Of a DNA stretch of 64,000 bases, positions 1 through 64,000 are shown one piece after another; position 1 is the stretch's first letter, and each line of letters starts with the position of its first letter. The notes beneath the pieces are model-generated. The model worked only from the letters and a program-made list of their open reading frames with translations, was not told where the DNA came from and did no database searches. The position numbers and the translations under genes were made by a program. Source of the DNA: Pollenia angustigena. Its lineage: Eukaryota; Arthropoda; Insecta; Diptera; Polleniidae. The stretch lies in NCBI GenBank assembly GCA_930367215.1, contig OV884059.1, positions 32,665,882 through 32,729,881 of the forward strand. Direction: 5' to 3'.

Positions 1-361
1 TAAAATTTTTTTAAACGATTAAGGTCAGAGCAAATCATAGAACATTTTTAATACATTTTCGATCCATTCTACATTAAAACTATATATCTGATCATTTCAT
101 TGTTTTATTTTTCTTTATTAAAAAAAATAAATTTTAATAATATTATTTGTAATTAGAAATTAATTAGTTAATAATCAGTATATTTTTGTAAATGCAAACA
201 AATACAATTGTTTAATTATTTAAAACACAAACAAAAAAATTAAATGATGTTCAAAACTTATGTAAACATTAAATTAATAAAAAATAAAAATGTTTAGTCC
301 TAAGGCCACCATACACTATAAAAATGCTTGATTTAAAGCTCGTGTACGTGTGAAGGACATT
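1..361. other. unassigned AT-rich DNA
   Basis: No coding region, terminal repeat or RNA-like structure that I can support. The base composition is strongly AT, as in the other intergenic stretches. Confidence 0.6.
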
Positions 362-571
362 CAGGGGTGTTCTATAAATCGAAAACTTAAAACGCAAGAA
401 TTTGGAAGTTGTTTTTAATATACTTTTTTATCTTAATTTAATAAATTATGTTACAAAGTTCTGTTTAATAGAGAAATATTTGTCATAAAATTCTTTTTTT
501 ACAGAAATCTTATTAAAAAAGGACGTTTTAAATTCTGCCGTTTTACGTTTTCTAATTCCAGAACACCTCTG
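362..571. repeat. short inverted-repeat element (MITE), copy 1
   Basis: The left end CAGGGGTGTTCT is matched by the inverted right end AGAACACCTCTG, and the next bases also pair (AAAACGCAAGAATTT against AAATTCTGCCGTTTT). A relative with the same ends and interior lies at 30774-30993. The CAGGGGTG-type end is typical of hAT MITEs. The two 8-bp flanks do not match, so the class is an inference. Confidence 0.7.
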
Positions 572-1033
572 ATAATATCTATATTGGTTTGATTTTCCAT
601 CAAACGTTGTCGGTGCAACACATACAAACACATTTTCACTTATACTACCATAGCGCTTTATGAGTATTTTGATAAGTGTATGGTGTCCTTTAGTCCAATC
701 TATCAAAGAATTTGTTTTTTAATTATTCAAATAAGTTCGAATGCTCTATTCGTCTGTGCCGAATCTATGATCACCTCCACATACAGTTAGCATATTTCTG
801 AAAACTGACGTAAGTATTATAATTAATAGCGATATAGACCTTTTTTTAATGATTGGTCATATAAAACTTAATTTGAACTATTTGGAATTAAATATCATGA
901 TTAGTAACAGTCTTAGCCGTACTAAAATTATTTTCAGGAGCAGAATTTATATTGTACCCATGGTAAATTATGGTACAATCAGCACACTCATCAGGAATTA
1001 AGAAGGACCAAATTTCAATGCAGTGCTTTTTAG
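572..1033. other. unassigned, with one repeat fragment
   Basis: Nothing coding is supported. The only recognisable piece is the fragment at 728-783 described separately. Confidence 0.5.
728..783 (-). repeat. terminal fragment of the 152-bp-repeat element, inverted
   Basis: Reading the minus strand gives a sequence close to 11125-11190 (GGAGGT..., then a GATTCGGCACAG-like block, then GAATAGAGC). It is therefore a detached, reversed end of the dispersed repeat whose longer copies are at 1910 and 9598. Confidence 0.6.
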
Positions 1034-1909
1034 AAGGCTGCTTTTTATGGGACAATCATCTATTTTAACTGGCTGTCATCTATAAAATTTGTGTCCTCTC
1101 TTTTCATAATCTGTCATCTTTATTTTTAACAGCATGATCAATATTTGCTTTTATTATTATAAATTAAAATACATTTTATTTCACGGCGATCACTGTTTTT
1201 TTCTGTCAAATCGTATGGAAAATGTCGTGACATGCTTGTTCTGTTCATACTCCTACTGAACTATCAGAATGGAATTTTTAAGTTTCATTATTTTTTTAAC
1301 TAATTGTACTTAAGTAAACGTAAATTTTACAGGAAAAACTTTTTATTTTTCCTATGTTGCGGGGCCAGTTACCAATTGTAGAATATACTCTTGTTAAGAG
1401 GCTCACTCTAAGTGGCACTGGGTATATTTCTTTGCCAGTATTTCTAAATGCACTAGGAGCAGCCATGCTCGGTGAAAATGCTCCAATGTTAAGGGGCGTT
1501 GGTGGTCTCTTGGTGAGGTTACTACCAACTCGGAGTAGGGCCACAGGTGTTGGCATTGGTTCAACTCTTTTGGGGACCTGGGTAAATTATACCTTTTAGT
1601 TTTTATTGTACTTGGGGTCATGGTGAAGGGATGGTCCCATACCTTGGGTAAGAGTTTATTTGGAAAGGAACTAGTCGTGTGCAAAAGTCGCTGTGACGCT
1701 TTAACAGGAATCATAACACCTATTTGCTGCTTGAGAGGAAAACCAAAAATATAATTGATTTGACACACTTCAAGACACAAATTGAAGAAAAACTACATGC
1801 TGGTCGAAGAGGCATATCTTTCTCTACCACACGGCATCAAAATCTCAATTTAATTTAAAAGAGGATTTAGCAGGTTTGCATATTAAGCCGACGATATGTT
1901 ATTTTGTAT
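1034..1909 (+). repeat. relative of the hAT-type insertion at 53735, truncated
   Basis: From about 1034 the sequence parallels 53735-54400: a tract around AACTGGCTGTCATCTATAAA, a TTTTACAGGAAAAA block, and a TACATGCTGGTCGA block followed by TATTAAGCCGACGATATG. The right end is cut off at 1909 by the next repeat. Compared with the other copy it has about 370 extra bases (1354-1722), which contain an open frame on each strand that I do not recognise. The extra segment may be an insertion here or a deletion in the other copy. Confidence 0.6.
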
Positions 1910-2935
1910 AGCCTCCACCACAACTATAGTTGTGAAGAGGGTATACTTAGTTTGTCATTCCGTGTGAAACTTTTTTATTATTTATCTCAGACCCCATACA
2001 GTATATATATTCTGGGTCCTTGAGTAATTCTATGTCGATTTAGCCATGTCCGTCTGTTGAAAACACACTCACTTTCAAAAAACTCAAAGAAATAAACAAA
2101 CTTGGTGTCAAATTGCTTGAAGGTATTCTAAGCAATTTGGGATTGAAATCCAGCAAAATCGGTTTAGTAGGATCAGAGCTATGAATAAAAATGTGGAACC
2201 ACCACCTAACAAAACTGATCATTATTTTACAAAAACTTACATAAATGGTGGAACGATGCACGGAACCATATAAGATTTTGCAAAAATTCGTATTATTTGA
2301 TTAGAAATGACGCTGTAAGATTTCGCAAAGATCCGTCCATAATTTACCCTAGGACCCATATCAGCCCTAATCTCGGAAACAGTATAGTACGCCTAAAACC
2401 CTAATTGATAATGCTATCATTATAAATTTTGGCACGCCACAGTTTTATAGGACTAAAAATGACGGTGTAAAATTTTGTGAAGAGCGGTGCATAATTTGAT
2501 ACATCACAGTTTTATAAGATTAGAAACAAGACTGTAAAATTTCGTGACGATCCCTAGGCCCAATACAAACCCTACTCCCGAAAAACAGTTAAGTTCGCCT
2601 AAAAACGTAATTAACAATGCTATCATGATAGAAATTGGTACGTCACTGTTTTATAGGACTAGAAATGACGCTGTCAAATTTCGTGAAAATCGGTCCATAA
2701 TTTACCTTAGTCCGCATATAAACCCTACTCCCGGAAAACAGTTGTTATGCCTAAAACCGTACAAAATAATGCTATCAGAATAAAATTTAATACTTCACAG
2801 TTTTATATGACTAGCAATGACACTGTAAAATTTCGTGAAGATCGGTCCATAATTTACCCTAGGCCCCATATAAACCCCACTCCCGGAAAACAGTTTAGTA
2901 CGCCTAAAAACGTAAAAAATAATCTGTGCTACCAA
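1910..2935 (+). repeat. dispersed element with ~152-bp tandem repeats, copy 1
   Basis: It starts with a hairpin-prone CCTCCACCACAA / GTTGTGAAGAGGG segment. A TCTGGGTCCTTGAG / CCATGTCCGTCTG head follows, then degenerate tandem units built on CGGTCCATAATTTACC and CCCGGAAAACAG. Two successive CGGTCCATAA motifs start at 2691 and 2843, a 152-bp period. Copies of the same element lie at 9598 and 36118. Subterminal hairpins plus internal tandem repeats recall the DINE-1/Helentron group, but that class is an inference. Confidence 0.75.
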
Positions 2936-3033
2936 CCAAAGCAGATATATTTACTAGATACTCTTGATTCCACAGTAGATTACTTTTTTTTTTATTTGTA
3001 GCTGTCAACTTTGTATCACAATACACTAGTTAT

Positions 3034-3518
3034 CAAGGTATATTTACACAAGGCAAACTCGTTGTTACAACAAGTACAACAAGACAAAAACAACACGCCA
3101 AATTGTTTTTGTATTTGGAACCATGGTGTCAAAAAAAAACGCAACAATGTGCCTTTAAAATAAAAACACAAATTGAAAAAAAAACAACACGTGCAGTTCA
3201 GAATAATAAGCTGAAACAATTTTTAATATATTGTGCATTCTCAAGCATAAAAATAAAGTATTATTGCAAAAAATAATGCATTTAAATGTATTTTGTTTGC
3301 TTAGTAATCACAAGAATTAAAATTTCACAAAAATAAAATGTTTTTCACAATTTTACACTTTTTTAATTCAAAATGGCGCGCACTTACCATAAGTATGTAA
3401 ACAAACACAAGGAACCAACGGAACCAACATAAATAACTTTTGACACTAGGGTTCCAAATGGGGTAAACAGCTGACAAACATATGGGCCAACGAGTTTACC
3501 TTGTGTAAATATACCTTG
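3034..3518. mobile_element. hAT-type MITE, 485 bp
   Basis: The terminal inverted repeats are CAAGGTATATTTACACAAGG at the left and its reverse complement at the right, extending to about 28 bp with one mismatch. An exact 8-bp target duplication, CTAGTTAT, flanks it (3026-3033 and 3519-3526). An 8-bp duplication is the hAT signature. No transposase is encoded. Confidence 0.9.
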
Positions 3519-3650
3519 CTAGTTATATTGTGTATGAGAAAGGCGAGAACATGTAAAGAGACTTCGTCTTGTGTTTAATAATTTGACATCTTCAAGGAAC
3601 TACGACTGCCTGGTAAATTATTCTGCCTTAATTAGCAACACTGAAACATT

Positions 3651-3890
3651 TTGATTCTCTTTTATCATTATATATATAGTGCATCAATTTCTAGGACCGA
3701 AATCCCCCATTCAAATAATATAATCCAAAAATGGTTAACATTTTTCGATAATGGGGAAAGTCCACATTTGTTTATTATAGTGCAATATATTTTTATTGTA
3801 CCACCTAGTAATTGCTATGTAGAGCGTGTTTTCAGCGTCATGAAAATAAATGCCATGATACGCGCTCTAGGATGCTTGTTCCTTTATTAA
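3651..3890 (+). pseudogene. hAT transposase C-terminal fragment
   Basis: The frame contains an IIQKWLTFF stretch followed by IFIVPPSNCYVERVFSVMK. This matches the hAT dimerisation region, whose core is a proline, small residues and then S/VERVFS. Only about 60 residues look transposase-like; no upstream catalytic DDE region is visible within 600 bases and no terminal repeats were found. It is probably a decayed remnant of a hobo/Ac-type element. It is not a host gene, because the frame begins and ends in unrelated AT-rich DNA. Confidence 0.6.
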
Positions 3891-4269
3891 AGTTAAGTTG
3901 TTGGTTCATTTCAATTTTAGCTTAAGATGTGCTAAGTTTGTTGAATTTTTTACTTTAAATTCGTATCTTCGTATCTAGTGACAACACGATCCATTATTTA
4001 CGCACGTTTCATCATTCTGCGTCAGTATCTTTGGTTTGTCTTCATTACTTGAATTGTAAAAAAACTGATTAGTGGAGTCGGACTTCGCTTCATTGAAATG
4101 TCTTATTTTTGTGTCTTTCCTTTGTTCTCTTCACTCATCTTCTTCGATATCCCTTCATTTTTGTAAACGTCAAATTTTATTCAGAAAAAGTTTAACATTT
4201 TCCATACGTGGTTTCGCTACTCTGTTTCCCTTACTGTTCTTCCAACCAGTCAATTTAACGAATAACGTT

Positions 4270-4300
4270 TGGGCAAGGCGAAGTTCGCCGGGTCCGCTAG
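4270..4300 (+). mobile_element. Helitron 3' terminus
   Basis: A GC hairpin (GGCGAAGTTCGCC) about ten bases before a terminal CTAG is the standard Helitron 3' end. A nearly identical end occurs at 57774. The base after CTAG is A rather than the usual T, so the flank may have mutated. The non-coding DNA upstream, back to roughly 3950, probably belongs to this element, but the 5' end was not found. Confidence 0.75.
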
Positions 4301-5017
4301 AATAGTATATTAATTATACATAAACGGATTTGTTGGAATTTTTCTATGGTTTTTTAGTGGTGTCCCGTTTTGGCAATTTGAAAAGGTGGTAATCCTACTT
4401 AGATTATGGTAAATTATAAACCGATTATCACAAAATTGCATAATGATATTTCTGGTAATATAATAACCTTGCAGGCACACGTTCAAGTTGTTCTTGATAG
4501 TCTTTTACATATACTGTTTGTCAAAATTTACATAAATCGAAAGCTGTGACGTAGGCTGCACTCAATTTGTAAGCAATTTACTTTCAAGATGTCATCAAAA
4601 AAGCAATTTATAAAGAAAAACATGTTATCAGCTGCTATAATTGAAAGTAAAATTGCCAAACAAATGGAAACGTGAAATTGAAAGCCATCTCGGGGTCAAT
4701 TAAAAAAGTGTGAGTGTGTTAGTAAAAAAGTGAGAGTGTATTGCAAATTGAAAGGAACTGAAAGGCAAAACTTGATCGTGTGACCTCCAAGTAAAGCTGC
4801 AAGGGACCAAATATCTCTATTTTCTATCTATATTTTAGGCATATCTCATTGATTTCCCAGAGTGGGCTCTATATGAGGCCTATGGTAAATTATGGATTCT
4901 TAGTGAAATTATGAAACTATGACAGACCAGATTTTACTACAAAAGCATTAGATGCGATCCCGTACTTTTTGGGTAAAGTTCGGTAAAATGATAGTAAACG
5001 CAAATTTCTCCCACTAT
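4301..5017. other. unassigned AT-rich DNA
   Basis: No gene, terminal repeat pair or conserved protein fragment was recognised. Confidence 0.5.
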
Positions 5018-5600
5018 CCTGCAGATTACAAGACTAGTCCATACATGCATGTAAAGAGTAGTCCATAAAGGAGTAGGAGTACTCCAAACCTACTCCAAAT
5101 ATATGGGTAAAAGGTGGTCCATTTAACATTACGATGTCCTAGGAGGGGACCATATAACCCACCGAAGTAGTCCATAAACAACTCCATGGAGTACTAAAGT
5201 GGGTGTGTTTTAAAAGTACTCCATATTACTACAGTATGGAATATTCTTAAGGAGTAGTTTAAGCATTTTTATTTTTCATTTTTTACTAATCGTCTTTTAT
5301 GGTGTGTACTGTAGTCTATTATTGATATTATTAAATATATTTACTTGGTATTTTTAATTTTGTTACCTTTTTGCCACAAATTTCACAAACTTTCACTGTT
5401 AAATTAACAATTAATAATGGACACCATCAGGGCTACCAATGTGTAATACTGTAAACTATAGAAAAGTATACATCATGCAGTTGTTGGCAGCACTGCATGT
5501 TAATTTCTTCTAACATGGTCCATACAACAGTACATTGGACCATGTTGTAAGTAATCCATTTAAGCCACAATGGACCACGTAGTCCAATATTATCTGTAGG
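5018..5600. mobile_element. inverted-repeat element, 583 bp
   Basis: The ends CCTGCAGATTACAAGACTAG and, inverted, CCTACAGATAATATTGGACT pair over about 25 bases with mismatches. The interior is rich in the motif TAGTCCAT / AGTACTCC in both orientations. No target duplication is clear and no protein is encoded. Confidence 0.55.
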
Positions 5601-5941
5601 GTAATAGACAAAAATTAACAAAAGTACGGGAACAATAAAAACCAAATTTCTACCCCAAAAGAAAACGTTACTTATGAAAACGTTAAAATAAATACATACT
5701 TTTTACATTAGCATGTATAAAAGTAAAATTTAAGCATGTCATTTTTACATTTTATAGATTGATATTCACTTAGGACCTTGAACATATAGTTTTGTGTTTC
5801 TAAGTTCAATATTATAGAAAATTCAAAAAGTACCATACGTAGAACACAAAAGTAATAGAAAGAATTTCCCATATTTATAATTTTTGATACTTTTTTCTCC
5901 CCATTGAAATATCAAAAATGTTTGTTTCTCTTTCAGTTACC
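5601..5941. other. unassigned flank of the copia insertion
   Basis: AT-rich, no features seen. It is the pre-insertion host sequence to the left of the provirus. Confidence 0.5.
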
Positions 5942-5946
5942 GAATT

Positions 5947-6163
5947 TGTTTCAGGTCCAAAACGCAGTTTATAAAATAATTAACGCTCAATGTTTATATA
6001 AAACTTATTTATTAAAAGAAAATTTGATACAAAAAAAAGCAAAAAACAAAAGCTAATAAAAATTTACATAGAAAAACTATACATATAATGTCAAAACATA
6101 TTTGATTAGAATAAAGTTAAAACGGTTTATTTGTGCAAAGTGGAAAACGAGTGTTCTCCCACA
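5947..6163 (-). repeat. copia 3' LTR (217 bp)
   Basis: On the minus strand the LTR starts TGTGGGAGAACACTC and ends GACCTGAAACA, giving TG...CA ends. It matches the other LTR at both ends and across the block around TCAAAACATATTTGATTAGA. Confidence 0.92.
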
Positions 6164-6172
6164 CCCTTCCTC
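6164..6172 (-). other. polypurine tract of the copia element
   Basis: Directly before the 3' LTR the minus strand reads GAGGAAGGG, the expected position and composition of the plus-strand primer of an LTR retrotransposon. Confidence 0.75.
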
Positions 6173-6493
6173 AATCGGATGCCAACCTTAGTAGAGTTCT
6201 AAATTTTGTAAACTTAGGTTTAGAAAAAGGTTTTGTCATTGCGCGAAATTATCGTATGTTACAAAAACCAAATTTTACAGGAGAGCCATTTTTCTACTTT
6301 TCTCTGCTATCACTTGCAACATAAAAATGAAAATTTACATAAAATTTTTGGAGCAACGAAGTGGAATTGGCCTACAATATTTTGTCAGGTGACGTCTCTT
6401 TGAATGTAGAACAAGTTTGCATCAAAAACTCAATTTCAAAAAAACTGGCATATACTATAATTTCGCGCAAAAGGGTCGATATCAGCTAACATA

Positions 6494-6760
6494 TCATTTG
6501 ATGGGCAATACATATATACAACTTATATGTTTTTTATCTATATGATCCTTTACGAAATGCGCTTTTGTGTGAATGTGCTTTGTTCTTGCACTTAGTTTTT
6601 GTTCTTTTATCATATGTAAACAGCTTATGTTGTCTTCATATATTACAGTTGGGGATTTTTGCGTTATGTACACACCATCTAAGAGATTTCTTAGCCAAAT
6701 AGCTTCTTTACACGTTTCAGAAAGTGAAATAAATTCAGCGTTTGTTTTCTGCACGACCAA
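6494..6760 (-). pseudogene. copia RNase H domain
   Basis: The frame reads QKTNAEFISLSETCKEAIWL, then a YEDNISCL segment and RTKHIHTKAHFVKDHI. These are the copia RNase H landmarks: acidic residue in the NAEF / TEAEY position, EDN, and the KHID-K-HF-type segment. It lies at the 3' end of pol, as expected. The region linking it to the reverse transcriptase frame at 6808 is broken. Confidence 0.85.
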
Positions 6761-6807
6761 CTAATTGTGCCACCGTTTATCTGAAAAATATAACCAGAGT
6801 TAGATTT

Positions 6808-7940
6808 TCAATCGACCATATCTTCCGCCCAATTTGCGTCTGCGAAACCAGTAAGTATGTTTGGGTTTACATTATTAGCACTCATTCTTAAAAAATATTG
6901 TTCAGTACCCTTCAAATATCTAAGTACTCTTTTCAACTCCGACCAATCTTCTTGAGTAGGGTGACTTACTTTACGAGCAAGTATTGAAACGCTTGCAGCA
7001 ATATCAGGTCTAGAAATAACGCTAAGGTACAGTAACGATCCTACCAGCTTTTGATATTGGTCGTTACTTAATAAATTTTCTGAATCAGTTCTACCATATC
7101 CTGGATCCAATGGGTATTGGGATATTTTTGAATCTTGTAAACCAAATTCCTTAACAAGATTTCTTATATAAGTGGATTGACGGATGCAATAATTTGAATC
7201 TTTATCTTGAAATATTTCGATTCCCGAGAAATGACTTACTTTTCCTAGGCAATTTATATCAATATATTATAACAACTTTTCTACCTCTAAGATGTTTGAT
7301 TCTCTTTGAGGTGCAACCAAAATATCATCAACGTAAATAAACATATACACTAGCCCTTCCTCGTTGGTGTATTTTGTGTAAAGATATGGGTCCGCTTGAC
7401 ACTGCCTGAATCCCACTGAACATATGACGTCATGTAGTGACTGATTCCACACGTGAGCAGCTTGCTTGAGCCCATATATACTTTTTTTAAGCTTGCATAC
7501 AAGTTTGTTCCCCTCCTCAAATCCAGGTGGTTGTTTCATGTAGATAACTTCCTTAAGATCTCCATTTAGAAAAGCAGATTTCACATCAAAATGAACTATT
7601 GACATCTTCTTGACACCAGCGACAGATAATAAAACTCTTAACGTTGCTTGTTTAACAACAGGTGTATAAACTTCATCGTTATCACCACCGAATTTTTGAG
7701 TAAAACCACGAGAACCAAACGCGCCTTTAACCTCAGCGGCTTACATTCTACATCCCGTTTTACCTTATACGTCCATTTAGAACTGACGATGTTAGCATTA
7801 GGCGGAGCAGACACCAATTCCCACGTATTTGAGCCTTTTAAAATTGTGTATTCTTCTTTCATTGCAGCAACCCATTTTTTGCTCTCTTCAGATTTCAAAG
7901 CTTCTTTACATGATTTTGGTTCCACTATATCTTTACACAT
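6808..7940 (-). pseudogene. copia reverse transcriptase, frameshifted
   Basis: Three open pieces together make a copia-type reverse transcriptase. The first (7638-7940) has the KEEYTILKGSNTWELV and SKWTYKVKRD segments. The second (7267-7605) has FDVKSAFLNGDLKEVIYM, the KSIYGLKQAAHVW block and the catalytic YVDD. The third (6808-7110) has the SLLYLSVISRPDIA and RVLRYLKGT segments. The gaps between them hold frameshifts and stops, so no full polypeptide can be made. Confidence 0.9.
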
Positions 7941-8038
7941 AGAAATTGCATTATAACCAAAACGATCTGGATGTTTACCTTTATTATTTCGTGATGATCT
8001 TCGACATCCTTCAGAACTTTTTTCGACCAGCTCTTGAA

Positions 8039-8763
8039 CTATATTTTTATTTTTTTTTTCACCAATGTTTTATTTTTATCTAAATCGCCGTTTAAATCTT
8101 CGTCTGCAGTAGCAAATTCTTTAAGGCTTTGAAATGTGTCATAATCAAATAAAATATTATCATAGTGATCCCCTTTATTCGATTTCTGGTTATCTGTCGG
8201 TGTTTCATTTAAAAATTCAATAAAAACTTCGGAATTATTTGCTGGATCAAGTGAATATATATTTTTAGAAGCATCGGGCTTTAAAAATTTGACCGCACGG
8301 CTTATAGTGGCGACATTAGTGTTAACATTAACCATACGATAACCTTTTGAATGCTCATCAAACCCCATAAAAACTAAAACTTCTGTTCTGTTGTCCAATT
8401 TTTTACGTTTCTCTTTAGGTATAAGAACATGACCTTTTTCAACAAAAATCTTAAATTTTTCAACATTAGGAATCTTGTTTTCTCACAATTGATATGGAGT
8501 ACAATTTATTGATTTTGAAAAACATCTGTTCTGAATAAAATTTGCGGTATTAATGGTCTCTCCCCAAAACTTGTTCGGTAATTTCGCTTCAGTAAGCATA
8601 CACCTAGCCATTTCTGTTAAACTTCTGTTCTTCCTTTCCGCAATTCCATTTTGCTGAGGACAATAGGGAACTGAATATTGATACTCGATGCCTTTTGAAT
8701 CGAGGTAGCTTCGGACATATTTAGCCGTATATTCCCCACCATTATCTGATCTTATAGTTAATG
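8039..8763 (-). pseudogene. copia integrase, C-terminal half only
   Basis: Reading starts at RSDNGGEYTAKYV, containing the second catalytic aspartate, and continues through CPQQNGIAERKNRS with the catalytic glutamate. A connector rich in charged residues follows (GFDEHSKGYRMV onwards). The zinc-binding region and the segment with the first catalytic aspartate are missing: the frame passes within about 20 codons from the GLYQL segment that ends the protease side to SDNGGEY. A stop lies after the TPYQL segment. Confidence 0.85.
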
Positions 8764-9597
8764 GATATTATACCATTATCTTCGGCTGTGACTTTTTCTG
8801 TAGTTGATATAACCCATTTGCTAGAACAGCTATACACTGAACCAAAAAACGCTATTTAAAACAAAATATTGCGTTTTTATTTTAAAATTGCAGCAATTTT
8901 TTTGAAAATATATTAAACACAAAAATGTTCAATTTTATTTTAAAAAGAAACGGTGTGGTTTACAAAATTAGGCAATAAAAATCATATTTAAAACAAAAAT
9001 GTACGTCTTTGTATCAAAAAATATTATTTTTTTACTAAAACTTTTAAGAACAAAATAGGTTTTCTTTTATATTAAAAGGCAACACTTTTGTTTTTAATAA
9101 GAAGCAGAAAAAACATTTTAAAATTTTTCGTTTTTGTTTTAAAAAGTTTAACAATTTGAAAAACGTATTAAAATCAAAACTGGTTTGTACTTGAAAATAA
9201 AATAAAACATTTTAATTTTAAAAGTTTACAACTAAGCGTCATTAAAAAAATATAGCTCGGTGCATTGTGTTTTAAAAAGTATAAAAAGTTAAACAAATAT
9301 TAAAAGCTCGGTGCAGTGTGTTTTAAAAAAGTTAAAAAAATATTATAGCTCAAAGAATATTGTAAAAAATGAAAGACCACGCTGAAGATTTTTTAGAGGT
9401 ATATGACATTAATGATATTTTGCACGAGCCAAATACCGAAAGTGATCCTTTAGTGGTTATTTTAAAACGTTTTGATTTAATGATTGTAATGCCATTTCTA
9501 AAAGGTAAGTTGCAACTTATTATTATAAAGTTCATTTTTTTTAGGCTATGTGTTAGTCAAAATGTCGCCAATATTAAAATCTTTCCATTTTTTTATT

Positions 9598-11190
9598 CCC
9601 TCCACCACAATTAGTTGTGAAGATGGTATATTAAGTTTGTCATTCCGTGTGAAACTTTTTTATTATTCATCTCAGACCCTATAAAGTATATATATTCTGG
9701 GTCCTTGAATAATTTTAAGTCGATTTAGCCATGTCCGTCTGTCTGTCCGTCTGTTGAAAACACGCTCACTTTCGAAAAACTCAAAAGAAATAAACAAACT
9801 TGGTGTCAAATTGCTTGCAGTTTGGGATTGAAATCCAGCAAAATCGGTTCAATAGGATCTGAGCTATGAATCAAAATGTGGAACCACCACCTAAAAAAAA
9901 TTGATAATTTTGTTACAAAAACCAACATAAATGGTGGAAAAATGCACAGAATGATATAAGATTTCGCAACAGTTCGTTTTATTTAACTGGAAATCACGCT
10001 GTAAAATATCTTGAAGATCTGTCCATGATTTACCCTAGGCCCCATATAAGCCCTACTCCCGGAAAACAGTATAGTAAGCCTAAAACCCTAACTAACAATG
10101 CTATCATAACAATGCTTGGCACGTCACAGTTAAATAGGACTAGAAATGAAACTTTTAAGTTTCGTGAAGATCGGTCCATAATTTACCATAGGCCCCATAT
10201 AAACCTTACTCCCGGAAAACAGCTTAGTTCGCCTAAAAACGTAAAAAAGAATGCTATCATAACAAAATTTGGTACATCACAGTTTTATTGAACGAGAAAT
10301 AAGACTTTAAAATTTTGTGAAGAACGGTCCATCATTTACCATAGGCCCCATATAAACCTTACTCCCGGAAAACAGCTTAGTAAACCTAAATACGTAAAAA
10401 ATAATGCTATCATAACAAAATTTGGAACATATAAGTTTGACAGAACAAGAAATAAGACTGTGAAATTTCGTGAAGATCAGTTCATAATTTACCCTAGGCC
10501 CCATATAAACCTTACTCCCGGAAAACAGCTTAGTACGCCTAAAAACGTAAAAAATAACGCTATCATAACAAAATTTGATACATCTCAGTTTTATAGAACT
10601 AGAAATGACACTGTGAATTTGGTGAAGATCGGTGCATAACTTACCATAGGCCTTATATAAAGCCCACTCTGGTAAAATACTTAAATACGCGGTAAACTTT
10701 CTTCCAGTTTAGCTTCATATGGCCAGAAAAAATGTTATGCAATTTTGTGATATACGGTCCATAATTTTCCTTATATTCAGTAAATTTCAAAAGGCTGCTA
10801 AAATGAGCCTTTTGAAATTTACTGCAAACGCTTAAACTAATTGCACCGCTGTATTGAAATTTATGTTTTTTAATACCAGAAATCGTTCTGCAGAATTTGG
10901 GATGATTGGTTCATAGCTTACCATGGCTTTTATATAATTTGTTCTCTTGAAAATCATTTAAGTTCAGCTTAAACTGATATTCTACTCAAACTTTTTAAAA
11001 TTGATTCTGATTGTCGATCAATAATTTTATATAGGTCTAAACCGCAACAAATTTTAATGCAGATGTCTGTTTTTACAAAGATTATAATAATAAATAGACA
11101 TCATACAGATATTAGTCCTAAAACATTCGAAGTGTCGGTGGAGGGTATCAAAGATTCGGCACAGCCGAATATAGCACTCTAACTTGTTTT
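9598..11190 (+). repeat. dispersed element with ~152-bp tandem repeats, copy 2 (longest)
   Basis: It starts CCCTCCACCACAATTAGTTG with the self-complementary GTTGTGAAGA arm, then the TCTGGGTCCTTGA head. Tandem units follow, with CGGTCC-type anchors at 10172, 10325, 10478 and 10630 (spacing 152-153). It ends in a GATTCGGCACAGCCGAATAT palindrome and CACTCTAACTTGT. It lies in intron 1 of the accessory pseudogene of CACTA element 1. Confidence 0.8.
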
Positions 11191-11805
11191 TAATCTGTTT
11201 AGAGAGTCTTCAATACTTAAAAAATGAAGATTTGAAAGAAATTATTCCCTTGATAGGCCTTCGAGTGGAATTTAGAGAGAAGTTATTTGCGTGGAGGAAA
11301 AAAGAGGTGTTTATTAATAAGTTTATTTAATATTCTTTGCTTTATTTTAAAATTTTTTAGTTTGGTATTGATGATGACACTTTATCAGCTCCGTCAAAAG
11401 TGCGAGATTGGTTGTGTCATTCGCAAACCCAATCATCATCGAACAACTCGGGTGCAGCTGTAGTAAAAGTAAGTTTTTATCTTTGAATTATAAAAAAATG
11501 AAATAATTTCTGACTTTAATTATGGGATTTAAAAACTTTATTGATGGAGACGGCAAAGAACAAAGCCATTTTAAATTTGTACGAAAATGCAAATGCTCTT
11601 ACCAACGTGAACAGAACGGAACTTATTAATATAATCGTTGAGGACTCTCTATTTTGCAATATGTCACTATCTCCAAAGGGTTTTACAAATATTGTTGATG
11701 AGATATGTAAAGTGTTTCCCAACGAAAGAAAATATCATGTAAGTATTTGCGAATCAAACTAATAAATAGACAAGTAAAAGTGCTATATTCGGCTATCTGA
11801 CAGAT

Positions 11806-12615
11806 TTATTAGTTGCGTTCGAGAACACAAAAGTTTTTACTATTTTTTACTAAACTTTACTGCATTTTACGAAATTGCTTTCGAGTACACAAAATGCAGT
11901 AAATGAGAACATAAATTGAAAGCGAAAAGTGACAGTTCTTGTCTGAGTATTTACAAATTTTTACTGCAGACATTTTTGCAGTAAAATTTAGTAAATCAAA
12001 AAAACATATGTTTCAAAAGGTAAACAAACAAAAGTAACAAATAAAAAGCATACAAATTGTGGGAAAATTGTTAAATAAAAGAAAAGTTGAAATAAAAATT
12101 AAACCAAAACAAAAAGTGAATACATATTAATTAATTAAACTTGTTTGTGAAGCATTTATTTGGCTAAATACAAACTTTTGAAATTTTTTTTGTTATGTTA
12201 ATTTCTTAGAGTTGTAAAAGTGTGAAGTATTTGGGTACTTAAGTAATCAATAGCAAACAAATTATTCATGTTCTTTTAAATAATTTAGCCCGCTACAAAT
12301 TAGTAAAATCAAATAAAATAAAAAACAAACAAATATGAAAGATTACATAAAATAGTTTGTTTGTATTTTCAAAAAATGTTCGTGCTATAAAAAGTATTTA
12401 ATCGAGTACCGATAAGAAAACGAGTTAAGTAGTCAAAAGTGTCAATATTTTTTAAACACTTCAATTATTTGCCGTCAGCAGTTGCCTTTATTTTACGAAT
12501 TTTTACAAATTTTGCGTTCGCGTACTTTTTTGGACAACAGCTTTTTGTGAGAGCAAATTTTTGTGTTTACTCATTTACTGCTTTTTACTGTAAAAGTACG
12601 CAAACGCACCTATTG
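11806..12615. repeat. inverted-repeat element in CACTA 1
   Basis: The left side TAGTTGCGTTCGAGAACAC is mirrored at the right by TAGGTGCGTTTGCGTAC on the other strand. Motifs of the TTTTTACTGCA / GCAGTAAA kind recur through the interior in both orientations. The exact ends and target duplication are uncertain. It occupies an intron position of the accessory pseudogene. Confidence 0.5.
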
Positions 12616-14036
12616 TTAATGTTACTATTTTTAAATTTTTTTTAGGAATACTACTTTATAACACGTTAAAAACATGGTAAAAAAAATCCTTCTGGAAAAT
12701 ACGTAAATATGAGATTTAAAAGCAAAAAATTGAAAATACTGCAGAAAAAGAACCTATTTCACCTAGAAGTAGCGCAGCCGAATTTGATGAATCCACAGCT
12801 AAAGCCTTTAAGGACTTTCTTAACGTTGAAAAAGATACTTGGGATGCAATAATCGAGAAATGGGAAAAATGTTTTCTTTTGCGGCAAAGAGAGTTAAAGA
12901 GTTAAAATATATGTAGCTGAATTCTTAAAACCTTGCCCTAAATTCAAACATCCAAGGTTTCCAAATTTGGTAAGTATTATCTTATATATAAAAGATATAA
13001 AAGTATTTTCTAGTCCTCCAACAAACTTATGTATATGCAAATAATAATGGTAAAATATATGTTAGACCAAAATTACTTTAGTTAGTTTTTGAAAAGTATT
13101 CCAAAATATGTACATCCAATGATTTTTTGTAATTATTTTAGCACATAAAAAATAAGTTGTATTATTTTATAATATCAAATATATCTAATCAATTTTTGTA
13201 AATATGATAATATAATAATTATTTTTAGTTGTTTAAGCTAAAGGTCTTTTTATTTATAAAATATTATATCTATTTATTTCTATTGATATTTCGCTTACCT
13301 TTGGTTTGCATCGGCAGTAAGTTAAATTTACAAAATTTTAATATGAATAACACAAAAAAACCAAAACAAAATTTTGAAAATTTTTTTTCTTAATTTAAAT
13401 TCAAAAACCTTTTTGTCATAACACAATTACAAGAAGCCATAATAACATAAATAATATATGTATAATTAAAGTATTGGTTTTTTTGTGTTATTCATATTAA
13501 AATTTTGTAAATCTAATTTACTGACGATGCTAACCAAAGGCCAATAAATAAATATAATATTTTAAAAATAAAAAGACCTCAAGCTTAAACAATTAAAAAT
13601 AATTATAAATCAAATAAGATTAAATAACTTTTAAGTTGTATAAGTTGTACTAAGCTGTATATTTTTATACTCTAATAAACCTTAAAAATTTAATAATGAG
13701 TTAATTACATATTGCCTGGCGTAAAGGTAAGTATGAAGCAACGTACCTCCAAAATTAGGTACTTTTAATTTAAAATTACACATTTTTAATTTAAAAATAT
13801 TACATTCTTGATTTAAAAGGGCTATATTCTGGTTTTAAAAACTATAATTTTTAATACAAAAATGGTATATTTTCTTTTAAAATTGATTAAAATTTTTTTT
13901 TAAAAAATTGCAGTTATTAAGATAAAAACGAAAACTTTTAAAACAAAAAAAAAACCAGCTTGGCTCGATTTCACAGCTGTTTTATTTTAAAATAAGATTG
14001 TTTCTTTTTGATTTTAAAATTTTTTTTTTCTGTGTA

Positions 14037-14428
14037 CCAATTTCTTTACCATCACTTGTACAGATAATTCCACGATTCTCCTTAAAGTTAACTTGAAATT
14101 TATTACTCAATATTTTATTGACGGACATAAGATTCCCGTAAAATGACGGAATAAATAGTACATCAACCATTTCAATATTGAAAGTTTCTCCCTCATATTT
14201 AATTACTGAAATTCTACATTTACCTTTACCGCAACTTACAATACTTTGGCCATTCGCTACTGTTACTTCTTCACGAAAATTAAGATCCAGGGAAAAGAAA
14301 TTAGCACGATCTGAGCTTATATGGCATGTTGCACCAGAATCTAAAATCCATGATTTAGACCCATTACTTAAAGAAAAACAAAAATTATTTGCACTGCTAC
14401 TGGATGCTGCTATCTCATTACGGTTTTA
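14037..14428 (-). pseudogene. copia protease domain
   Basis: The minus-strand frame is open from the zinc knuckle side and reads SWILDSGATCHISSDR, which holds the aspartic-protease motif DSG. It continues through VANGQSIVSCGKGKC and VLFIPSFYGNLMSVNKIL, the typical protease tail of copia polyproteins. It ends abruptly at the border of CACTA element 1. No stop is present inside, so this part of the polyprotein is the best preserved. Confidence 0.85.
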
Positions 14429-15825
14429 GAATTAATAGATTTTTTTAACTTCCAACAATCACGCTTAATATGACCCTTTGCTTTGCAAAAATGGCACGTT
14501 TTCCCTTTAACCCCATCTTTTACATTAGAACTCTTCAGTGCTGAATGTGGTGGATTGTCTGAATTTCGTTGACACTCCTCTATTAAACAACTTTCAACCA
14601 CATTTCATTCTCGCTTCCAAAGGAGTAACAAGATTATCAAATGAAAATGGCAGACTGCTCAACAACATAGCCACTAACCAGCGCTCAGAGAATTTTTCAC
14701 CAACAGTCTCTAGTTTTTCAAACAGCATCTTCATAGTCATTATATGTTCCGAGATGTTTGTATCTTTACAGTACTTCATTCTGCAAATTTGTTTCATTAG
14801 CCGCACACTAGTTCCAAGTGTATCTTTTTCATGGTGATGCCATAAAAATTTCCCATGCCCCTCGGGCATTTTCAGCTTTCTTAATCAACATTAATTGATT
14901 GTCTTCAACGGATAATCCAATTTTTACTCTAGCTTCTTCATTTTTACGTTTCCACACAGCATCCGGTGCAACAGGAATATCATCAGTTACATGATTTCAT
15001 AAACCTTCTTTGCGAAAGACCAACTCCAGTTTAAATTTCCATAGATGGTAGTTGTCTGCATCCGAGAACGGCTTTGTGCAATTGCAAAAAAATCGCATTA
15101 AATGAACAGCAACAAATACACACACTTGCGGTCATACAATCAAAATTGCTCAACCGCAAATATTCGCTGCTGGTTTGCAGTCATTCAAATAATGCACATC
15201 GTGCTTTGTTATTTATACCATCGTTAGCTTCGTTTTTTAATAAAGATGTTTGTGTGTTTGGTGCGACAATGATTGTTTTGGTAAAGAAAAAAAAAATACA
15301 AACAAAAAAGCCAGAAATCAAGCAATCATTACTCATGGATTCATTCAGCAGTTGCTATGTAGTACAAGAAAAAAAAATTGAAATGAAACTAAACGCACAT
15401 AAATATGTAGGTACAAACTATTTCCATAAAAACAGACTTTTTTTCATCTTAAAAAGTACATCTTAAAAAGTACAGTAGTAGGTACAATGTATTCTTGTTA
15501 TTGTTGTTAGTTTTAACAAAGCGTCTCATCGAGTGGTTTATTGTTGTTATCGAGTGGACAATGACTACTTGAATGCAAAAGTATAAGAATGTGTTCCTTT
15601 TGAATTTACACAGTTGTGTTATATTGCGTGCACTTTCAATAAAAAACGAATACATGCAAAAATCAAATGTGTACGAAACGATGTAAAAATTACCAACGTT
15701 GAACTTTGTTTTGCAAGCAAAGAGTGAATGTAAATTTGAGCGTATGAATAAATCAAGAAAAATAGTGATTTTGCAGTTCTCTGGTCTGCATTAAGCTTAG
15801 CGAAAGAAGTCTTCAAAAAATCCAT
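14410..15825 (-). pseudogene. copia gag, broken
   Basis: Reading begins with an ATG at about 15825 (MDFLKTSFAKLNADQRTAKS), close downstream of the primer-binding site. It is then interrupted by about 700 bases of non-gag sequence. It resumes near 15090 with NYHLWKFKLELVFRKEG and VWKRKNEEARVKIGLS, then GTSVRLMKQICRMK and MTMKMLFEKLE (UBN2-type gag), and finally the zinc knuckle CHFCKAKGHIKRDC (CX2CX4HX4C). There are in-frame stops after KEG and after FMASP. Confidence 0.85.
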
Positions 15826-15839
15826 TGCGTTAAAAACGA

Positions 15840-15851
15840 TAGCCCATAACC
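15840..15851 (-). other. primer-binding site of the copia element
   Basis: Directly after the 5' LTR the minus strand reads GGTTATGGGC. The classic copia primer-binding site, which pairs with an internal part of initiator tRNA-Met, begins with the same sequence. Confidence 0.75.
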
Positions 15852-16878
15852 TGTTTCAGGTCCAAAACGCAGTTTATAAAATAATTAACGCTCAAAGTTT
15901 ATTAGGGTGGGTCAATTTGTTCGGGTGAGAAAAAACGTGACAGGCGTATACCAAAATCGAAATCTACACAAAATTCTAAGAAAATTACCCATAGAAAGTA
16001 TGGGTCTAAAATTAAAACCTAGCTCCCGCCGAGAGGCGGGACCTTTTTATTGCATTTTTTTTAAACCTTCTTTGATTACAAATAAATTATTATGTTCCCA
16101 CTAACTATTGATCCAGATATATGGAACATTGTTGTTGCATCGATAGAATGTTTTAATTTTTATACGAATAACAAAGATTTAAAATGAGAATGATTTTTTT
16201 AAGCCCCGCTCTTTCCTTTTAAAAATTATAATTTAGTAATCTGCTATGAAAGTTATTAGCAAAGAGTGATTAGAATTCAATGCTCTTAAAAGTTCTAGTC
16301 ATTGTAGAAATTTACCGTTAATGCATTTTATAAAAACGTGGTATTAAAAATTTGTTTTGATTGACTTGTGCACTTGATAGTTAATTTCTTTTTTAGAAAA
16401 CTAACCATTAAATTATGGAATCATCAGCGATGTCGATTGACTCTAACTTATCTGACTTATCAGAACGCTAGTATCATTGGCATGCCAAGTGTGTCTGTAA
16501 TTTTTCGCTAGATGTATATGGATCCACTAGTAAGAAAAAAACGGTTTTGGTATAATGAAAGTTTATTTTAAAAACGATAAGATTTAGAAGAACTGTTGAG
16601 TTACAAACTAATAAGGCGACTTCAAGAAAACGACTGATACTGAACTGGAAGGGGGCGACGTATTTAAAGAAAAACAGAATTTACAAAAGAAGTTTGATCT
16701 AACATAGAACTTAGATTTTACACTGTTCACCAACAAAATTTTTTCGAACAAAGTGAATTTTTAATTTTCATAGAAAAACTATACATATGTATATGTAATG
16801 TCAAAACATATTTGATTAGAATAAAATTAAAACAGTAAAGTTTATTTGTGCAAAGTGGAAAACGAGTGTTCTCCCACA
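15852..16878 (-). repeat. copia 5' LTR, split by an insertion
   Basis: The two halves (15852-15904 and about 16760-16878) match the 217-bp LTR at 5947. The insertion between them starts GGGTGGGTCAATTTGTTCGG and ends near 16760. It contains a GC-rich hairpin (CTCCCGCCGAGAGGCGGGA, about 16022-16041) and a short ATG frame, MESSAMSIDSNLSDLSER, at 16415. I do not recognise the inserted element. Confidence 0.8.
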
Positions 16879-16883
16879 GAATT

Positions 16884-17237
16884 TACCCGATTTTACTTCC
16901 TTAACATTCGAAATTCCAAAAATCTCGTCTTAGTGGATCGATTTAGAGAGAGACCACTCTCCGGTCCAATTTTTAAGTTACAGGCGTTTAGGCTGTGCGA
17001 TAATGAATCAGTCAGTCAGTAATGTTACAATTTTATATATATATATGTATATAGACAGATAGATAGAGACAAATGTTTTGATTTTTACCCCTTAAACGTT
17101 CGAATTAAGAAAATGTACCAAATTTATATTTTTTAGATAAGTTTCGAATGTTATATTATCTTTTTTCTTTGTTTATTGGTTTGGAAAATAGATAGGGTGA
17201 CAATAAATTCGTCTTAAAGCATAAGTCTTATACATAC
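16884..17237. other. unassigned, with TA/GATA microsatellite
   Basis: Contains a TATATATATG / GACAGATAGATAGA simple-sequence tract near 17035-17070. Nothing else was recognised. Confidence 0.5.
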
Positions 17238-17456
17238 ATGTTTAAGCCCTATCTACGGCCTTCAAAGCCCATAGAACTTCAGCCTGATATAAACTGCAGT
17301 CATCAGGTATGATCCATTAGTAAATATAGCAAATCACCCATATTATTTTAGGAACGGATTCCGCAAGTTTTCGGCTTCATATACGAACGTTTGGATCGAC
17401 CGACGACTTTGGAGGAGGCTTCTAAATTATGTCATTGTCATTCTAATTTAGTTTAA
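17238..17456 (+). CDS. possible small two-exon gene, 57 residues, unknown
   Basis: An ATG at 17238 opens a 23-codon exon (starting MFKPYLRPSKPIEL) that ends at a CAG|GTATGA donor. A TTATTTTAG acceptor follows at 17351 and a second exon in the same phase reads ERIPQVFGFIYERLDRPTTL, then EEASKLCHCH, to a stop at 17456. The 45-base intron is short but the borders fit. The product would be a small basic protein. I cannot name a family. It could equally be a decayed exon pair of a larger gene or transposon. Confidence 0.3.
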
Positions 17457-17926
17457 AAAATATTTATGTTTCTTCAACATTAAATTGATCAGAACATTTA
17501 TATTGTTACGTTACTGCCTTTCCGTTTCTAGTTCTTTATTGCACTTTAAATAAAACAAAAAATTCACAACACTTTAAACACTGTTAATCATTTACACAAC
17601 TTTATTTAGTACCTAGTCACTTTAACAACAGTAATTTATAGCTTTTATTCACAACCATCTATAATTTTTTCAAAGTGATACGTTATTGACAAAGTCAGAA
17701 CTTACAATGAATCATGCCATCTCTTGCGATCCCATTTCTACTCTAGCCCAGACGTGTAGATGATACTAGTAACGTCTAGATGGCTCTAGAAAGTTCGCCT
17801 CATAACGGCTATTTCGTAATTTAAACTTATTCAGCTATAGTTACCATCTATATGGCTGAATTAATTGAGTTATTAGGCATCATAAACTAAGGCATACTTT
17901 TAGGCGTTACCATAAATTGAGATAAC
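17457..17926. other. unassigned DNA
   Basis: No gene or terminal repeat pair recognised. Confidence 0.5.
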
Positions 17927-17929
17927 TTA

Positions 17930-18390
17930 AGGCCAGTTTACACGGTAATACAATGTATTACGACTTTGTAGAATCAAAATAATATGAAATTCTCTCCGTG
18001 TTTAAAAGAAAAAAAATAAAAGTCTGTTGAGAGTATACTTTATGTTTACACGGATGGTATAACTAAAATCAAAAATAATAACAAAAAAGCGGATGGTTGC
18101 AGTTTTACAATTTTTACAAAAACCACATGAAAATTTCCTGAGTTGATTTTAGTTGTTTTTGTAATTGTATAAAAATGCTACCATCTTCAATATACTCCGT
18201 TCAAATGCACCTCTGGTGTGATGAAAATACATAAGTTTCTAAAATGGTTTAGAAAAAAACCATTTACCGACCGCTTGTCAGATTTTGTATTCGTATTCTC
18301 TCTTATTCAATGCATTTTGCTTTTACATGATATGATTTCTCTACTTCTACATTATGTCGTAATACAATGTATTACCGTGTAAACTGGTCT
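17930..18390. mobile_element. MITE with 35-bp inverted ends, TTA duplication
   Basis: The left end is AGGCCAGTTTACACGGTAAT and the right end, inverted, AGACCAGTTTACACGGTAAT. Pairing continues through ACAATGTATTACGAC. The 3-bp TTA flanks (17927-17929, 18391-18393) fit a PIF/Harbinger-type target. It is non-coding. Confidence 0.8.
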
Positions 18391-18610
18391 TTAATAACGA
18401 ACATTCGAGCATTTACAGTGGGTTTAAAGTACAATTATGCACAACAATTTTAACATTACATCTGTACATTGATTTTTACAATAGAAGTGTGCATAACTTA
18501 TACAATAACAATTTTAACTAATAAAATAACTAACAAATACTTTAAAACTAATCAATACAAGATAACCAATAAATTAATCTAATTCTTAACTAAAGTTACT
18601 TTCGTAACAA

Positions 18611-19135
18611 TCACCCCTATCGCAAACAACTACTCCCATGAAAATATTCCCATATTTTTTTAATTCGTATTGTGAATGATTCCCATAACAAGTTTTTTGG
18701 GAATGAATTCCCAAACTTGAAAATTTGGCATCGCCAATGTTCACTCCCGCGAAATTTTTTAATAAATAAATTCCCAACAAGTGTTGATGTGAACGAGAAA
18801 GGAACATGTAAATTTTAATATGTATTCTAAAGTAGGACTAAATTAAATTACTTTTTTCTCTTATTGAAGGAGTGTACATAAAGAAAATGAAGATAACCAC
18901 TATTCAATACTTATTTTATCATATTTTTATTAGTATTTTATTTTGTATATTTTTCTTTCACAATACAGGCACTGACAAGTTACTCACAATAAAGACTTTT
19001 GTTTACAAAGCACTGAAAAATAATTCACAATAGGAATTTTTACTCCCAAAATATTTGCGATACCGATTTGTTGGGGATGGGAATTTAGGTTTGATCCCAT
19101 GTATCATACTCCCATAACATTCGCGATAGGGGTGA
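18611..19135. repeat. TCACCCCTATCG-ended element, copy 1
   Basis: Ends TCACCCCTATCGCAAA and, inverted, TCACCCCTATCGCGAA. The interior has repeated ACTCCCA / TTCCCAT motifs in both orientations. The second copy is at 50809-51483. No target duplication is obvious and no protein is seen. Confidence 0.7.
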
Positions 19136-19148
19136 ATATATTTATTAC

Positions 19149-21419
19149 TAGCTGGCCCGACAGACGTTGTCCTGTCCAAATTAGGGAAAATGTTTGCGTT
19201 CGATTTTTAAAATCCGTTAAAAAGATACGAACATTTGAAAGAAAAATTAGTCAAATCGATGGAGCCGTTTTCTGATTTTAGGTAAATCGAAAAAAGCGTA
19301 AAATGAATTAATACGAACATTTAAAAGAAAAGTTAGTCAAATCGATGGAGCCGTTTTTTGATTTTAGGCAAGGACCGGAAATTACGAACGGAAAACACAA
19401 AATTAAATTTTATTTTTTAAATAAAAAATTTTTGTGTGTGAAAAAAAGAATATTGTTTTTCTGTGTTTAAAATTTAAACGAAAAAGAAAAGAAACATTTT
19501 TTTTGAAAACAAAATTTTTAGTTTCAAAAAAAAGCAAAAACTTTTTTTGTAAAAAAAAAACAAATAAAAATTTAAAAAAACTTTTTTTTTTGTTGAAAAA
19601 TATTTTTTAAAACGTTTTTTTTTAGAATTTTTTTTTTCTATGTATTTTTAAAAAATGAAATATGTATGTATGTATTTTCAGAAGCCTCCCAGCCAGCAAA
19701 ATAGTCCGACGTTGTCTGAATCAGACATTTCTTGCAAATGTCTGACTTCATTCTTAGAGACTTCGTACAGATTTCTGTCAGACACTGAATATACGTGCTG
19801 TCTGGACGCTTTCTGGTCGATTTCGCATGGATATATCGGGGGGAATTTATCAACTGATATGTCTAATAGATTTCTGACGGAATTCATAAAGATGTGTCTA
19901 TCCGTACTTTTTTATAAATGTCATTAAATTGAAAATAATTTTCATATTATTTTATTGTTCAAAAAAAGTTTAAGAAATGGTACGTACGTGTAAAATTGTC
20001 AATTATATAGTCTTATTTTGCAATAGAATTATAGCCTTCGAGTGATTTTTAAAAAAAACATACACAGGTGGAGATGTCTCGGATTTTCTAAGACTCAAAA
20101 AAATTCATGGGAAACGGAAAAATCTTTCTTTTGTTTAGCAAGTTTAAAATAAACACATCAAATTTTGGCTGGTATCCTTTAATAAAATAACGTGGAGCAG
20201 TCCTAAGAATCGCAAGGTAATGTGAAATATCTGTGTACTAAAAATTACTTTTTGTAATGTAACTAAAACATATTTGTTTTTTAGTTTTTATACTTCTCTT
20301 AATTTTTGTTTAGAGAAAGTATCAAGAACAAGAATCCGCTCCTTGGATGGCATCGACAAAAAAATTGTTCAACATATCCAAGAAAAGATGAAAAGCGCAA
20401 TAAAGACTTAAAAAAAGTCAATTTAAAGAAAATTAATTTTATTTATGTATGTACCAAAGAATAGCTGTACTATGCATCAAAGTCTGTCGTTTTATTGGAT
20501 AGGATTGAAAAAAATTAATAAAAAGAAAAACAATCTATAATAATCTCGTTTAACTTTTGATCAAATTTCTATAAGACATCCCTTAGATTTCTGTTAGAAG
20601 TCTGTGCGATTAGTCGATCAGATATTTATCAGAAAACAATAAGAATGTCGGCTAAAATATCCGAATTTCCCATGCCTTTTTCATTAGATTTCTGTCAGAT
20701 ATCTATCAGAAATGCCGACAAAAAACCAAAATTTCCCACGACATGTCTGTCAGAATTCGTGTCAACCACTTCATACGTTTTTGGGTCAGAAATCTGACAG
20801 AATTCGTATACGATTCCGACTTTTTTGCCGACGTTTCTCTCAGATATCTAAACGACGTCGGATTATTTTGCTGGCTGGGCTCTTCATAAATTTGATTTGA
20901 ATTTGTTTTAAAGAATGAAATTTTTATGACAATGCTTAAATATAATTATTTTGTTTTTGTTTTTTTATGTTTTTAAGAAAACGTTTTATTTTAAAAACTT
21001 TATTTTATGTTTTTAAGAAAACGTTTTATTTCAAAAACTTTATTTTATTTATTTTTTTCGACGGCATTTTTTTCAAAACTATTTTATTCTATGAGCTAAA
21101 TTTCAGTTATGTATTTTATAAAGCTTTTTTGTAATAGTTCTATTCCTACAATTTTTCAGAAATGACTTTATACACTACCAGACTATTATATTGTATTTTC
21201 TTTAGAAATTTTTTATTTTCTGTAAAATGTAGAATTTTTTAAACTTGCACAATAAAAATTTTTTTAGAAACAAAATAAAAAAACATTTTCCGGTCCTTGA
21301 TTTTAGGTTAATCGAAAAAAGTGAGCGGGGCAAAATTTTGAAGATTCCCTGAAAATTTCATCAAAATCGGTCCATACGTTACATACATACACACATCCTG
21401 TTTTATATATGTATATTAG
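19149..21419 (-). mobile_element. non-autonomous Helitron, minus orientation
   Basis: On the minus strand the element ends GTCTGTCGGGCCAGCTAG, followed by T, a Helitron 3' terminus. The opposite edge reads TCTAATATACATATATAAAA, resembling Helitron 5' ends. The segment CAAATCGATGGAGCCGTTTT appears twice near the 3' side. The middle carries an inserted inverted-repeat element (19688-20879). No Rep/helicase gene is present. The 5' edge is approximate. Confidence 0.65.
19688..20879. mobile_element. inverted-repeat element, CCCAGCCAGC ends
   Basis: Left end CCCAGCCAGCAAAATAGTCC and, inverted, CCCAGCCAGCAAAATAATCC, continuing GACGT. Both subterminal zones are full of the short palindromes TCTGTCAGA / TCTGACAGA. 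The flanks share only CT, so the duplication length is unclear. No transposase domain was recognised, and the open frames here are by-products of the repeats. Confidence 0.7.
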
Positions 21420-22070
21420 AGCGACTCAAGTTGTATGGAAGCAAAATTCGTGCTCGATGTACCCTCCTAAAAATGAACCTTGGACTTTTTTAAGATTACA
21501 TTTTAAATATTTCGGCTCCAGCTTTGACCTCTCTGAGCTGGACCAGTTTGAAAAAGGGTATATTTTAGCATGTTTTGTTAATTTGAGAATCTGTTTCCTT
21601 ACCGACTAATGCAAATTGGATATCGTAAGAGAGGTTTTTTTAAGGCGCGTCCAACTGTATATACAATTTGTCCAAGAACGATCATTCATGTCCTTTTTTT
21701 TAAGAATTTTCTGTAAAAAAAACGGTTTTTGAATTTTTTGTTCGGGGTTGTTTGTAATAAAAGTGCCAAATTAACATATTTTAATCTTTAGTCGATTCAA
21801 TTATATACGTGTCTCAGCTTTTTTTGAAATTCGTGCTAGTTCGCGTTTTGGCAAATATGCAATGGGTGGTAACCCTTCGTTTTAAATAGGGCAATATTGG
21901 TATCAAATTTTATCTTTTGGCAAGTATATCATCTTTGTATGTAAATAATTTAGATTTTTGCAAATTAGACGCATTTTACACGGTGCTCCGGAATATATAT
22001 AAAAACAATTTTGTAGTAACTCTTATATGATAGCGGATTTAGTTTCTAGATCATGTATGGATGAAAATAG
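21413..22070 (+). repeat. dispersed repeat family C, copy 1
   Basis: About 650 bp starting TTAGAGCGACTCAAGTTGTA and ending GGATGAAAATAG. It has landmarks TCGGCTCCAG, GTGCCAAATTAACATATT and CACGGTGCTC. Other copies are at 31010-31609 (same strand) and 33432-33895 (inverted, truncated). There are no inverted ends and no reading frame of note. The class is unknown. Confidence 0.75.
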
Positions 22071-22117
22071 TTACAATGGAGTCGAATATAAAATTTACAG
22101 AAATACTTGCATTTAAT

Positions 22118-22228
22118 AATGTCCTATTACGGTTTTGACGCTGTGGGCATTTCTTAAATTGCGACCATGGTCCAATTAATTGGGCCATGATTGCGACCAA
22201 CTGAGTTGAGTTGTAAACCGTAATAGGG
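22118..22228. repeat. short MITE, ~110 bp
   Basis: Ends GTCCTATTACGGTTT and, inverted, GCCCCTATTACGGTTT. The centre is a near-palindrome around GGTCCAATTAATTGGGCC. The target duplication is not resolved. Confidence 0.55.
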
Positions 22229-22808
22229 GCATAAAATAATCTTTTGTTGTTACAAAAAAACGAAAACGTTCAGCTATTAAATTTTTACATCAAATCTAAT
22301 TTTATCTCTGTCCTAATTGAAGGAATAAGAATATTAAAGTATAAAAGCTTTTGAGGATTGTAATTTGACTTAGAATACACATTCGAATAATATAAAAATG
22401 TATATAATAAATGTTACTCACGATGAGAAAAAACTTCCTAGATTCTATTATTAATTACGCTATATTCACACCTATCAAGATTTAACGTCCTACACGTAAC
22501 GACTAGTTTTATTAAAAATAAAAATAAAAAATTTTTCGCAATACGTTTGCTCATTTAATTGTTTCTAAATTACATAATACAATTATCTTCTTACAAATAA
22601 AGCTTAGTAAATCAATAAAAATTGTTAAAAAATAAAGCTAAAATTTGATCAATTTACTGTTCACGCTTTTGTTGTATTTTTATTAATATTTGTTGAGTCT
22701 GGACATACCCTTACTATATAAATTTATAAATTGTTTCAACAAACAAAATGCATTTCTAGTTATATCAAAATATGGAATGTATTTTTTAAAATTAAAAATC
22801 TGCTGAAA
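22229..22808. other. 3' flank of CLPTM1L
   Basis: AT-rich. It probably includes the 3' untranslated region of the minus-strand gene. No other feature was seen. Confidence 0.5.
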
Positions 22809-25800
22809 TTACTTTAATTTTTTAGCTTCTATATTAGAAGTGGTTGTTTGTGCTTCATCATAAATCAAACGCTCCGTTAAATCCTCACTATCCACAGTCT
22901 CCTCAATACTTAGACCAGTATCCAGGCGTTTCTTATCGACTGGATACAGCCAACGTTGATAAAGATAAATAAGGAATACAACATCATCGCGTAGGCAAGC
23001 GACACGGTGGGCAGTGGGCATAGTTATAATAAATGCAAAAACATCATCAATAAAAGTAATAAAAGCCTTATACATAAATGCTCGCCAAGGCAAATCGGCT
23101 ACAGACTTAAGTTTATAGTTTACAAATAATTGCGGAAGCATAAAGAGGAAACCGAAGGCATAAACACCATTTACCAGGGAATTTAGTGTCCAGGAATACC
23201 AACTGCGGTGTGGTTGAAAGCAAAGCGAATAAATAGCTCCTCCAATACATAAAGGATACAAAAAATAGCTCAGATATCGCATGCCTTGTTTATCAAATTC
23301 TTCTGTTTTCGATTCAGCTGTACCAAAGGCTTTAGTATCGCCGTCATTTTGGCGTTTTCTTATACCTTTAAAAGTGATTTCTAGTTTAAGTATTTTTTTA
23401 CATTTCCACAATTCTATTAGAACTCCAACTCCAGCAGGTATTGAAACTAATAAAGAGCTTTTCTCTTCCAGCAAGTAGAGAAATATGACGATTTGGGAAA
23501 AACAACGCCAAAGCGTAGTACGTGTAGAAAGTCCTTGATAAGATTTTCGTTTGCGCCAGAATATCACATCATTTTTGAAGGAAAGAAAATCGAAAAGAGT
23601 CTGTAAAAGGAAAAATAAATTAAGTTTAAAAATTACGTTGAATTTGTTTCATCTTGCGCTGTAAAAATATTAATAAAAAAAATTTTAAGTTTTAAGAAAT
23701 AGTCTGGCTTATCGTAAATAAAATTTAAAAAAAACCCAAATAATAATATTAACATATTTTTAAAAATGGATGAATGGGTGTATTCCTTAAAATATTTAAA
23801 ATTTCATAAAGCTTACAAATCAAATTTTTCTAGAAAGTGTTTCTTAATAAACGTTTGATAAACATATCTGTGCAATATGAATAGAATCAAAAAAAGTTAA
23901 ATTTTTGTTCGAAAAATTAAAGGACAATACATATCGTCGGTTGATTATTTAATTGTCGTATGTGGATATAAATTACATACGACAATTAAATAATCAACCG
24001 ACGATATATTAAATACTTTGGGAAGAAATAAGATGGAAGAAAAAACGAAAATGATTTATTCCAAATATATGAATTCCATAGTAAAATAAGTTTGTATGTA
24101 CTAGGTAGGTTCATTAGGGATATTTATCTTTATCTTTTATTATCTTTATCTTTTAAGAAATAGTCTGGCTTATCGTAAATAAAATTTAAAAAAAAACCCA
24201 AATAATAATGTTAACATATTTTTAAAAATGGGTGTATTCCTTAAAATATTTAAAATTTCATAAAGCTTACAAATCAAATTTTTCTATGAAAGTTTTTCTT
24301 ATGTGTAGTTTATAGAACACAAGCGCCTTACTCGTCCGTTCAAATTACATTTAAAACAAAAACAAATTTCGAAATTTTGTTTTTGTTTTAAATGTAAGTT
24401 GAACGGACGAGTAAGGCGCTCGTGTTCTATAAACACCACATTAATAAACGTTTGATAAATTAAATATTCGTTTATGAACACGGGGATTACGGCCGTTTTC
24501 ATCATATCAGTGCAATATGAATAGAATCAAAAAAACTTTGGTTAAATTTTTGTTCGAAAAATTAAAGGACAATACATATCGTCGGTTGATTATTTAATTG
24601 TCGTATGTGGGTATAAATTACATACGACAATTAAATAATCAACCGACGATATATTAAATACTTTGGGAAGAAATAAGATGGAAGATGTTTAAGTTAACTG
24701 AAATAATAACTGATTGCTCGGTTAAGGTATAAGGTTGGCTACCTTTTTTAGCAACCTTATTCTTTCGGAGTGCTAACTTATATATTTTATACCGTTAACG
24801 GTTAATAGAACATTGTTTTCGCCATCTTCAAGTTTTGTTGTATCTAAATTAGTTATCGACATAACTACCAAGCGTTCACTACGATTTTTTAAGGTAAATA
24901 AAGCAAACCTTTTTTTGAATTTTAAACAAAATACCAAATTGTCTTTTTATTTCATTTTTTTCCGCCTTGCACACAAACATTTGGTCCTTCGAACCGGATC
25001 TTTGGAAGCTTTTGTCCGGAGGTTTAATAAATTTTATTATTTTTCATTTTAAGAAGATCGACGTCTTTGTGTTTTCAACCACCGGGTACATACACACATC
25101 CATACATCACCTAAGTATAGTACATACCTACCTACATCTGTTTCAACAGTTAAATTTTTATATTTGATAAAAAACGAAAATGATTTATTCCAAATATATG
25201 AATTCCATAGTAAAATAAGTTTGTATGTACTAGGTAGGTTCATTAGGGATATTAATCTTTATTTGCCCATGTAATGTCAAATTAATTTATTAAATTTTTG
25301 AAGCTTGTTTTAATTTTTTCCTACTTTCTTTTGTTTGAAGTTATTTGGGGTTTAAAGTTGAGAACAAAATTTCTAATGACTTTAAATTGTACTTATTCGA
25401 CCACGATTAAAACAAAATTTATTTCAGATTTATAAAGATTATAAAGATTAAATAAAAAACAATCAATATTCCTTAAAAAGAAATAAGAATTCTTTCGCAC
25501 ATCGGAAATAGGCAGTTAGATTTTTGCTAAAGTTTTAAGCACTTTGTTGAAACAGTACGTATTATTAAAAAAAATTATTTTAATTTTTTTGTAAAGCCAT
25601 ATTTCGTTTCATTTCGAATTCTCGTAACTGTGGGGTAATTCCGTAACTTTTTAACGATAAAAACTTGTCGTTAAGTAGAAAATTTTTATTTAAAAATACT
25701 CAAAATTTCAAAAAAAACATTTTTAAAAACATGAACACATACCCCCATACCCATAAAAAATATTTTTTTATATGAAAGGTTTATTGGACAAATTTTCATT

Positions 25801-26892
25801 GAAAACTCGTTTCATAGCCCTGTTATAAACCTATGAATATCACTGCCAATATTCAAATTAATTTTATTTTTTTTTTTTTTAATTTATTTCTTCTGTACTT
25901 TATTGCCTTTTGTACTTACATGAATACTAGCCAAAAATATAGTCGCCAATAAGAAATAAAGATTTGTGTCGGACAATACCGATTTTACTTCTTCAACATC
26001 ATTCTTCGTGAAACCCATTTGAAGCATCATTTTCATAGCATGCTCAATCATTAGCATTAAACGTAATTTGCCAATGCTCATTGGACGGAAATGGAAAGTA
26101 ACAGAAAATAAAGTCATGTTGCGATTAACTAGTACTAAATTTTTCAGCCGCATATTGAAAAAGTCAGTCTTTAAAATTGGTAAAATCTGTTGATGACGAT
26201 TAACATGTATCAGTTGTGCCATTTCAGGAGGTACATCTTTTGAGGACAGTGAGATCAGATCGGTAAGTAGTGAAACATGTACTTCAGACATAATATGTGT
26301 TATAGGCTTTACTACAGCCGTTGAAGCCTTTTTTACTTTGGACTCCTTTTGCTGGTCTTTCTGTAAGAAAAAATAGCATAAGACAGTTTTTTTCAATCCT
26401 TTTAGTTTAATTCTACTTAAAGCTTGTCACTAAAAAATCACTTACATTACTCTCTCCTAATAAATTAAATGCTTCTGCTTTTGGTACCATATACTCCGTG
26501 ACACTTAAACTGTGTATTACAGTTGGCCCATCTCTTTTTAGAGTCTTCCATTCCAAAGGTTCACCTTCCAGAGCCAAGACCACTTGAAAATGTAAAGTAC
26601 CATTGCGTCTCGTTTTCGATGGCACTTGAATTTCATAGTCTTTCTCATAATGTTCCCAATAATTGAAGTTCTGTATGGATTCCAGTTTTGTTACCTCTGT
26701 GGAAATAGGATTCGCACTTGTCGAGCTAAACAAGGCCAATTGCATACGTGGTTTATTTGTTAGAAATGATGTGTAGCAAGGAATATCGCTACACTTCAGT
26801 GTAGTAAACAATTGAGCCATCATCCACATTGAGTGACCGATGTAGCCGAGGAACGCTACACCCAAAATTGTGGAAATCGATGGAAGTGCCAT
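22809..26892 (-). CDS. CLPTM1L: CLPTM1L-like lipid scramblase (cleft lip and palate TM protein 1-like)
   Basis: Three exons, 26446-26892, 25920-26360 and 22809-23600, join in phase 0 to 559 codons; human CLPTM1L is about 538 residues. The start at 26892 gives MALPSISTILGVAFLGYIGH, aligning with the human N-terminal membrane anchor; an ATG 16 codons upstream is also possible. Family signatures are QVPSKTRRNGTLHF in exon 1, VLSDTNLYFLLATIF in exon 2, and LWRCFSQIVIFLYLL, SYFLYPLCIGGAIYSL, YAFGFLFMLPQLFVNYKLKS and VVFLIYLYQRWLYPVDK in exon 3. CLPTM1L family proteins are multipass ER proteins; the human one flips glucosaminyl-phosphatidylinositol during GPI synthesis. Intron 1 is 85 bp, while intron 2 is 2.3 kb and full of duplicated palindromes. 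No lesion was found. Confidence 0.95.
23931..24007. repeat. perfect palindrome, 33-bp arms, 11-bp loop (copy 1)
   Basis: Arms are 23931-23963 and 23975-24007, beginning ATATCGTCGGTTGATTATTT and ending with its exact reverse complement. It would form a strong hairpin in RNA or single-stranded DNA. Confidence 0.9.
24303..24437. repeat. foldback element, ~60-bp arms
   Basis: The arm GTTTATAGAACACAAGCGCC continues through TTACTCGTCCGTTCAA and TTACATTTAAAACAAAAACA. It is mirrored on the other side of a short TTTCGAAA centre with two or three mismatches. It is absent from the first copy of the surrounding duplication, so it inserted later. A related piece, TTTATAGAACACGAGCGC, lies at about 30556. 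Confidence 0.8.
24576..24652. repeat. perfect palindrome, copy 2
   Basis: Arms 24576-24608 and 24620-24652 are identical in sequence to the palindrome at 23931, differing by one base in the 11-base loop. Confidence 0.9.
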
Positions 26893-27355
26893 TTTTATGC
26901 AGTTTTCGATAAATTTTCGTCCATTAAATTTGGGAAACAATCAGAAAACGCCTCGCAAAGTTGAAAAAAAAAGTCGAACAGCTGTATTATTGATTGACAA
27001 CTGACAGCCGGTTGTATTATCTTCTTCTTATTTTATTAGTTCACAATTCGTTGATATCAGAAGCAAGCCGTAACGGCGCGGCTGACGGCTAGCCACTCAG
27101 CCTATTTTTTCGACAAGCAGCGCCGCCGCCGATATACTCGGCTGATCGACGGCTCAATTGCTAGCTGATTATCTTTTTTTCTATTAAGCCAAAATTGGTT
27201 ATTCAATTAATTTTTGGTATTTTTTAATATTATTGAAGTTAGTGAAAGTTACGAAAATCGATATTTAATTAATTTTGTAGCACTGTTGCCATATACAAAT
27301 ACTTAAAGAGTTTTAACGAAACTTTTTTGTATTTTACATGTGGAAAAGGGGGTTA
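26893..27355. other. upstream region of CLPTM1L
   Basis: Holds the presumed promoter of the minus-strand gene. A GC-rich patch near 27070-27160 contains CGGCGCGGCTGACGGCTAGC and an interrupted GCCGCCGCCG run. No TATA box could be assigned with confidence. Confidence 0.4.
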
Positions 27356-27480
27356 AGGCCCGTTTTCACAATTAACCGATAGCTAAAGGTAGGATTTTAT
27401 CGGCCGTATAAAAGTGTTCCATTATTACAACATTACTTTAACATACCAGGTCGGATAAACCTTAATTTACTTGATTGCTC
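27356..27480. repeat. one-ended MITE fragment
   Basis: GGCCCGTTTTCACAATTAAC followed by CGATAGCTAAAGGTAGGATT and TTATCGGCCGTAT closely matches the left end of the MITE at 56249. No mirrored right end was found, so this copy is truncated or rearranged. Confidence 0.7.
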
Positions 27481-27589
27481 AATTTAGGTTAAAGTAAAGT
27501 TTTTATAATTTTTTATAAAAAATAATGGACCACAAACTTAATAAATAAATAACAATTAAAAATGAATTAATTTACTATTTTAAAATGCC

Positions 27590-28250
27590 TGATGTTGTCC
27601 ATATAGTCGTTAATGACCACATGAAAGGCATTGTCGTTTGTATTTTCTTTGATGACTATATAGACGACAATGTATTCTACTTTGACGTCAACGATTGCGT
27701 AAAGGACAATGTCGATAAAGTTGCAGGAGTTACAGCTTACACGACAATGTCGCCTATAAACCCAAATGAATAGTTAAAAATATACAATAGCACATATATG
27801 TTTTTAAAATCATACCTTAGTCGTTGAGTTCTCAGACTTGACTGAATGATTTTCTTCACTTTGCTTTGGAAGACAGCTTACAAGACAATGTCGCTCATAT
27901 TGTCGTGCTTAGAAGTTGATAAAGGACACCTTACAAGACACTGTCGGTCATGTTGTCGTGCATACAATTTAATACAGGACAGCTTAAAAGACACTGTCGT
28001 GTATAGTTGTTGATAGAGGATACCTTACAAGAAAATGTCTGTCATGTTGTCGTGGATAAGTTTTAGCAAAAGACAACTTGAAAGACAATGTCGGTCATGT
28101 CGTCGTTTATTAACTTCTTCAAAAGACAGTGCACTAGACAATGCCGAGTATTTTGTCGTCCACCACATTTTCCTCAAAATTGTCTTCCAGAAATCCTAAG
28201 TGATAGAAGACATGTCGTGCATAAATTGTTGACGACAATGTCGTCGACGG
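27590..28250. repeat. degenerate tandem repeats built on GACAATGTCG
   Basis: From 27870 five or six units of about 55 bases follow each other. Each has a core like CTTACAAGACAATGTCGGTC followed by ATGTTGTCGTG and an AT-rich spacer. Looser copies extend upstream to 27590. GACAATGTC is partly self-complementary. The open frames across it result from the repeat, and no protein is supported. Confidence 0.7.
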
Positions 28251-28260
28251 CAGTTTGGCC

Positions 28261-28697
28261 AACAGGGAAGTTACATGCACAAAAGCGTAGATGCCTTGAG
28301 GCGTCAGCTGATTTTGACAAATTAAATTTTATTTTTACTTGTGCTGCTGCTGCATAAAAAGCGTTGCATGTAACTTGAAACGTAGAACGCAATTAAGGTT
28401 ATAAAAGCATGCGCTGCGTTATGGACCTCCAGCTTTAGATATAGAAATGTGTGTACCTTGATTAAATCAAAGTAAATATGTACATACATACACATTTACA
28501 TTCATATGTATATTTTTGTATCAAAATTAATAAACTTTTTAGTTTTTATTTTTAACTTACTGAGCTACCTAAACAAGAGCGGCAAGCGTTTTTTTAAACT
28601 TTAAAATTCTAATTCCAATACATTTTCAATAAAATAAAACCACCAAGCGATCTATAAAATCAGATTTTCCAGCCGGGTGGTGTTAAATTAGCGTTCT
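28261..28697. other. unassigned DNA
   Basis: No feature recognised. A short TACATACATACACATTTACA tract lies near 28480. Confidence 0.5.
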
Positions 28698-29240
28698 TAG
28701 AGTTGTGTCGTTCCGGAACGACCTAGTTCCATTGAATGATTCCCTACAAGGAACGGTGCGGACTTTTTCAATAGTTCATTTTTTGTCGTTCCTCGTTCCG
28801 CAATTGCAATCCGTTGGATGATCACATGTATTTTTGTAGGGTTATTTTTTGTGTATTGATCAATGTGGCCGACTTTTGTGTATTTTTGTCTTGACATATA
28901 AAAAATTTCTAATTAAATCAATTACTAATGTGATCCAAAGCAATATACTTTAGCAATATAGGTACCACTCATTTTTATTTGTAATTACATATATTTCACA
29001 AACATTTTAAAAAATACATAATTCTTATGTAGGTAGTTATTACGCCACACATAAAAACAAACAATAACAAATATTTGATTGTTGACGTTTTAACGAACGA
29101 CAGAGAAGTTTTTTCGTTCCTCGTTCATTCATTGTTCAAAGTAAAAACCGGAACGATGAACGCAAGGAACGACCTAGTTCCTTTGATCTTTCGGATCGGT
29201 CGGAACGATTCCACAAAAGGAACGATTTTGCCCAACTCTA
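28698..29240. mobile_element. hAT-type MITE, 543 bp
   Basis: Ends TAGAGTTGTGTCGTTCCGG and, inverted, TAGAGTTGGGCAAAATCGTT. An exact 8-bp duplication AGCGTTCT flanks it (28690-28697, 29241-29248). Subterminal GGAACGA / TCGTTCC motifs recur at both ends, as expected for transposase-binding sites. Non-coding. Confidence 0.92.
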
Positions 29241-29248
29241 AGCGTTCT

Positions 29249-30104
29249 AAAGGTTTGTTTCGTATAAACTGTGTGAAAATGAAAAGTTTTGACATGAACT
29301 GTTATATAAAGTTGTCAGATTTGGCGATTTTCAAACTTGTTTGGCGACTCAATTTTTCGACATGGCGATATGTTGTCGATTTATAAAACAGTTAGCGATT
29401 TTGTTGGTTTTTTTTTTTTTTTTTGATGAGCCATGAATTAATTTTGAAATTCGTTAAATTTAATACTCCACTATTTTTATGTATAAAATCCGAGGCATTC
29501 ATATGTATGGTCAGTATTTAAAACTAAATTATGTTGAAATGGCAGATGAAAATTGTCTTTCATAATATAAAGTGCTCTTAAAGGAAAAAATAAACAAAAT
29601 TCCTTAAAACATTAATATATTAGAAGTTTATGATCATTTTTCCTTTATAAAATGTTACAATTTGTTATCACATATAAAACTCGGTTGTGTTAAAGATATT
29701 TTAAAGATTTTTATGAATCCTAACGTACCTTTGGATGTTATGAAACACAATGGAAAAAACTACAATTTCATAATCTTTTTGAATATTTGGCGTATCTTAG
29801 TGATAGGGAACAATTTTTTTTTAGGATTCAAAAAAAATTTATAATAATTTTAAAAAATATGTTTTTTATTATTAAAAACTTAAAAATACGACCCTTTGGC
29901 GAAAATGCTCAAAATTAATCTGACAACACCGGTGGACGCCATCTCAATTTCAAAATTTTCCATCACTGCTGGAAAGTGTTCATTATAGTGATGCTTTTTG
30001 AGCTTTTTTTTTTATTGAGACTATTTAAAAGGGCCAAATCCCAAATCAGAAAAATATCAGGCTTAAGTTTTGATTATGCATTTATTTTTAATTTTTAAAT
30101 AGTA
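29249..30104. other. unassigned AT-rich DNA
   Basis: Includes a poly-T run near 29407. No gene or repeat ends recognised. Confidence 0.5.
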
Positions 30105-30240
30105 CTAGCTTTTACCCGTGACTTCGTTCACGTGAAAATTAGAGACAGATTTAAAGAAAACGGTGTATCCTATTAACAATTTGAAGAAATTTTATGTAGA
30201 TTTCTACAACTACACTTATTTTATTATAAAATATACAACA
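30105..30240 (-). mobile_element. Helitron 3'-end fragment
   Basis: On the minus strand it reads GAACGAAGTCACGGGTAAAA then GCTAG followed by T, with a GTGAACGAAGTCAC hairpin just before. This is a Helitron 3' end. The body is cut by the next Helitron, which starts at 30241. Confidence 0.7.
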
Positions 30241-30505
30241 CTAGCGGGCCCGTTGCCTGCTTCGCACGGCAAAACAAAATAAGAAAAAAAAAACACACTT
30301 GTTTTTAATAAAGTTGGTTTTCCTGCGGCAAAAACACACTCACTTCACATACGCACCGCACACACATGCGTTATCAGATTTCAACCAAACTTCATATAAA
30401 CCATATATGGGCCACTGCATACGTATAAGTTTGGTTGAAATCGCACGACGCGTTTATGAGTAGTTCGGCGACGTACATATACGGACTTATTTTTATATAT
30501 ATAGA
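30241..30505 (-). mobile_element. short non-autonomous Helitron, 265 bp
   Basis: The minus strand starts TCTATATATATAAAAATAAG after an A and ends GGCAACGGGCCCGCTAG before a T, i.e. TC...CTAG inserted between A and T. A GC hairpin sits just before the 3' end. No coding capacity. Confidence 0.85.
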
Positions 30506-30773
30506 TTATAGGAATTATTATTTTTCACCAACAGATACATATTCTAATGTTTGGTTTATAGAACACGAGCGCATTAGATTTGAGTACTCGATACTATTGA
30601 GCAACCGACATTCAACTGATTATAATATAATATTATGAAAAGCAAGGGATCGCCAAATATAAATATTCCTGCCACTGGTCCATATGTAATCTGTATTGCA
30701 AATTTAGCAAAAAGATGAAAAGTACCTAATTTTAGGCCCCAAAAAAGTATACTGTATGTTAATATAGGGTATA

Positions 30774-30993
30774 GGGGGGTGTGATGGAAATCGCAAACGC
30801 AAAACGCCAGAATTTGGAGGCTGTTTATAATACACTTTTAATCAAATTTTCATAATTTTTGTTATAAAATTCTGTTTAATAGATAAATGTTTGTATAATA
30901 TTTGTCATAAAATTCTTTTATTACAGAAATCTTACTAAAAAACGACTTTTTAAATTCTTGCGTTTTGCGTTTGCGATTTCCAGCACACCCCTG
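30774..30993. repeat. short inverted-repeat element (MITE), copy 2
   Basis: The right end, inverted, is CAGGGGTGTGCTGGAAATCG, mirrored at the left by GGGGGGTGTGATGGAAATCG. It continues with CAAACGCAAAACGC on both strands. The interior matches copy 1 at 362-571 (TTTGTCATAAAATTCTTTT and others). Confidence 0.8.
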
Positions 30994-31009
30994 ATAATCT
31001 GTATGTACA

Positions 31010-31609
31010 TTAGAGCGACTCAAGTTGTATGGAAGCAAAATTCGTGCTCGATGACATTTTAAATATTTCGGCTCCAGGGTTGACCTCTCGTGAGCTGGAC
31101 CAGTTTGAAAAAGAGTATATTTTTGCATGTTTTGTTATTTTAAGAATCTGTTTCCTTACCAACATATACAAGTTGGGTATCGTAAGAAAGTTTTTTTAAA
31201 GGCGCGACCAACTGTATATAAAATTTGTCGATGTCCTTTTTCCAAGGATTTTCTGTAAAAAACATGGTTTTTGAATTTTTTGTTCGGGGTTGTTTGTAAT
31301 AAAAGTGCCAAATTAACATATTTTAATCTTTAGTCGATTTAATTAAATACGTGTCTCAGCTTTTTTTGAAATTCGTGCTAATTCGCGTTTTGACAAAAAT
31401 GCAATGGGGTGGTAACTCTTCGTTTTAAATAGGGCAATATGGGTACCAAATTTTATCTTTTGCCAAGTATATCATCTTTGTATGTAAATAATTTAGATTT
31501 GTGAAAATTAGATGCATTTTACACGGTGCTCTGGAATATAAATGCAATTTTGTAGTAACTCTAATATGATAGCGGATTTAGTTTCTAGATCATGTATGGA
31601 TGAAAATAG
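31010..31609 (+). repeat. dispersed repeat family C, copy 2
   Basis: Same start, TTAGAGCGACTCAAGTTGTA, and end as the copy at 21413, with an internal deletion of about 30 bases near the front. Confidence 0.75.
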
Positions 31610-32644
31610 GACTAAAGAAAGAAAATAGGAAAGGATCCACGACTTTTTGGCGTTATATTTTTTTTCGCAAATTAAAAAAAAATCAGGTCGTGGACAGTGT
31701 TGCCAAAAAATACACTTTTTCCCAAAAAGATACATAACGAAAAAAAACTTGAAAATCTATTTATAAAATTTAACATTTATTAACATACTCTTTTATTTCA
31801 TATTTAATGAGTATTGTAAAGAAAATGATCAGGTATGTTTTAGGTTTCGACTCGAATTGAAAATGAAAATTTTTTTGGAATCTGCATAATTCATAAATTG
31901 GTCTTCTCAAATCCACATGTTTTTGTGTATTCGAAGTTTTTGTTCAAAAAAACTTTAGTTGAACTAAAGATCGCTGATTTGCCAACCGCAGCATTATAGC
32001 AAAGTCTTATATTTATTAAATCGTGAAAGCTGTTAAGAATCACAGGAAAAAAGCTTCTATCGCGAATATGGCTAAAATTCGTGAAAAATTCCAAACTTTT
32101 AAACAAATACTAAAATTAATTTGAAATATAAATGGGTAAAAAAAAAAAATGTCGGAAAGTAACAAAAAAAAATTCCAAAAAGCAAAATTTCGCGAAAATT
32201 TTTAATATTTCGCCATAAAATTCATTTAAAGTCCCTAAAACAATAAAGAATGGCAAAAATTCGTTAAAAATTACTAAACTAGCGGAAATGAGCACAGTAT
32301 ACTTTTTAGTATTAATCGTTTAAGCTGTAAAGAATTAGAAAACTAACAGGAACAAATCGCGTTTATCGCGAACATGGCTAAAATTCGCGAAACTTTGCAA
32401 AATTTTAAACAAACTCAAAAACTAGTTTAAGACCGCTTAATCGATTGAAAAAACAACTTGCCGGAAAATAACATAAAAAGTGTTAAACAAATTAGCTATA
32501 TTTTGATGTAAATCAATAAAAAGGTATATTTTAAAATTTAGGTTAGTTAGGGCCTTTTGCGATTTAGGTAACGAAAATACCCGGATACCATATAAATTCA
32601 TTTTTATAATTATTTAGGTCATAAATATTAGGTATGTTTTTACT
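31610..32644. other. unassigned, with a ~309-bp degenerate repeat
   Basis: The motif ATGGCTAAAATTCG with a TCGCGAA-like prefix occurs near 32058 and again near 32367, each with similar flanks (CTTTTAAACAAA). No gene seen. Confidence 0.5.
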
Positions 32645-33110
32645 AAGGCGATTATATCCAAAAAGTTCATATAAATTTCCTGAAAATAAAAAAGATGTTC
32701 ATTATTCTTCAGAACATCTTAGTACTACTAGTAATCATCGATTAATGTGGATCATATGTTTAAACATCCTTAATCAACCCATTGAAAAGGCCAGCGCAAG
32801 AAGCCTGATGATCATTGTTTTCGTTCTTTTGAGCTTTCAAAAGTTGTTTACATACACATTTTTTCCTTTTGCTTTGTAAGGCGATGATATCCAAAAAGTT
32901 CATATAAATTTCCTGAAAATAAAAAAGATGTTCATTATTCTTCAGAACATCTTAGTACTACTAGTAATCATAGATTAATGTGGATCATATGTTTAAACAT
33001 CCTTAATCAACCCATTGAAAAGGCCAGCGCAAGAAGCCTGATGATCATTTTTTTCGTTCTTTTGAGCTTTCAAAAGTTGTTTACATACACATTTTTTCTT
33101 TTTGCTTTGT
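32645..33110. repeat. 233-bp sequence in tandem duplicate
   Basis: The two copies start AAGGCGAT at 32645 and 32878. They are almost identical through TCATATAAATTTCCTGAAAA, GGCCAGCGCAAGAAGCCTGA and CATACACATTTTTT. The near identity marks a recent duplication. The frame across the first copy breaks in the second and does not resemble a protein family. Confidence 0.9.
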
Positions 33111-33431
33111 ATATGTGGTAGTAAGTTTTTGACAGCTTAAAAGAAAAAGTTTTTTGTTTTTGTACAAGTAAGCAGACCTGATAGATGGGCCCTTGTCCTT
33201 AATGCTTTCTTTCTTCATTATTAAGGCTTCTATTGTATTAGTTTTGAGTCGGCAACGATGATCGGTCTTCTAATATTTTATTTCTGTACATTTTACGTCC
33301 AGATTCAGAAGATACGAAAAATGTCAGGATTATACATGGTACTTGAAGTCATCAAGATACGAAAAATGTATCTTTCGTATCCTAATGGCAGCACTGGTCG
33401 TGGATCATTTCTTTTTTTTTTTTCTTTCTAT
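33111..33431. other. unassigned DNA
   Basis: Contains two GATACGAAAAATGT motifs about 40 bases apart (near 33312 and 33356). Nothing else recognised. Confidence 0.5.
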
Positions 33432-33895
33432 TGCACTATTTAAAACGAAGGGTTACCATCCCATTACATTTTTGTCAAAACGCGAACTAGCACGAATTTC
33501 AAAAAAAACTGAGACACGTATTTAATTAAATCGACTGAAGATTAAAATATGTTAATTTGGCACTTTTATTACAAACAACCCCGAACAAAAAATTCAAAAA
33601 CCATTTTTTTACAGAAAATCTTTAAAAAAAGCACATGAATGATCGTCCTTGGACAAATTTTATATACAGTTAACGCGCCTTAAAAAAACCTTTCTTACGA
33701 TACCCAACTTGTATGTTGGTAAAGAAACAGATTCATAAATTAACAAAATATGCAAAAATATACCCTTTTTCAAGCTGGTTCACGAGAGATCAAAGCGGGA
33801 GCCGAAATATTTAAAATGTCACCTTAAAAAAGTCCAAGGTTCATTTTTAGGAGTGTACATCGACCACTTTTTTTGGTGAGTCGCTCTAATATGTA
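33432..33895 (-). repeat. dispersed repeat family C, copy 3 (inverted, truncated)
   Basis: The minus strand begins at 33895 with the family start TTAGAGCGACTC. It runs to the AAACGAAGGGTTACC region, lacking the final third. Confidence 0.75.
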
Positions 33896-34235
33896 TGTTA
33901 TTGGTTTTGTAGATAGGACCGTTTGTTACTTGTTAATAAAATTGCTAATTTTGGTCGAAAGACTCCAACATATTTTGTGGACATTTGTGTTGATGCAATA
34001 CATTAGAATTAATAATTGTTATTTGTTGGTTAGTTAGGGACGTTGCGTTTTAGGTAATGAGATGTAATAGATTGTTTCGATTTAAAAACATATTTTTATA
34101 TGTAAAATCATGATGCAATGAAATTATTACAATTTTTTTTTAATTTTATTATTTAAATTATTCGCTCTAACATACCAAAAAATAATTAAATGAGATAGAT
34201 ATTAAAACTAAACCTTAAAACGTCCTATCTGTACC
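33896..34235. other. 3' flank of Bap60
   Basis: AT-rich, likely includes the 3' untranslated region. No other feature. Confidence 0.5.
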
Positions 34236-35890
34236 TTAACCATTTCGTATACCCAGAGCTTGTTCCAATTCCGCACGTTTCTGATTAACTTTAGTAAAGA
34301 AATAACGAGACACGGCTTCATGTGTCCAAGGCTGATAATAAAATTCAGCACGGCGTTCTTCTTCCGGATTGCCAGCCACATCTGTCATAGCCTGGAATAT
34401 AAACAAATAAGTATTGTATTAAGTCATTATAAGAGATGAGTATTTGCAAATTACCTTCAAATCACGCTTTTGACTAACTATCCATCGCTGTATGAATGTT
34501 TGAGGATCTTTAGCAAAGCTAAGGAAGAATTCCCGATTGGTTTTCATTTGATTTATGGTATCCACAGTTTCGTGGATTTTGGCATCAAGACCTTGAATTT
34601 CCTGCTGACTGGCGGTGCTCATAAGGAAGTTGTTCATTTGGTTTTTAAGTGTATCATCTACCTCGACATCGATGTCGTAACAAGCTGTCTGCTTGTTTTC
34701 AGCTCCGCTTTCAATAAAATGATTGATTACAATTGGATCTGGTGGGTGTAGAAGAGGATTGAGTCTTTGAGGAATTTCAGCAAATTTCATGCGTTGACAA
34801 CCAAAGATTTGTTCCAAGTACTTGTCGCAGTTAATGTATTCCCTTTCATGGGCATCTTGAAGTTTATGGGTCTTAATATACTGCCAAAGGGCAGAAATTA
34901 TGACTGGCCGTGTTTGTGTATGAACTCCTAATAAACGTGCCAAACGAGGATCCAATTTAAATTGTAATGGCTGATAATCCAATAATAGCAAAATAGTACA
35001 ACGTACGTTTCTGTCGCCAGGTCTTTTAACTTGGAAACCATCTGTCTCTTGTGTCGTATGAGTGCGATGCCACTCAACCAAATGATTGTCAGGACCATAC
35101 AATTCTTTGTCGAGTTCAATAACAAGCGACTTGAAGAATGAAGAAAATTTCCTTTTTATTTTTGTATTGGGATCACCCTTACCATCCTCTAATAAACGTC
35201 CTTCCACTCGCAGTTCCCAAGAAGCCACCGCACCCTCATCACCATCGTTAGAGGGTTCTTTGCTCGGATAAAAAGTATTTGATATAAAAATGCGCAGTTT
35301 GCGCTTTTGTTTCATGGGTCTTTTTAAAGCTTCCTGTATATCCAAACGTTTTCTCATTATAGTTGCATCCAGTTTTCTTTCAAAAGTCAGCAAGTCCATA
35401 TAGGCTTGAGATTCTGGCACTAAATCTCGCACTTTTTGTGGCAATATCTTGTCGGCCAATTTCTTTTTCTTTTTAGCTGCTGAAAATTCAGTTTTGTTTT
35501 GTGTATTACTTATGCTACGGGATTCGGCTGCGCGTTTTCCACCCCCACCACTACCCGTTCCACGTAAACCACTCTGAAAACCCGGCTGAGTTGCACGCTG
35601 ATGAAGCGGAGGACCTCCAGGAGAGTTTGCACTAGCCTGAACCGGTTGGGGAGTGCTGGGATGAATAGGAAACCCTCTTTGCTAAAATAATTAAAATTAA
35701 ATGTATTTTTATTCAATTGTGATGTATTGGTTTTTATGAACACTTCTATCGATCTGTTTTTACATACCGGAAAACCCGTTCCTGCTGCGTATGGTCTCAT
35801 ACCCGCTGCTTGAGGTGGTGGTGGTTGATAACGAGGTTGTCCAGGCACTGGTGATTGCCCTGGCTGACCAGGAGCAAATCTCTGAGCCAT
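34236..35890 (-). CDS. Bap60: Bap60, SWI/SNF (Brahma) complex 60-kDa subunit
   Basis: Exons 35768-35890, 34455-35681 and 34236-34391 join in phase 0 to 501 codons; introns are 86 and 63 bp with GT-AG borders. BAF60/SMARCD proteins are core subunits of Brahma chromatin-remodelling complexes in the nucleus and link remodeller to transcription factors. The start [12 protein letters not shown] begins a proline/glutamine/glycine-rich head. A basic [20 protein letters not shown] segment follows near residue 111. The SWIB/MDM2-like domain spans about residues 277-358 ([20 protein letters not shown] to [17 protein letters not shown]). The C-terminus includes [12 protein letters not shown] and the last-exon segment [20 protein letters not shown]. 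All parts agree with the insect family in order and length. No lesion was found. Confidence 0.97.
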
Positions 35891-36117
35891 CTTATTTAAC
35901 AAAATTTCCGAAAGTTTTCAAGAAAAACTAAGTACTTCTCTTTAACGACGCAAAGTTTTTTGGTAAAATGACGCCATTTTGCCAGCCAGATGTCAAATTT
36001 ATTTCACCACAGTTCAATAAATACAGCAGCATTGCCAGCAATAAACTTCCTTATACACCTTGAGAAATGGTATGGCACCATTGCTAACATTATCTACTTT
36101 TTGCAGTTATATTATTA
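35891..36117. promoter_or_regulatory. 5' flank of Bap60
   Basis: Upstream region of the minus-strand gene. The codon context before the ATG (AAGATGG on the minus strand) is favourable. No promoter element could be identified with confidence. Confidence 0.35.
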
Positions 36118-36465
36118 TTATACCCTCCACCACAATTAGTTGTGAAGAGGGTATATTAAGTTTGTCGTTCCGTGTGAAACTTTTTTATTATTCATCTCAG
36201 ACCCCATAAAGTATATATATTCTGGGTCCTTGAGTAATTCTAAGTCGATTTAGCCATGTCCGTCTGTCCGTCTGTTGAAATCACACTCACTTTCCAACAA
36301 CTTAAAAGAAATATCCTAAGCAGTTTGGGATTGAAATCCAGCAAAATCGGTAAAAACCGTAAAAAATAACGCTATCGTAACAAAATTTGGTACGTCACAG
36401 TTTTTTAGGACTAGAAATAACACTGTGAAATTTCGTGACGATCGGTCCATGTTTTACATTGATGA
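36118..36465 (+). repeat. dispersed element with ~152-bp repeats, copy 3 (short)
   Basis: Has the same hairpin start, TACCCTCCACCACAATTAGT, and TCTGGGTCCTTGAG head, then only about one partial tandem unit ending near CGATCGGTCCATG. Much shorter than the copies at 1910 and 9598. Confidence 0.75.
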
Positions 36466-37760
36466 AGAACAAACAAAAAAATTTTAGCAACGACCACAGA
36501 ACGAATAGCTTGTGTGTGTATTGTGCATGGGTTTTGTTTGTGTAAAATTTTTTTGCTGGCTTTTTGTTTTTGTTTTTTTATATTTATATTTTTTTTTTTT
36601 TTGTAAACAAATTTTGTTTTTTCCTACAACTACACTATTAGCTAAACCAAGCCCAATGATATTTGTGTTTTTTTAAGCCGAACGGAATTAAATGCTCTCA
36701 TCTTTTTGTTGAGTTGGATAAGAGCAGTATTATTTTTGTGCTCGAAGATGACAAACCGGGAAACGTTATTTTTAATGGTTTACTACACAAACTGTATTCA
36801 CACTATTAAATTATATTAACGATGTGACTTGGCATCCGTACTTTTCGTGTCTTCAAATACATGTATATTTTGGCGAGCACTCCAAAGCTAACTAATGTAC
36901 TCCGGCCGAATTTCTATTAACGGTTCCTCCTCTTCAACTGTCCATAATTTCATTATTTTCTTTGTTTTCGTTATTTGATTCATTATACACTTTTTTGTTT
37001 TTCCCAACACCAATTTATTTTGATTTTTTTTTTTTAATTATTTAATCTTTGACGTAATGCAATGTAATGTTTTCATCGTAAGCTACTGAACATACTTCGA
37101 TTCCTGACTTTTACTTGTTTTGAAAAGAGTTTAACTTTAAAGCGGCGTTCACAATCAAAAAAACATTTTCACTTGGTGTTCATAATAGAGCAACATTTTC
37201 TTTTTTAACTACACACATTTTGCATCAAGAAACCGTTTGCAAACTTTACCCACAACAATAGTATGCATTTATTTATATTTTTGTAAACATTTTTTTTAAA
37301 TTTTCATTCAAAACTAAATAAAATTATTTTAAACGTCAGAAACAATTTCATACAAATTGTTGCTAAAGTTCTAGTTGACTCAACTTTAGTTACATTTTTG
37401 AAAAAATTTTAGTTACATTTTTGTTCTAAAAATGAAAGGAAAATATATGAAATACTTTGGGAAGAAAAGAGATAGAAGAAAAAACGAAATTGTTTTTTTG
37501 ATTGTGAACGTTGCTTAAAACTCGTAAATTCTGTGTGTTTTTATGATAATTAAATATATGGGAAACAAAGAGAATCTAGGAATTTATTTCTCATGGTGGG
37601 TAAGTCTTTGATATTATTAGAATGTGTTTTCTAAAAAAAGCTTTTAAGGATTGTAATTTGAATTAGCATACTCATTCGAATAATATCAAAAATTTATATG
37701 GGAAACATTTTAATTTAACATGTTTTGTCAACATTTTTCTTAAACGCGTTTAAAACCTAA
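36466..37760. other. unassigned AT-rich DNA
   Basis: Contains long T runs near 36570-36605. A segment at about 37450-37495 resembles the TTTGGGAAGAAATAAGATGG block of CLPTM1L intron 2. No gene recognised. Confidence 0.5.
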
Positions 37761-37762
37761 TA

Positions 37763-38926
37763 CCGTGTTCAGATATGCACCTTAATTGAGTTTTACGCAA
37801 TAAATGCTATTATTGAGCTCAATTATACATACAAAATTGCAATTTAGTTATTGCTCAATTAATACGAAATTGTTATAAATATTGAGTAAAATTAAAATGC
37901 GACACTGTAACAAGTGTGTTTATTAAGCAAAACACAACTTACTAAACCGTGTTTTGACATTTAGCAACTGAAATTACAACAAAAAAAAAAAAAAGGCCCA
38001 TCCATTAGGTCTGCGCAGAAGCCAGATGTTTATTCCTTAAAGATTTCAAAAGTTTTTACATTTTCTTATACATGTACATTTTTGTTTACAATAATTAGTA
38101 TTGTGGTTATTTTGTTGAACTATTTATGGTTTTTAATCCAAATTTTTAATATTTTTAATTAGGCTTAAGTTCATCAAATTTGAAATTCCTTTCTTCATAA
38201 AAATAATTTAACGAAAATTAAATTTGATGAACTTAAGCCTAATTAAAAATATTAAAAATTTGGATTAAATACCATAAATAGTTTAACAAAATAACCACAA
38301 TACTAATTATTGTTAAAGCTAAGGCACGAGCGCTATGTTTGCATTTGCCCTTCAAGTTGTGCTGAAAAGGTCAGCAAGAAAAAGAAAGACAAAAAAATGA
38401 AAAAACAAAATATGTACTTTGAACTTCAAGAAGAATTCTTGACAAAAGTACGGTAAAAACAGAAGTAAAGGAAGAACATGTAAAATAAATTAAAATAGAT
38501 AATCATTAAAAGCAAATTTCGATCTACCAAATGTTAAATACAATTTGGTTTAAGGATTGATGTTTGACTAATGACGTCAGCAGTCGTCGATGGCTGCGAG
38601 TATTAAACGGCAAGCCCTCTGAGGAGATTGAGTGGTTGCAATCGAAACATGTCAGGGTAACCTGTCCGTAAAAACGCCTGAGTTCGAGCCCAGATTGAGT
38701 CAAGAATGAAAAATTATCAGTAAATTTTAATTAATTTTCATGTTGTAAAATTCCTTTCTTCATAAAAATAATTTAATGAAAATTAAATTTGATTTTTGTT
38801 TACGTTGAATGTTGTTTGTAGTAGTAATATAAATTGAGTTAGCTAAATTGTGTATATGTGAACAGAAAGATAATTATGTCAATTAACCGAATATTGACTC
38901 AATAAAAACGGTGGTTCTGAACACGG
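37763..38926. mobile_element. TA-flanked inverted-repeat element carrying SINE-like DNA
   Basis: Ends CCGTGTTCAGA, mirrored as TCTGAACACGG, with TA on each side (37761-37762, 38927-38928). Inside is a large imperfect palindrome (about 38095-38183 against 38219-38310). After that comes a copy of the tRNA-like repeat unit found at 51975-53274. The terminal repeat is short, so the outer element is only moderately supported. Confidence 0.55.
38590..38705 (+). repeat. tRNA-like SINE head, diverged copy
   Basis: TTGAGTGGTTGCAATCG near 38628 resembles a type-II tRNA A box. AGTTCGAGCCC at 38691 resembles a B box. It aligns with the units at 52437 and 53000 but has diverged. Confidence 0.5.
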
Positions 38927-38928
38927 TA

Positions 38929-39166
38929 TAAGTGTGAACATAGCATAAGGAGCTATATTTAAAGTTAATTTTCGAACACTGGTTTAAATATTTTTTGTCT
39001 GTGAACTCTGCAATATATTTTACTGTGTATGAAAATTTATACATGGCAGCATTAACAAAATGACACATTTTAATATATAGTGCTACCAAGTTATTAAAAA
39101 AGGCAACTGTTTATGTTGTGCTTTTCGGTGATTCGGCAAAAATTTTTGAAATAAATAATTTAAACA
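38929..39166. promoter_or_regulatory. 5' flank of PSMD5
   Basis: Upstream region of the plus-strand gene, AT-rich, ending AACAATG at the start codon, a good insect initiation context. No defined promoter motif was found. Confidence 0.35.
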
Positions 39167-40803
39167 ATGACAGAAGACTGGTGTTGTAGAAAACTTGAAA
39201 GCTTAAAAATAAAAGAAAATCGTTTAGCCACTTTAGCAGAAATACGTGTTCGTCTTAATGAAACCCCTAATTTGGAAACTAAAGTAACAAATCGTTTGTT
39301 AAGCTCTTCAGAAATCTACGATTGCTTAGAAGGAGAAGACCCTGATGGTGAGGAAACTACTAATATTGAACCCTTAGATTTGGTTAGTGATATATTGTCT
39401 ATATGCATGGCAAATTTGACGTTAAGGCAAACTGATTTACCACACTTGTTGCATAGAGCTTTGCTTCATAAAAGAACACGCATTAGAGCACTTGCCTTAA
39501 ATACCATCTTAAAGGAATTGCAAAACCAAATCGGAGATGATAATTTAGGAGACTGCATTTCAAATGAACTTTTGCGTCATATTTTAAATGCGGTACAAGA
39601 ATCTGAGACTGAGCTAGGCAGTCCTGCCTTAGCCATTTTATCTATAGTGTTAAACGATCGTTTAGAAGAAAAATTTGTCAAGGAAACACTATTGGAAGCA
39701 CTGAAAAAGAATGAAGTGGTTAAATGTCGATTATATGAAATGGCAGTAAATTTGGGAAAACATTCGGCTGCAACTCTAGGAAAAGTAGAATTTTTACTTG
39801 ATCATGCTTTAGCAGAACTCGATAATGATGATATATTGTTACAAGTTAATATATTGGAAATATTTGTTTCCTTAGCTGAACAAAATCATGGTCTTCTCTA
39901 CTTGGAGAAACGACAAGTTTTTGATGTTTTAAGCAAACGTGTTGAAGAAACGGAAATAAATCCGATTGATCGTCTTTTAATACCAGGTATAATGAAATTC
40001 TTTGGTAAAATTTCTAGTGTTCAGCCGCAAAAAATTATCAGTGGCTATCCACATATGATAAGATGTCTATTTGAATGTTTAAATTCTGGAGATACATCTA
40101 TTTTACCAGCAGCATTTGATACTTTGGGTAAAAATTAAAATTCTGACTAAACCATAATGTTTATTTTTTATACATAATACTTTGCATTATTAGCAAATTT
40201 AACACAAAGTCAACAAGGAGTTCTCCTGCTGGAACGAAATTATGGTAATGCGTTAAAAGATGTTTTTGAAAACTATTCCTCCTATTTGCGTAATTTGCCA
40301 ACTGATTTAAAAAATCGAGCATTTAGCAGTTTAGAACATATTTTTACATTCGAATCTATAGTTACAACTGAAATAAGGTAACTTTTTTTTTTTTTTATGT
40401 AATTATTTAAGACTGATATTTTTTTATTTCTTGTAGTTTGATTTTGCAACGTTGGTTTAATTATTTGAATGATAACACGAATAATATGCAATTCTTAATG
40501 GACTTTTGTCGCAATCCCTTTCCTGATATCAAGATTTCTACATTGAATTTATTAGGTTCTCTTTGCTTGTATCCTTGGGGCATTAGGGCTTTGAAAAATA
40601 CAGCTGGTTTTTTGGAGTTTTTACTAGATCGTAAAGTGGAGTTTGATAAAGAAGCTAAATATGCAAAATTCAGTGTCATTAAGTTGTTGGCAGATAGCAA
40701 TGATTTTGATGTTCAAACGAACATACAATTGTCCACTTATATCAATGAAGGTCCCTATTATGTGCAGAGCATAATGGACATTGCTGTGGAGGGTAATCAA
40801 TAA
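39167..40803 (+). CDS. PSMD5: PSMD5 / S5b, 26S proteasome base assembly chaperone
   Basis: Exons 39167-40127, 40194-40377 and 40437-40803 join (phases 1 and 2) to 503 codons; human PSMD5 has 504. Introns are 66 and 59 bp with GT-AG borders. PSMD5 binds the Rpt ring as a chaperone during assembly of the 19S base and is built of helical ARM/HEAT-type repeats; the sequence is leucine-rich and helical throughout. Matches to the family include NEVVKCRLYEMAVNLGKHSA, LLIPGIMKFFGKISS, a TLNLLGSLCLYPWGIRAL segment and LLDRKVEFDKEAKYAKF. The family C-terminus appears as TYINEGPYYVQSIMDIAVEG. Start AACAATG is the first ATG. The next element begins only about 60 bases after the stop. Confidence 0.94.
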
Positions 40804-40977
40804 TAAAATTTCATACTGTACAATCATATATATACATATGTATATATACATATAAACTAATTGGTCGATTACGGATGACAACACAACTGAAGTTGCGTTG
40901 CTAGTTGCCAAATTTATATTACGTATGACAACTGTCAACTAATAGATTGTTATTTCAGTTGCCATATTACTAACATA

Positions 40978-41234
40978 TATAAAAATAATAATAATACACA
41001 TTTCTGTGGTTCTCATGCGCAACCGCGTATGTCTTAAAATAAAATTTTTCAGGAGAGCCGAAAAAACCATTCTAGATCAAACTATGGGTTAGATATTGCA
41101 CCTTTTGAACTTTGTAATTGAGTTAAAACATCGGAATGGGTCTATCTGCGCTTAAAATTAAGCAATAAAGCATCAACATTTCAAAATCGAAAAAATAGAC
41201 ATACGCGGTTGCCCATGAAAACCACAGATTTTTG
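40978..41234. mobile_element. MITE, 257 bp, 8-bp duplication
   Basis: Subterminal arms CTGTGGTTCTCATGCGCAAC and, inverted, CTGTGGTTTTCATGGGCAAC pair over about 33 bases to GCGTATGTC. The flanks share CTAACATA (40970-40977 and 41235-41242), which fits a hAT-type insertion. Confidence 0.7.
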
Positions 41235-41302
41235 CTAACATATAAGCGACCACAAACTTGTAGTTGCTGCAAATATTTTTTAAACTGCAGAAGACGGCGA
41301 AT

Positions 41303-42370
41303 TAGGGAATGGTAAATCGATTTCGATTCCAATCGAAAATCGATTTTGTGGTAAAAAAATCGACTTTTTGCAGTCGAATTTACGTATGCGATTTTATACT
41401 GAAATCTTTTTTTGGGCTTTTAAATCGATTTTTTTAGTTTTATCAAAATTTTGGCAATTTTTAATTTTAATCTTAATTAAATCGATAAATTATGGGCATA
41501 CACAATAAAACTTTATCTTTTGTGCGTACATACGTCTGAAGGTATGCTTATGCAGTTTTCCAAGGTAACGTTGTAGTTTTACGTATTTATCTATTAGTAC
41601 TCTTCGTATACTGCCAACTTTAATATAAGGGCTCTTGTTCTTCAGAAAATAAAGTCATCAATGGACAGTGAACAAAACAGTTTTAAACATATCGTACCGA
41701 ACCAAAACTCAAAGTCAGCTTCGTGCAAATCAACATATAGAAACACAATAGGTGAATTAAGCCATGGCATTCCTGTGGAAATATGCTAATATTCAAACAG
41801 ATCAGTGTGTGAGCGATATTTAAATCTAGTTATAAGTAGAGTGAAAAAACAAAAAGTATGTAATTTATCCTATCAAAAACGAAATTACAAGGAAATATCT
41901 CTGCATCTTTCTGACATCAACGACATGCAAACAGTTGTTTTCTAAAACTAAGTTAATAGTAACTTAGCAAATAAACAGTCGGCACCGATCAGGAACTATT
42001 GTCGTAATCCTTTGAAATACTATCCATACATTCAGACTTGTCACATAAATCTATTCCGATCAAACTTGATTTCGTTTTATGTGGAGCAAGATACGAAATC
42101 ACTTCCACTTTCGATCGGAACTAATTTATGTCACAGGCCTGACTGACTATACAAGAATACAATTTTAATATGTGAAATGTACATGCACTTGTTCCTCTAA
42201 AGGACATCTCAAAATTTACACATTTTCAATTTTTACACGAAATATATAACTGTAAAAATCTCAGTTAAATTTCTCTAGCAGTTTGCCAAAAAATGCTGGT
42301 GTACCCCCGAAATAAAAAAAGTCGATCGAAAAATCGAAAATCGATTTTCGAATTCATTTACCATTCCCTA
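41303..42370. mobile_element. hAT-type element, 1068 bp, non-coding
   Basis: Ends TAGGGAATGGTAAATCGATT and, inverted, TAGGGAATGGTAAATGAATT. The exact 8-bp duplication CGGCGAAT lies at 41295-41302 and 42371-42378. AATCGATTTT-type motifs cluster at both ends. No transposase fragment could be recognised. Confidence 0.92.
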
Positions 42371-43206
42371 CGGCGAATCTAATAAGTAATAATATTTTTA
42401 TAAAACGTTTGCGTTTTTTATGTTTAAGTATATATATCTTTAATTTAAGATTTCAAAATGGTTATCATAACAACTCGGAAACAGTTTGAGCTTTTAATCC
42501 ATGATATAGAAACTTATCAGTGGAAAAAAGTTTGTCCACGATTGATCAGGCTGCAGCCGAGCTTTTGCAGATGGAGCTGGCAGTTAATCCGAAAGGACGT
42601 GTCATTTAGGCAAACTTAGCTTTGGAACAAGAGACTGAGCTCCAAAATACTAACTAACGGCAACAACAAACAGTAGAGGCTCTTATATGGTGTCTAATAT
42701 ATGCCACGTTACCGATCTGCGAAAAACTACTAAAATTTTTAAATTTCATTTTATTTAACTTTTTATTTACTTTTAATCACTTCTTTGTTCGTTTTTTTTA
42801 ATTGTATATTTATTTTTAGTTGCCAAAGTGTCAAAATAGCATTATCGAAAAATTTTTAGTAACTTAATAATGTTGCCGTACCTAATACTAGTTTAAATGT
42901 CAGTTGCGTTGCTTTGTAATCTTCCAGACTTGCAATTTTTGTCGAAGAAATTCTTGAGTTTTGACAGAAGTAAGAAGATTGTTTGTTTTTCTTACACCTT
43001 TTAACTTTTAAGATGTATTTGTAATATTATGTAAAATATATAAAGGCGAAAAAGACAGGCAATACAAAAATTGCAAAATTATAATTTCATAATCTAGACA
43101 TTCAATTTTTAAGCAGCATTTTTAAGAATTGCAGTAACAAAATTTCAAATCTGGGCAATGACTCTGACAACGCAACTGAAGTTGTATTGCCATCCGTAAT
43201 CGACCC

Positions 43207-43600
43207 ACAAAATTGCAAGTATGTAATTCTTAAATTTACAGTTTCATAATATATATTAAATATAGCATTAAAACTGAAACTTTCTATTCATTCTGTATTA
43301 AAATAAAAGCAATTATATGTCGTTACCTTAAACGCAAAAGACCCAATCTAACATTCATTTTGAAAATTTTACATGAGAAGCAAAAACTATTCAAAATGAT
43401 AAATTGCAATAAAGTGCTTATATGTAATTTATTTTTCTTGCAAAACCTACCAGTTGTTTTGACAATTGGAAATGTTGCATATTACGCAAACTGTTAGTTA
43501 GGGATTTTAGCGTTAAAAATATAATCTTTTATTGAAAGGGGTGCTTGTTTTTTGTTCAGTGTTTAAAAGTCTTTTCTACTTTTGCTTTTTGTTTTACTTC
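43207..43600. other. unassigned DNA
   Basis: No feature recognised. Confidence 0.5.
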
Positions 43601-43604
43601 TCTT

Positions 43605-43850
43605 GCGGCAAACCCAGCCGCGGTCGTAACTCCCAAGCCACTTATGACAATTGCCCCTCGGAAAACTATATTTGCTACCCGTTTAACATCTGATACAACG
43701 GCAAATGATGTGGAACACCACATAAGGACAAATCTTCCTACAAACTCATGCAACGGCATCTTTTAAAATTGTTCCGGAAATCCTATTTAATAGACTTGTA
43801 AGTCCAGAATTTTGGCGAAGAAACACAATAGTTTAGGAATTTATTTATCG
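43605..43850 (+). pseudogene. ORF1-like fragment of a non-LTR retrotransposon
   Basis: The frame reads RKTIFATRLTSDTTANDVEH, then after a frame change SFKIVPEILFNRLVSPEFWR. I recall the SPEFWP-type segment from ORF1 products of CR1/Jockey-group elements. Stops follow within 20 codons. It is not clearly continuous with the Jockey-type element starting near 44172. Confidence 0.45.
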
Positions 43851-44171
43851 CGAAGACAACAATGTAACACTTCCTAAATGTAATCCCAAAAAACTTAATA
43901 AATCTTCTTTTCAAATAAATAATGGTTGTATGTAGTATAATTGAATTAAAATATCGATTAATATTGAATAATGCAAACAACAAAAAACAGCGGAAAGTAT
44001 TAGAATGTTCTTAGGAGACCTTAAAGACTACATATAAAGTTTATTTCACAACCCAGCAACATTCAATTTGAAGCTGTTAAGCGGCTCATACACTTGCAAT
44101 AAAATTGTTCAATTTTACGTATTGTACAATTATATCGCCAATGTGTATGTTTAGTTCATCCCATATACAAC

Positions 44172-44663
44172 TTGCGTTACCTACTCAACAAAATAATAAC
44201 TGTTGAGGAGCCATTAAAACGAAAGGGTCCCTCCCAATGCACAAACTGTCAGGAATATGGGCATAGAAAATCATATTGTAAATTGCCTCACGTATGTGTT
44301 TTTTGTGGCGACGCTCATAAAACCGCCGAATGTAATCGTTCTAAAGCTGACCCGAATGTAAAAAATCACACGGCAAACCATAGGGGTTTTAAAGTCTTCT
44401 TGCACTTAAAAAAACCTGCTTTAGTTCAAAAATATACTCACTCCCAATATGGTCCGTCATATGCGCCCAGCCAAGCCGCTGGCTCTATTGCTAGTACAAA
44501 ACAAACAAACAAAACCAATCATATGCCCAAGTCTAAAAAGGAATCCCTAATGCGAAAAATCCCCCGAGTACTTCCAACGCAAAGCAACCTCCATACGCTA
44601 ATGTTCCTAGGGAAGGTCTACAAATGCCTTCTGGAAATATGCCTACCTCAATTGAAAATTTAA
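44172..44663 (+). pseudogene. Jockey-clade ORF1 (gag-like), 5'-truncated
   Basis: After KRKGPSQ come two CCHC zinc knuckles in tandem: CTNCQEYGHRKSYC (CX2CX4HX4C) and CVFCGDAHKTAEC. A proline/serine/threonine-rich tail follows. This is the C-terminal half of a Jockey-type nucleic-acid-binding ORF1 protein. The N-terminal half is missing or diverged. ORF2 begins about 110 bases downstream, the usual arrangement. Confidence 0.8.
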
Positions 44664-44772
44664 TTCAAACTATGAATAACTTCATGGCCACTATGCAGAA
44701 CATGTTTCAGGAAATGATGCGAAACCAGAACATGCTCCTGCAAGTTCTACTCAACAAAAAATTAACCAGTTA

Positions 44773-47115
44773 AAAATATGTTTCTGGAATGCAAACGGGT
44801 TATCCCAACATAAACCGAAGTTGCAAACTTTCTTCAAAGGCATGAAATCGACGTACTTCTTGTCTCCGAAACACACTTTAGTCATAAAAACTGCTTTAGG
44901 ATAAATGGATACCTTACGTATGCCACAAAACATACCAGCGGATGCGGTGGCACAGCCATTATTGTGCACAAACACATCAGACACTTACCATTGCCGGAGT
45001 TCGAAGAAGATTGTATCCAGGCTACATCTATAAATCTTACTGATTTCAAACTTTCGTTGTCATCCGTTTATTGTCCCCCGAGGCACAAAATTGTACACGA
45101 TAAATTTCTCAACTTCTTTTCCACATTGGGCCAGAAATGCATTGCTGCTGGCGATTACAACGCTAAACATACACATTGGGGCTCCAGACTTATTAGTCCT
45201 AACTGCAAATAATTTTGATGTCGTATCGAGTGGTGAGCCTACCTATTGGCCAACCGACTTCAACAAGCTACCAGACGTTATTGACTTTGCTGTTATTAAT
45301 CAAGCGTGACTAGTTAGTTCCTCCTATGATCTATCGTCTGATCATTCACCTTCAATCCTCATTTTAAAAGGCAACTCTGACGTCGCAGCTGCAAACTTTA
45401 TTTCTTATCCAAACAGAAACACAAATTGGTTAAAGTATAAAATATATGTGAGCTCTCACCTATCACAGTGCATTCCCCTAAAAAAATTTATCTGACATCC
45501 AAATAGCTGTCGACCGATTTACAGAAGCCTTGGATTCTGCAGCAAGAAATGCAACCCCATCGACGGATGTAGAGACCCTTACCAGAGAAAAAGGAAGTTA
45601 AGAAGACAGTGGCAAAACAGTCATTCCCCAACCATTAAGGCCCAACTACAATTATGCCTGACAACTCTTCGCAACAAATTGAGAGAGAACCACGAGTCTG
45701 CAGTAGAAGGCTATTTAAACAGCCTAGATGCCACAAAAAACTCGAATTATAGCTTATGGAAGGCTGTACGACATATGAAATGGCCAAAAACACAAATGAA
45801 AAATTAAACGCCTTCGCGGGCCATCTTAAGAAAGTTTTCACGCCACATGATGCATCACAGGGTCAATGATAAGAAACTTACCATCGTCCGCTTCTAGAAT
45901 CTTGCTGCTCATTTTTAACGCGATATTACGAGTCGGACACTTCCCATCCTCATGGAAGAGGTCTATAATTGTTATGATTCCCAAGCCAGGAAAATATGCT
46001 AGCCAGGTTGCGTCGTACAGACCGATTGGCTTATTATCAATTTTCAAAAAAAAATATTCGTTTTAAGTATAACTCCTTATCTGAACGAACAAGACATCAT
46101 CCCAGGTCACCAGTGCGGATTCAGAGCGAAACATGGTACAATAGAACAAGTGCATAGAATTGTCACCCTAATTAGATCGGCATTTGAGAAAAAGCAATAC
46201 TGCTCAGCCTTGTTTATAGACATTTCCCAAGCTTTTTACAAAGTTTGGCATGATGGGCTACTCATCAAAATTACACGAAATAACTCTAAAGCTTCTGGAG
46301 AGCTATCTAACAGGCAGAACATTCATAGTAAGGTCGCATGGTAAATACTCCCCCCTCAAGAAAATTACTGCCGGTGTCCCCTAAGGCAGCATATTAGGAC
46401 CGCTACTGTATATAATATACACAGCGGATATGCCAACAAACCTGAGCGCGCATACCTCTACATTTGCAGACGACACAGCATTTATTACCGTTAACCATGA
46501 CCCAAAAGTCGCATCGCAAAATCTACAGTCTCACATCAACGAACTAGAGGCCTGGGGGGCTACTCTCTATTGCGATGCGAAAGCAAATCTAGCGATTGGA
46601 ACTCTTCAATACGTTTGCGCATGTGTCTTTCGCATCTTTTAATTTTTTTTCTTTTCGTAAATCATGACTTTATTTTACTTTAATTTTCCAATTTCAAATA
46701 TTTTTACAAACTTTGCCATTTCATTACTGTAAATCCGCGCCATCTTTAATTTTTATTGCCACTGTCGCTTCATTTTCAGAAAATTTTGCGAAAGTGATAG
46801 AGAGTACCAAGTTGGCATTTAGCTTTCGCATCGAAATTGTTTTCGCATCGCAATAGAGAGTAGACCCCCTGGTTGGACAAATGGAAAGTAAAGGTTGATC
46901 CGGCTAAATGTGCCCAATTTACTTTCACTTTCAGAAGACAAACTTGCCCAGCAGTCAAAATAAATAACGTCAGGGTTCCGGTAGAAAATTATGTAAAATA
47001 CTTGGGGATTTATATAGATAGACGATTGACGTGGTCATGTCATATTGAAGCGAAAATAACGTCTATGAAACTTAAAGCTGCTCAACTACATTGGCTCCTA
47101 GGTCGAAACTCAATT
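44773..47115 (+). pseudogene. Jockey-clade ORF2: endonuclease and reverse transcriptase
   Basis: The endonuclease starts KICFWNANGLSQHKPKLQTF and, after a frameshift, continues HEIDVLLVSETHFSHKNCF, VYCPPRH and AAGDYNAKHTHWGS. Its C-terminal SSDHSP comes later. The reverse transcriptase shows FPSSWKRSIIVMIPKPGK, YRPIGLLSIF, HQCGFRAKHGTIEQVHRI, ALFIDISQAFYKVWHDG, GSILGPLLY and the catalytic FADDTAF. A MITE (46556-46869) splits it just after the LEAW codons; reading resumes KWKVKVDPAKCAQFTF on the far side and runs to LGRNSIL at about 47115, where the element is lost. Multiple stops and frameshifts make it inactive. Confidence 0.9.
46556..46869. mobile_element. MITE inserted in the Jockey-type element, 314 bp
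   Basis: Inverted ends CTACTCTCTATTGCGATGCG (left, after GGGG) and the same on the right after GGGGGT. The flanks share TGG (46553-46555, 46870-46872). Removing it and one TGG rejoins the reverse-transcriptase frame (LEAW to LDKWK). It is interior-poor, with TTTCGCATC repeated. Class not assigned. Confidence 0.85.
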
Positions 47116-47937
47116 CTTGAAACATGTATATGGGCAAATCCCAGAAACAGTCCACCAACCAAAAATTTTTCAAATGATTTTTTTTAATGGAATATAAGAC
47201 TAGATGTATAATTTCATTTTTATATTAAAAAATATGTTTTTCAATGATCATTAGTGCAATAATTTTTACCAAATCCTAACCCACTGCTGATTTCTTAATG
47301 TTATACGTGAATTAAGCATTATTTTAGCTGATTTTTGTGCTTAAAATAGCACTTACAGCCGACTTATCAAAATATAAATTTCGTTAAAAAAAGTTAATAT
47401 ACATTAGTTAAGAAATTAGTTTAAGAAATGCAATTCATAAAAATATAATTTGTTTTGTTAAAAAAAAATAAAATATAATAATAAACTACTACTGGAAAAA
47501 CTGTAGCGTTCGTTACGTAGCGTGCGTCACAAAGGGTTCACGGCTTTTGTCAAAAAATCACAATATTTTTTGTCTGCGAATAAGTGCGTTTAGAATTCTC
47601 TTATAGTCATCTTTCTTTTGGGAATTAGATTTTGTATACCTTATCATGCCAAATTCGCTTAAAATTAGAATAACGCACTTCAACCTTTGAAGTTACTTCC
47701 ACTTTTTGTAGCGTGCGTCACAAAAGTTTGTGATCAATTATTTCGCAATAAATACTTGCTAAGAAATTATGATATATGCCATTCGTAAGTACATATTAAT
47801 GTCACTAAATACTATATATATCAGTTGAAGCTATCTTTTTTGAAAGACCATAAAATTTTTATATTTCAATCAGAAAACGCGTGCGAATATAGCGTTCGTC
47901 ACGCAGGATTTGTCCATATTCAACCCGAATTCGATCC
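47116..47937. other. unassigned, with four TAGCGTKCGTYAC motifs
   Basis: The motif TAGCGTTCGTTAC / TAGCGTGCGTCAC occurs directly repeated at about 47504, 47518, 47709 and 47890. No gene recognised. Confidence 0.5.
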
Positions 47938-47988
47938 CCAGCTCAGCCAAGAATAAAAATTATCAAATTATTTTAATATATATCATTA
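47938..47988 (+). repeat. SINE-tail fragment, left part
   Basis: CAAGAATAAAAATTATCAAA follows TTCGATCCCCAGC, resembling the B-box/tail junction of the units at 52516 and 53080. The matching continuation is at 49195, beyond inserted MITEs. Confidence 0.5.
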
Positions 47989-48532
47989 GGGTGGTAACCA
48001 GAAATCAATGCTGGATTTTCCGTCAGGGCACACCACTAATATGTGCCACAAGGATAAAAAATGCGATTGATGCAGTTTCAGCCCAATCGGATAACGCTAA
48101 CACGTGTCTCATTGAGCATTAATTAAGAAAAACAGCGATTTTTCACTAAAATTCGTATTTCTTTATCTTTATAACCGAAACCATTCATTCTAGGAACCTG
48201 AGTCGAGTCTTGTTTTATAGAAAATGTTATTCTTATTAATTTTGATTTTAATAGTTTTGTTCCTTATACCAATAGATAAAGAGATATTTAGCAATAATTT
48301 TAAAGACAAAGAAATAAAAATTTTAGTGGAAAATCGTATTTCTTTGTCCTTATTTAATGCTAAATATCTCTTTATCTATTGGTATTAAAATCAAAATTAA
48401 TAAGAATAACATTTCCTATAAAACAAGACTCGACTTGGGCTGAAACTGCATCAATCGCATTTTCTATCCTATTGGCACATATTAGTGGTGTTCCCCGACG
48501 GAAAATCCAGCATTGATTTCTGGTAACCACCC
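47989..48532. mobile_element. palindromic MITE, 544 bp, TA duplication
   Basis: Ends GGGTGGTAACCAGAAATCAA and its exact inverse at the right, continuing TGCTGGATTTTCCGTC. TA flanks both sides (47987-47988, 48533-48534). Most of the interior also folds back on itself, for instance AGTCGAGTCTTGTTTTATAG against its inverse. TA and GGG ends recall Tc1/mariner-type MITEs. Confidence 0.85.
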
Positions 48533-48577
48533 TATTAGGGTCGTTACAAGATATGGTAAATTTTTTTTGCGGGCTAT

Positions 48578-48784
48578 GGGTGCGTTCGTAAATGCATCAC
48601 TGCGCTGCATCAGAAAAGCAAACTATTTATAAAGCCGATAAAAAATAATTATAATTTTTTTTATTGTATGTCTATTATTTTTGTGGAGTATTTCACAATT
48701 TTTTGGTCCAATTTACTTCACTGATAAATATATAACGATTTAAAATCACTGATGCAGCGCAGTGATGCATTTACGAACGCACCC
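48578..48784. mobile_element. MITE, 207 bp, TAT flanks
   Basis: Perfect inverted ends GGGTGCGTTCGTAAATGCAT, continuing CACTGCGCTGCATCAG, with TAT on each side (48575-48577, 48785-48787). Non-coding. Confidence 0.88.
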
Positions 48785-48809
48785 TATCTTTTGCTGCACC
48801 CATCTAAAA

Positions 48810-49192
48810 TATGCTACTAGCCTAGAAAATCCGATTGAAAAAGTTTCAGCCCAATCGGATAAGGCCAACACGTGCCTCATTGAGCATAACTTAATATCAC
48901 TTCATCTATTGGTATAAGGAACAAAACTATCAATATAAAAATTAATAAGAATAGCATTTCCTATAAAACAAGACTCGACTTAGGTTCCTAGAATGAATGG
49001 TTTCGGTTATAAAGGCAAGGAAATACGAATTTTAGTGAAAAATCGCTGTTTTTCCTTAATTTATTCTCAATGAGGCACATGTTAGCGTTATTTGATTAAG
49101 CTGAAACTTTGTCAATCGGATTTTTTATGCTATTGGCACATATTAGGGGTTGCTCCGATGGAAAATCCAACATTGATTTCTTGTAACCACCC
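48810..49192. repeat. second copy of the palindromic MITE, truncated left
   Basis: Contains TTTCAGCCCAATCGGATAAG and AACACGTGCCTCATTGAGCA like 48080-48120. It ends with GATTTCTTGTAACCACCC followed by TA. The left terminal repeat is absent. Confidence 0.75.
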
Positions 49193-49194
49193 TA

Positions 49195-49300
49195 ATATAT
49201 CATGTTGTAAAATTCCTTCCTTTAATAAAAATAATTTAATGAAAATTGAATTTGTTGAACTCAAGCCTAATTAAAAATATCATAAATTAAAAATTAACAG
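49195..49300 (+). repeat. SINE-tail fragment, right part
   Basis: TCATGTTGTAAAATTCCTTC and CTCAAGCCTAATTAAAAATA match the tail region of the array at 51975, less well preserved. Confidence 0.65.
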
Positions 49301-49405
49301 TGCAACTAAAAACCACAATTGTTAATGAAGAACATTAACGTTAATACATGTACTAGCAACTTCACTAATTTACCACTTAAACAGAGACTATAACATAGTA
49401 TGTAC

Positions 49406-50302
49406 TCAGTGCAGGGCAGTATTTGAAATACATGTATTTGAAATACGTATTTAAAATATAAATACGTATTTTGTATTTGTATTTTAAATACATGACGCGC
49501 AAGTATTTTGAATTTTAAATACATGTCCAGCAAGTATTTTGTATTTTAAATAGGTACATAAGAAGAAAGGCACCAGTAAAGAAGTCGATGATTTTGTTGT
49601 TTTCGTAGATAGGGATGATGGTGAATCTAGGACATCCAATTTGGAGTTGGAATGGGCCAGTTTCCTCAGTGACAAGAGCAAACCATTATCACTCTTGACG
49701 GCTATTCAAATATAAAAAAAATATTCATAGAATTTAATACAAGTTTGCGCCCATCAGGACCTGTAGAAAGATTATTTTCTTCAGCAGGTTTTATTTATTG
49801 TCCGACAAGTAACTGTTTGTCTGATGCTGCATTCAAAAATCTGATATTTATGAAAGGAAACAATTGTTTTGTTAATTAGTTCTATCTTATGTATTTTTTG
49901 GTTTGAATAAAAATTGTGTATTTCGTATTTTTAATACGTACAATAAATGGAAGTATTTTGTATTTTATGGTGTTTTCTTTTCTACAAAAAAGTGTGACAT
50001 TTTATTTAAGGAAATGCAATTTGGTGTCTATTTCATAAAAATTTTGCTTCCAAAAAAGGGTGAGTTTTTTAGAATAAAACAAGCCACCATTTTCGGGAGC
50101 AAAATGTTTAAGAAACATACTCCAAACTGCATTTTTTTAAAACAAAATGTCACATTTTTTGTAGAAAAGAAAACGCCATTAAATACATACAGATGTGTAA
50201 GTATTTTGTATTTTAAATACATAACCTGAAAGTATTTTATATTTTAAATACATGACCAGCATGTATTTTAAATACCGCAAACCATGTATTTTGCCTAACA
50301 TT
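49406..50302 (+). mobile_element. hAT element remnant, 897 bp
   Basis: The 8-bp duplication GTATGTAC flanks it exactly (49398-49405, 50303-50310). Both ends are made of repeats of TATTTTGTATTTTAAATAC. The interior carries a hAT transposase C-terminus (49570-49880). The terminal repeats are poorly conserved (TCAGTGCAGGGCA against AATGTTAGGCA). Confidence 0.8.
49570..49880 (+). pseudogene. hAT transposase C-terminus
   Basis: The first frame reads DDFVVFVDRDDGESRTSNLE. After a shift, FIEFNTSLRPSGPVERLFSS and AGFIYCPTSNCLSDAAFKNL follow, ending at a stop. The PVERLFS, SAG and LSD..F.L segments are the hAT dimerisation domain. Frame changes show decay. It sits inside the element bounded by the GTATGTAC duplication. 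Confidence 0.85.
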
Positions 50303-50304
50303 GT

Positions 50305-50560
50305 ATGTACTTGAAGAAGATGCTCCACCAACTAAACCAAAGGGCTACAAGTGGTCCAATGAATAAATATTTAAAACATGATAGCTCAATCGATTTTCTA
50401 GACGAAATTATTTGCAGAAGCATAGCAGACGATGGTATGTCCGTGAAAAGTTTCAAAAACTCTAAAGTTATATTGACTCTAAGTGCCCGAAAGTGAAGCA
50501 ACAATTTGGAGCCACATTGACAAGTTTTATTTGAAAAAGAATGTTTATTTACTCAAGTAC
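50305..50560 (+). pseudogene. second hAT transposase fragment (N-terminal region)
   Basis: The frame contains KYLKHDSSIDFLDEIICRSI, ADDGMSVKSFKNSKVILTLS and, in a shifted frame, ESEATIWSHIDKFYLKK. These resemble the segment after the BED finger in Hermes/hobo-type transposases (IARSIAVDGFSF..., then TIW..IDK). The hAT element at 49406 inserted next to it. Confidence 0.6.
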
Positions 50561-50808
50561 CAATTTTTTCTAAAATTATCGAAACAAATCTCGTAATTTA
50601 TAAAATTTCTGGATTTTGAATTATTCGATTAATTTTAAAATTGTATTCGTTTAATCGATTAAGTTAAAAATGCCAAATATCGATGAATCGTTTAATCGTA
50701 CAAAAATTAAACCCGATTATACTATCAATAAAAAAGTTCACCATTTCTGAAAAAAAGCGTTTTTCTTTAAATACTTATCTACAAAAAGGCCAAAATTTTA
50801 AAAGATAA

Positions 50809-51483
50809 TCACCCCTATCGTGAATAACAAGTGGAATTTTTGTTCCCATGAAATTTTCATTCCCCTCGAAGGGAAAAAAGCAATCGTGAATCTCATGTGA
50901 AAAAATTTTCACGCTATCAGTTCCAGTGAATGCAAAAAAAAGAAGAAAGATTAAGAAAATTAAAAATCAATGAAATTTTTTTTAAAAATTATACAAGTAT
51001 ATATTTTAAAGAAAAGATAAAATAATAACGCAAAATATTTAGTATTGGAGGGATAGTTTGGTTACAACGTTAGTTTTTTGCACTTTTTAAATTTAATGTT
51101 GTAAAATATTTTTCAAAATTCTGCCACCAAGTCAATCGAATGCTTTACAAATCCGCAAGCAATCGGCTTGTTTTGCATTTTGTTGAGCAATATATCGGTT
51201 TATAACTTTTTAACTTTATTAACCCTTAATATTCGATTTATAGGAGGAGCTTCTTACATACATGTTCTGTTCCCTAGCAAAAATAAAGTGAGAAAATCTA
51301 AGGGAAATGTGAACAAATTACGAGGGAAAAAATTTTTCACGATAAGGGGAATTTTTTCCCGTGAACATTTTTTCACGTTATTATTCTCCTTTGAATTACA
51401 TTTTTTCATGGGAGTTGTTCATGATCGCAAATATGTGAAAAGTGGAAAAATTACGAGGGAAAAATTTTTCACGATAGGGGTGA
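50809..51483. repeat. TCACCCCTATCG-ended element, copy 2
   Basis: Ends TCACCCCTATCGTGAA and, inverted, TCACCCCTATCGTGAAAA. Interior motifs GGGAAAAA and TTTTTCAC recur in both orientations. Related to the copy at 18611. Confidence 0.75.
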
Positions 51484-51974
51484 ATACCACATTGTATTTA
51501 GAATTCATTTGTGTAATAATATAAAAAAAATTAAACAAAAAGAGACTTGCAGTTAAAACTTGACATATCGTCAGCTCAGAATTGGTTTGGCGCATATGCC
51601 AAAAAGTCGGAGTGGAGAAAAACGACAGAGGATTTACATGAAGATTTCTCAAAATGTACCCCATAAAATTTTTTTATATTTTTACCACTGCTTCAGGTAT
51701 GTATATGTTTTGAAAGTTAGAATTTAATAGTATATAATGAAAAATATTGTCTCGTGCTGCTTACGCCACTTTTGCTTTTTGTGCTGCATACGTACGGATA
51801 TTTTTTACGGATATTTATTTATTTATTTGTATGTTCAAATCCTGTACAACAAGAGTTAATCTTATAATTAGAGTACAGGAAAGTATTATCGATAAGTTAA
51901 ATTAAATTAAGACGGCAAATGCAAGTATACATATTTAGACATAATTAACTAAAAATTGTTAAAGAATATAATAA
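51484..51974. other. unassigned DNA
   Basis: No gene recognised. The right end (51963-51974) is the left copy of the 12-bp duplication AGAATATAATAA flanking the next feature. Confidence 0.5.
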
Positions 51975-52436
51975 GAATGAAAGATTATCAATAACAATTT
52001 TAATTGATTTTCATGTTGTAAAATTCCTTTCTTCATAAAAATAATTTATTAAAAATTAAATTTCATGAACTTAAGCCTAATTAAAAATATTAAAAATTTG
52101 GATTGAAAACCATAAATAGTTCAACAAAATAACCACAATACTAATTATTGTTAAAGCTAAGGCACGAGCTCTATATGTACATTTGTCCTTCAAGTTGTGC
52201 TGAAAAAGGTCAACAGAAAAGAGAAAGACAAAGTGGAAAAAAACAAAAAAATTTACTTGGACTTCAAGAAAAATTCTTGACGAAAGTACGAAAAAACAGA
52301 AGTAAAGGAAAAAACATGTAAAATCAATTAAAATGGATAATCATTCAGGAAAGCAAATTTCGATCTACCAAATGTTAAAATACAATTTGGTTTAAGGATT
52401 GATATTTGACTAGTGACGTCAGCAGTCGTCGATGGC

Positions 52437-52536
52437 TGCGAGTGTAAGACGGCAAATCCATCTGAGGAGATCGAGTGGTTGCGATCGAAACATGTCATGG
52501 TAACCTGCCGGCCAGGGTTCGAGCCCGAGCCACGTC
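52437..52536 (+). other. tRNA-like polymerase III promoter region, unit 1
   Basis: GATCGAGTGGTTGCGATCG (near 52470) resembles the A box of Ser/Leu-type tRNAs. GGGTTCGAGCCC (near 52515) is a good B box about 46 bases downstream. It does not fold as a full tRNA by inspection. Identical sequence recurs 564 bases later. Confidence 0.55.
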
Positions 52537-53000
52537 AAGAATGAAAGATTATCAATAACAATTTTAATTGATTTTCATGTTGTAAAATTCCTTTCTTCAT
52601 AAAAATAATTTATTAAAAATTAAATTTCATGAACTTAAGCCTAATTAAAAATATTAAAAATTTGGATTGAAAACCATAAATAGTTCAACAAAATAACCAC
52701 AATACTAATTATTGTTAAAGCTAAGGCACGAGCTCTATATGTACATTTGTCCTTCAAGTTGTGCTGAAAAAGGTCAACAGAAAAGAGAAAGACAAAGTGG
52801 AAAAAAACAAAAAAATGTACTTGGACTTTAAGAAAAATTCTTGACGAAAGTACGAAAAAACAGAAGTAAAGGAAAAAACATGTAAAATCAATTAAAATGG
52901 ATAATCATTCAGGAAAGCAAATTTCGATCTACCAAATGTTAAAATACAATTTGGTTTAAGGATTGATATTTGACTAGTGACGTCAGCAGTCGTCGATGGC

Positions 53001-53100
53001 TGCGAGTGTAAGACGGCAAATCCATCTGAGGAGATCGAGTGGTTGCGATCGAAACATGTCATGGTAACCTGCCGGCCAGGGTTCGAGCCCGAGCCACGTC
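53001..53100 (+). other. tRNA-like polymerase III promoter region, unit 2
   Basis: Same A-box-like and B-box sequences as unit 1, near 53034 and 53079. Confidence 0.55.
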
Positions 53101-53339
53101 AAGAATGAAAGATTATCAATAACAATTTTAATTGATTTTCATGTTGTAAAATTCCTTTCTTCATAAAAATAATTTAATAAAAATTAAATTTCATGAACTT
53201 AAGCCTAATTAAAAATATTAAAAATTTGGATTGAAAACCATAAATAGTTCAACAAAATAACCACAATACTAATTAGAATATAATAATATTTGTGATTTTC
53301 TAATGTGTAAAATGTTTATATAAATAAGACTTAAAGCTA

Positions 53340-53734
53340 GTTGCGTTGCTATTAAGTTGTTGTGTACGAGGAAGATTGTTCCAGAGACGCGCCGAATGTA
53401 TGAAAAACTGCCATTCGGATACAAGAGAACGGTGGAATGGAATTATGATCTTTTTCCCCTAACTGATCTGGCATACCTAATCTTATCAATGAGATATTGT
53501 GGCGTATCCGAATAAATGATTTTATGCAGAAATAAAAGCACACGTATGTTAAGAAGGTTGTTAAACGAGACTCCATATAGTTTCGAAGAAAAGTGGGATA
53601 CATGATCATATCTTCTCAGTCCATATACATATCTAATAACATTGTTGTATAAGACATTAAGCTTACCCTTGCTTATTGAGTCACAGCTGGCAAAATTGGA
53701 ATAATGTAAGATTTTGCAAGAAGTAGTCTTATAT
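53340..53734 (-). pseudogene. CR1/Jockey-group reverse transcriptase, C-terminal part
   Basis: Reading the minus strand: LLLAKSYIIPIL, then in a shifted frame SCDSISKGKLNVLYNNVIRY, VYGLRRYDHVSHF and LLNIRVLLFLHKIIYS, to a stop near 53352. This is the conserved C-terminal domain after the polymerase of CR1/Jockey-group elements. The preceding codons lie at 54508-54583, beyond the hAT-type insertion. Confidence 0.85.
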
Positions 53735-54499
53735 AAGGTGACCATACGTACTCTTTTTTAGAGGACAATCCTCTTTTTTAACTGGCTGTCCTCTATAAAA
53801 TTTGTGTCCTCTTTTATCATCTTTTTTTCATAATCTGTCATCTTTGTCCTCTTTATTTTTAAAAGCATGACCAATGTTTGCTTTTATTTTTATAAATTAA
53901 AATAAAAATTTTATTTCACGGTGATCAACGGTTTTTTCTGTGCAATCGTATGGAAAATGTTGTGCCATGCTTGTTTTGTTCATACTCCTACTGGACTCTC
54001 ATACACTTGCAGTATAAAATTTTGAATAATTTTTTGCAATGATTATTAAAGTTTAGTTGTTTTTTTTTTTGTAACTAATTTTACTTAAGTAAATGTAAAT
54101 TTTTATGCATCGTCGGCTTAATATGCAAACCTGCTAACTCCCTTTCAACAAATTTTACAGGAAAAAGTTTTTTTTTTCCTATTTACTGCTTGAGAGGAGA
54201 ACCAAAAATATATGTAGTTGATTTGACACACTTCAAGACTCAAATTGAAGAATAACTACATGCTGGTCGACGAGGCATATATTTCTCTACCACACGGCAT
54301 CAAATCTCAATTTACTTGGACTTCGCAGGTCTGCATATTAAGCCGACGATATGTAATTCTTTTTAAATCTTCTTTACATTTATTAATATGGGAATGTAAA
54401 TTTGTCTGTAAAATATGTAAAAAAATCTTGAAGTCAAAAAATTTTTTTACTTTTTTTCTTTATGTCCTCTATTTGTATTTTCAAAATCTGGTCGCTTTA
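53735..54499. mobile_element. hAT-type insertion, 765 bp
   Basis: The 8-bp duplication TCTTATAT flanks it (53727-53734, 54500-54507). Ends are AAGGTGACCATAC and, inverted, AAAGCGACCAGAT. Removing it rejoins the reverse-transcriptase codons on both sides. It shares much sequence with 1034-1909. Confidence 0.85.
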
Positions 54500-54507
54500 T
54501 CTTATAT

Positions 54508-54583
54508 TTAATGGAGTATAATGCTGTGAGGCCCAAAGACATCTTAGCTTTGTGTACGTCTGCCCCACAAGTGCGTTAATATG
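54508..54583 (-). pseudogene. reverse transcriptase middle segment
   Basis: Minus-strand codons read INALVGQTYTKLRCLWASQH then YTPLNIR. They continue directly from TWNNH at 62671 once the CACTA element and one TG are removed, and they lead into LLLAKSY at 53726. Confidence 0.88.
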
Positions 54584-54699
54584 CACAGAAAAAATAACGT
54601 AGTAAAAAACTGAACAAACGTTCAGTTTTTCTGAACATTTATTAGGTTTTTTGCACCTTGAACGCCCGTAGTAAAAAACCAAATAAAACGTTCAGTTTT

Positions 54700-55055
54700 A
54701 CATTGAATGTGAGTTCAGTTTTTTACTATTCAGAGTTCAGCCTCTGCAAAATTGAACGTTCGTTCAGTTTTTTACTATTCAGAGTTCAGTCTCTGCAAAA
54801 TTGAACGTTCGTTCCGTTTTTTACTATTCAGAGTTCAGTCTCTGCAAAATTAAACGTTCGTTCCGTTTTTTACTATTCAGAGTTCAGTCTCTGCAAAATT
54901 AAACGTTCGTTCAGTTTTTAACTATTCTGAGTTCAGCCTCTGCAAAATTGAACGTTCGTTCAGTTTTTTTACTATTCAGAGTTCAGTCTATTAAAAATTA
55001 AACGTTCGTTCAGTTTTTTACTATTCAGGGTTCAGTCTCTGCAAAATGTCATTCA
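54700..55055. repeat. subterminal tandem repeats of CACTA 2 (~49 bp)
   Basis: AACGTTCGTT recurs at 54755, 54804, 54853, 54902, 54951 and 55001, with TACTATTCAGAGTTCAGTCT between. A 49-50-bp period in about seven copies. Such arrays are the transposase-binding zones of CACTA elements in plants; that role is inferred here. Confidence 0.9.
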
Positions 55056-56248
55056 GTTTTTACAATACTGAACAAGAGTTTAGTTTTTTATACGATGCGT
55101 TCAATTTTGCTCAGGATATTTTTCCAGCTACAATTAGAAAATTAAATAAAAGATTTTCGAATTATTTTTAAATTGAAGTATATTTATTTGATTTTGGAAT
55201 TATTAAATATGTACATACAAATTTAAATTTTATAGTTGTTGGTAGCGTATATACATTTTGCCATTATTTGCATATGTTATATTCATAGGCTTTGAATTAA
55301 AATTGTCAATATCAATAATATAAAATAAATTATCATCAATATTTAACACTTCATAAGAATTAAAATGTTCGCTGAACTCAACAACTTTGATCTTACTACA
55401 AACAACGAGAAGTTTCGAATTATTTTTTATACAAAAGTTAAATTTAAAAATTTTAATTTCGTTGATTTTCTTTACACCTAAGAAAATATTTTTTTTAAAA
55501 GATATATTTTTATAAGTTATGCAATCAGTTGCTAATACATTTTTAAAATCAATACCATACTGGTTATTTACGAATTTGTTTGCGCTTATATCTTTTAATA
55601 TAAAAGAAGAGGTACTATAAAGTTCTGGAAATCCATATTTGTACTTTATAAGCAAATTTGAAAATTTAAATGAACATTTCTTAGCAATTGTCTTTTCTAT
55701 GTTTTTCCGTGATGTAATACTATGTGCATAAATTTTCATCTCTTTATGCTTAGATTCAAAACGCATAGCCCACATATATTTCAAAGGTCCGGTTTTCAGA
55801 ATAGCTCTTTTATAGTGAGTCATAAAATGGTGTTTTGGTTTTAATTTATCAAATAAGTGTAAATATAATGCATGATGTTCAGTTATAAGTTGATTCAACT
55901 TTTCAAGATTTTCTTCATTAAACTCGCTTTCCATTATCAGGTCTATTATTTTCGACAATAGTAGTACAAGACCCCAATGTTTGTTTTCTAAAGGTATTAA
56001 ATCTCCGATCATGAGTGGAAGAAAACTTACAAAGCATAACATTTCACTTGCAGTCATTTTGAAATGTCCATTTTTGATATTGTTGATTGTTATATCAGGA
56101 GATCTATTGGCTATTTGAAATTCGCCATAAGGAAAAAGACGTTTTCTTCTGTTTAAAGAACGCAAACTTAAAATCCTTTCATCAATTAAAGCCAACAAAA
56201 CACGAGAAAGATCATAATGACACACTCCTTCAAATATATCGGCCTTAA

Positions 56249-56448
56249 GGCCCGTTTTCACAACTTACCGATAGCTGAAGGTAGGATTTTATCGGCCGTA
56301 TACAAATTACAACTTTACTTTAATCTAACAGGTAGGATTTACCTTTATTTTGTTTTATCGCACACTTATAAAGTTTTAATAATGTTACACTTTTTATAAG
56401 GCCGGTTAATGTCTAATTTTAGCTATCGGTAAGTTGTGAAAACGGGCC
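56249..56448. mobile_element. MITE, 200 bp, TAA duplication
   Basis: Inverted ends GGCCCGTTTTCACAACTTAC, continuing CGATAGCT, perfect at both sides. TAA flanks (56246-56248, 56449-56451). A 3-bp TAA/TTA target suggests the PIF/Harbinger group. It lies at the edge of a transposase exon. A one-ended copy is at 27356. Confidence 0.9.
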
Positions 56449-56527
56449 TAAATACAACAACTGGAACTTAAAAGCGCTCGTATTATTTCTGCTCTGCGTT
56501 GTATAAAATAACATTCTTATGTACAAT

Positions 56528-58006
56528 CAGTGATGTTAGATGTTTTTTTCGAATTATCGTCAAAATTTAAAAAAAAAAATCGTCATAATCGTCATTAGTT
56601 CTGAAAAAAACCGTCAAAAAATCGTAATATAAAACATCGTTTTTTTTATCAACACGGACTAACTACTCTATTAAAACATAAAAAAATAACTAAGTATAAA
56701 ATTATACAAAACCAAAACATATAGAATTTTTAATACTTAAGACGATTTAGTGGGGCTTTGATATTGCTCTCCGGAGATTTTCGTCCAACGCGTGCCTGTA
56801 ATCGTCGTCTTTGTGGAAGAATGTGCAGAAGTTGCAATTGACCACAAACATGAGAGTCGCGTTGCAGAACGACCCATCGGCTGCTAAATTCTCGGGACAA
56901 CTGCTGGAGCTTGGCAACGGCCAAATTTCTGTTGAGGTTTCGAATGGATTGATATCGTTCCCTGAATAATTGTTGTGAATTCACATCGTCCAAGGAGGAA
57001 CTCATCAGCAAAGTGTTCCATGGCATTGCATAAAATTACAAAAATCTCGATTGGATTCGTGAACGGGCGATACTAGCAGCGAAGAATAAGGACGTCGATA
57101 GCTTAAACTAAATTATTCAAAGTCAAATCGCAGGACAACTGCATACGTACAAATCTGTTAACTGCGTGACCGACGAAAATGAACCGACCAGCTACCCGTC
57201 GAACTTTTTTAACTCGCTTGATGTACCAGGAACTCCGCCGCATAATTTAAAGCTGAAAATGGTATCGATCATAATCATGTTGCAGAATCTCAATCCTCCA
57301 AAAATGTGCAACGGTACGCGGTTGTCCGTGAAAAAGCTAATGAACAATGTGATTCAGGCGACAATAATCAAGGGCAAATTCAAAGGAGAGGAAGACCTTA
57401 TCCCACGAATTCCCATTATTCCAATTGACCTTCCATTCCAATTCAAGCGGATTTAGTTCCCCATTCGATTGACGTTTGCAATGACAGTCAATAAATCGCA
57501 AAGCCAATCACTAGAAGTCTGTGAGATTAATCTCGAATTTCCCCGTTTTCCGCACGGTCAGCTGTACGTTGCATGCTCGCGTGTTGGGAAACCGTCTTCG
57601 TTATTTGTTTTTGCGCCGGAAAACAAATCGAAAACATTGTTCATCAAATCGCTCTCTACTGATTCCATTCAAATAAATCACATTGAAAATTTAAATATTT
57701 GTGTTGTATTATTACTCTAAAGTTTGTCTGAAGGCTTAAAATTGGGACGAGGCGAAGTTCGTCGGGTCCGCTAGTATGAATATACATTCACCTCTACATA
57801 CATATACAAACTAAGAAAACATTTTAATTGCCAGATTGAAGTGTTATAAAATTGATGTCAGATTAAAGTTTAAAATAAATTTATTGACGGGATGAAATCG
57901 TCAAAACCTAAGTGACTCTACATTAAAAATCGTCAATCGTCATTTTGGTAAAATCATCGAAAAAAATCGTCAAAATGACGTAAAATCGTCACATCTGACA
58001 TCCCTG
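56528..58006. mobile_element. hAT-type MITE containing a Helitron fragment
   Basis: Ends CAGTGATGTTAGATG and, inverted, CAGGGATGTCAGATG, with the 8-bp duplication TGTACAAT (56520-56527, 58007-58014). ATCGTCAAAA-like motifs mark both subterminal zones. A Helitron remnant occupies roughly 56740-57774. Confidence 0.9.
56740..57774 (+). pseudogene. Helitron helicase, C-terminal fragment, with 3' terminus
   Basis: The sequence preserves, in changing frames, LLSGDFRP, CEFTSSKEELISKVFHGIA, WIRERAILAAKNKDVDSLN, VTDENEPTSYPSNFFNSLDV and PGTPPHNLKLKM. It continues NPPKMCNGTRLSVKKLMNNV and FAMTVNKSQSQSLEVC, with HGQLYVACSRVG near the end. These are the Pif1-like helicase motifs of Helitron Rep-helicases (FPIRL..AMT.NKSQGQ; HGQLYVA.SRV). 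The element ends with the hairpin GGCGAAGTTCGTC and CTAG at 57774, followed by T. The replication initiator domain and first helicase motifs are missing. Several stops are present. Confidence 0.85.
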
Positions 58007-58139
58007 TGTACAATATACAATTTTTGGCTGAAAACTGTCATACGTAGCATGTTTATGTCTTTTTGCTGTTATTTTCCCCTGTTTTCTCCAACTTTCCTTG
58101 TGGTTTTTTGTATCAGGGACCGTAACAATTATTACATTT

Positions 58140-58210
58140 ATCATAAACATATACATATGTATCCATATATATTTATATATATATATGTATATATATATAT
58201 ATTTTTCTGA
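58140..58210. repeat. TA microsatellite
   Basis: TATATGTATATATATATATA tract and flanking TATCCATATATATTTATATA inside CACTA 2. Confidence 0.8.
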
Positions 58211-60075
58211 TATTTATTTTTTGGCAGAAATAATTGTTATAAACTAATTATTTTTTTTTTTCAATATTAATTTTTATTTTTTTAGTTGAAATAATTGTTA
58301 TTTTCTAAATTTGTATTTTTTTGGCAGATATTTGTTATCAAGATTTAATTTTCTTTTGCAGAAATAATAGTTTATTACTGATATTTTTTTCGTATTAACA
58401 CTCAAATTAAATTTTGACATCAAATGCAGGATCTGTTTTCAGTCAAAAGTTTAAAGGGAAAGTATGTAATCTAAAAATAAAAAAAAACCAATTGCTTCTA
58501 AAAAAAACCAGGGCCCAAATCGTCGCACACGTGTTCAGTTTTTACACCGGTGGATATATCATTTTTCAATACATCTGACGTGTAATTTGTAATCGTTCGA
58601 AAATTGGCTTCATAAGTTGCTACATGTGTTTGGGGTTTTTTTTTCTCTACAATATCTGCAGAATCTCACTGAATTAAAAGATTGTGTGAGCCCTAAAACT
58701 GTGTTTAGAGCCAAGTTATCCCCTATTATTAACCCCAAAATAAAACGAACTCTTTTAGAACATATAGTAATTCCATTTTCCAACCTTTTCAAAACTTCTA
58801 TTAGTTCCTTGAAACATATTTCAGGACCGTAAACTTTTAAGTGGTTACTAGAGCAAAATGCAGCTGGAAATATAAAATCTAGTTTTGATTGTAAAAATTG
58901 TGGAAGAGTTGGAAAATTATAATAGCAAGCGCAGATTGAATAAGTGTGGGTCCCTAATGCATTATTAATTTGAAAATCATCAAAATACATGTTGTAAACC
59001 ATGATAATTTCCGATTCATTTAATTACTTCTGCATGACTTCTCCATTAATGAGATTAGAGATAGATTTATTTTCTCTTAGGACTTTATAGTTATCTTCCG
59101 CAGTGCTTAAAACATTTGGCAATTCAAAAAACTTTTTCATTTGAAATTCTAAAGGCATAATTTGCAGACACTTCGTTTTTGGACCTAACGTAGGATTGCC
59201 CATTGAAACGGTTTCATCAATTTCATTGCTTATAATAACAGCATCAGATGCTTCAAACAAATCTAAACTTCTTAAAGTTTTTATGAATTTAAATTCAGTT
59301 GTGTAGTTTTCAAATGGAACTTGCAATACATTTTTTATATCTTCTGTTAAAACATTCGATCTTTGCAAATGATCAAAAGTAGACTGCCAAATATTTTGAA
59401 ATTTATTTAAAACATATTGGGAATCTTTCCGAGAAATAGAATTTTTCGAGTACAAACTTGTAGTGAAATCTAATATATCACATTCTAAATTTTGCACTAA
59501 AATCTTATTGTTATCTCTAATATCATTACTCAAGAAGTCACTTAAGTTTTGATTTGTATCCAAACAATGCATCTCAGTCGAGATTTGTTTTGCATTAATT
59601 GCTTGTGAAATTTCATTGTCACGATTTATTGTTTTAATATAATTTGTTTTATGTTGTATCAAATGGCGTTTTAAAGAAGAAAATCTAGAGAAAGTTGCGT
59701 CACAATTGCGTACACTGCAACTTTTTGAATCAGCGTTTCTTAAAAGATGAACGAATTTGAGATGATGTAGATATTCATCAACATCTTCAAAAAACTTTTT
59801 GCACTTAACGCAATTAAACATTTTTGACTACAAAGGAAAAAAGTTCAAGACTAATACTTAAATAAAATTATAAAATTTTTAATTGTGTTTATTAAAAAAA
59901 TGAATTCATTGAATCAAGAATTTTTTTTAAAAATTAATTGAAAACCAAAACAGCAAACTATTTCACATTTTTTTAATAAAAGCGTTTATTTAAACATCTA
60001 AATAACATTTTTATTGCATTAATAAAAAATGTTATCAATTTAATGAAATTTTAAAAAGTTTAGGTACTAAAAACT

Positions 60076-61860
60076 TTAATCTGTGAAATCTTTTTTCTGT
60101 GTGGAACTTTTGAGCATAATATTTAAGAAAGAACTCAAAGAAGCTGAATGAATATCCTGCGGAGTATCAATTTTATAGAAATACTTTTGTACAAATGACC
60201 AAACTTTGGTACAAGGATCTGGATATTTTAAGTTCAGTACAAAGAAAAGCTTAAAGGCGCAATCGAAGGCTTCCAAAAACGACGAAAATTTTAAAAATGT
60301 TTTATCAAAATAAGTGTAAAAACTTTGAGCTGTTTGCATACCTTCAACAATAACAAACGGTTGCAAAGTATTTTCCAAAGCTCTGCATTTTTCCCGTAAT
60401 TGCTCTATTCTAACTTCAATGTTGTTTATGTTATTGACCGTAAGGATAAAAAATTTTTGAGCATCCAAAATGGTGTACGTCTTTCCTCCAAAACCAATAG
60501 GTATCAGAATAGCATTCAGCAAATTTAACAAGGTACTGTCTTGAAAATCTGAAAATTCAAAAGTTTTACTTGCGTTCGGAAATTAATACCATGACACAAA
60601 CTACCTTTGTTGCTAGATTCTAAGGCAATTGTAAGCAGCTCTCTACAATTTTGATTAAACTGTTTGGCTGAATAGTATTTAACGATATCTTCTTTGAAAT
60701 TTGGCCACTTTTCAAAAAATATGTTTTTCTTTCCCGGAAAAGCGATCTCAAAATCGATATTTATCTAAAAAATATATGTAAAGTATTTTTTTAATGCACA
60801 TACTTAAAAATTTTCAATTATCATTGTATTTCCGTAATACATGAAAACTCACCAAATCAATTGCTCTCGAATCTTTTATAACCGGCCATTCCTTTAAGAA
60901 CGAAATATTGTCGAGACTTTTAATGTCTTCTCTTCTTAACAAATATGTCCGCGACCAACGATCGCACACAGTTTCCCAGCTTTGCAAAGGCCACAGTAAA
61001 TCTTGTTTTAAACGTTTAATGTCGTCTTCAATTATTTCCACTGATGTTTCTTCTAAACACTGGGTTTCTACTTTCCTATGTTTCGCTTTATAATTATGGT
61101 ATCGGTGAAACAGTTTGCCGCCTGGAGCTTTTTTCCCACTTCGAGGGTAGTAATAATAATCCTAAATCAATAAAAAAAAGTATTATTAAAGTATATTTTA
61201 ATTTTTGTTAAACAACCACTTACGGAAACTGGTACTTCTCCAGGAAATTCTTTGCAAATTTCGTCGACAACTACTTTAAAATCCGATGGTGCTAATTTTT
61301 TTTCATTGACGAAGGCGTTTTCCAATATAATATTGATCAGTTTGTCTCTATATTGACTAGTCAACAATTCATTTGAAGTGTAAAATTGTTTAATGTTCAT
61401 GCCGGCCTCAGTTGACGATAACAACTCACTTAGTGACTGAAAAGACAAAACATAAATAAAGGAACAAAAATTATATAATGACTTACTCACCTTATCAAAA
61501 AAAACTTTTTATTTTTATTTTCCACCTCTTTTTGACGCTATAAGAAAAAATACTTTAATATTAAACAATAACATAAATAGTTAATATATATACTCACTGT
61601 ATTGCCTCTCCACTTAAAAAGTTTTTCTCGAAATTCTGCTCTCGGCCCAATTTTTTTAATTGCATCAGCTACGTCCCTTTCATTCAAGTATTGAAGATGC
61701 CTATATTCAATGCCAGCTTCTGTAATAAACGCATATTAGAGTTAAATTATATTTATAATAAATCAAATCAACTGTAATTATTAATTAATAACTTACCTTT
61801 CAACTCCGGCAGCAGAAACTCAAGATTAAATGTCTCTAATAAAACTTCCATAATAACCAT
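60076..61860 (-). CDS. SAM-domain accessory protein of CACTA 2 (SAMD3-like), 446 residues
   Basis: Exons predicted at 61797-61860, 61598-61719, 61224-61436, 60853-61161, 60605-60764 and 60076-60548 all have GT-AG borders, compatible phases and no stop, giving 446 codons. The alternative start at 61851 removes three residues. Residues about 5-60 look like a SAM domain (LETFNLEFLLPELK, YLNERDVADAIKKIG, EFREKLFKW). The next block is KLINIILENAFVNEKKLAPS and VVVDEICKEFPGE, then SWETVCDRWSRTYLLRREDI and FEKWPNFKEDIVKYYS. The C-terminus has AFDCAFKLFFVLNLKYPDPC and VWSFVQKYFYKI. I recall many arthropod and fish proteins of this kind labelled SAMD3-like. It lies inside the transposon, divergent from nothing and upstream of the transposase on the same strand. 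A role in transposition or in RNA/protein assembly is unknown. Confidence 0.75.
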
Positions 61861-62259
61861 TCACATCAAAGGCAAACACAAAAATGACATTCTATCAAGA
61901 CACTTGTTGTTTTTTTTTTTAAGGTACTAAGAATTACCTAATGAACATTTTTTTAAAGCAATGGAAACTTAAATGTTTAACAATGTAGTTTTAGTCTTAT
62001 TTCTCTGTTTTTCATTGTTGAACTATATACATAATATTAAAATATTAAAAGTAAAAGAAATATGAACATATGTATGTGTAAACATATTAACTTGCCCCTT
62101 GTTAATCTAAAGAATTATGTTAAATTGTTTCAAATACATAGCTTATATTTTGTAGGCATACTTCGCGAATGTTTGTTGGGCTAACGTTAGAATACCGTTA
62201 ATTTTGCAGCATGCTAGTAAAATAATATTAAAGTTTTTAAAAAATGTACCAAAAATTTA

Positions 62260-62668
62260 TTTACTACGTATCGTTTAGTTTTTTTAAACGCCGCGTTCAG
62301 TTGTGTTTAGTTTTTTTTACCATTGCACTTTCCTGAATGTAACGTTTTGTAGTATCCAAGAAAGATTTTACTGAATTTTGCGTTCAGTTTTTCTAAACCT
62401 GCGTTCAGTAAAGAATTCATTATTTGATTGAAAAAAGCTGAACAAAACGTTTAGTTTCTTAGTAGAAAACTTTATTTTTTACAATGTTCCGTTCAGTCAA
62501 ACGATAGCTTGGACTATTGCACGCTGAACGTAGCGTAGTAAATAACAAAATATGCGTTCGGAGATTAGATTTTTGAATGCAATTTTAAAGAAACGTAGTA
62601 AATATCACAATAGCGTTCATTTCGACTTTTTCTGAATGTTGCGTTCAGCTAAATTAATTTTTTCTGTG
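62260..62668. repeat. right subterminal zone of CACTA 2
   Basis: Loose repeats of CGTTCAGTTTTTCT, AACGTAGTAAATA and GCGTTCAG in both orientations, similar to the motifs of the left array but not regularly spaced. Confidence 0.7.
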
Positions 62669-62670
62669 TG

Positions 62671-64000
62671 GTTATTCCAAGTAAGATTATTATTAAAAAC
62701 TAATCGAAGGTTTTTGGCAGCATTTACTATAGTGACTTTTTCACCATCTATCAAAATATCAACGTCGGCAATATGTTTCATTGTTTTCCTACGAATAATG
62801 ATACACTTTGATTTGCGAGGGTTTAAACAAAGCCCATTTGCAGTTGCCCAGATAAAGATCTTATTAAGATCGTCATTAAGTTTCGTTATATTTTCAGCGA
62901 TAGAAATGACTGGACTGCTTAAATACAACTGCACATCATCTGCGTACATATGCATTTTGCAGTGCGAAAGCTGGTTTGGTAAATCATTTACATAAATAGA
63001 GAAAAGGAGTGGTCCAAGGATTGACCCTTGGGGCACACCCCTAGATAAATTTAATACCGACGACTGAAGTTGGTCCGAAAACACAAATTGCCGGCGTCTT
63101 GAGAGATATGACGACAACAGACGCGTGGAGGTCAAGGAAAAGTTAAAAAAATGGCGGAGTTTCGAGCAAAGCGTGCCGTGGTCCACTGTGTCAAAGGCCT
63201 TAGAGTGATCCAGAAGAACCAAGAAGTTCACTTTTCCTGTGTCTAATTCACATCGTATGTTTTCAGTCACGTCCAGTAAAGCAGAAACACAACTATGGTT
63301 TTGCCGAAACCCCGATTGTTTATCAGACAACAAGTTATTAGATTTGATATACGACGACATTTGATTATAAAGTAGTTTTTCAAGAACCATAGATAGAAAG
63401 CACAGGATGGCAATTGGCCTGAATTCTGAGTCATTTTTCGGTATTGGAATTATTTTAGCGTATTTCCATTTCGACGGAAAAGTGCTCGTCATTATAATAG
63501 TGTTGAACAAATGTTTTATATATGGCAGGAGTATAGGCAACAATAACCTTATAAATTTAGGGTGTATGTTATCAGAGCCAACAGCATTTGATTTAATCGA
63601 AATAAAGCTAAGTAAGACTTCAGATTGACTTACACACGCGAATTGAAACACATTATTATTAATTTCGTTGTTATTATTATTTATATTTGGAAAGTTGTAA
63701 AAAGTGCTATCTATTGGTAGTAGAGGTAAATTTGTAAAAGTTCTATTAAGCTCTTCTACGTCGACCTGAGAACTATTTGTACTCATAGAGTGACCAATCC
63801 CAATTTCGCAAATATATATTTCCAAGTTTGTCTAGAGCCTATTGCAGAGCCAAAGCGTTTGGAATAATACTCAGTCTTTGCAATTTTAATGCCAAGGTTA
63901 CGTACACTTATTGCTGTGTATCGAGGAACTTGTTGTTGAGATGAATTTTTTTATTTTTATTATGGTACAACTCCGTTGAGTTGTAATTTTTGTTATGTTT
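62671..64000 (-). pseudogene. CR1/Jockey-group reverse transcriptase, N-terminal and core part
   Basis: The minus strand shows TTFPSKWKYAKIIPIPKND, FRPIAILCFLSMVLEKLLYN, DKQSGFRQNHSCVSALLDV, FLVLLDHSKAFDTVDHGTL, SRGVPQGSILGPLLFSIYVN and the catalytic YADDVQLY, followed by NGLCLNPRKSKC and NNLTWNNH at the CACTA border. Upstream of about 63818 a one-base shift leads into RQTWKYI and YYSKRFGSAI, the linker before the polymerase. The element runs off the window end, so the endonuclease is not seen. The core polymerase motifs are intact and open over about 380 codons. Confidence 0.9.

Follow-up and report, generated by a model that had tools for sequence, protein, structure and literature searches.

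A SAM-domain gene as the probable second gene of a CACTA-type transposon family in the fly Pollenia angustigena

DNA transposons of the CACTA/EnSpm type duplicate a short stretch of their target site (2-3 bp), and in plant members of the group a second protein of the TnpA type binds the subterminal repeats and cooperates with the transposase. The animal members seem to be less well understood than those of plants. As far as the available part of the description goes, maize Spm encodes TNPD and then TNPA, with the TnpA frame following that of the transposase (PMC1636069). The animal element SmTRC1 from Schistosoma mansoni is described in the same part of that source as encoding extra spliced products, PrA and PrB, besides its Transposase_21 ORF, for which its authors found no detectable similarity to other sequences; the term 'sterile alpha' is not present in the available text on SmTRC1 (PMC1636069). 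Our literature search, beyond whose reach lay Repbase entries and subscription papers, returned no paper in which a SAM protein is described from CACTA elements. The locus presented here resembles Spm with its TnpA and TnpD, so far as the latter is covered by the available text, in having CAC...GTG termini, a short target duplication, subterminal repeats and spliced genes for a transposase and a second protein, but differs in that its second gene, which codes for a SAM-fold protein, precedes the gene of a C2H2 transposase, so that the order is reversed (PMC1636069). With SmTRC1, likened from the accessible description, it shares the character of an animal CACTA element with further spliced products beside the transposase (PMC1636069). 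The likeness to TnpA concerns a possible role only, and no sequence kinship is claimed.

We propose, with a probability of roughly 0.7, that a CACTA/EnSpm-type family of cut-and-paste transposons carries this SAM gene as its second gene, and that the protein is probably a partner or regulator of the transposase. The window, by which we mean the whole 64,000-nt stretch of DNA analysed, contains one complete element with the following features:

54584..62668, minus strand: complete CAC...GTG DNA transposon, 8,085 bp, or 5,793 bp without an internal insert of 2,292 nt; both genes on the minus strand
54582..54583, no strand: left copy of the target-site duplication, which reads TG here and CA on the gene strand, from flank joining
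54584..54595, plus strand: terminal inverted repeat CACAGAAAAAAT at the element's 3' end, as the genes are read
54600..55105, no strand: 3' subterminal repeats with TGAACG/CTGAAC motifs, including a 49-nt unit repeated in tandem at 54653-55068
62250..62650, no strand: 5' subterminal region, also with TGAACG/CTGAAC motifs
62657..62668, minus strand: terminal inverted repeat CACAGAAAAAAT at the element's 5' end, as the genes are read
62669..62670, no strand: right copy of the target-site duplication TG, from flank joining

The terminal repeats are 12 bp long, with CACAGAAAAAAT at either end in inverted orientation, and the flanks represent an interrupted reverse-transcriptase (retrotransposon) frame that is restored across the junction when they are joined with one copy of the 2-bp duplication. 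Because this joining closes the interrupted frame, we take the element to be complete at its ends with 8,085 bp, and the proposal of the first-pass annotation that the SAM gene is an accessory gene within a CAC...GTG element is well supported by both the repeats and the restored frame. A search of the 1.37-Gb genome with the 446-aa SAM protein yielded at least 129 matches in at least 72 clusters, the window's own included, and these counts are lower bounds, as 95 of 670 candidates were scored; such a number of clusters marks a mobile repeat and not a host gene. We picked 14 other copies (L045-L058), some among the matches with higher scores and some from two weaker classes, and of these L045-L049 are complete and have the same ends as the window element, with the terminal inverted repeat CACAGAAAAAA and a TA target duplication in five out of five, whereas the window copy has CA (gene strand). 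L045, an insert-free sister of the window copy, has 7 and 11 TGAACG motifs within 750 nt of its two ends and a single one in the 4,355 nt between; the enrichment is weaker in L048/L049 (4 and 3 against 1), and the motif is absent from L056. At the element 3' end of L051 (520-850, minus strand) we observed another tandem subterminal array with 50-nt spacing, which precedes the end ...CTCTGTG, followed by TA, and is a set of family-specific end repeats.

The SAM gene itself consists of six exons, spliced in one frame into 446 codons plus stop, and its five introns, 56-161 nt in length, are all of the GT...AG type:

61797..61860, minus strand: SAM gene exon 1, in which translation probably starts at the ATG at 61851
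61598..61719, minus strand: exon 2, encoding the SAM-fold region together with exon 1
61224..61436, minus strand: exon 3
60853..61161, minus strand: exon 4
60605..60764, minus strand: exon 5
60076..60548, minus strand: exon 6, encoding the conserved alpha/beta domain of the C-terminus and including the stop

The stop-free gene of six exons and 446 codons read at first pass is thereby borne out with one refinement, namely that translation probably starts at codon 4 (61851), since the relative L049 has an ATG only there, which gives 443 codons with a shared start. The gene model is beyond chance because the Eupeodes corollae protein LOC129949246 matches it over 97% of its length (35% identity, E 2.4e-74). 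In addition, all ten splice-site dinucleotides, covering all five introns, are kept in L048 and L049, which form a sister subfamily, whereas the introns differ at 37% of the sites aligned. In L051, whose SAM protein is about 42% identical over most of its length, the exon order matches as judged by eye. A candidate extra exon of 47 nt between exons 2 and 3 (61537-61491) was rejected, as its inclusion breaks the frame.

Searching public proteins with the 446-aa sequence returned three relatives. Besides the Eupeodes protein, these are ACRADG_009264 from Cochliomyia hominivorax (35% identity, 94% coverage, E 7.0e-70) and a distant third (23% identity, 91% coverage), whose alignment shows no SAM region. 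The Eupeodes and Cochliomyia proteins have the SAM region and the C-terminal domain in common with the window protein but carry a longer N-terminus and linker. The structure modelled for the Eupeodes homologue shows a five-helix SAM fold at the N-terminus, and by this model the N-terminus of the window protein is predicted to have the same fold, in agreement with the SAM-like region initially named there; a Pfam profile search at E <= 1 gave no SAM match in the window protein or in P0001-P0003. For the C-terminal alpha/beta domain of exon 6 the predicted model reached a pLDDT of 77.5 and a pTM of 0.70. Residues 300-400 of the Cochliomyia homologue P0002 match PF15992 (DUF4769) at E 1.2e-7, so the DUF4769 family may overlap the domain that follows the SAM region.

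Downstream of the SAM gene and on the same strand lie the pieces of a protein of about 800 aa with two N-terminal C2H2 fingers:

58637..59821, minus strand: transposase N-terminal part with the two C2H2 fingers and the first two of the acidic residues presumed to form the D/D/E set; in-frame stop at 59024-59026
58513..58644, minus strand: transposase in the other frame after the frameshift; the tblastn match ends at 58513 and the L045-shared sequence at 58534
56242..58533, no strand: insert private to the window copy and absent from L045, 2,292 nt replacing 62 nt of the sister copy
57457-57720, plus strand: Helitron-like helicase fragment inside the insert, named by eye
55230..56241, minus strand: C-terminal part of the transposase, with 68% identity to residues 464-799 of P0005

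This gene had been described as carrying a stop and two insertions; the stop stands, and in place of two insertions we find one frameshift (~58640) and one insert, taken as a single composite. Among 23 transposase homologues found, the named ones occur in Scaptodrosophila, Photinus and Eretmocerus, and across 15 aligned transposases D294 and D381 are invariant and E625 nearly so, which by their position are the putative catalytic D/D/E residues. Pfam gave no Transposase_21 (PF02992) or DUF4218 (PF13960) match in the window pieces or in most of the 15 homologues; matches below the curated cut-offs were obtained for P0011 (DUF4218, E 0.0019) and P0026 (Transposase_21, E 0.096, then DUF4218, E 0.16), and these sub-threshold similarities point to plant CACTA transposases. 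Long transposase frames, open from stop to stop, are present in L049 (785 aa), L051 (790 aa) and L056 (810 aa).

The history of the window copy can be followed through its closest relatives. L045 differs from it at 3 of 5,794 aligned bases and lies on another chromosome in unrelated flanks, which supports the recent activity that the first-pass annotation had considered. The transposase stop and frameshift are common to both copies and absent from L046 and L047, and thus arose before at least one of the two made its most recent jump; since the transposase was already broken by then, the window copy or L045 was presumably mobilised in trans by the enzyme of another element, and we regard the window copy as very likely a recent trans-mobilised insertion. 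The earlier suggestion that the SAM gene was kept open while its partner decayed fails for this copy, as L045 shares two of the lesions and the probability that all three lesions landed in the transposase is 0.18-0.26 from length alone, so that the open SAM frame needs no special cause. Furthermore, SAM codon changes relative to the window copy (synonymous to nonsynonymous) number 0 to 1 in L045, 1 to 8 in L046 and 1 to 21 in L047, and by these counts the within-subfamily changes look free of signs of constraint. Additionally, L046 has a one-base deletion in SAM exon 3, L047 has lost the SAM start, and L048 and L049 carry one exonic frameshift each in the SAM gene. The window SAM gene thus looks intact mainly through the recent jump, and a note of caution follows for such copies, in which an open frame can simply reflect recent transposition. 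Recruitment of the window SAM gene by the host, or its selection independently of transposition, would suit an open SAM frame beside a broken transposase, but the near-identical L045 at another locus with its two shared lesions, the chance from length, the recent changes in L046 and L047 and the at least 72 clusters make it highly improbable, and we found no support here for the host use raised at first pass.

The pairing of the two genes recurs across the genome. In 13 of the 14 chosen copies (L045-L053, L055-L058) the SAM gene is followed on the same strand by a zinc-finger transposase, recognised as fragments only in L052 and L053, and with respect to these copies the question whether homologues sit inside elements can be answered with yes. 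No transposase was found in the ~3.6 kb downstream of the SAM gene in L054 (C3:160405500-160411500), a locus with a SAM-family gene of two long open exons and a candidate for a solo or domesticated gene, or for a deleted element. Among the matches listed, 24 of the at least 72 SAM clusters have a listed transposase downstream at less than 4 kb, 24 of the at least 53 transposase clusters have a SAM match upstream, and no SAM and transposase neighbours (centres within 8 kb) stand in any other arrangement. Inspection of the regions upstream of five of the 29 unlinked transposase loci revealed a SAM gene in one (L063); none was detected in the ~3.5 kb upstream of the other four (L059-L062), whose transposases belong to the same superfamily, and the SAM gene is hence common but not universal in these elements. 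Other long ORFs are located upstream of the transposase in L060 and L062. In both L048 (L048:2975-3017) and L049 (L049:2836-2878) the SAM frame overlaps the transposase start by 43 nt in another frame, an arrangement which suggests one transcript with alternative processing or translation.

The window holds a further trace of such a gene pair:

11193..13078, plus strand: decayed remnant of a related element, with SAM gene exons 2-5 followed by the transposase's last codons

Its SAM pieces show 60%, 41% and 26% identity, and its transposase C-terminus scores against four transposases were reached by 0-2 of 2000 shuffles; judged from these alignments it is a further element, from a different family and with an internal deletion. 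The nearest named matches of the SAM protein, those from Eupeodes and Cochliomyia, are annotated as ordinary proteins, as might be expected had a host gene been captured once by the window element. Yet the SAM gene precedes same-strand zinc-finger transposases in several diverged families of this genome, including families only ~30% identical to it, the decayed remnant carries it too, and its splice sites are common to subfamilies, which leaves a single capture with very little credibility, though a host gene may have been captured long ago, where the lineage began. Our data suggest that a class of uncharacterised fly proteins represents transposon and not host genes.

Comparing subfamilies, we observed that the C-terminal exon is 73-74% identical in protein between the window copy and L048 or L049. 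The dN/dS of the SAM gene is 0.085 for the window copy against either of them, with dN of 0.18-0.19, a saturated dS of ~2.1-2.2 and a bootstrap upper bound of 0.13-0.14; the transposase gave 0.22 (dS 0.91-0.93, dN 0.20-0.21; L049 against L045-L047), and the SAM ratio would be ~0.2 if the transposase dS were used. These codon comparisons indicate that the SAM gene is under purifying selection between subfamilies and was maintained while they diverged. Because the between-subfamily ratio is ~0.09, we consider the gene to be selected as a component of the element, and almost certainly it is a transposon accessory gene selected at the family level; the selection considered at first pass is therefore found for the family and not for the window copy's own gene. 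Recent pairs are mixed. In L056/L058 two SAM exons have ratios of 0.43 and 0.52 and the transposase one of 0.48; in L048/L049 the SAM gene stands at 0.40 and the transposase at 2.9, the latter from 1 synonymous and 12 nonsynonymous changes; and in L051/L050 SAM exon 6 has a ratio of 0.86 and exon 4 shows 0 synonymous to 3 nonsynonymous changes. This picture is compatible with constraint in active lineages and subsequent decay.

The order of the two genes, their common orientation and the conservation of the SAM gene speak for a protein that acts on behalf of the element. It would be made from a spliced transcript and act together with the transposase, its SAM domain providing self- or partner-association, and either its C-terminal domain or the zinc fingers of the transposase would recognise the end repeats, a role that would be like that of TnpA in maize Spm; the protein could help or restrain the transposase. 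That it is a positive partner in the transposition complex we hold tentatively, at somewhat less than an even chance. SAM domains often function through association, and a protein that mainly poisons or limits the transposase, as a negative or self-regulator, could likewise work in this way, with copies of broken transposase and open SAM gene, such as the window copy and L045, serving as dampers; however, this very pair was recently mobilised, and L046 combines its broken SAM gene with a transposase carrying one stop, lesions in both genes meaning that loss is not limited to one partner, so that we judge mainly negative regulation to be rather unlikely. Service to the element outside the transposition complex, against host silencing or for targeting, would be allowed by the four of five sampled transposase loci at which no SAM gene was found upstream, as expected of an optional helper, but no domain or motif indicating silencing was met in the protein and the consistent gene order suits any helper equally; we consider it quite unlikely. 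Returning to a partner of the transposase, a more far-reaching version, unlikely as it stands, would make the SAM-domain protein the standard and ancient second component of one animal CACTA lineage, its SAM domain driving polymerisation at or close to the subterminal repeats so that the transposition complex is assembled or licensed; elements that keep the SAM gene but have lost the transposase could still be mobilised, as the window copy and L045 would have been. As a conserved second gene that encodes a recognisable protein-association fold and recurs in several families of one insect genome, the SAM gene offers a concrete handle on how CACTA elements assemble or control transposition.

Other repeats were noted in the window. 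Three tandem copies with 564-nt spacing (51973-53400) adjoin the interrupted retrotransposon end, and a 300-nt stretch within them is 99% and 68% identical to the first copy. Fragments resembling a copia-type gag/protease, with a CCHC knuckle and a DSGAT motif, lie at 13982-14884 (minus strand; named by eye), and a long imperfect fold-back at 13230-13560 appears MITE-like by eye.
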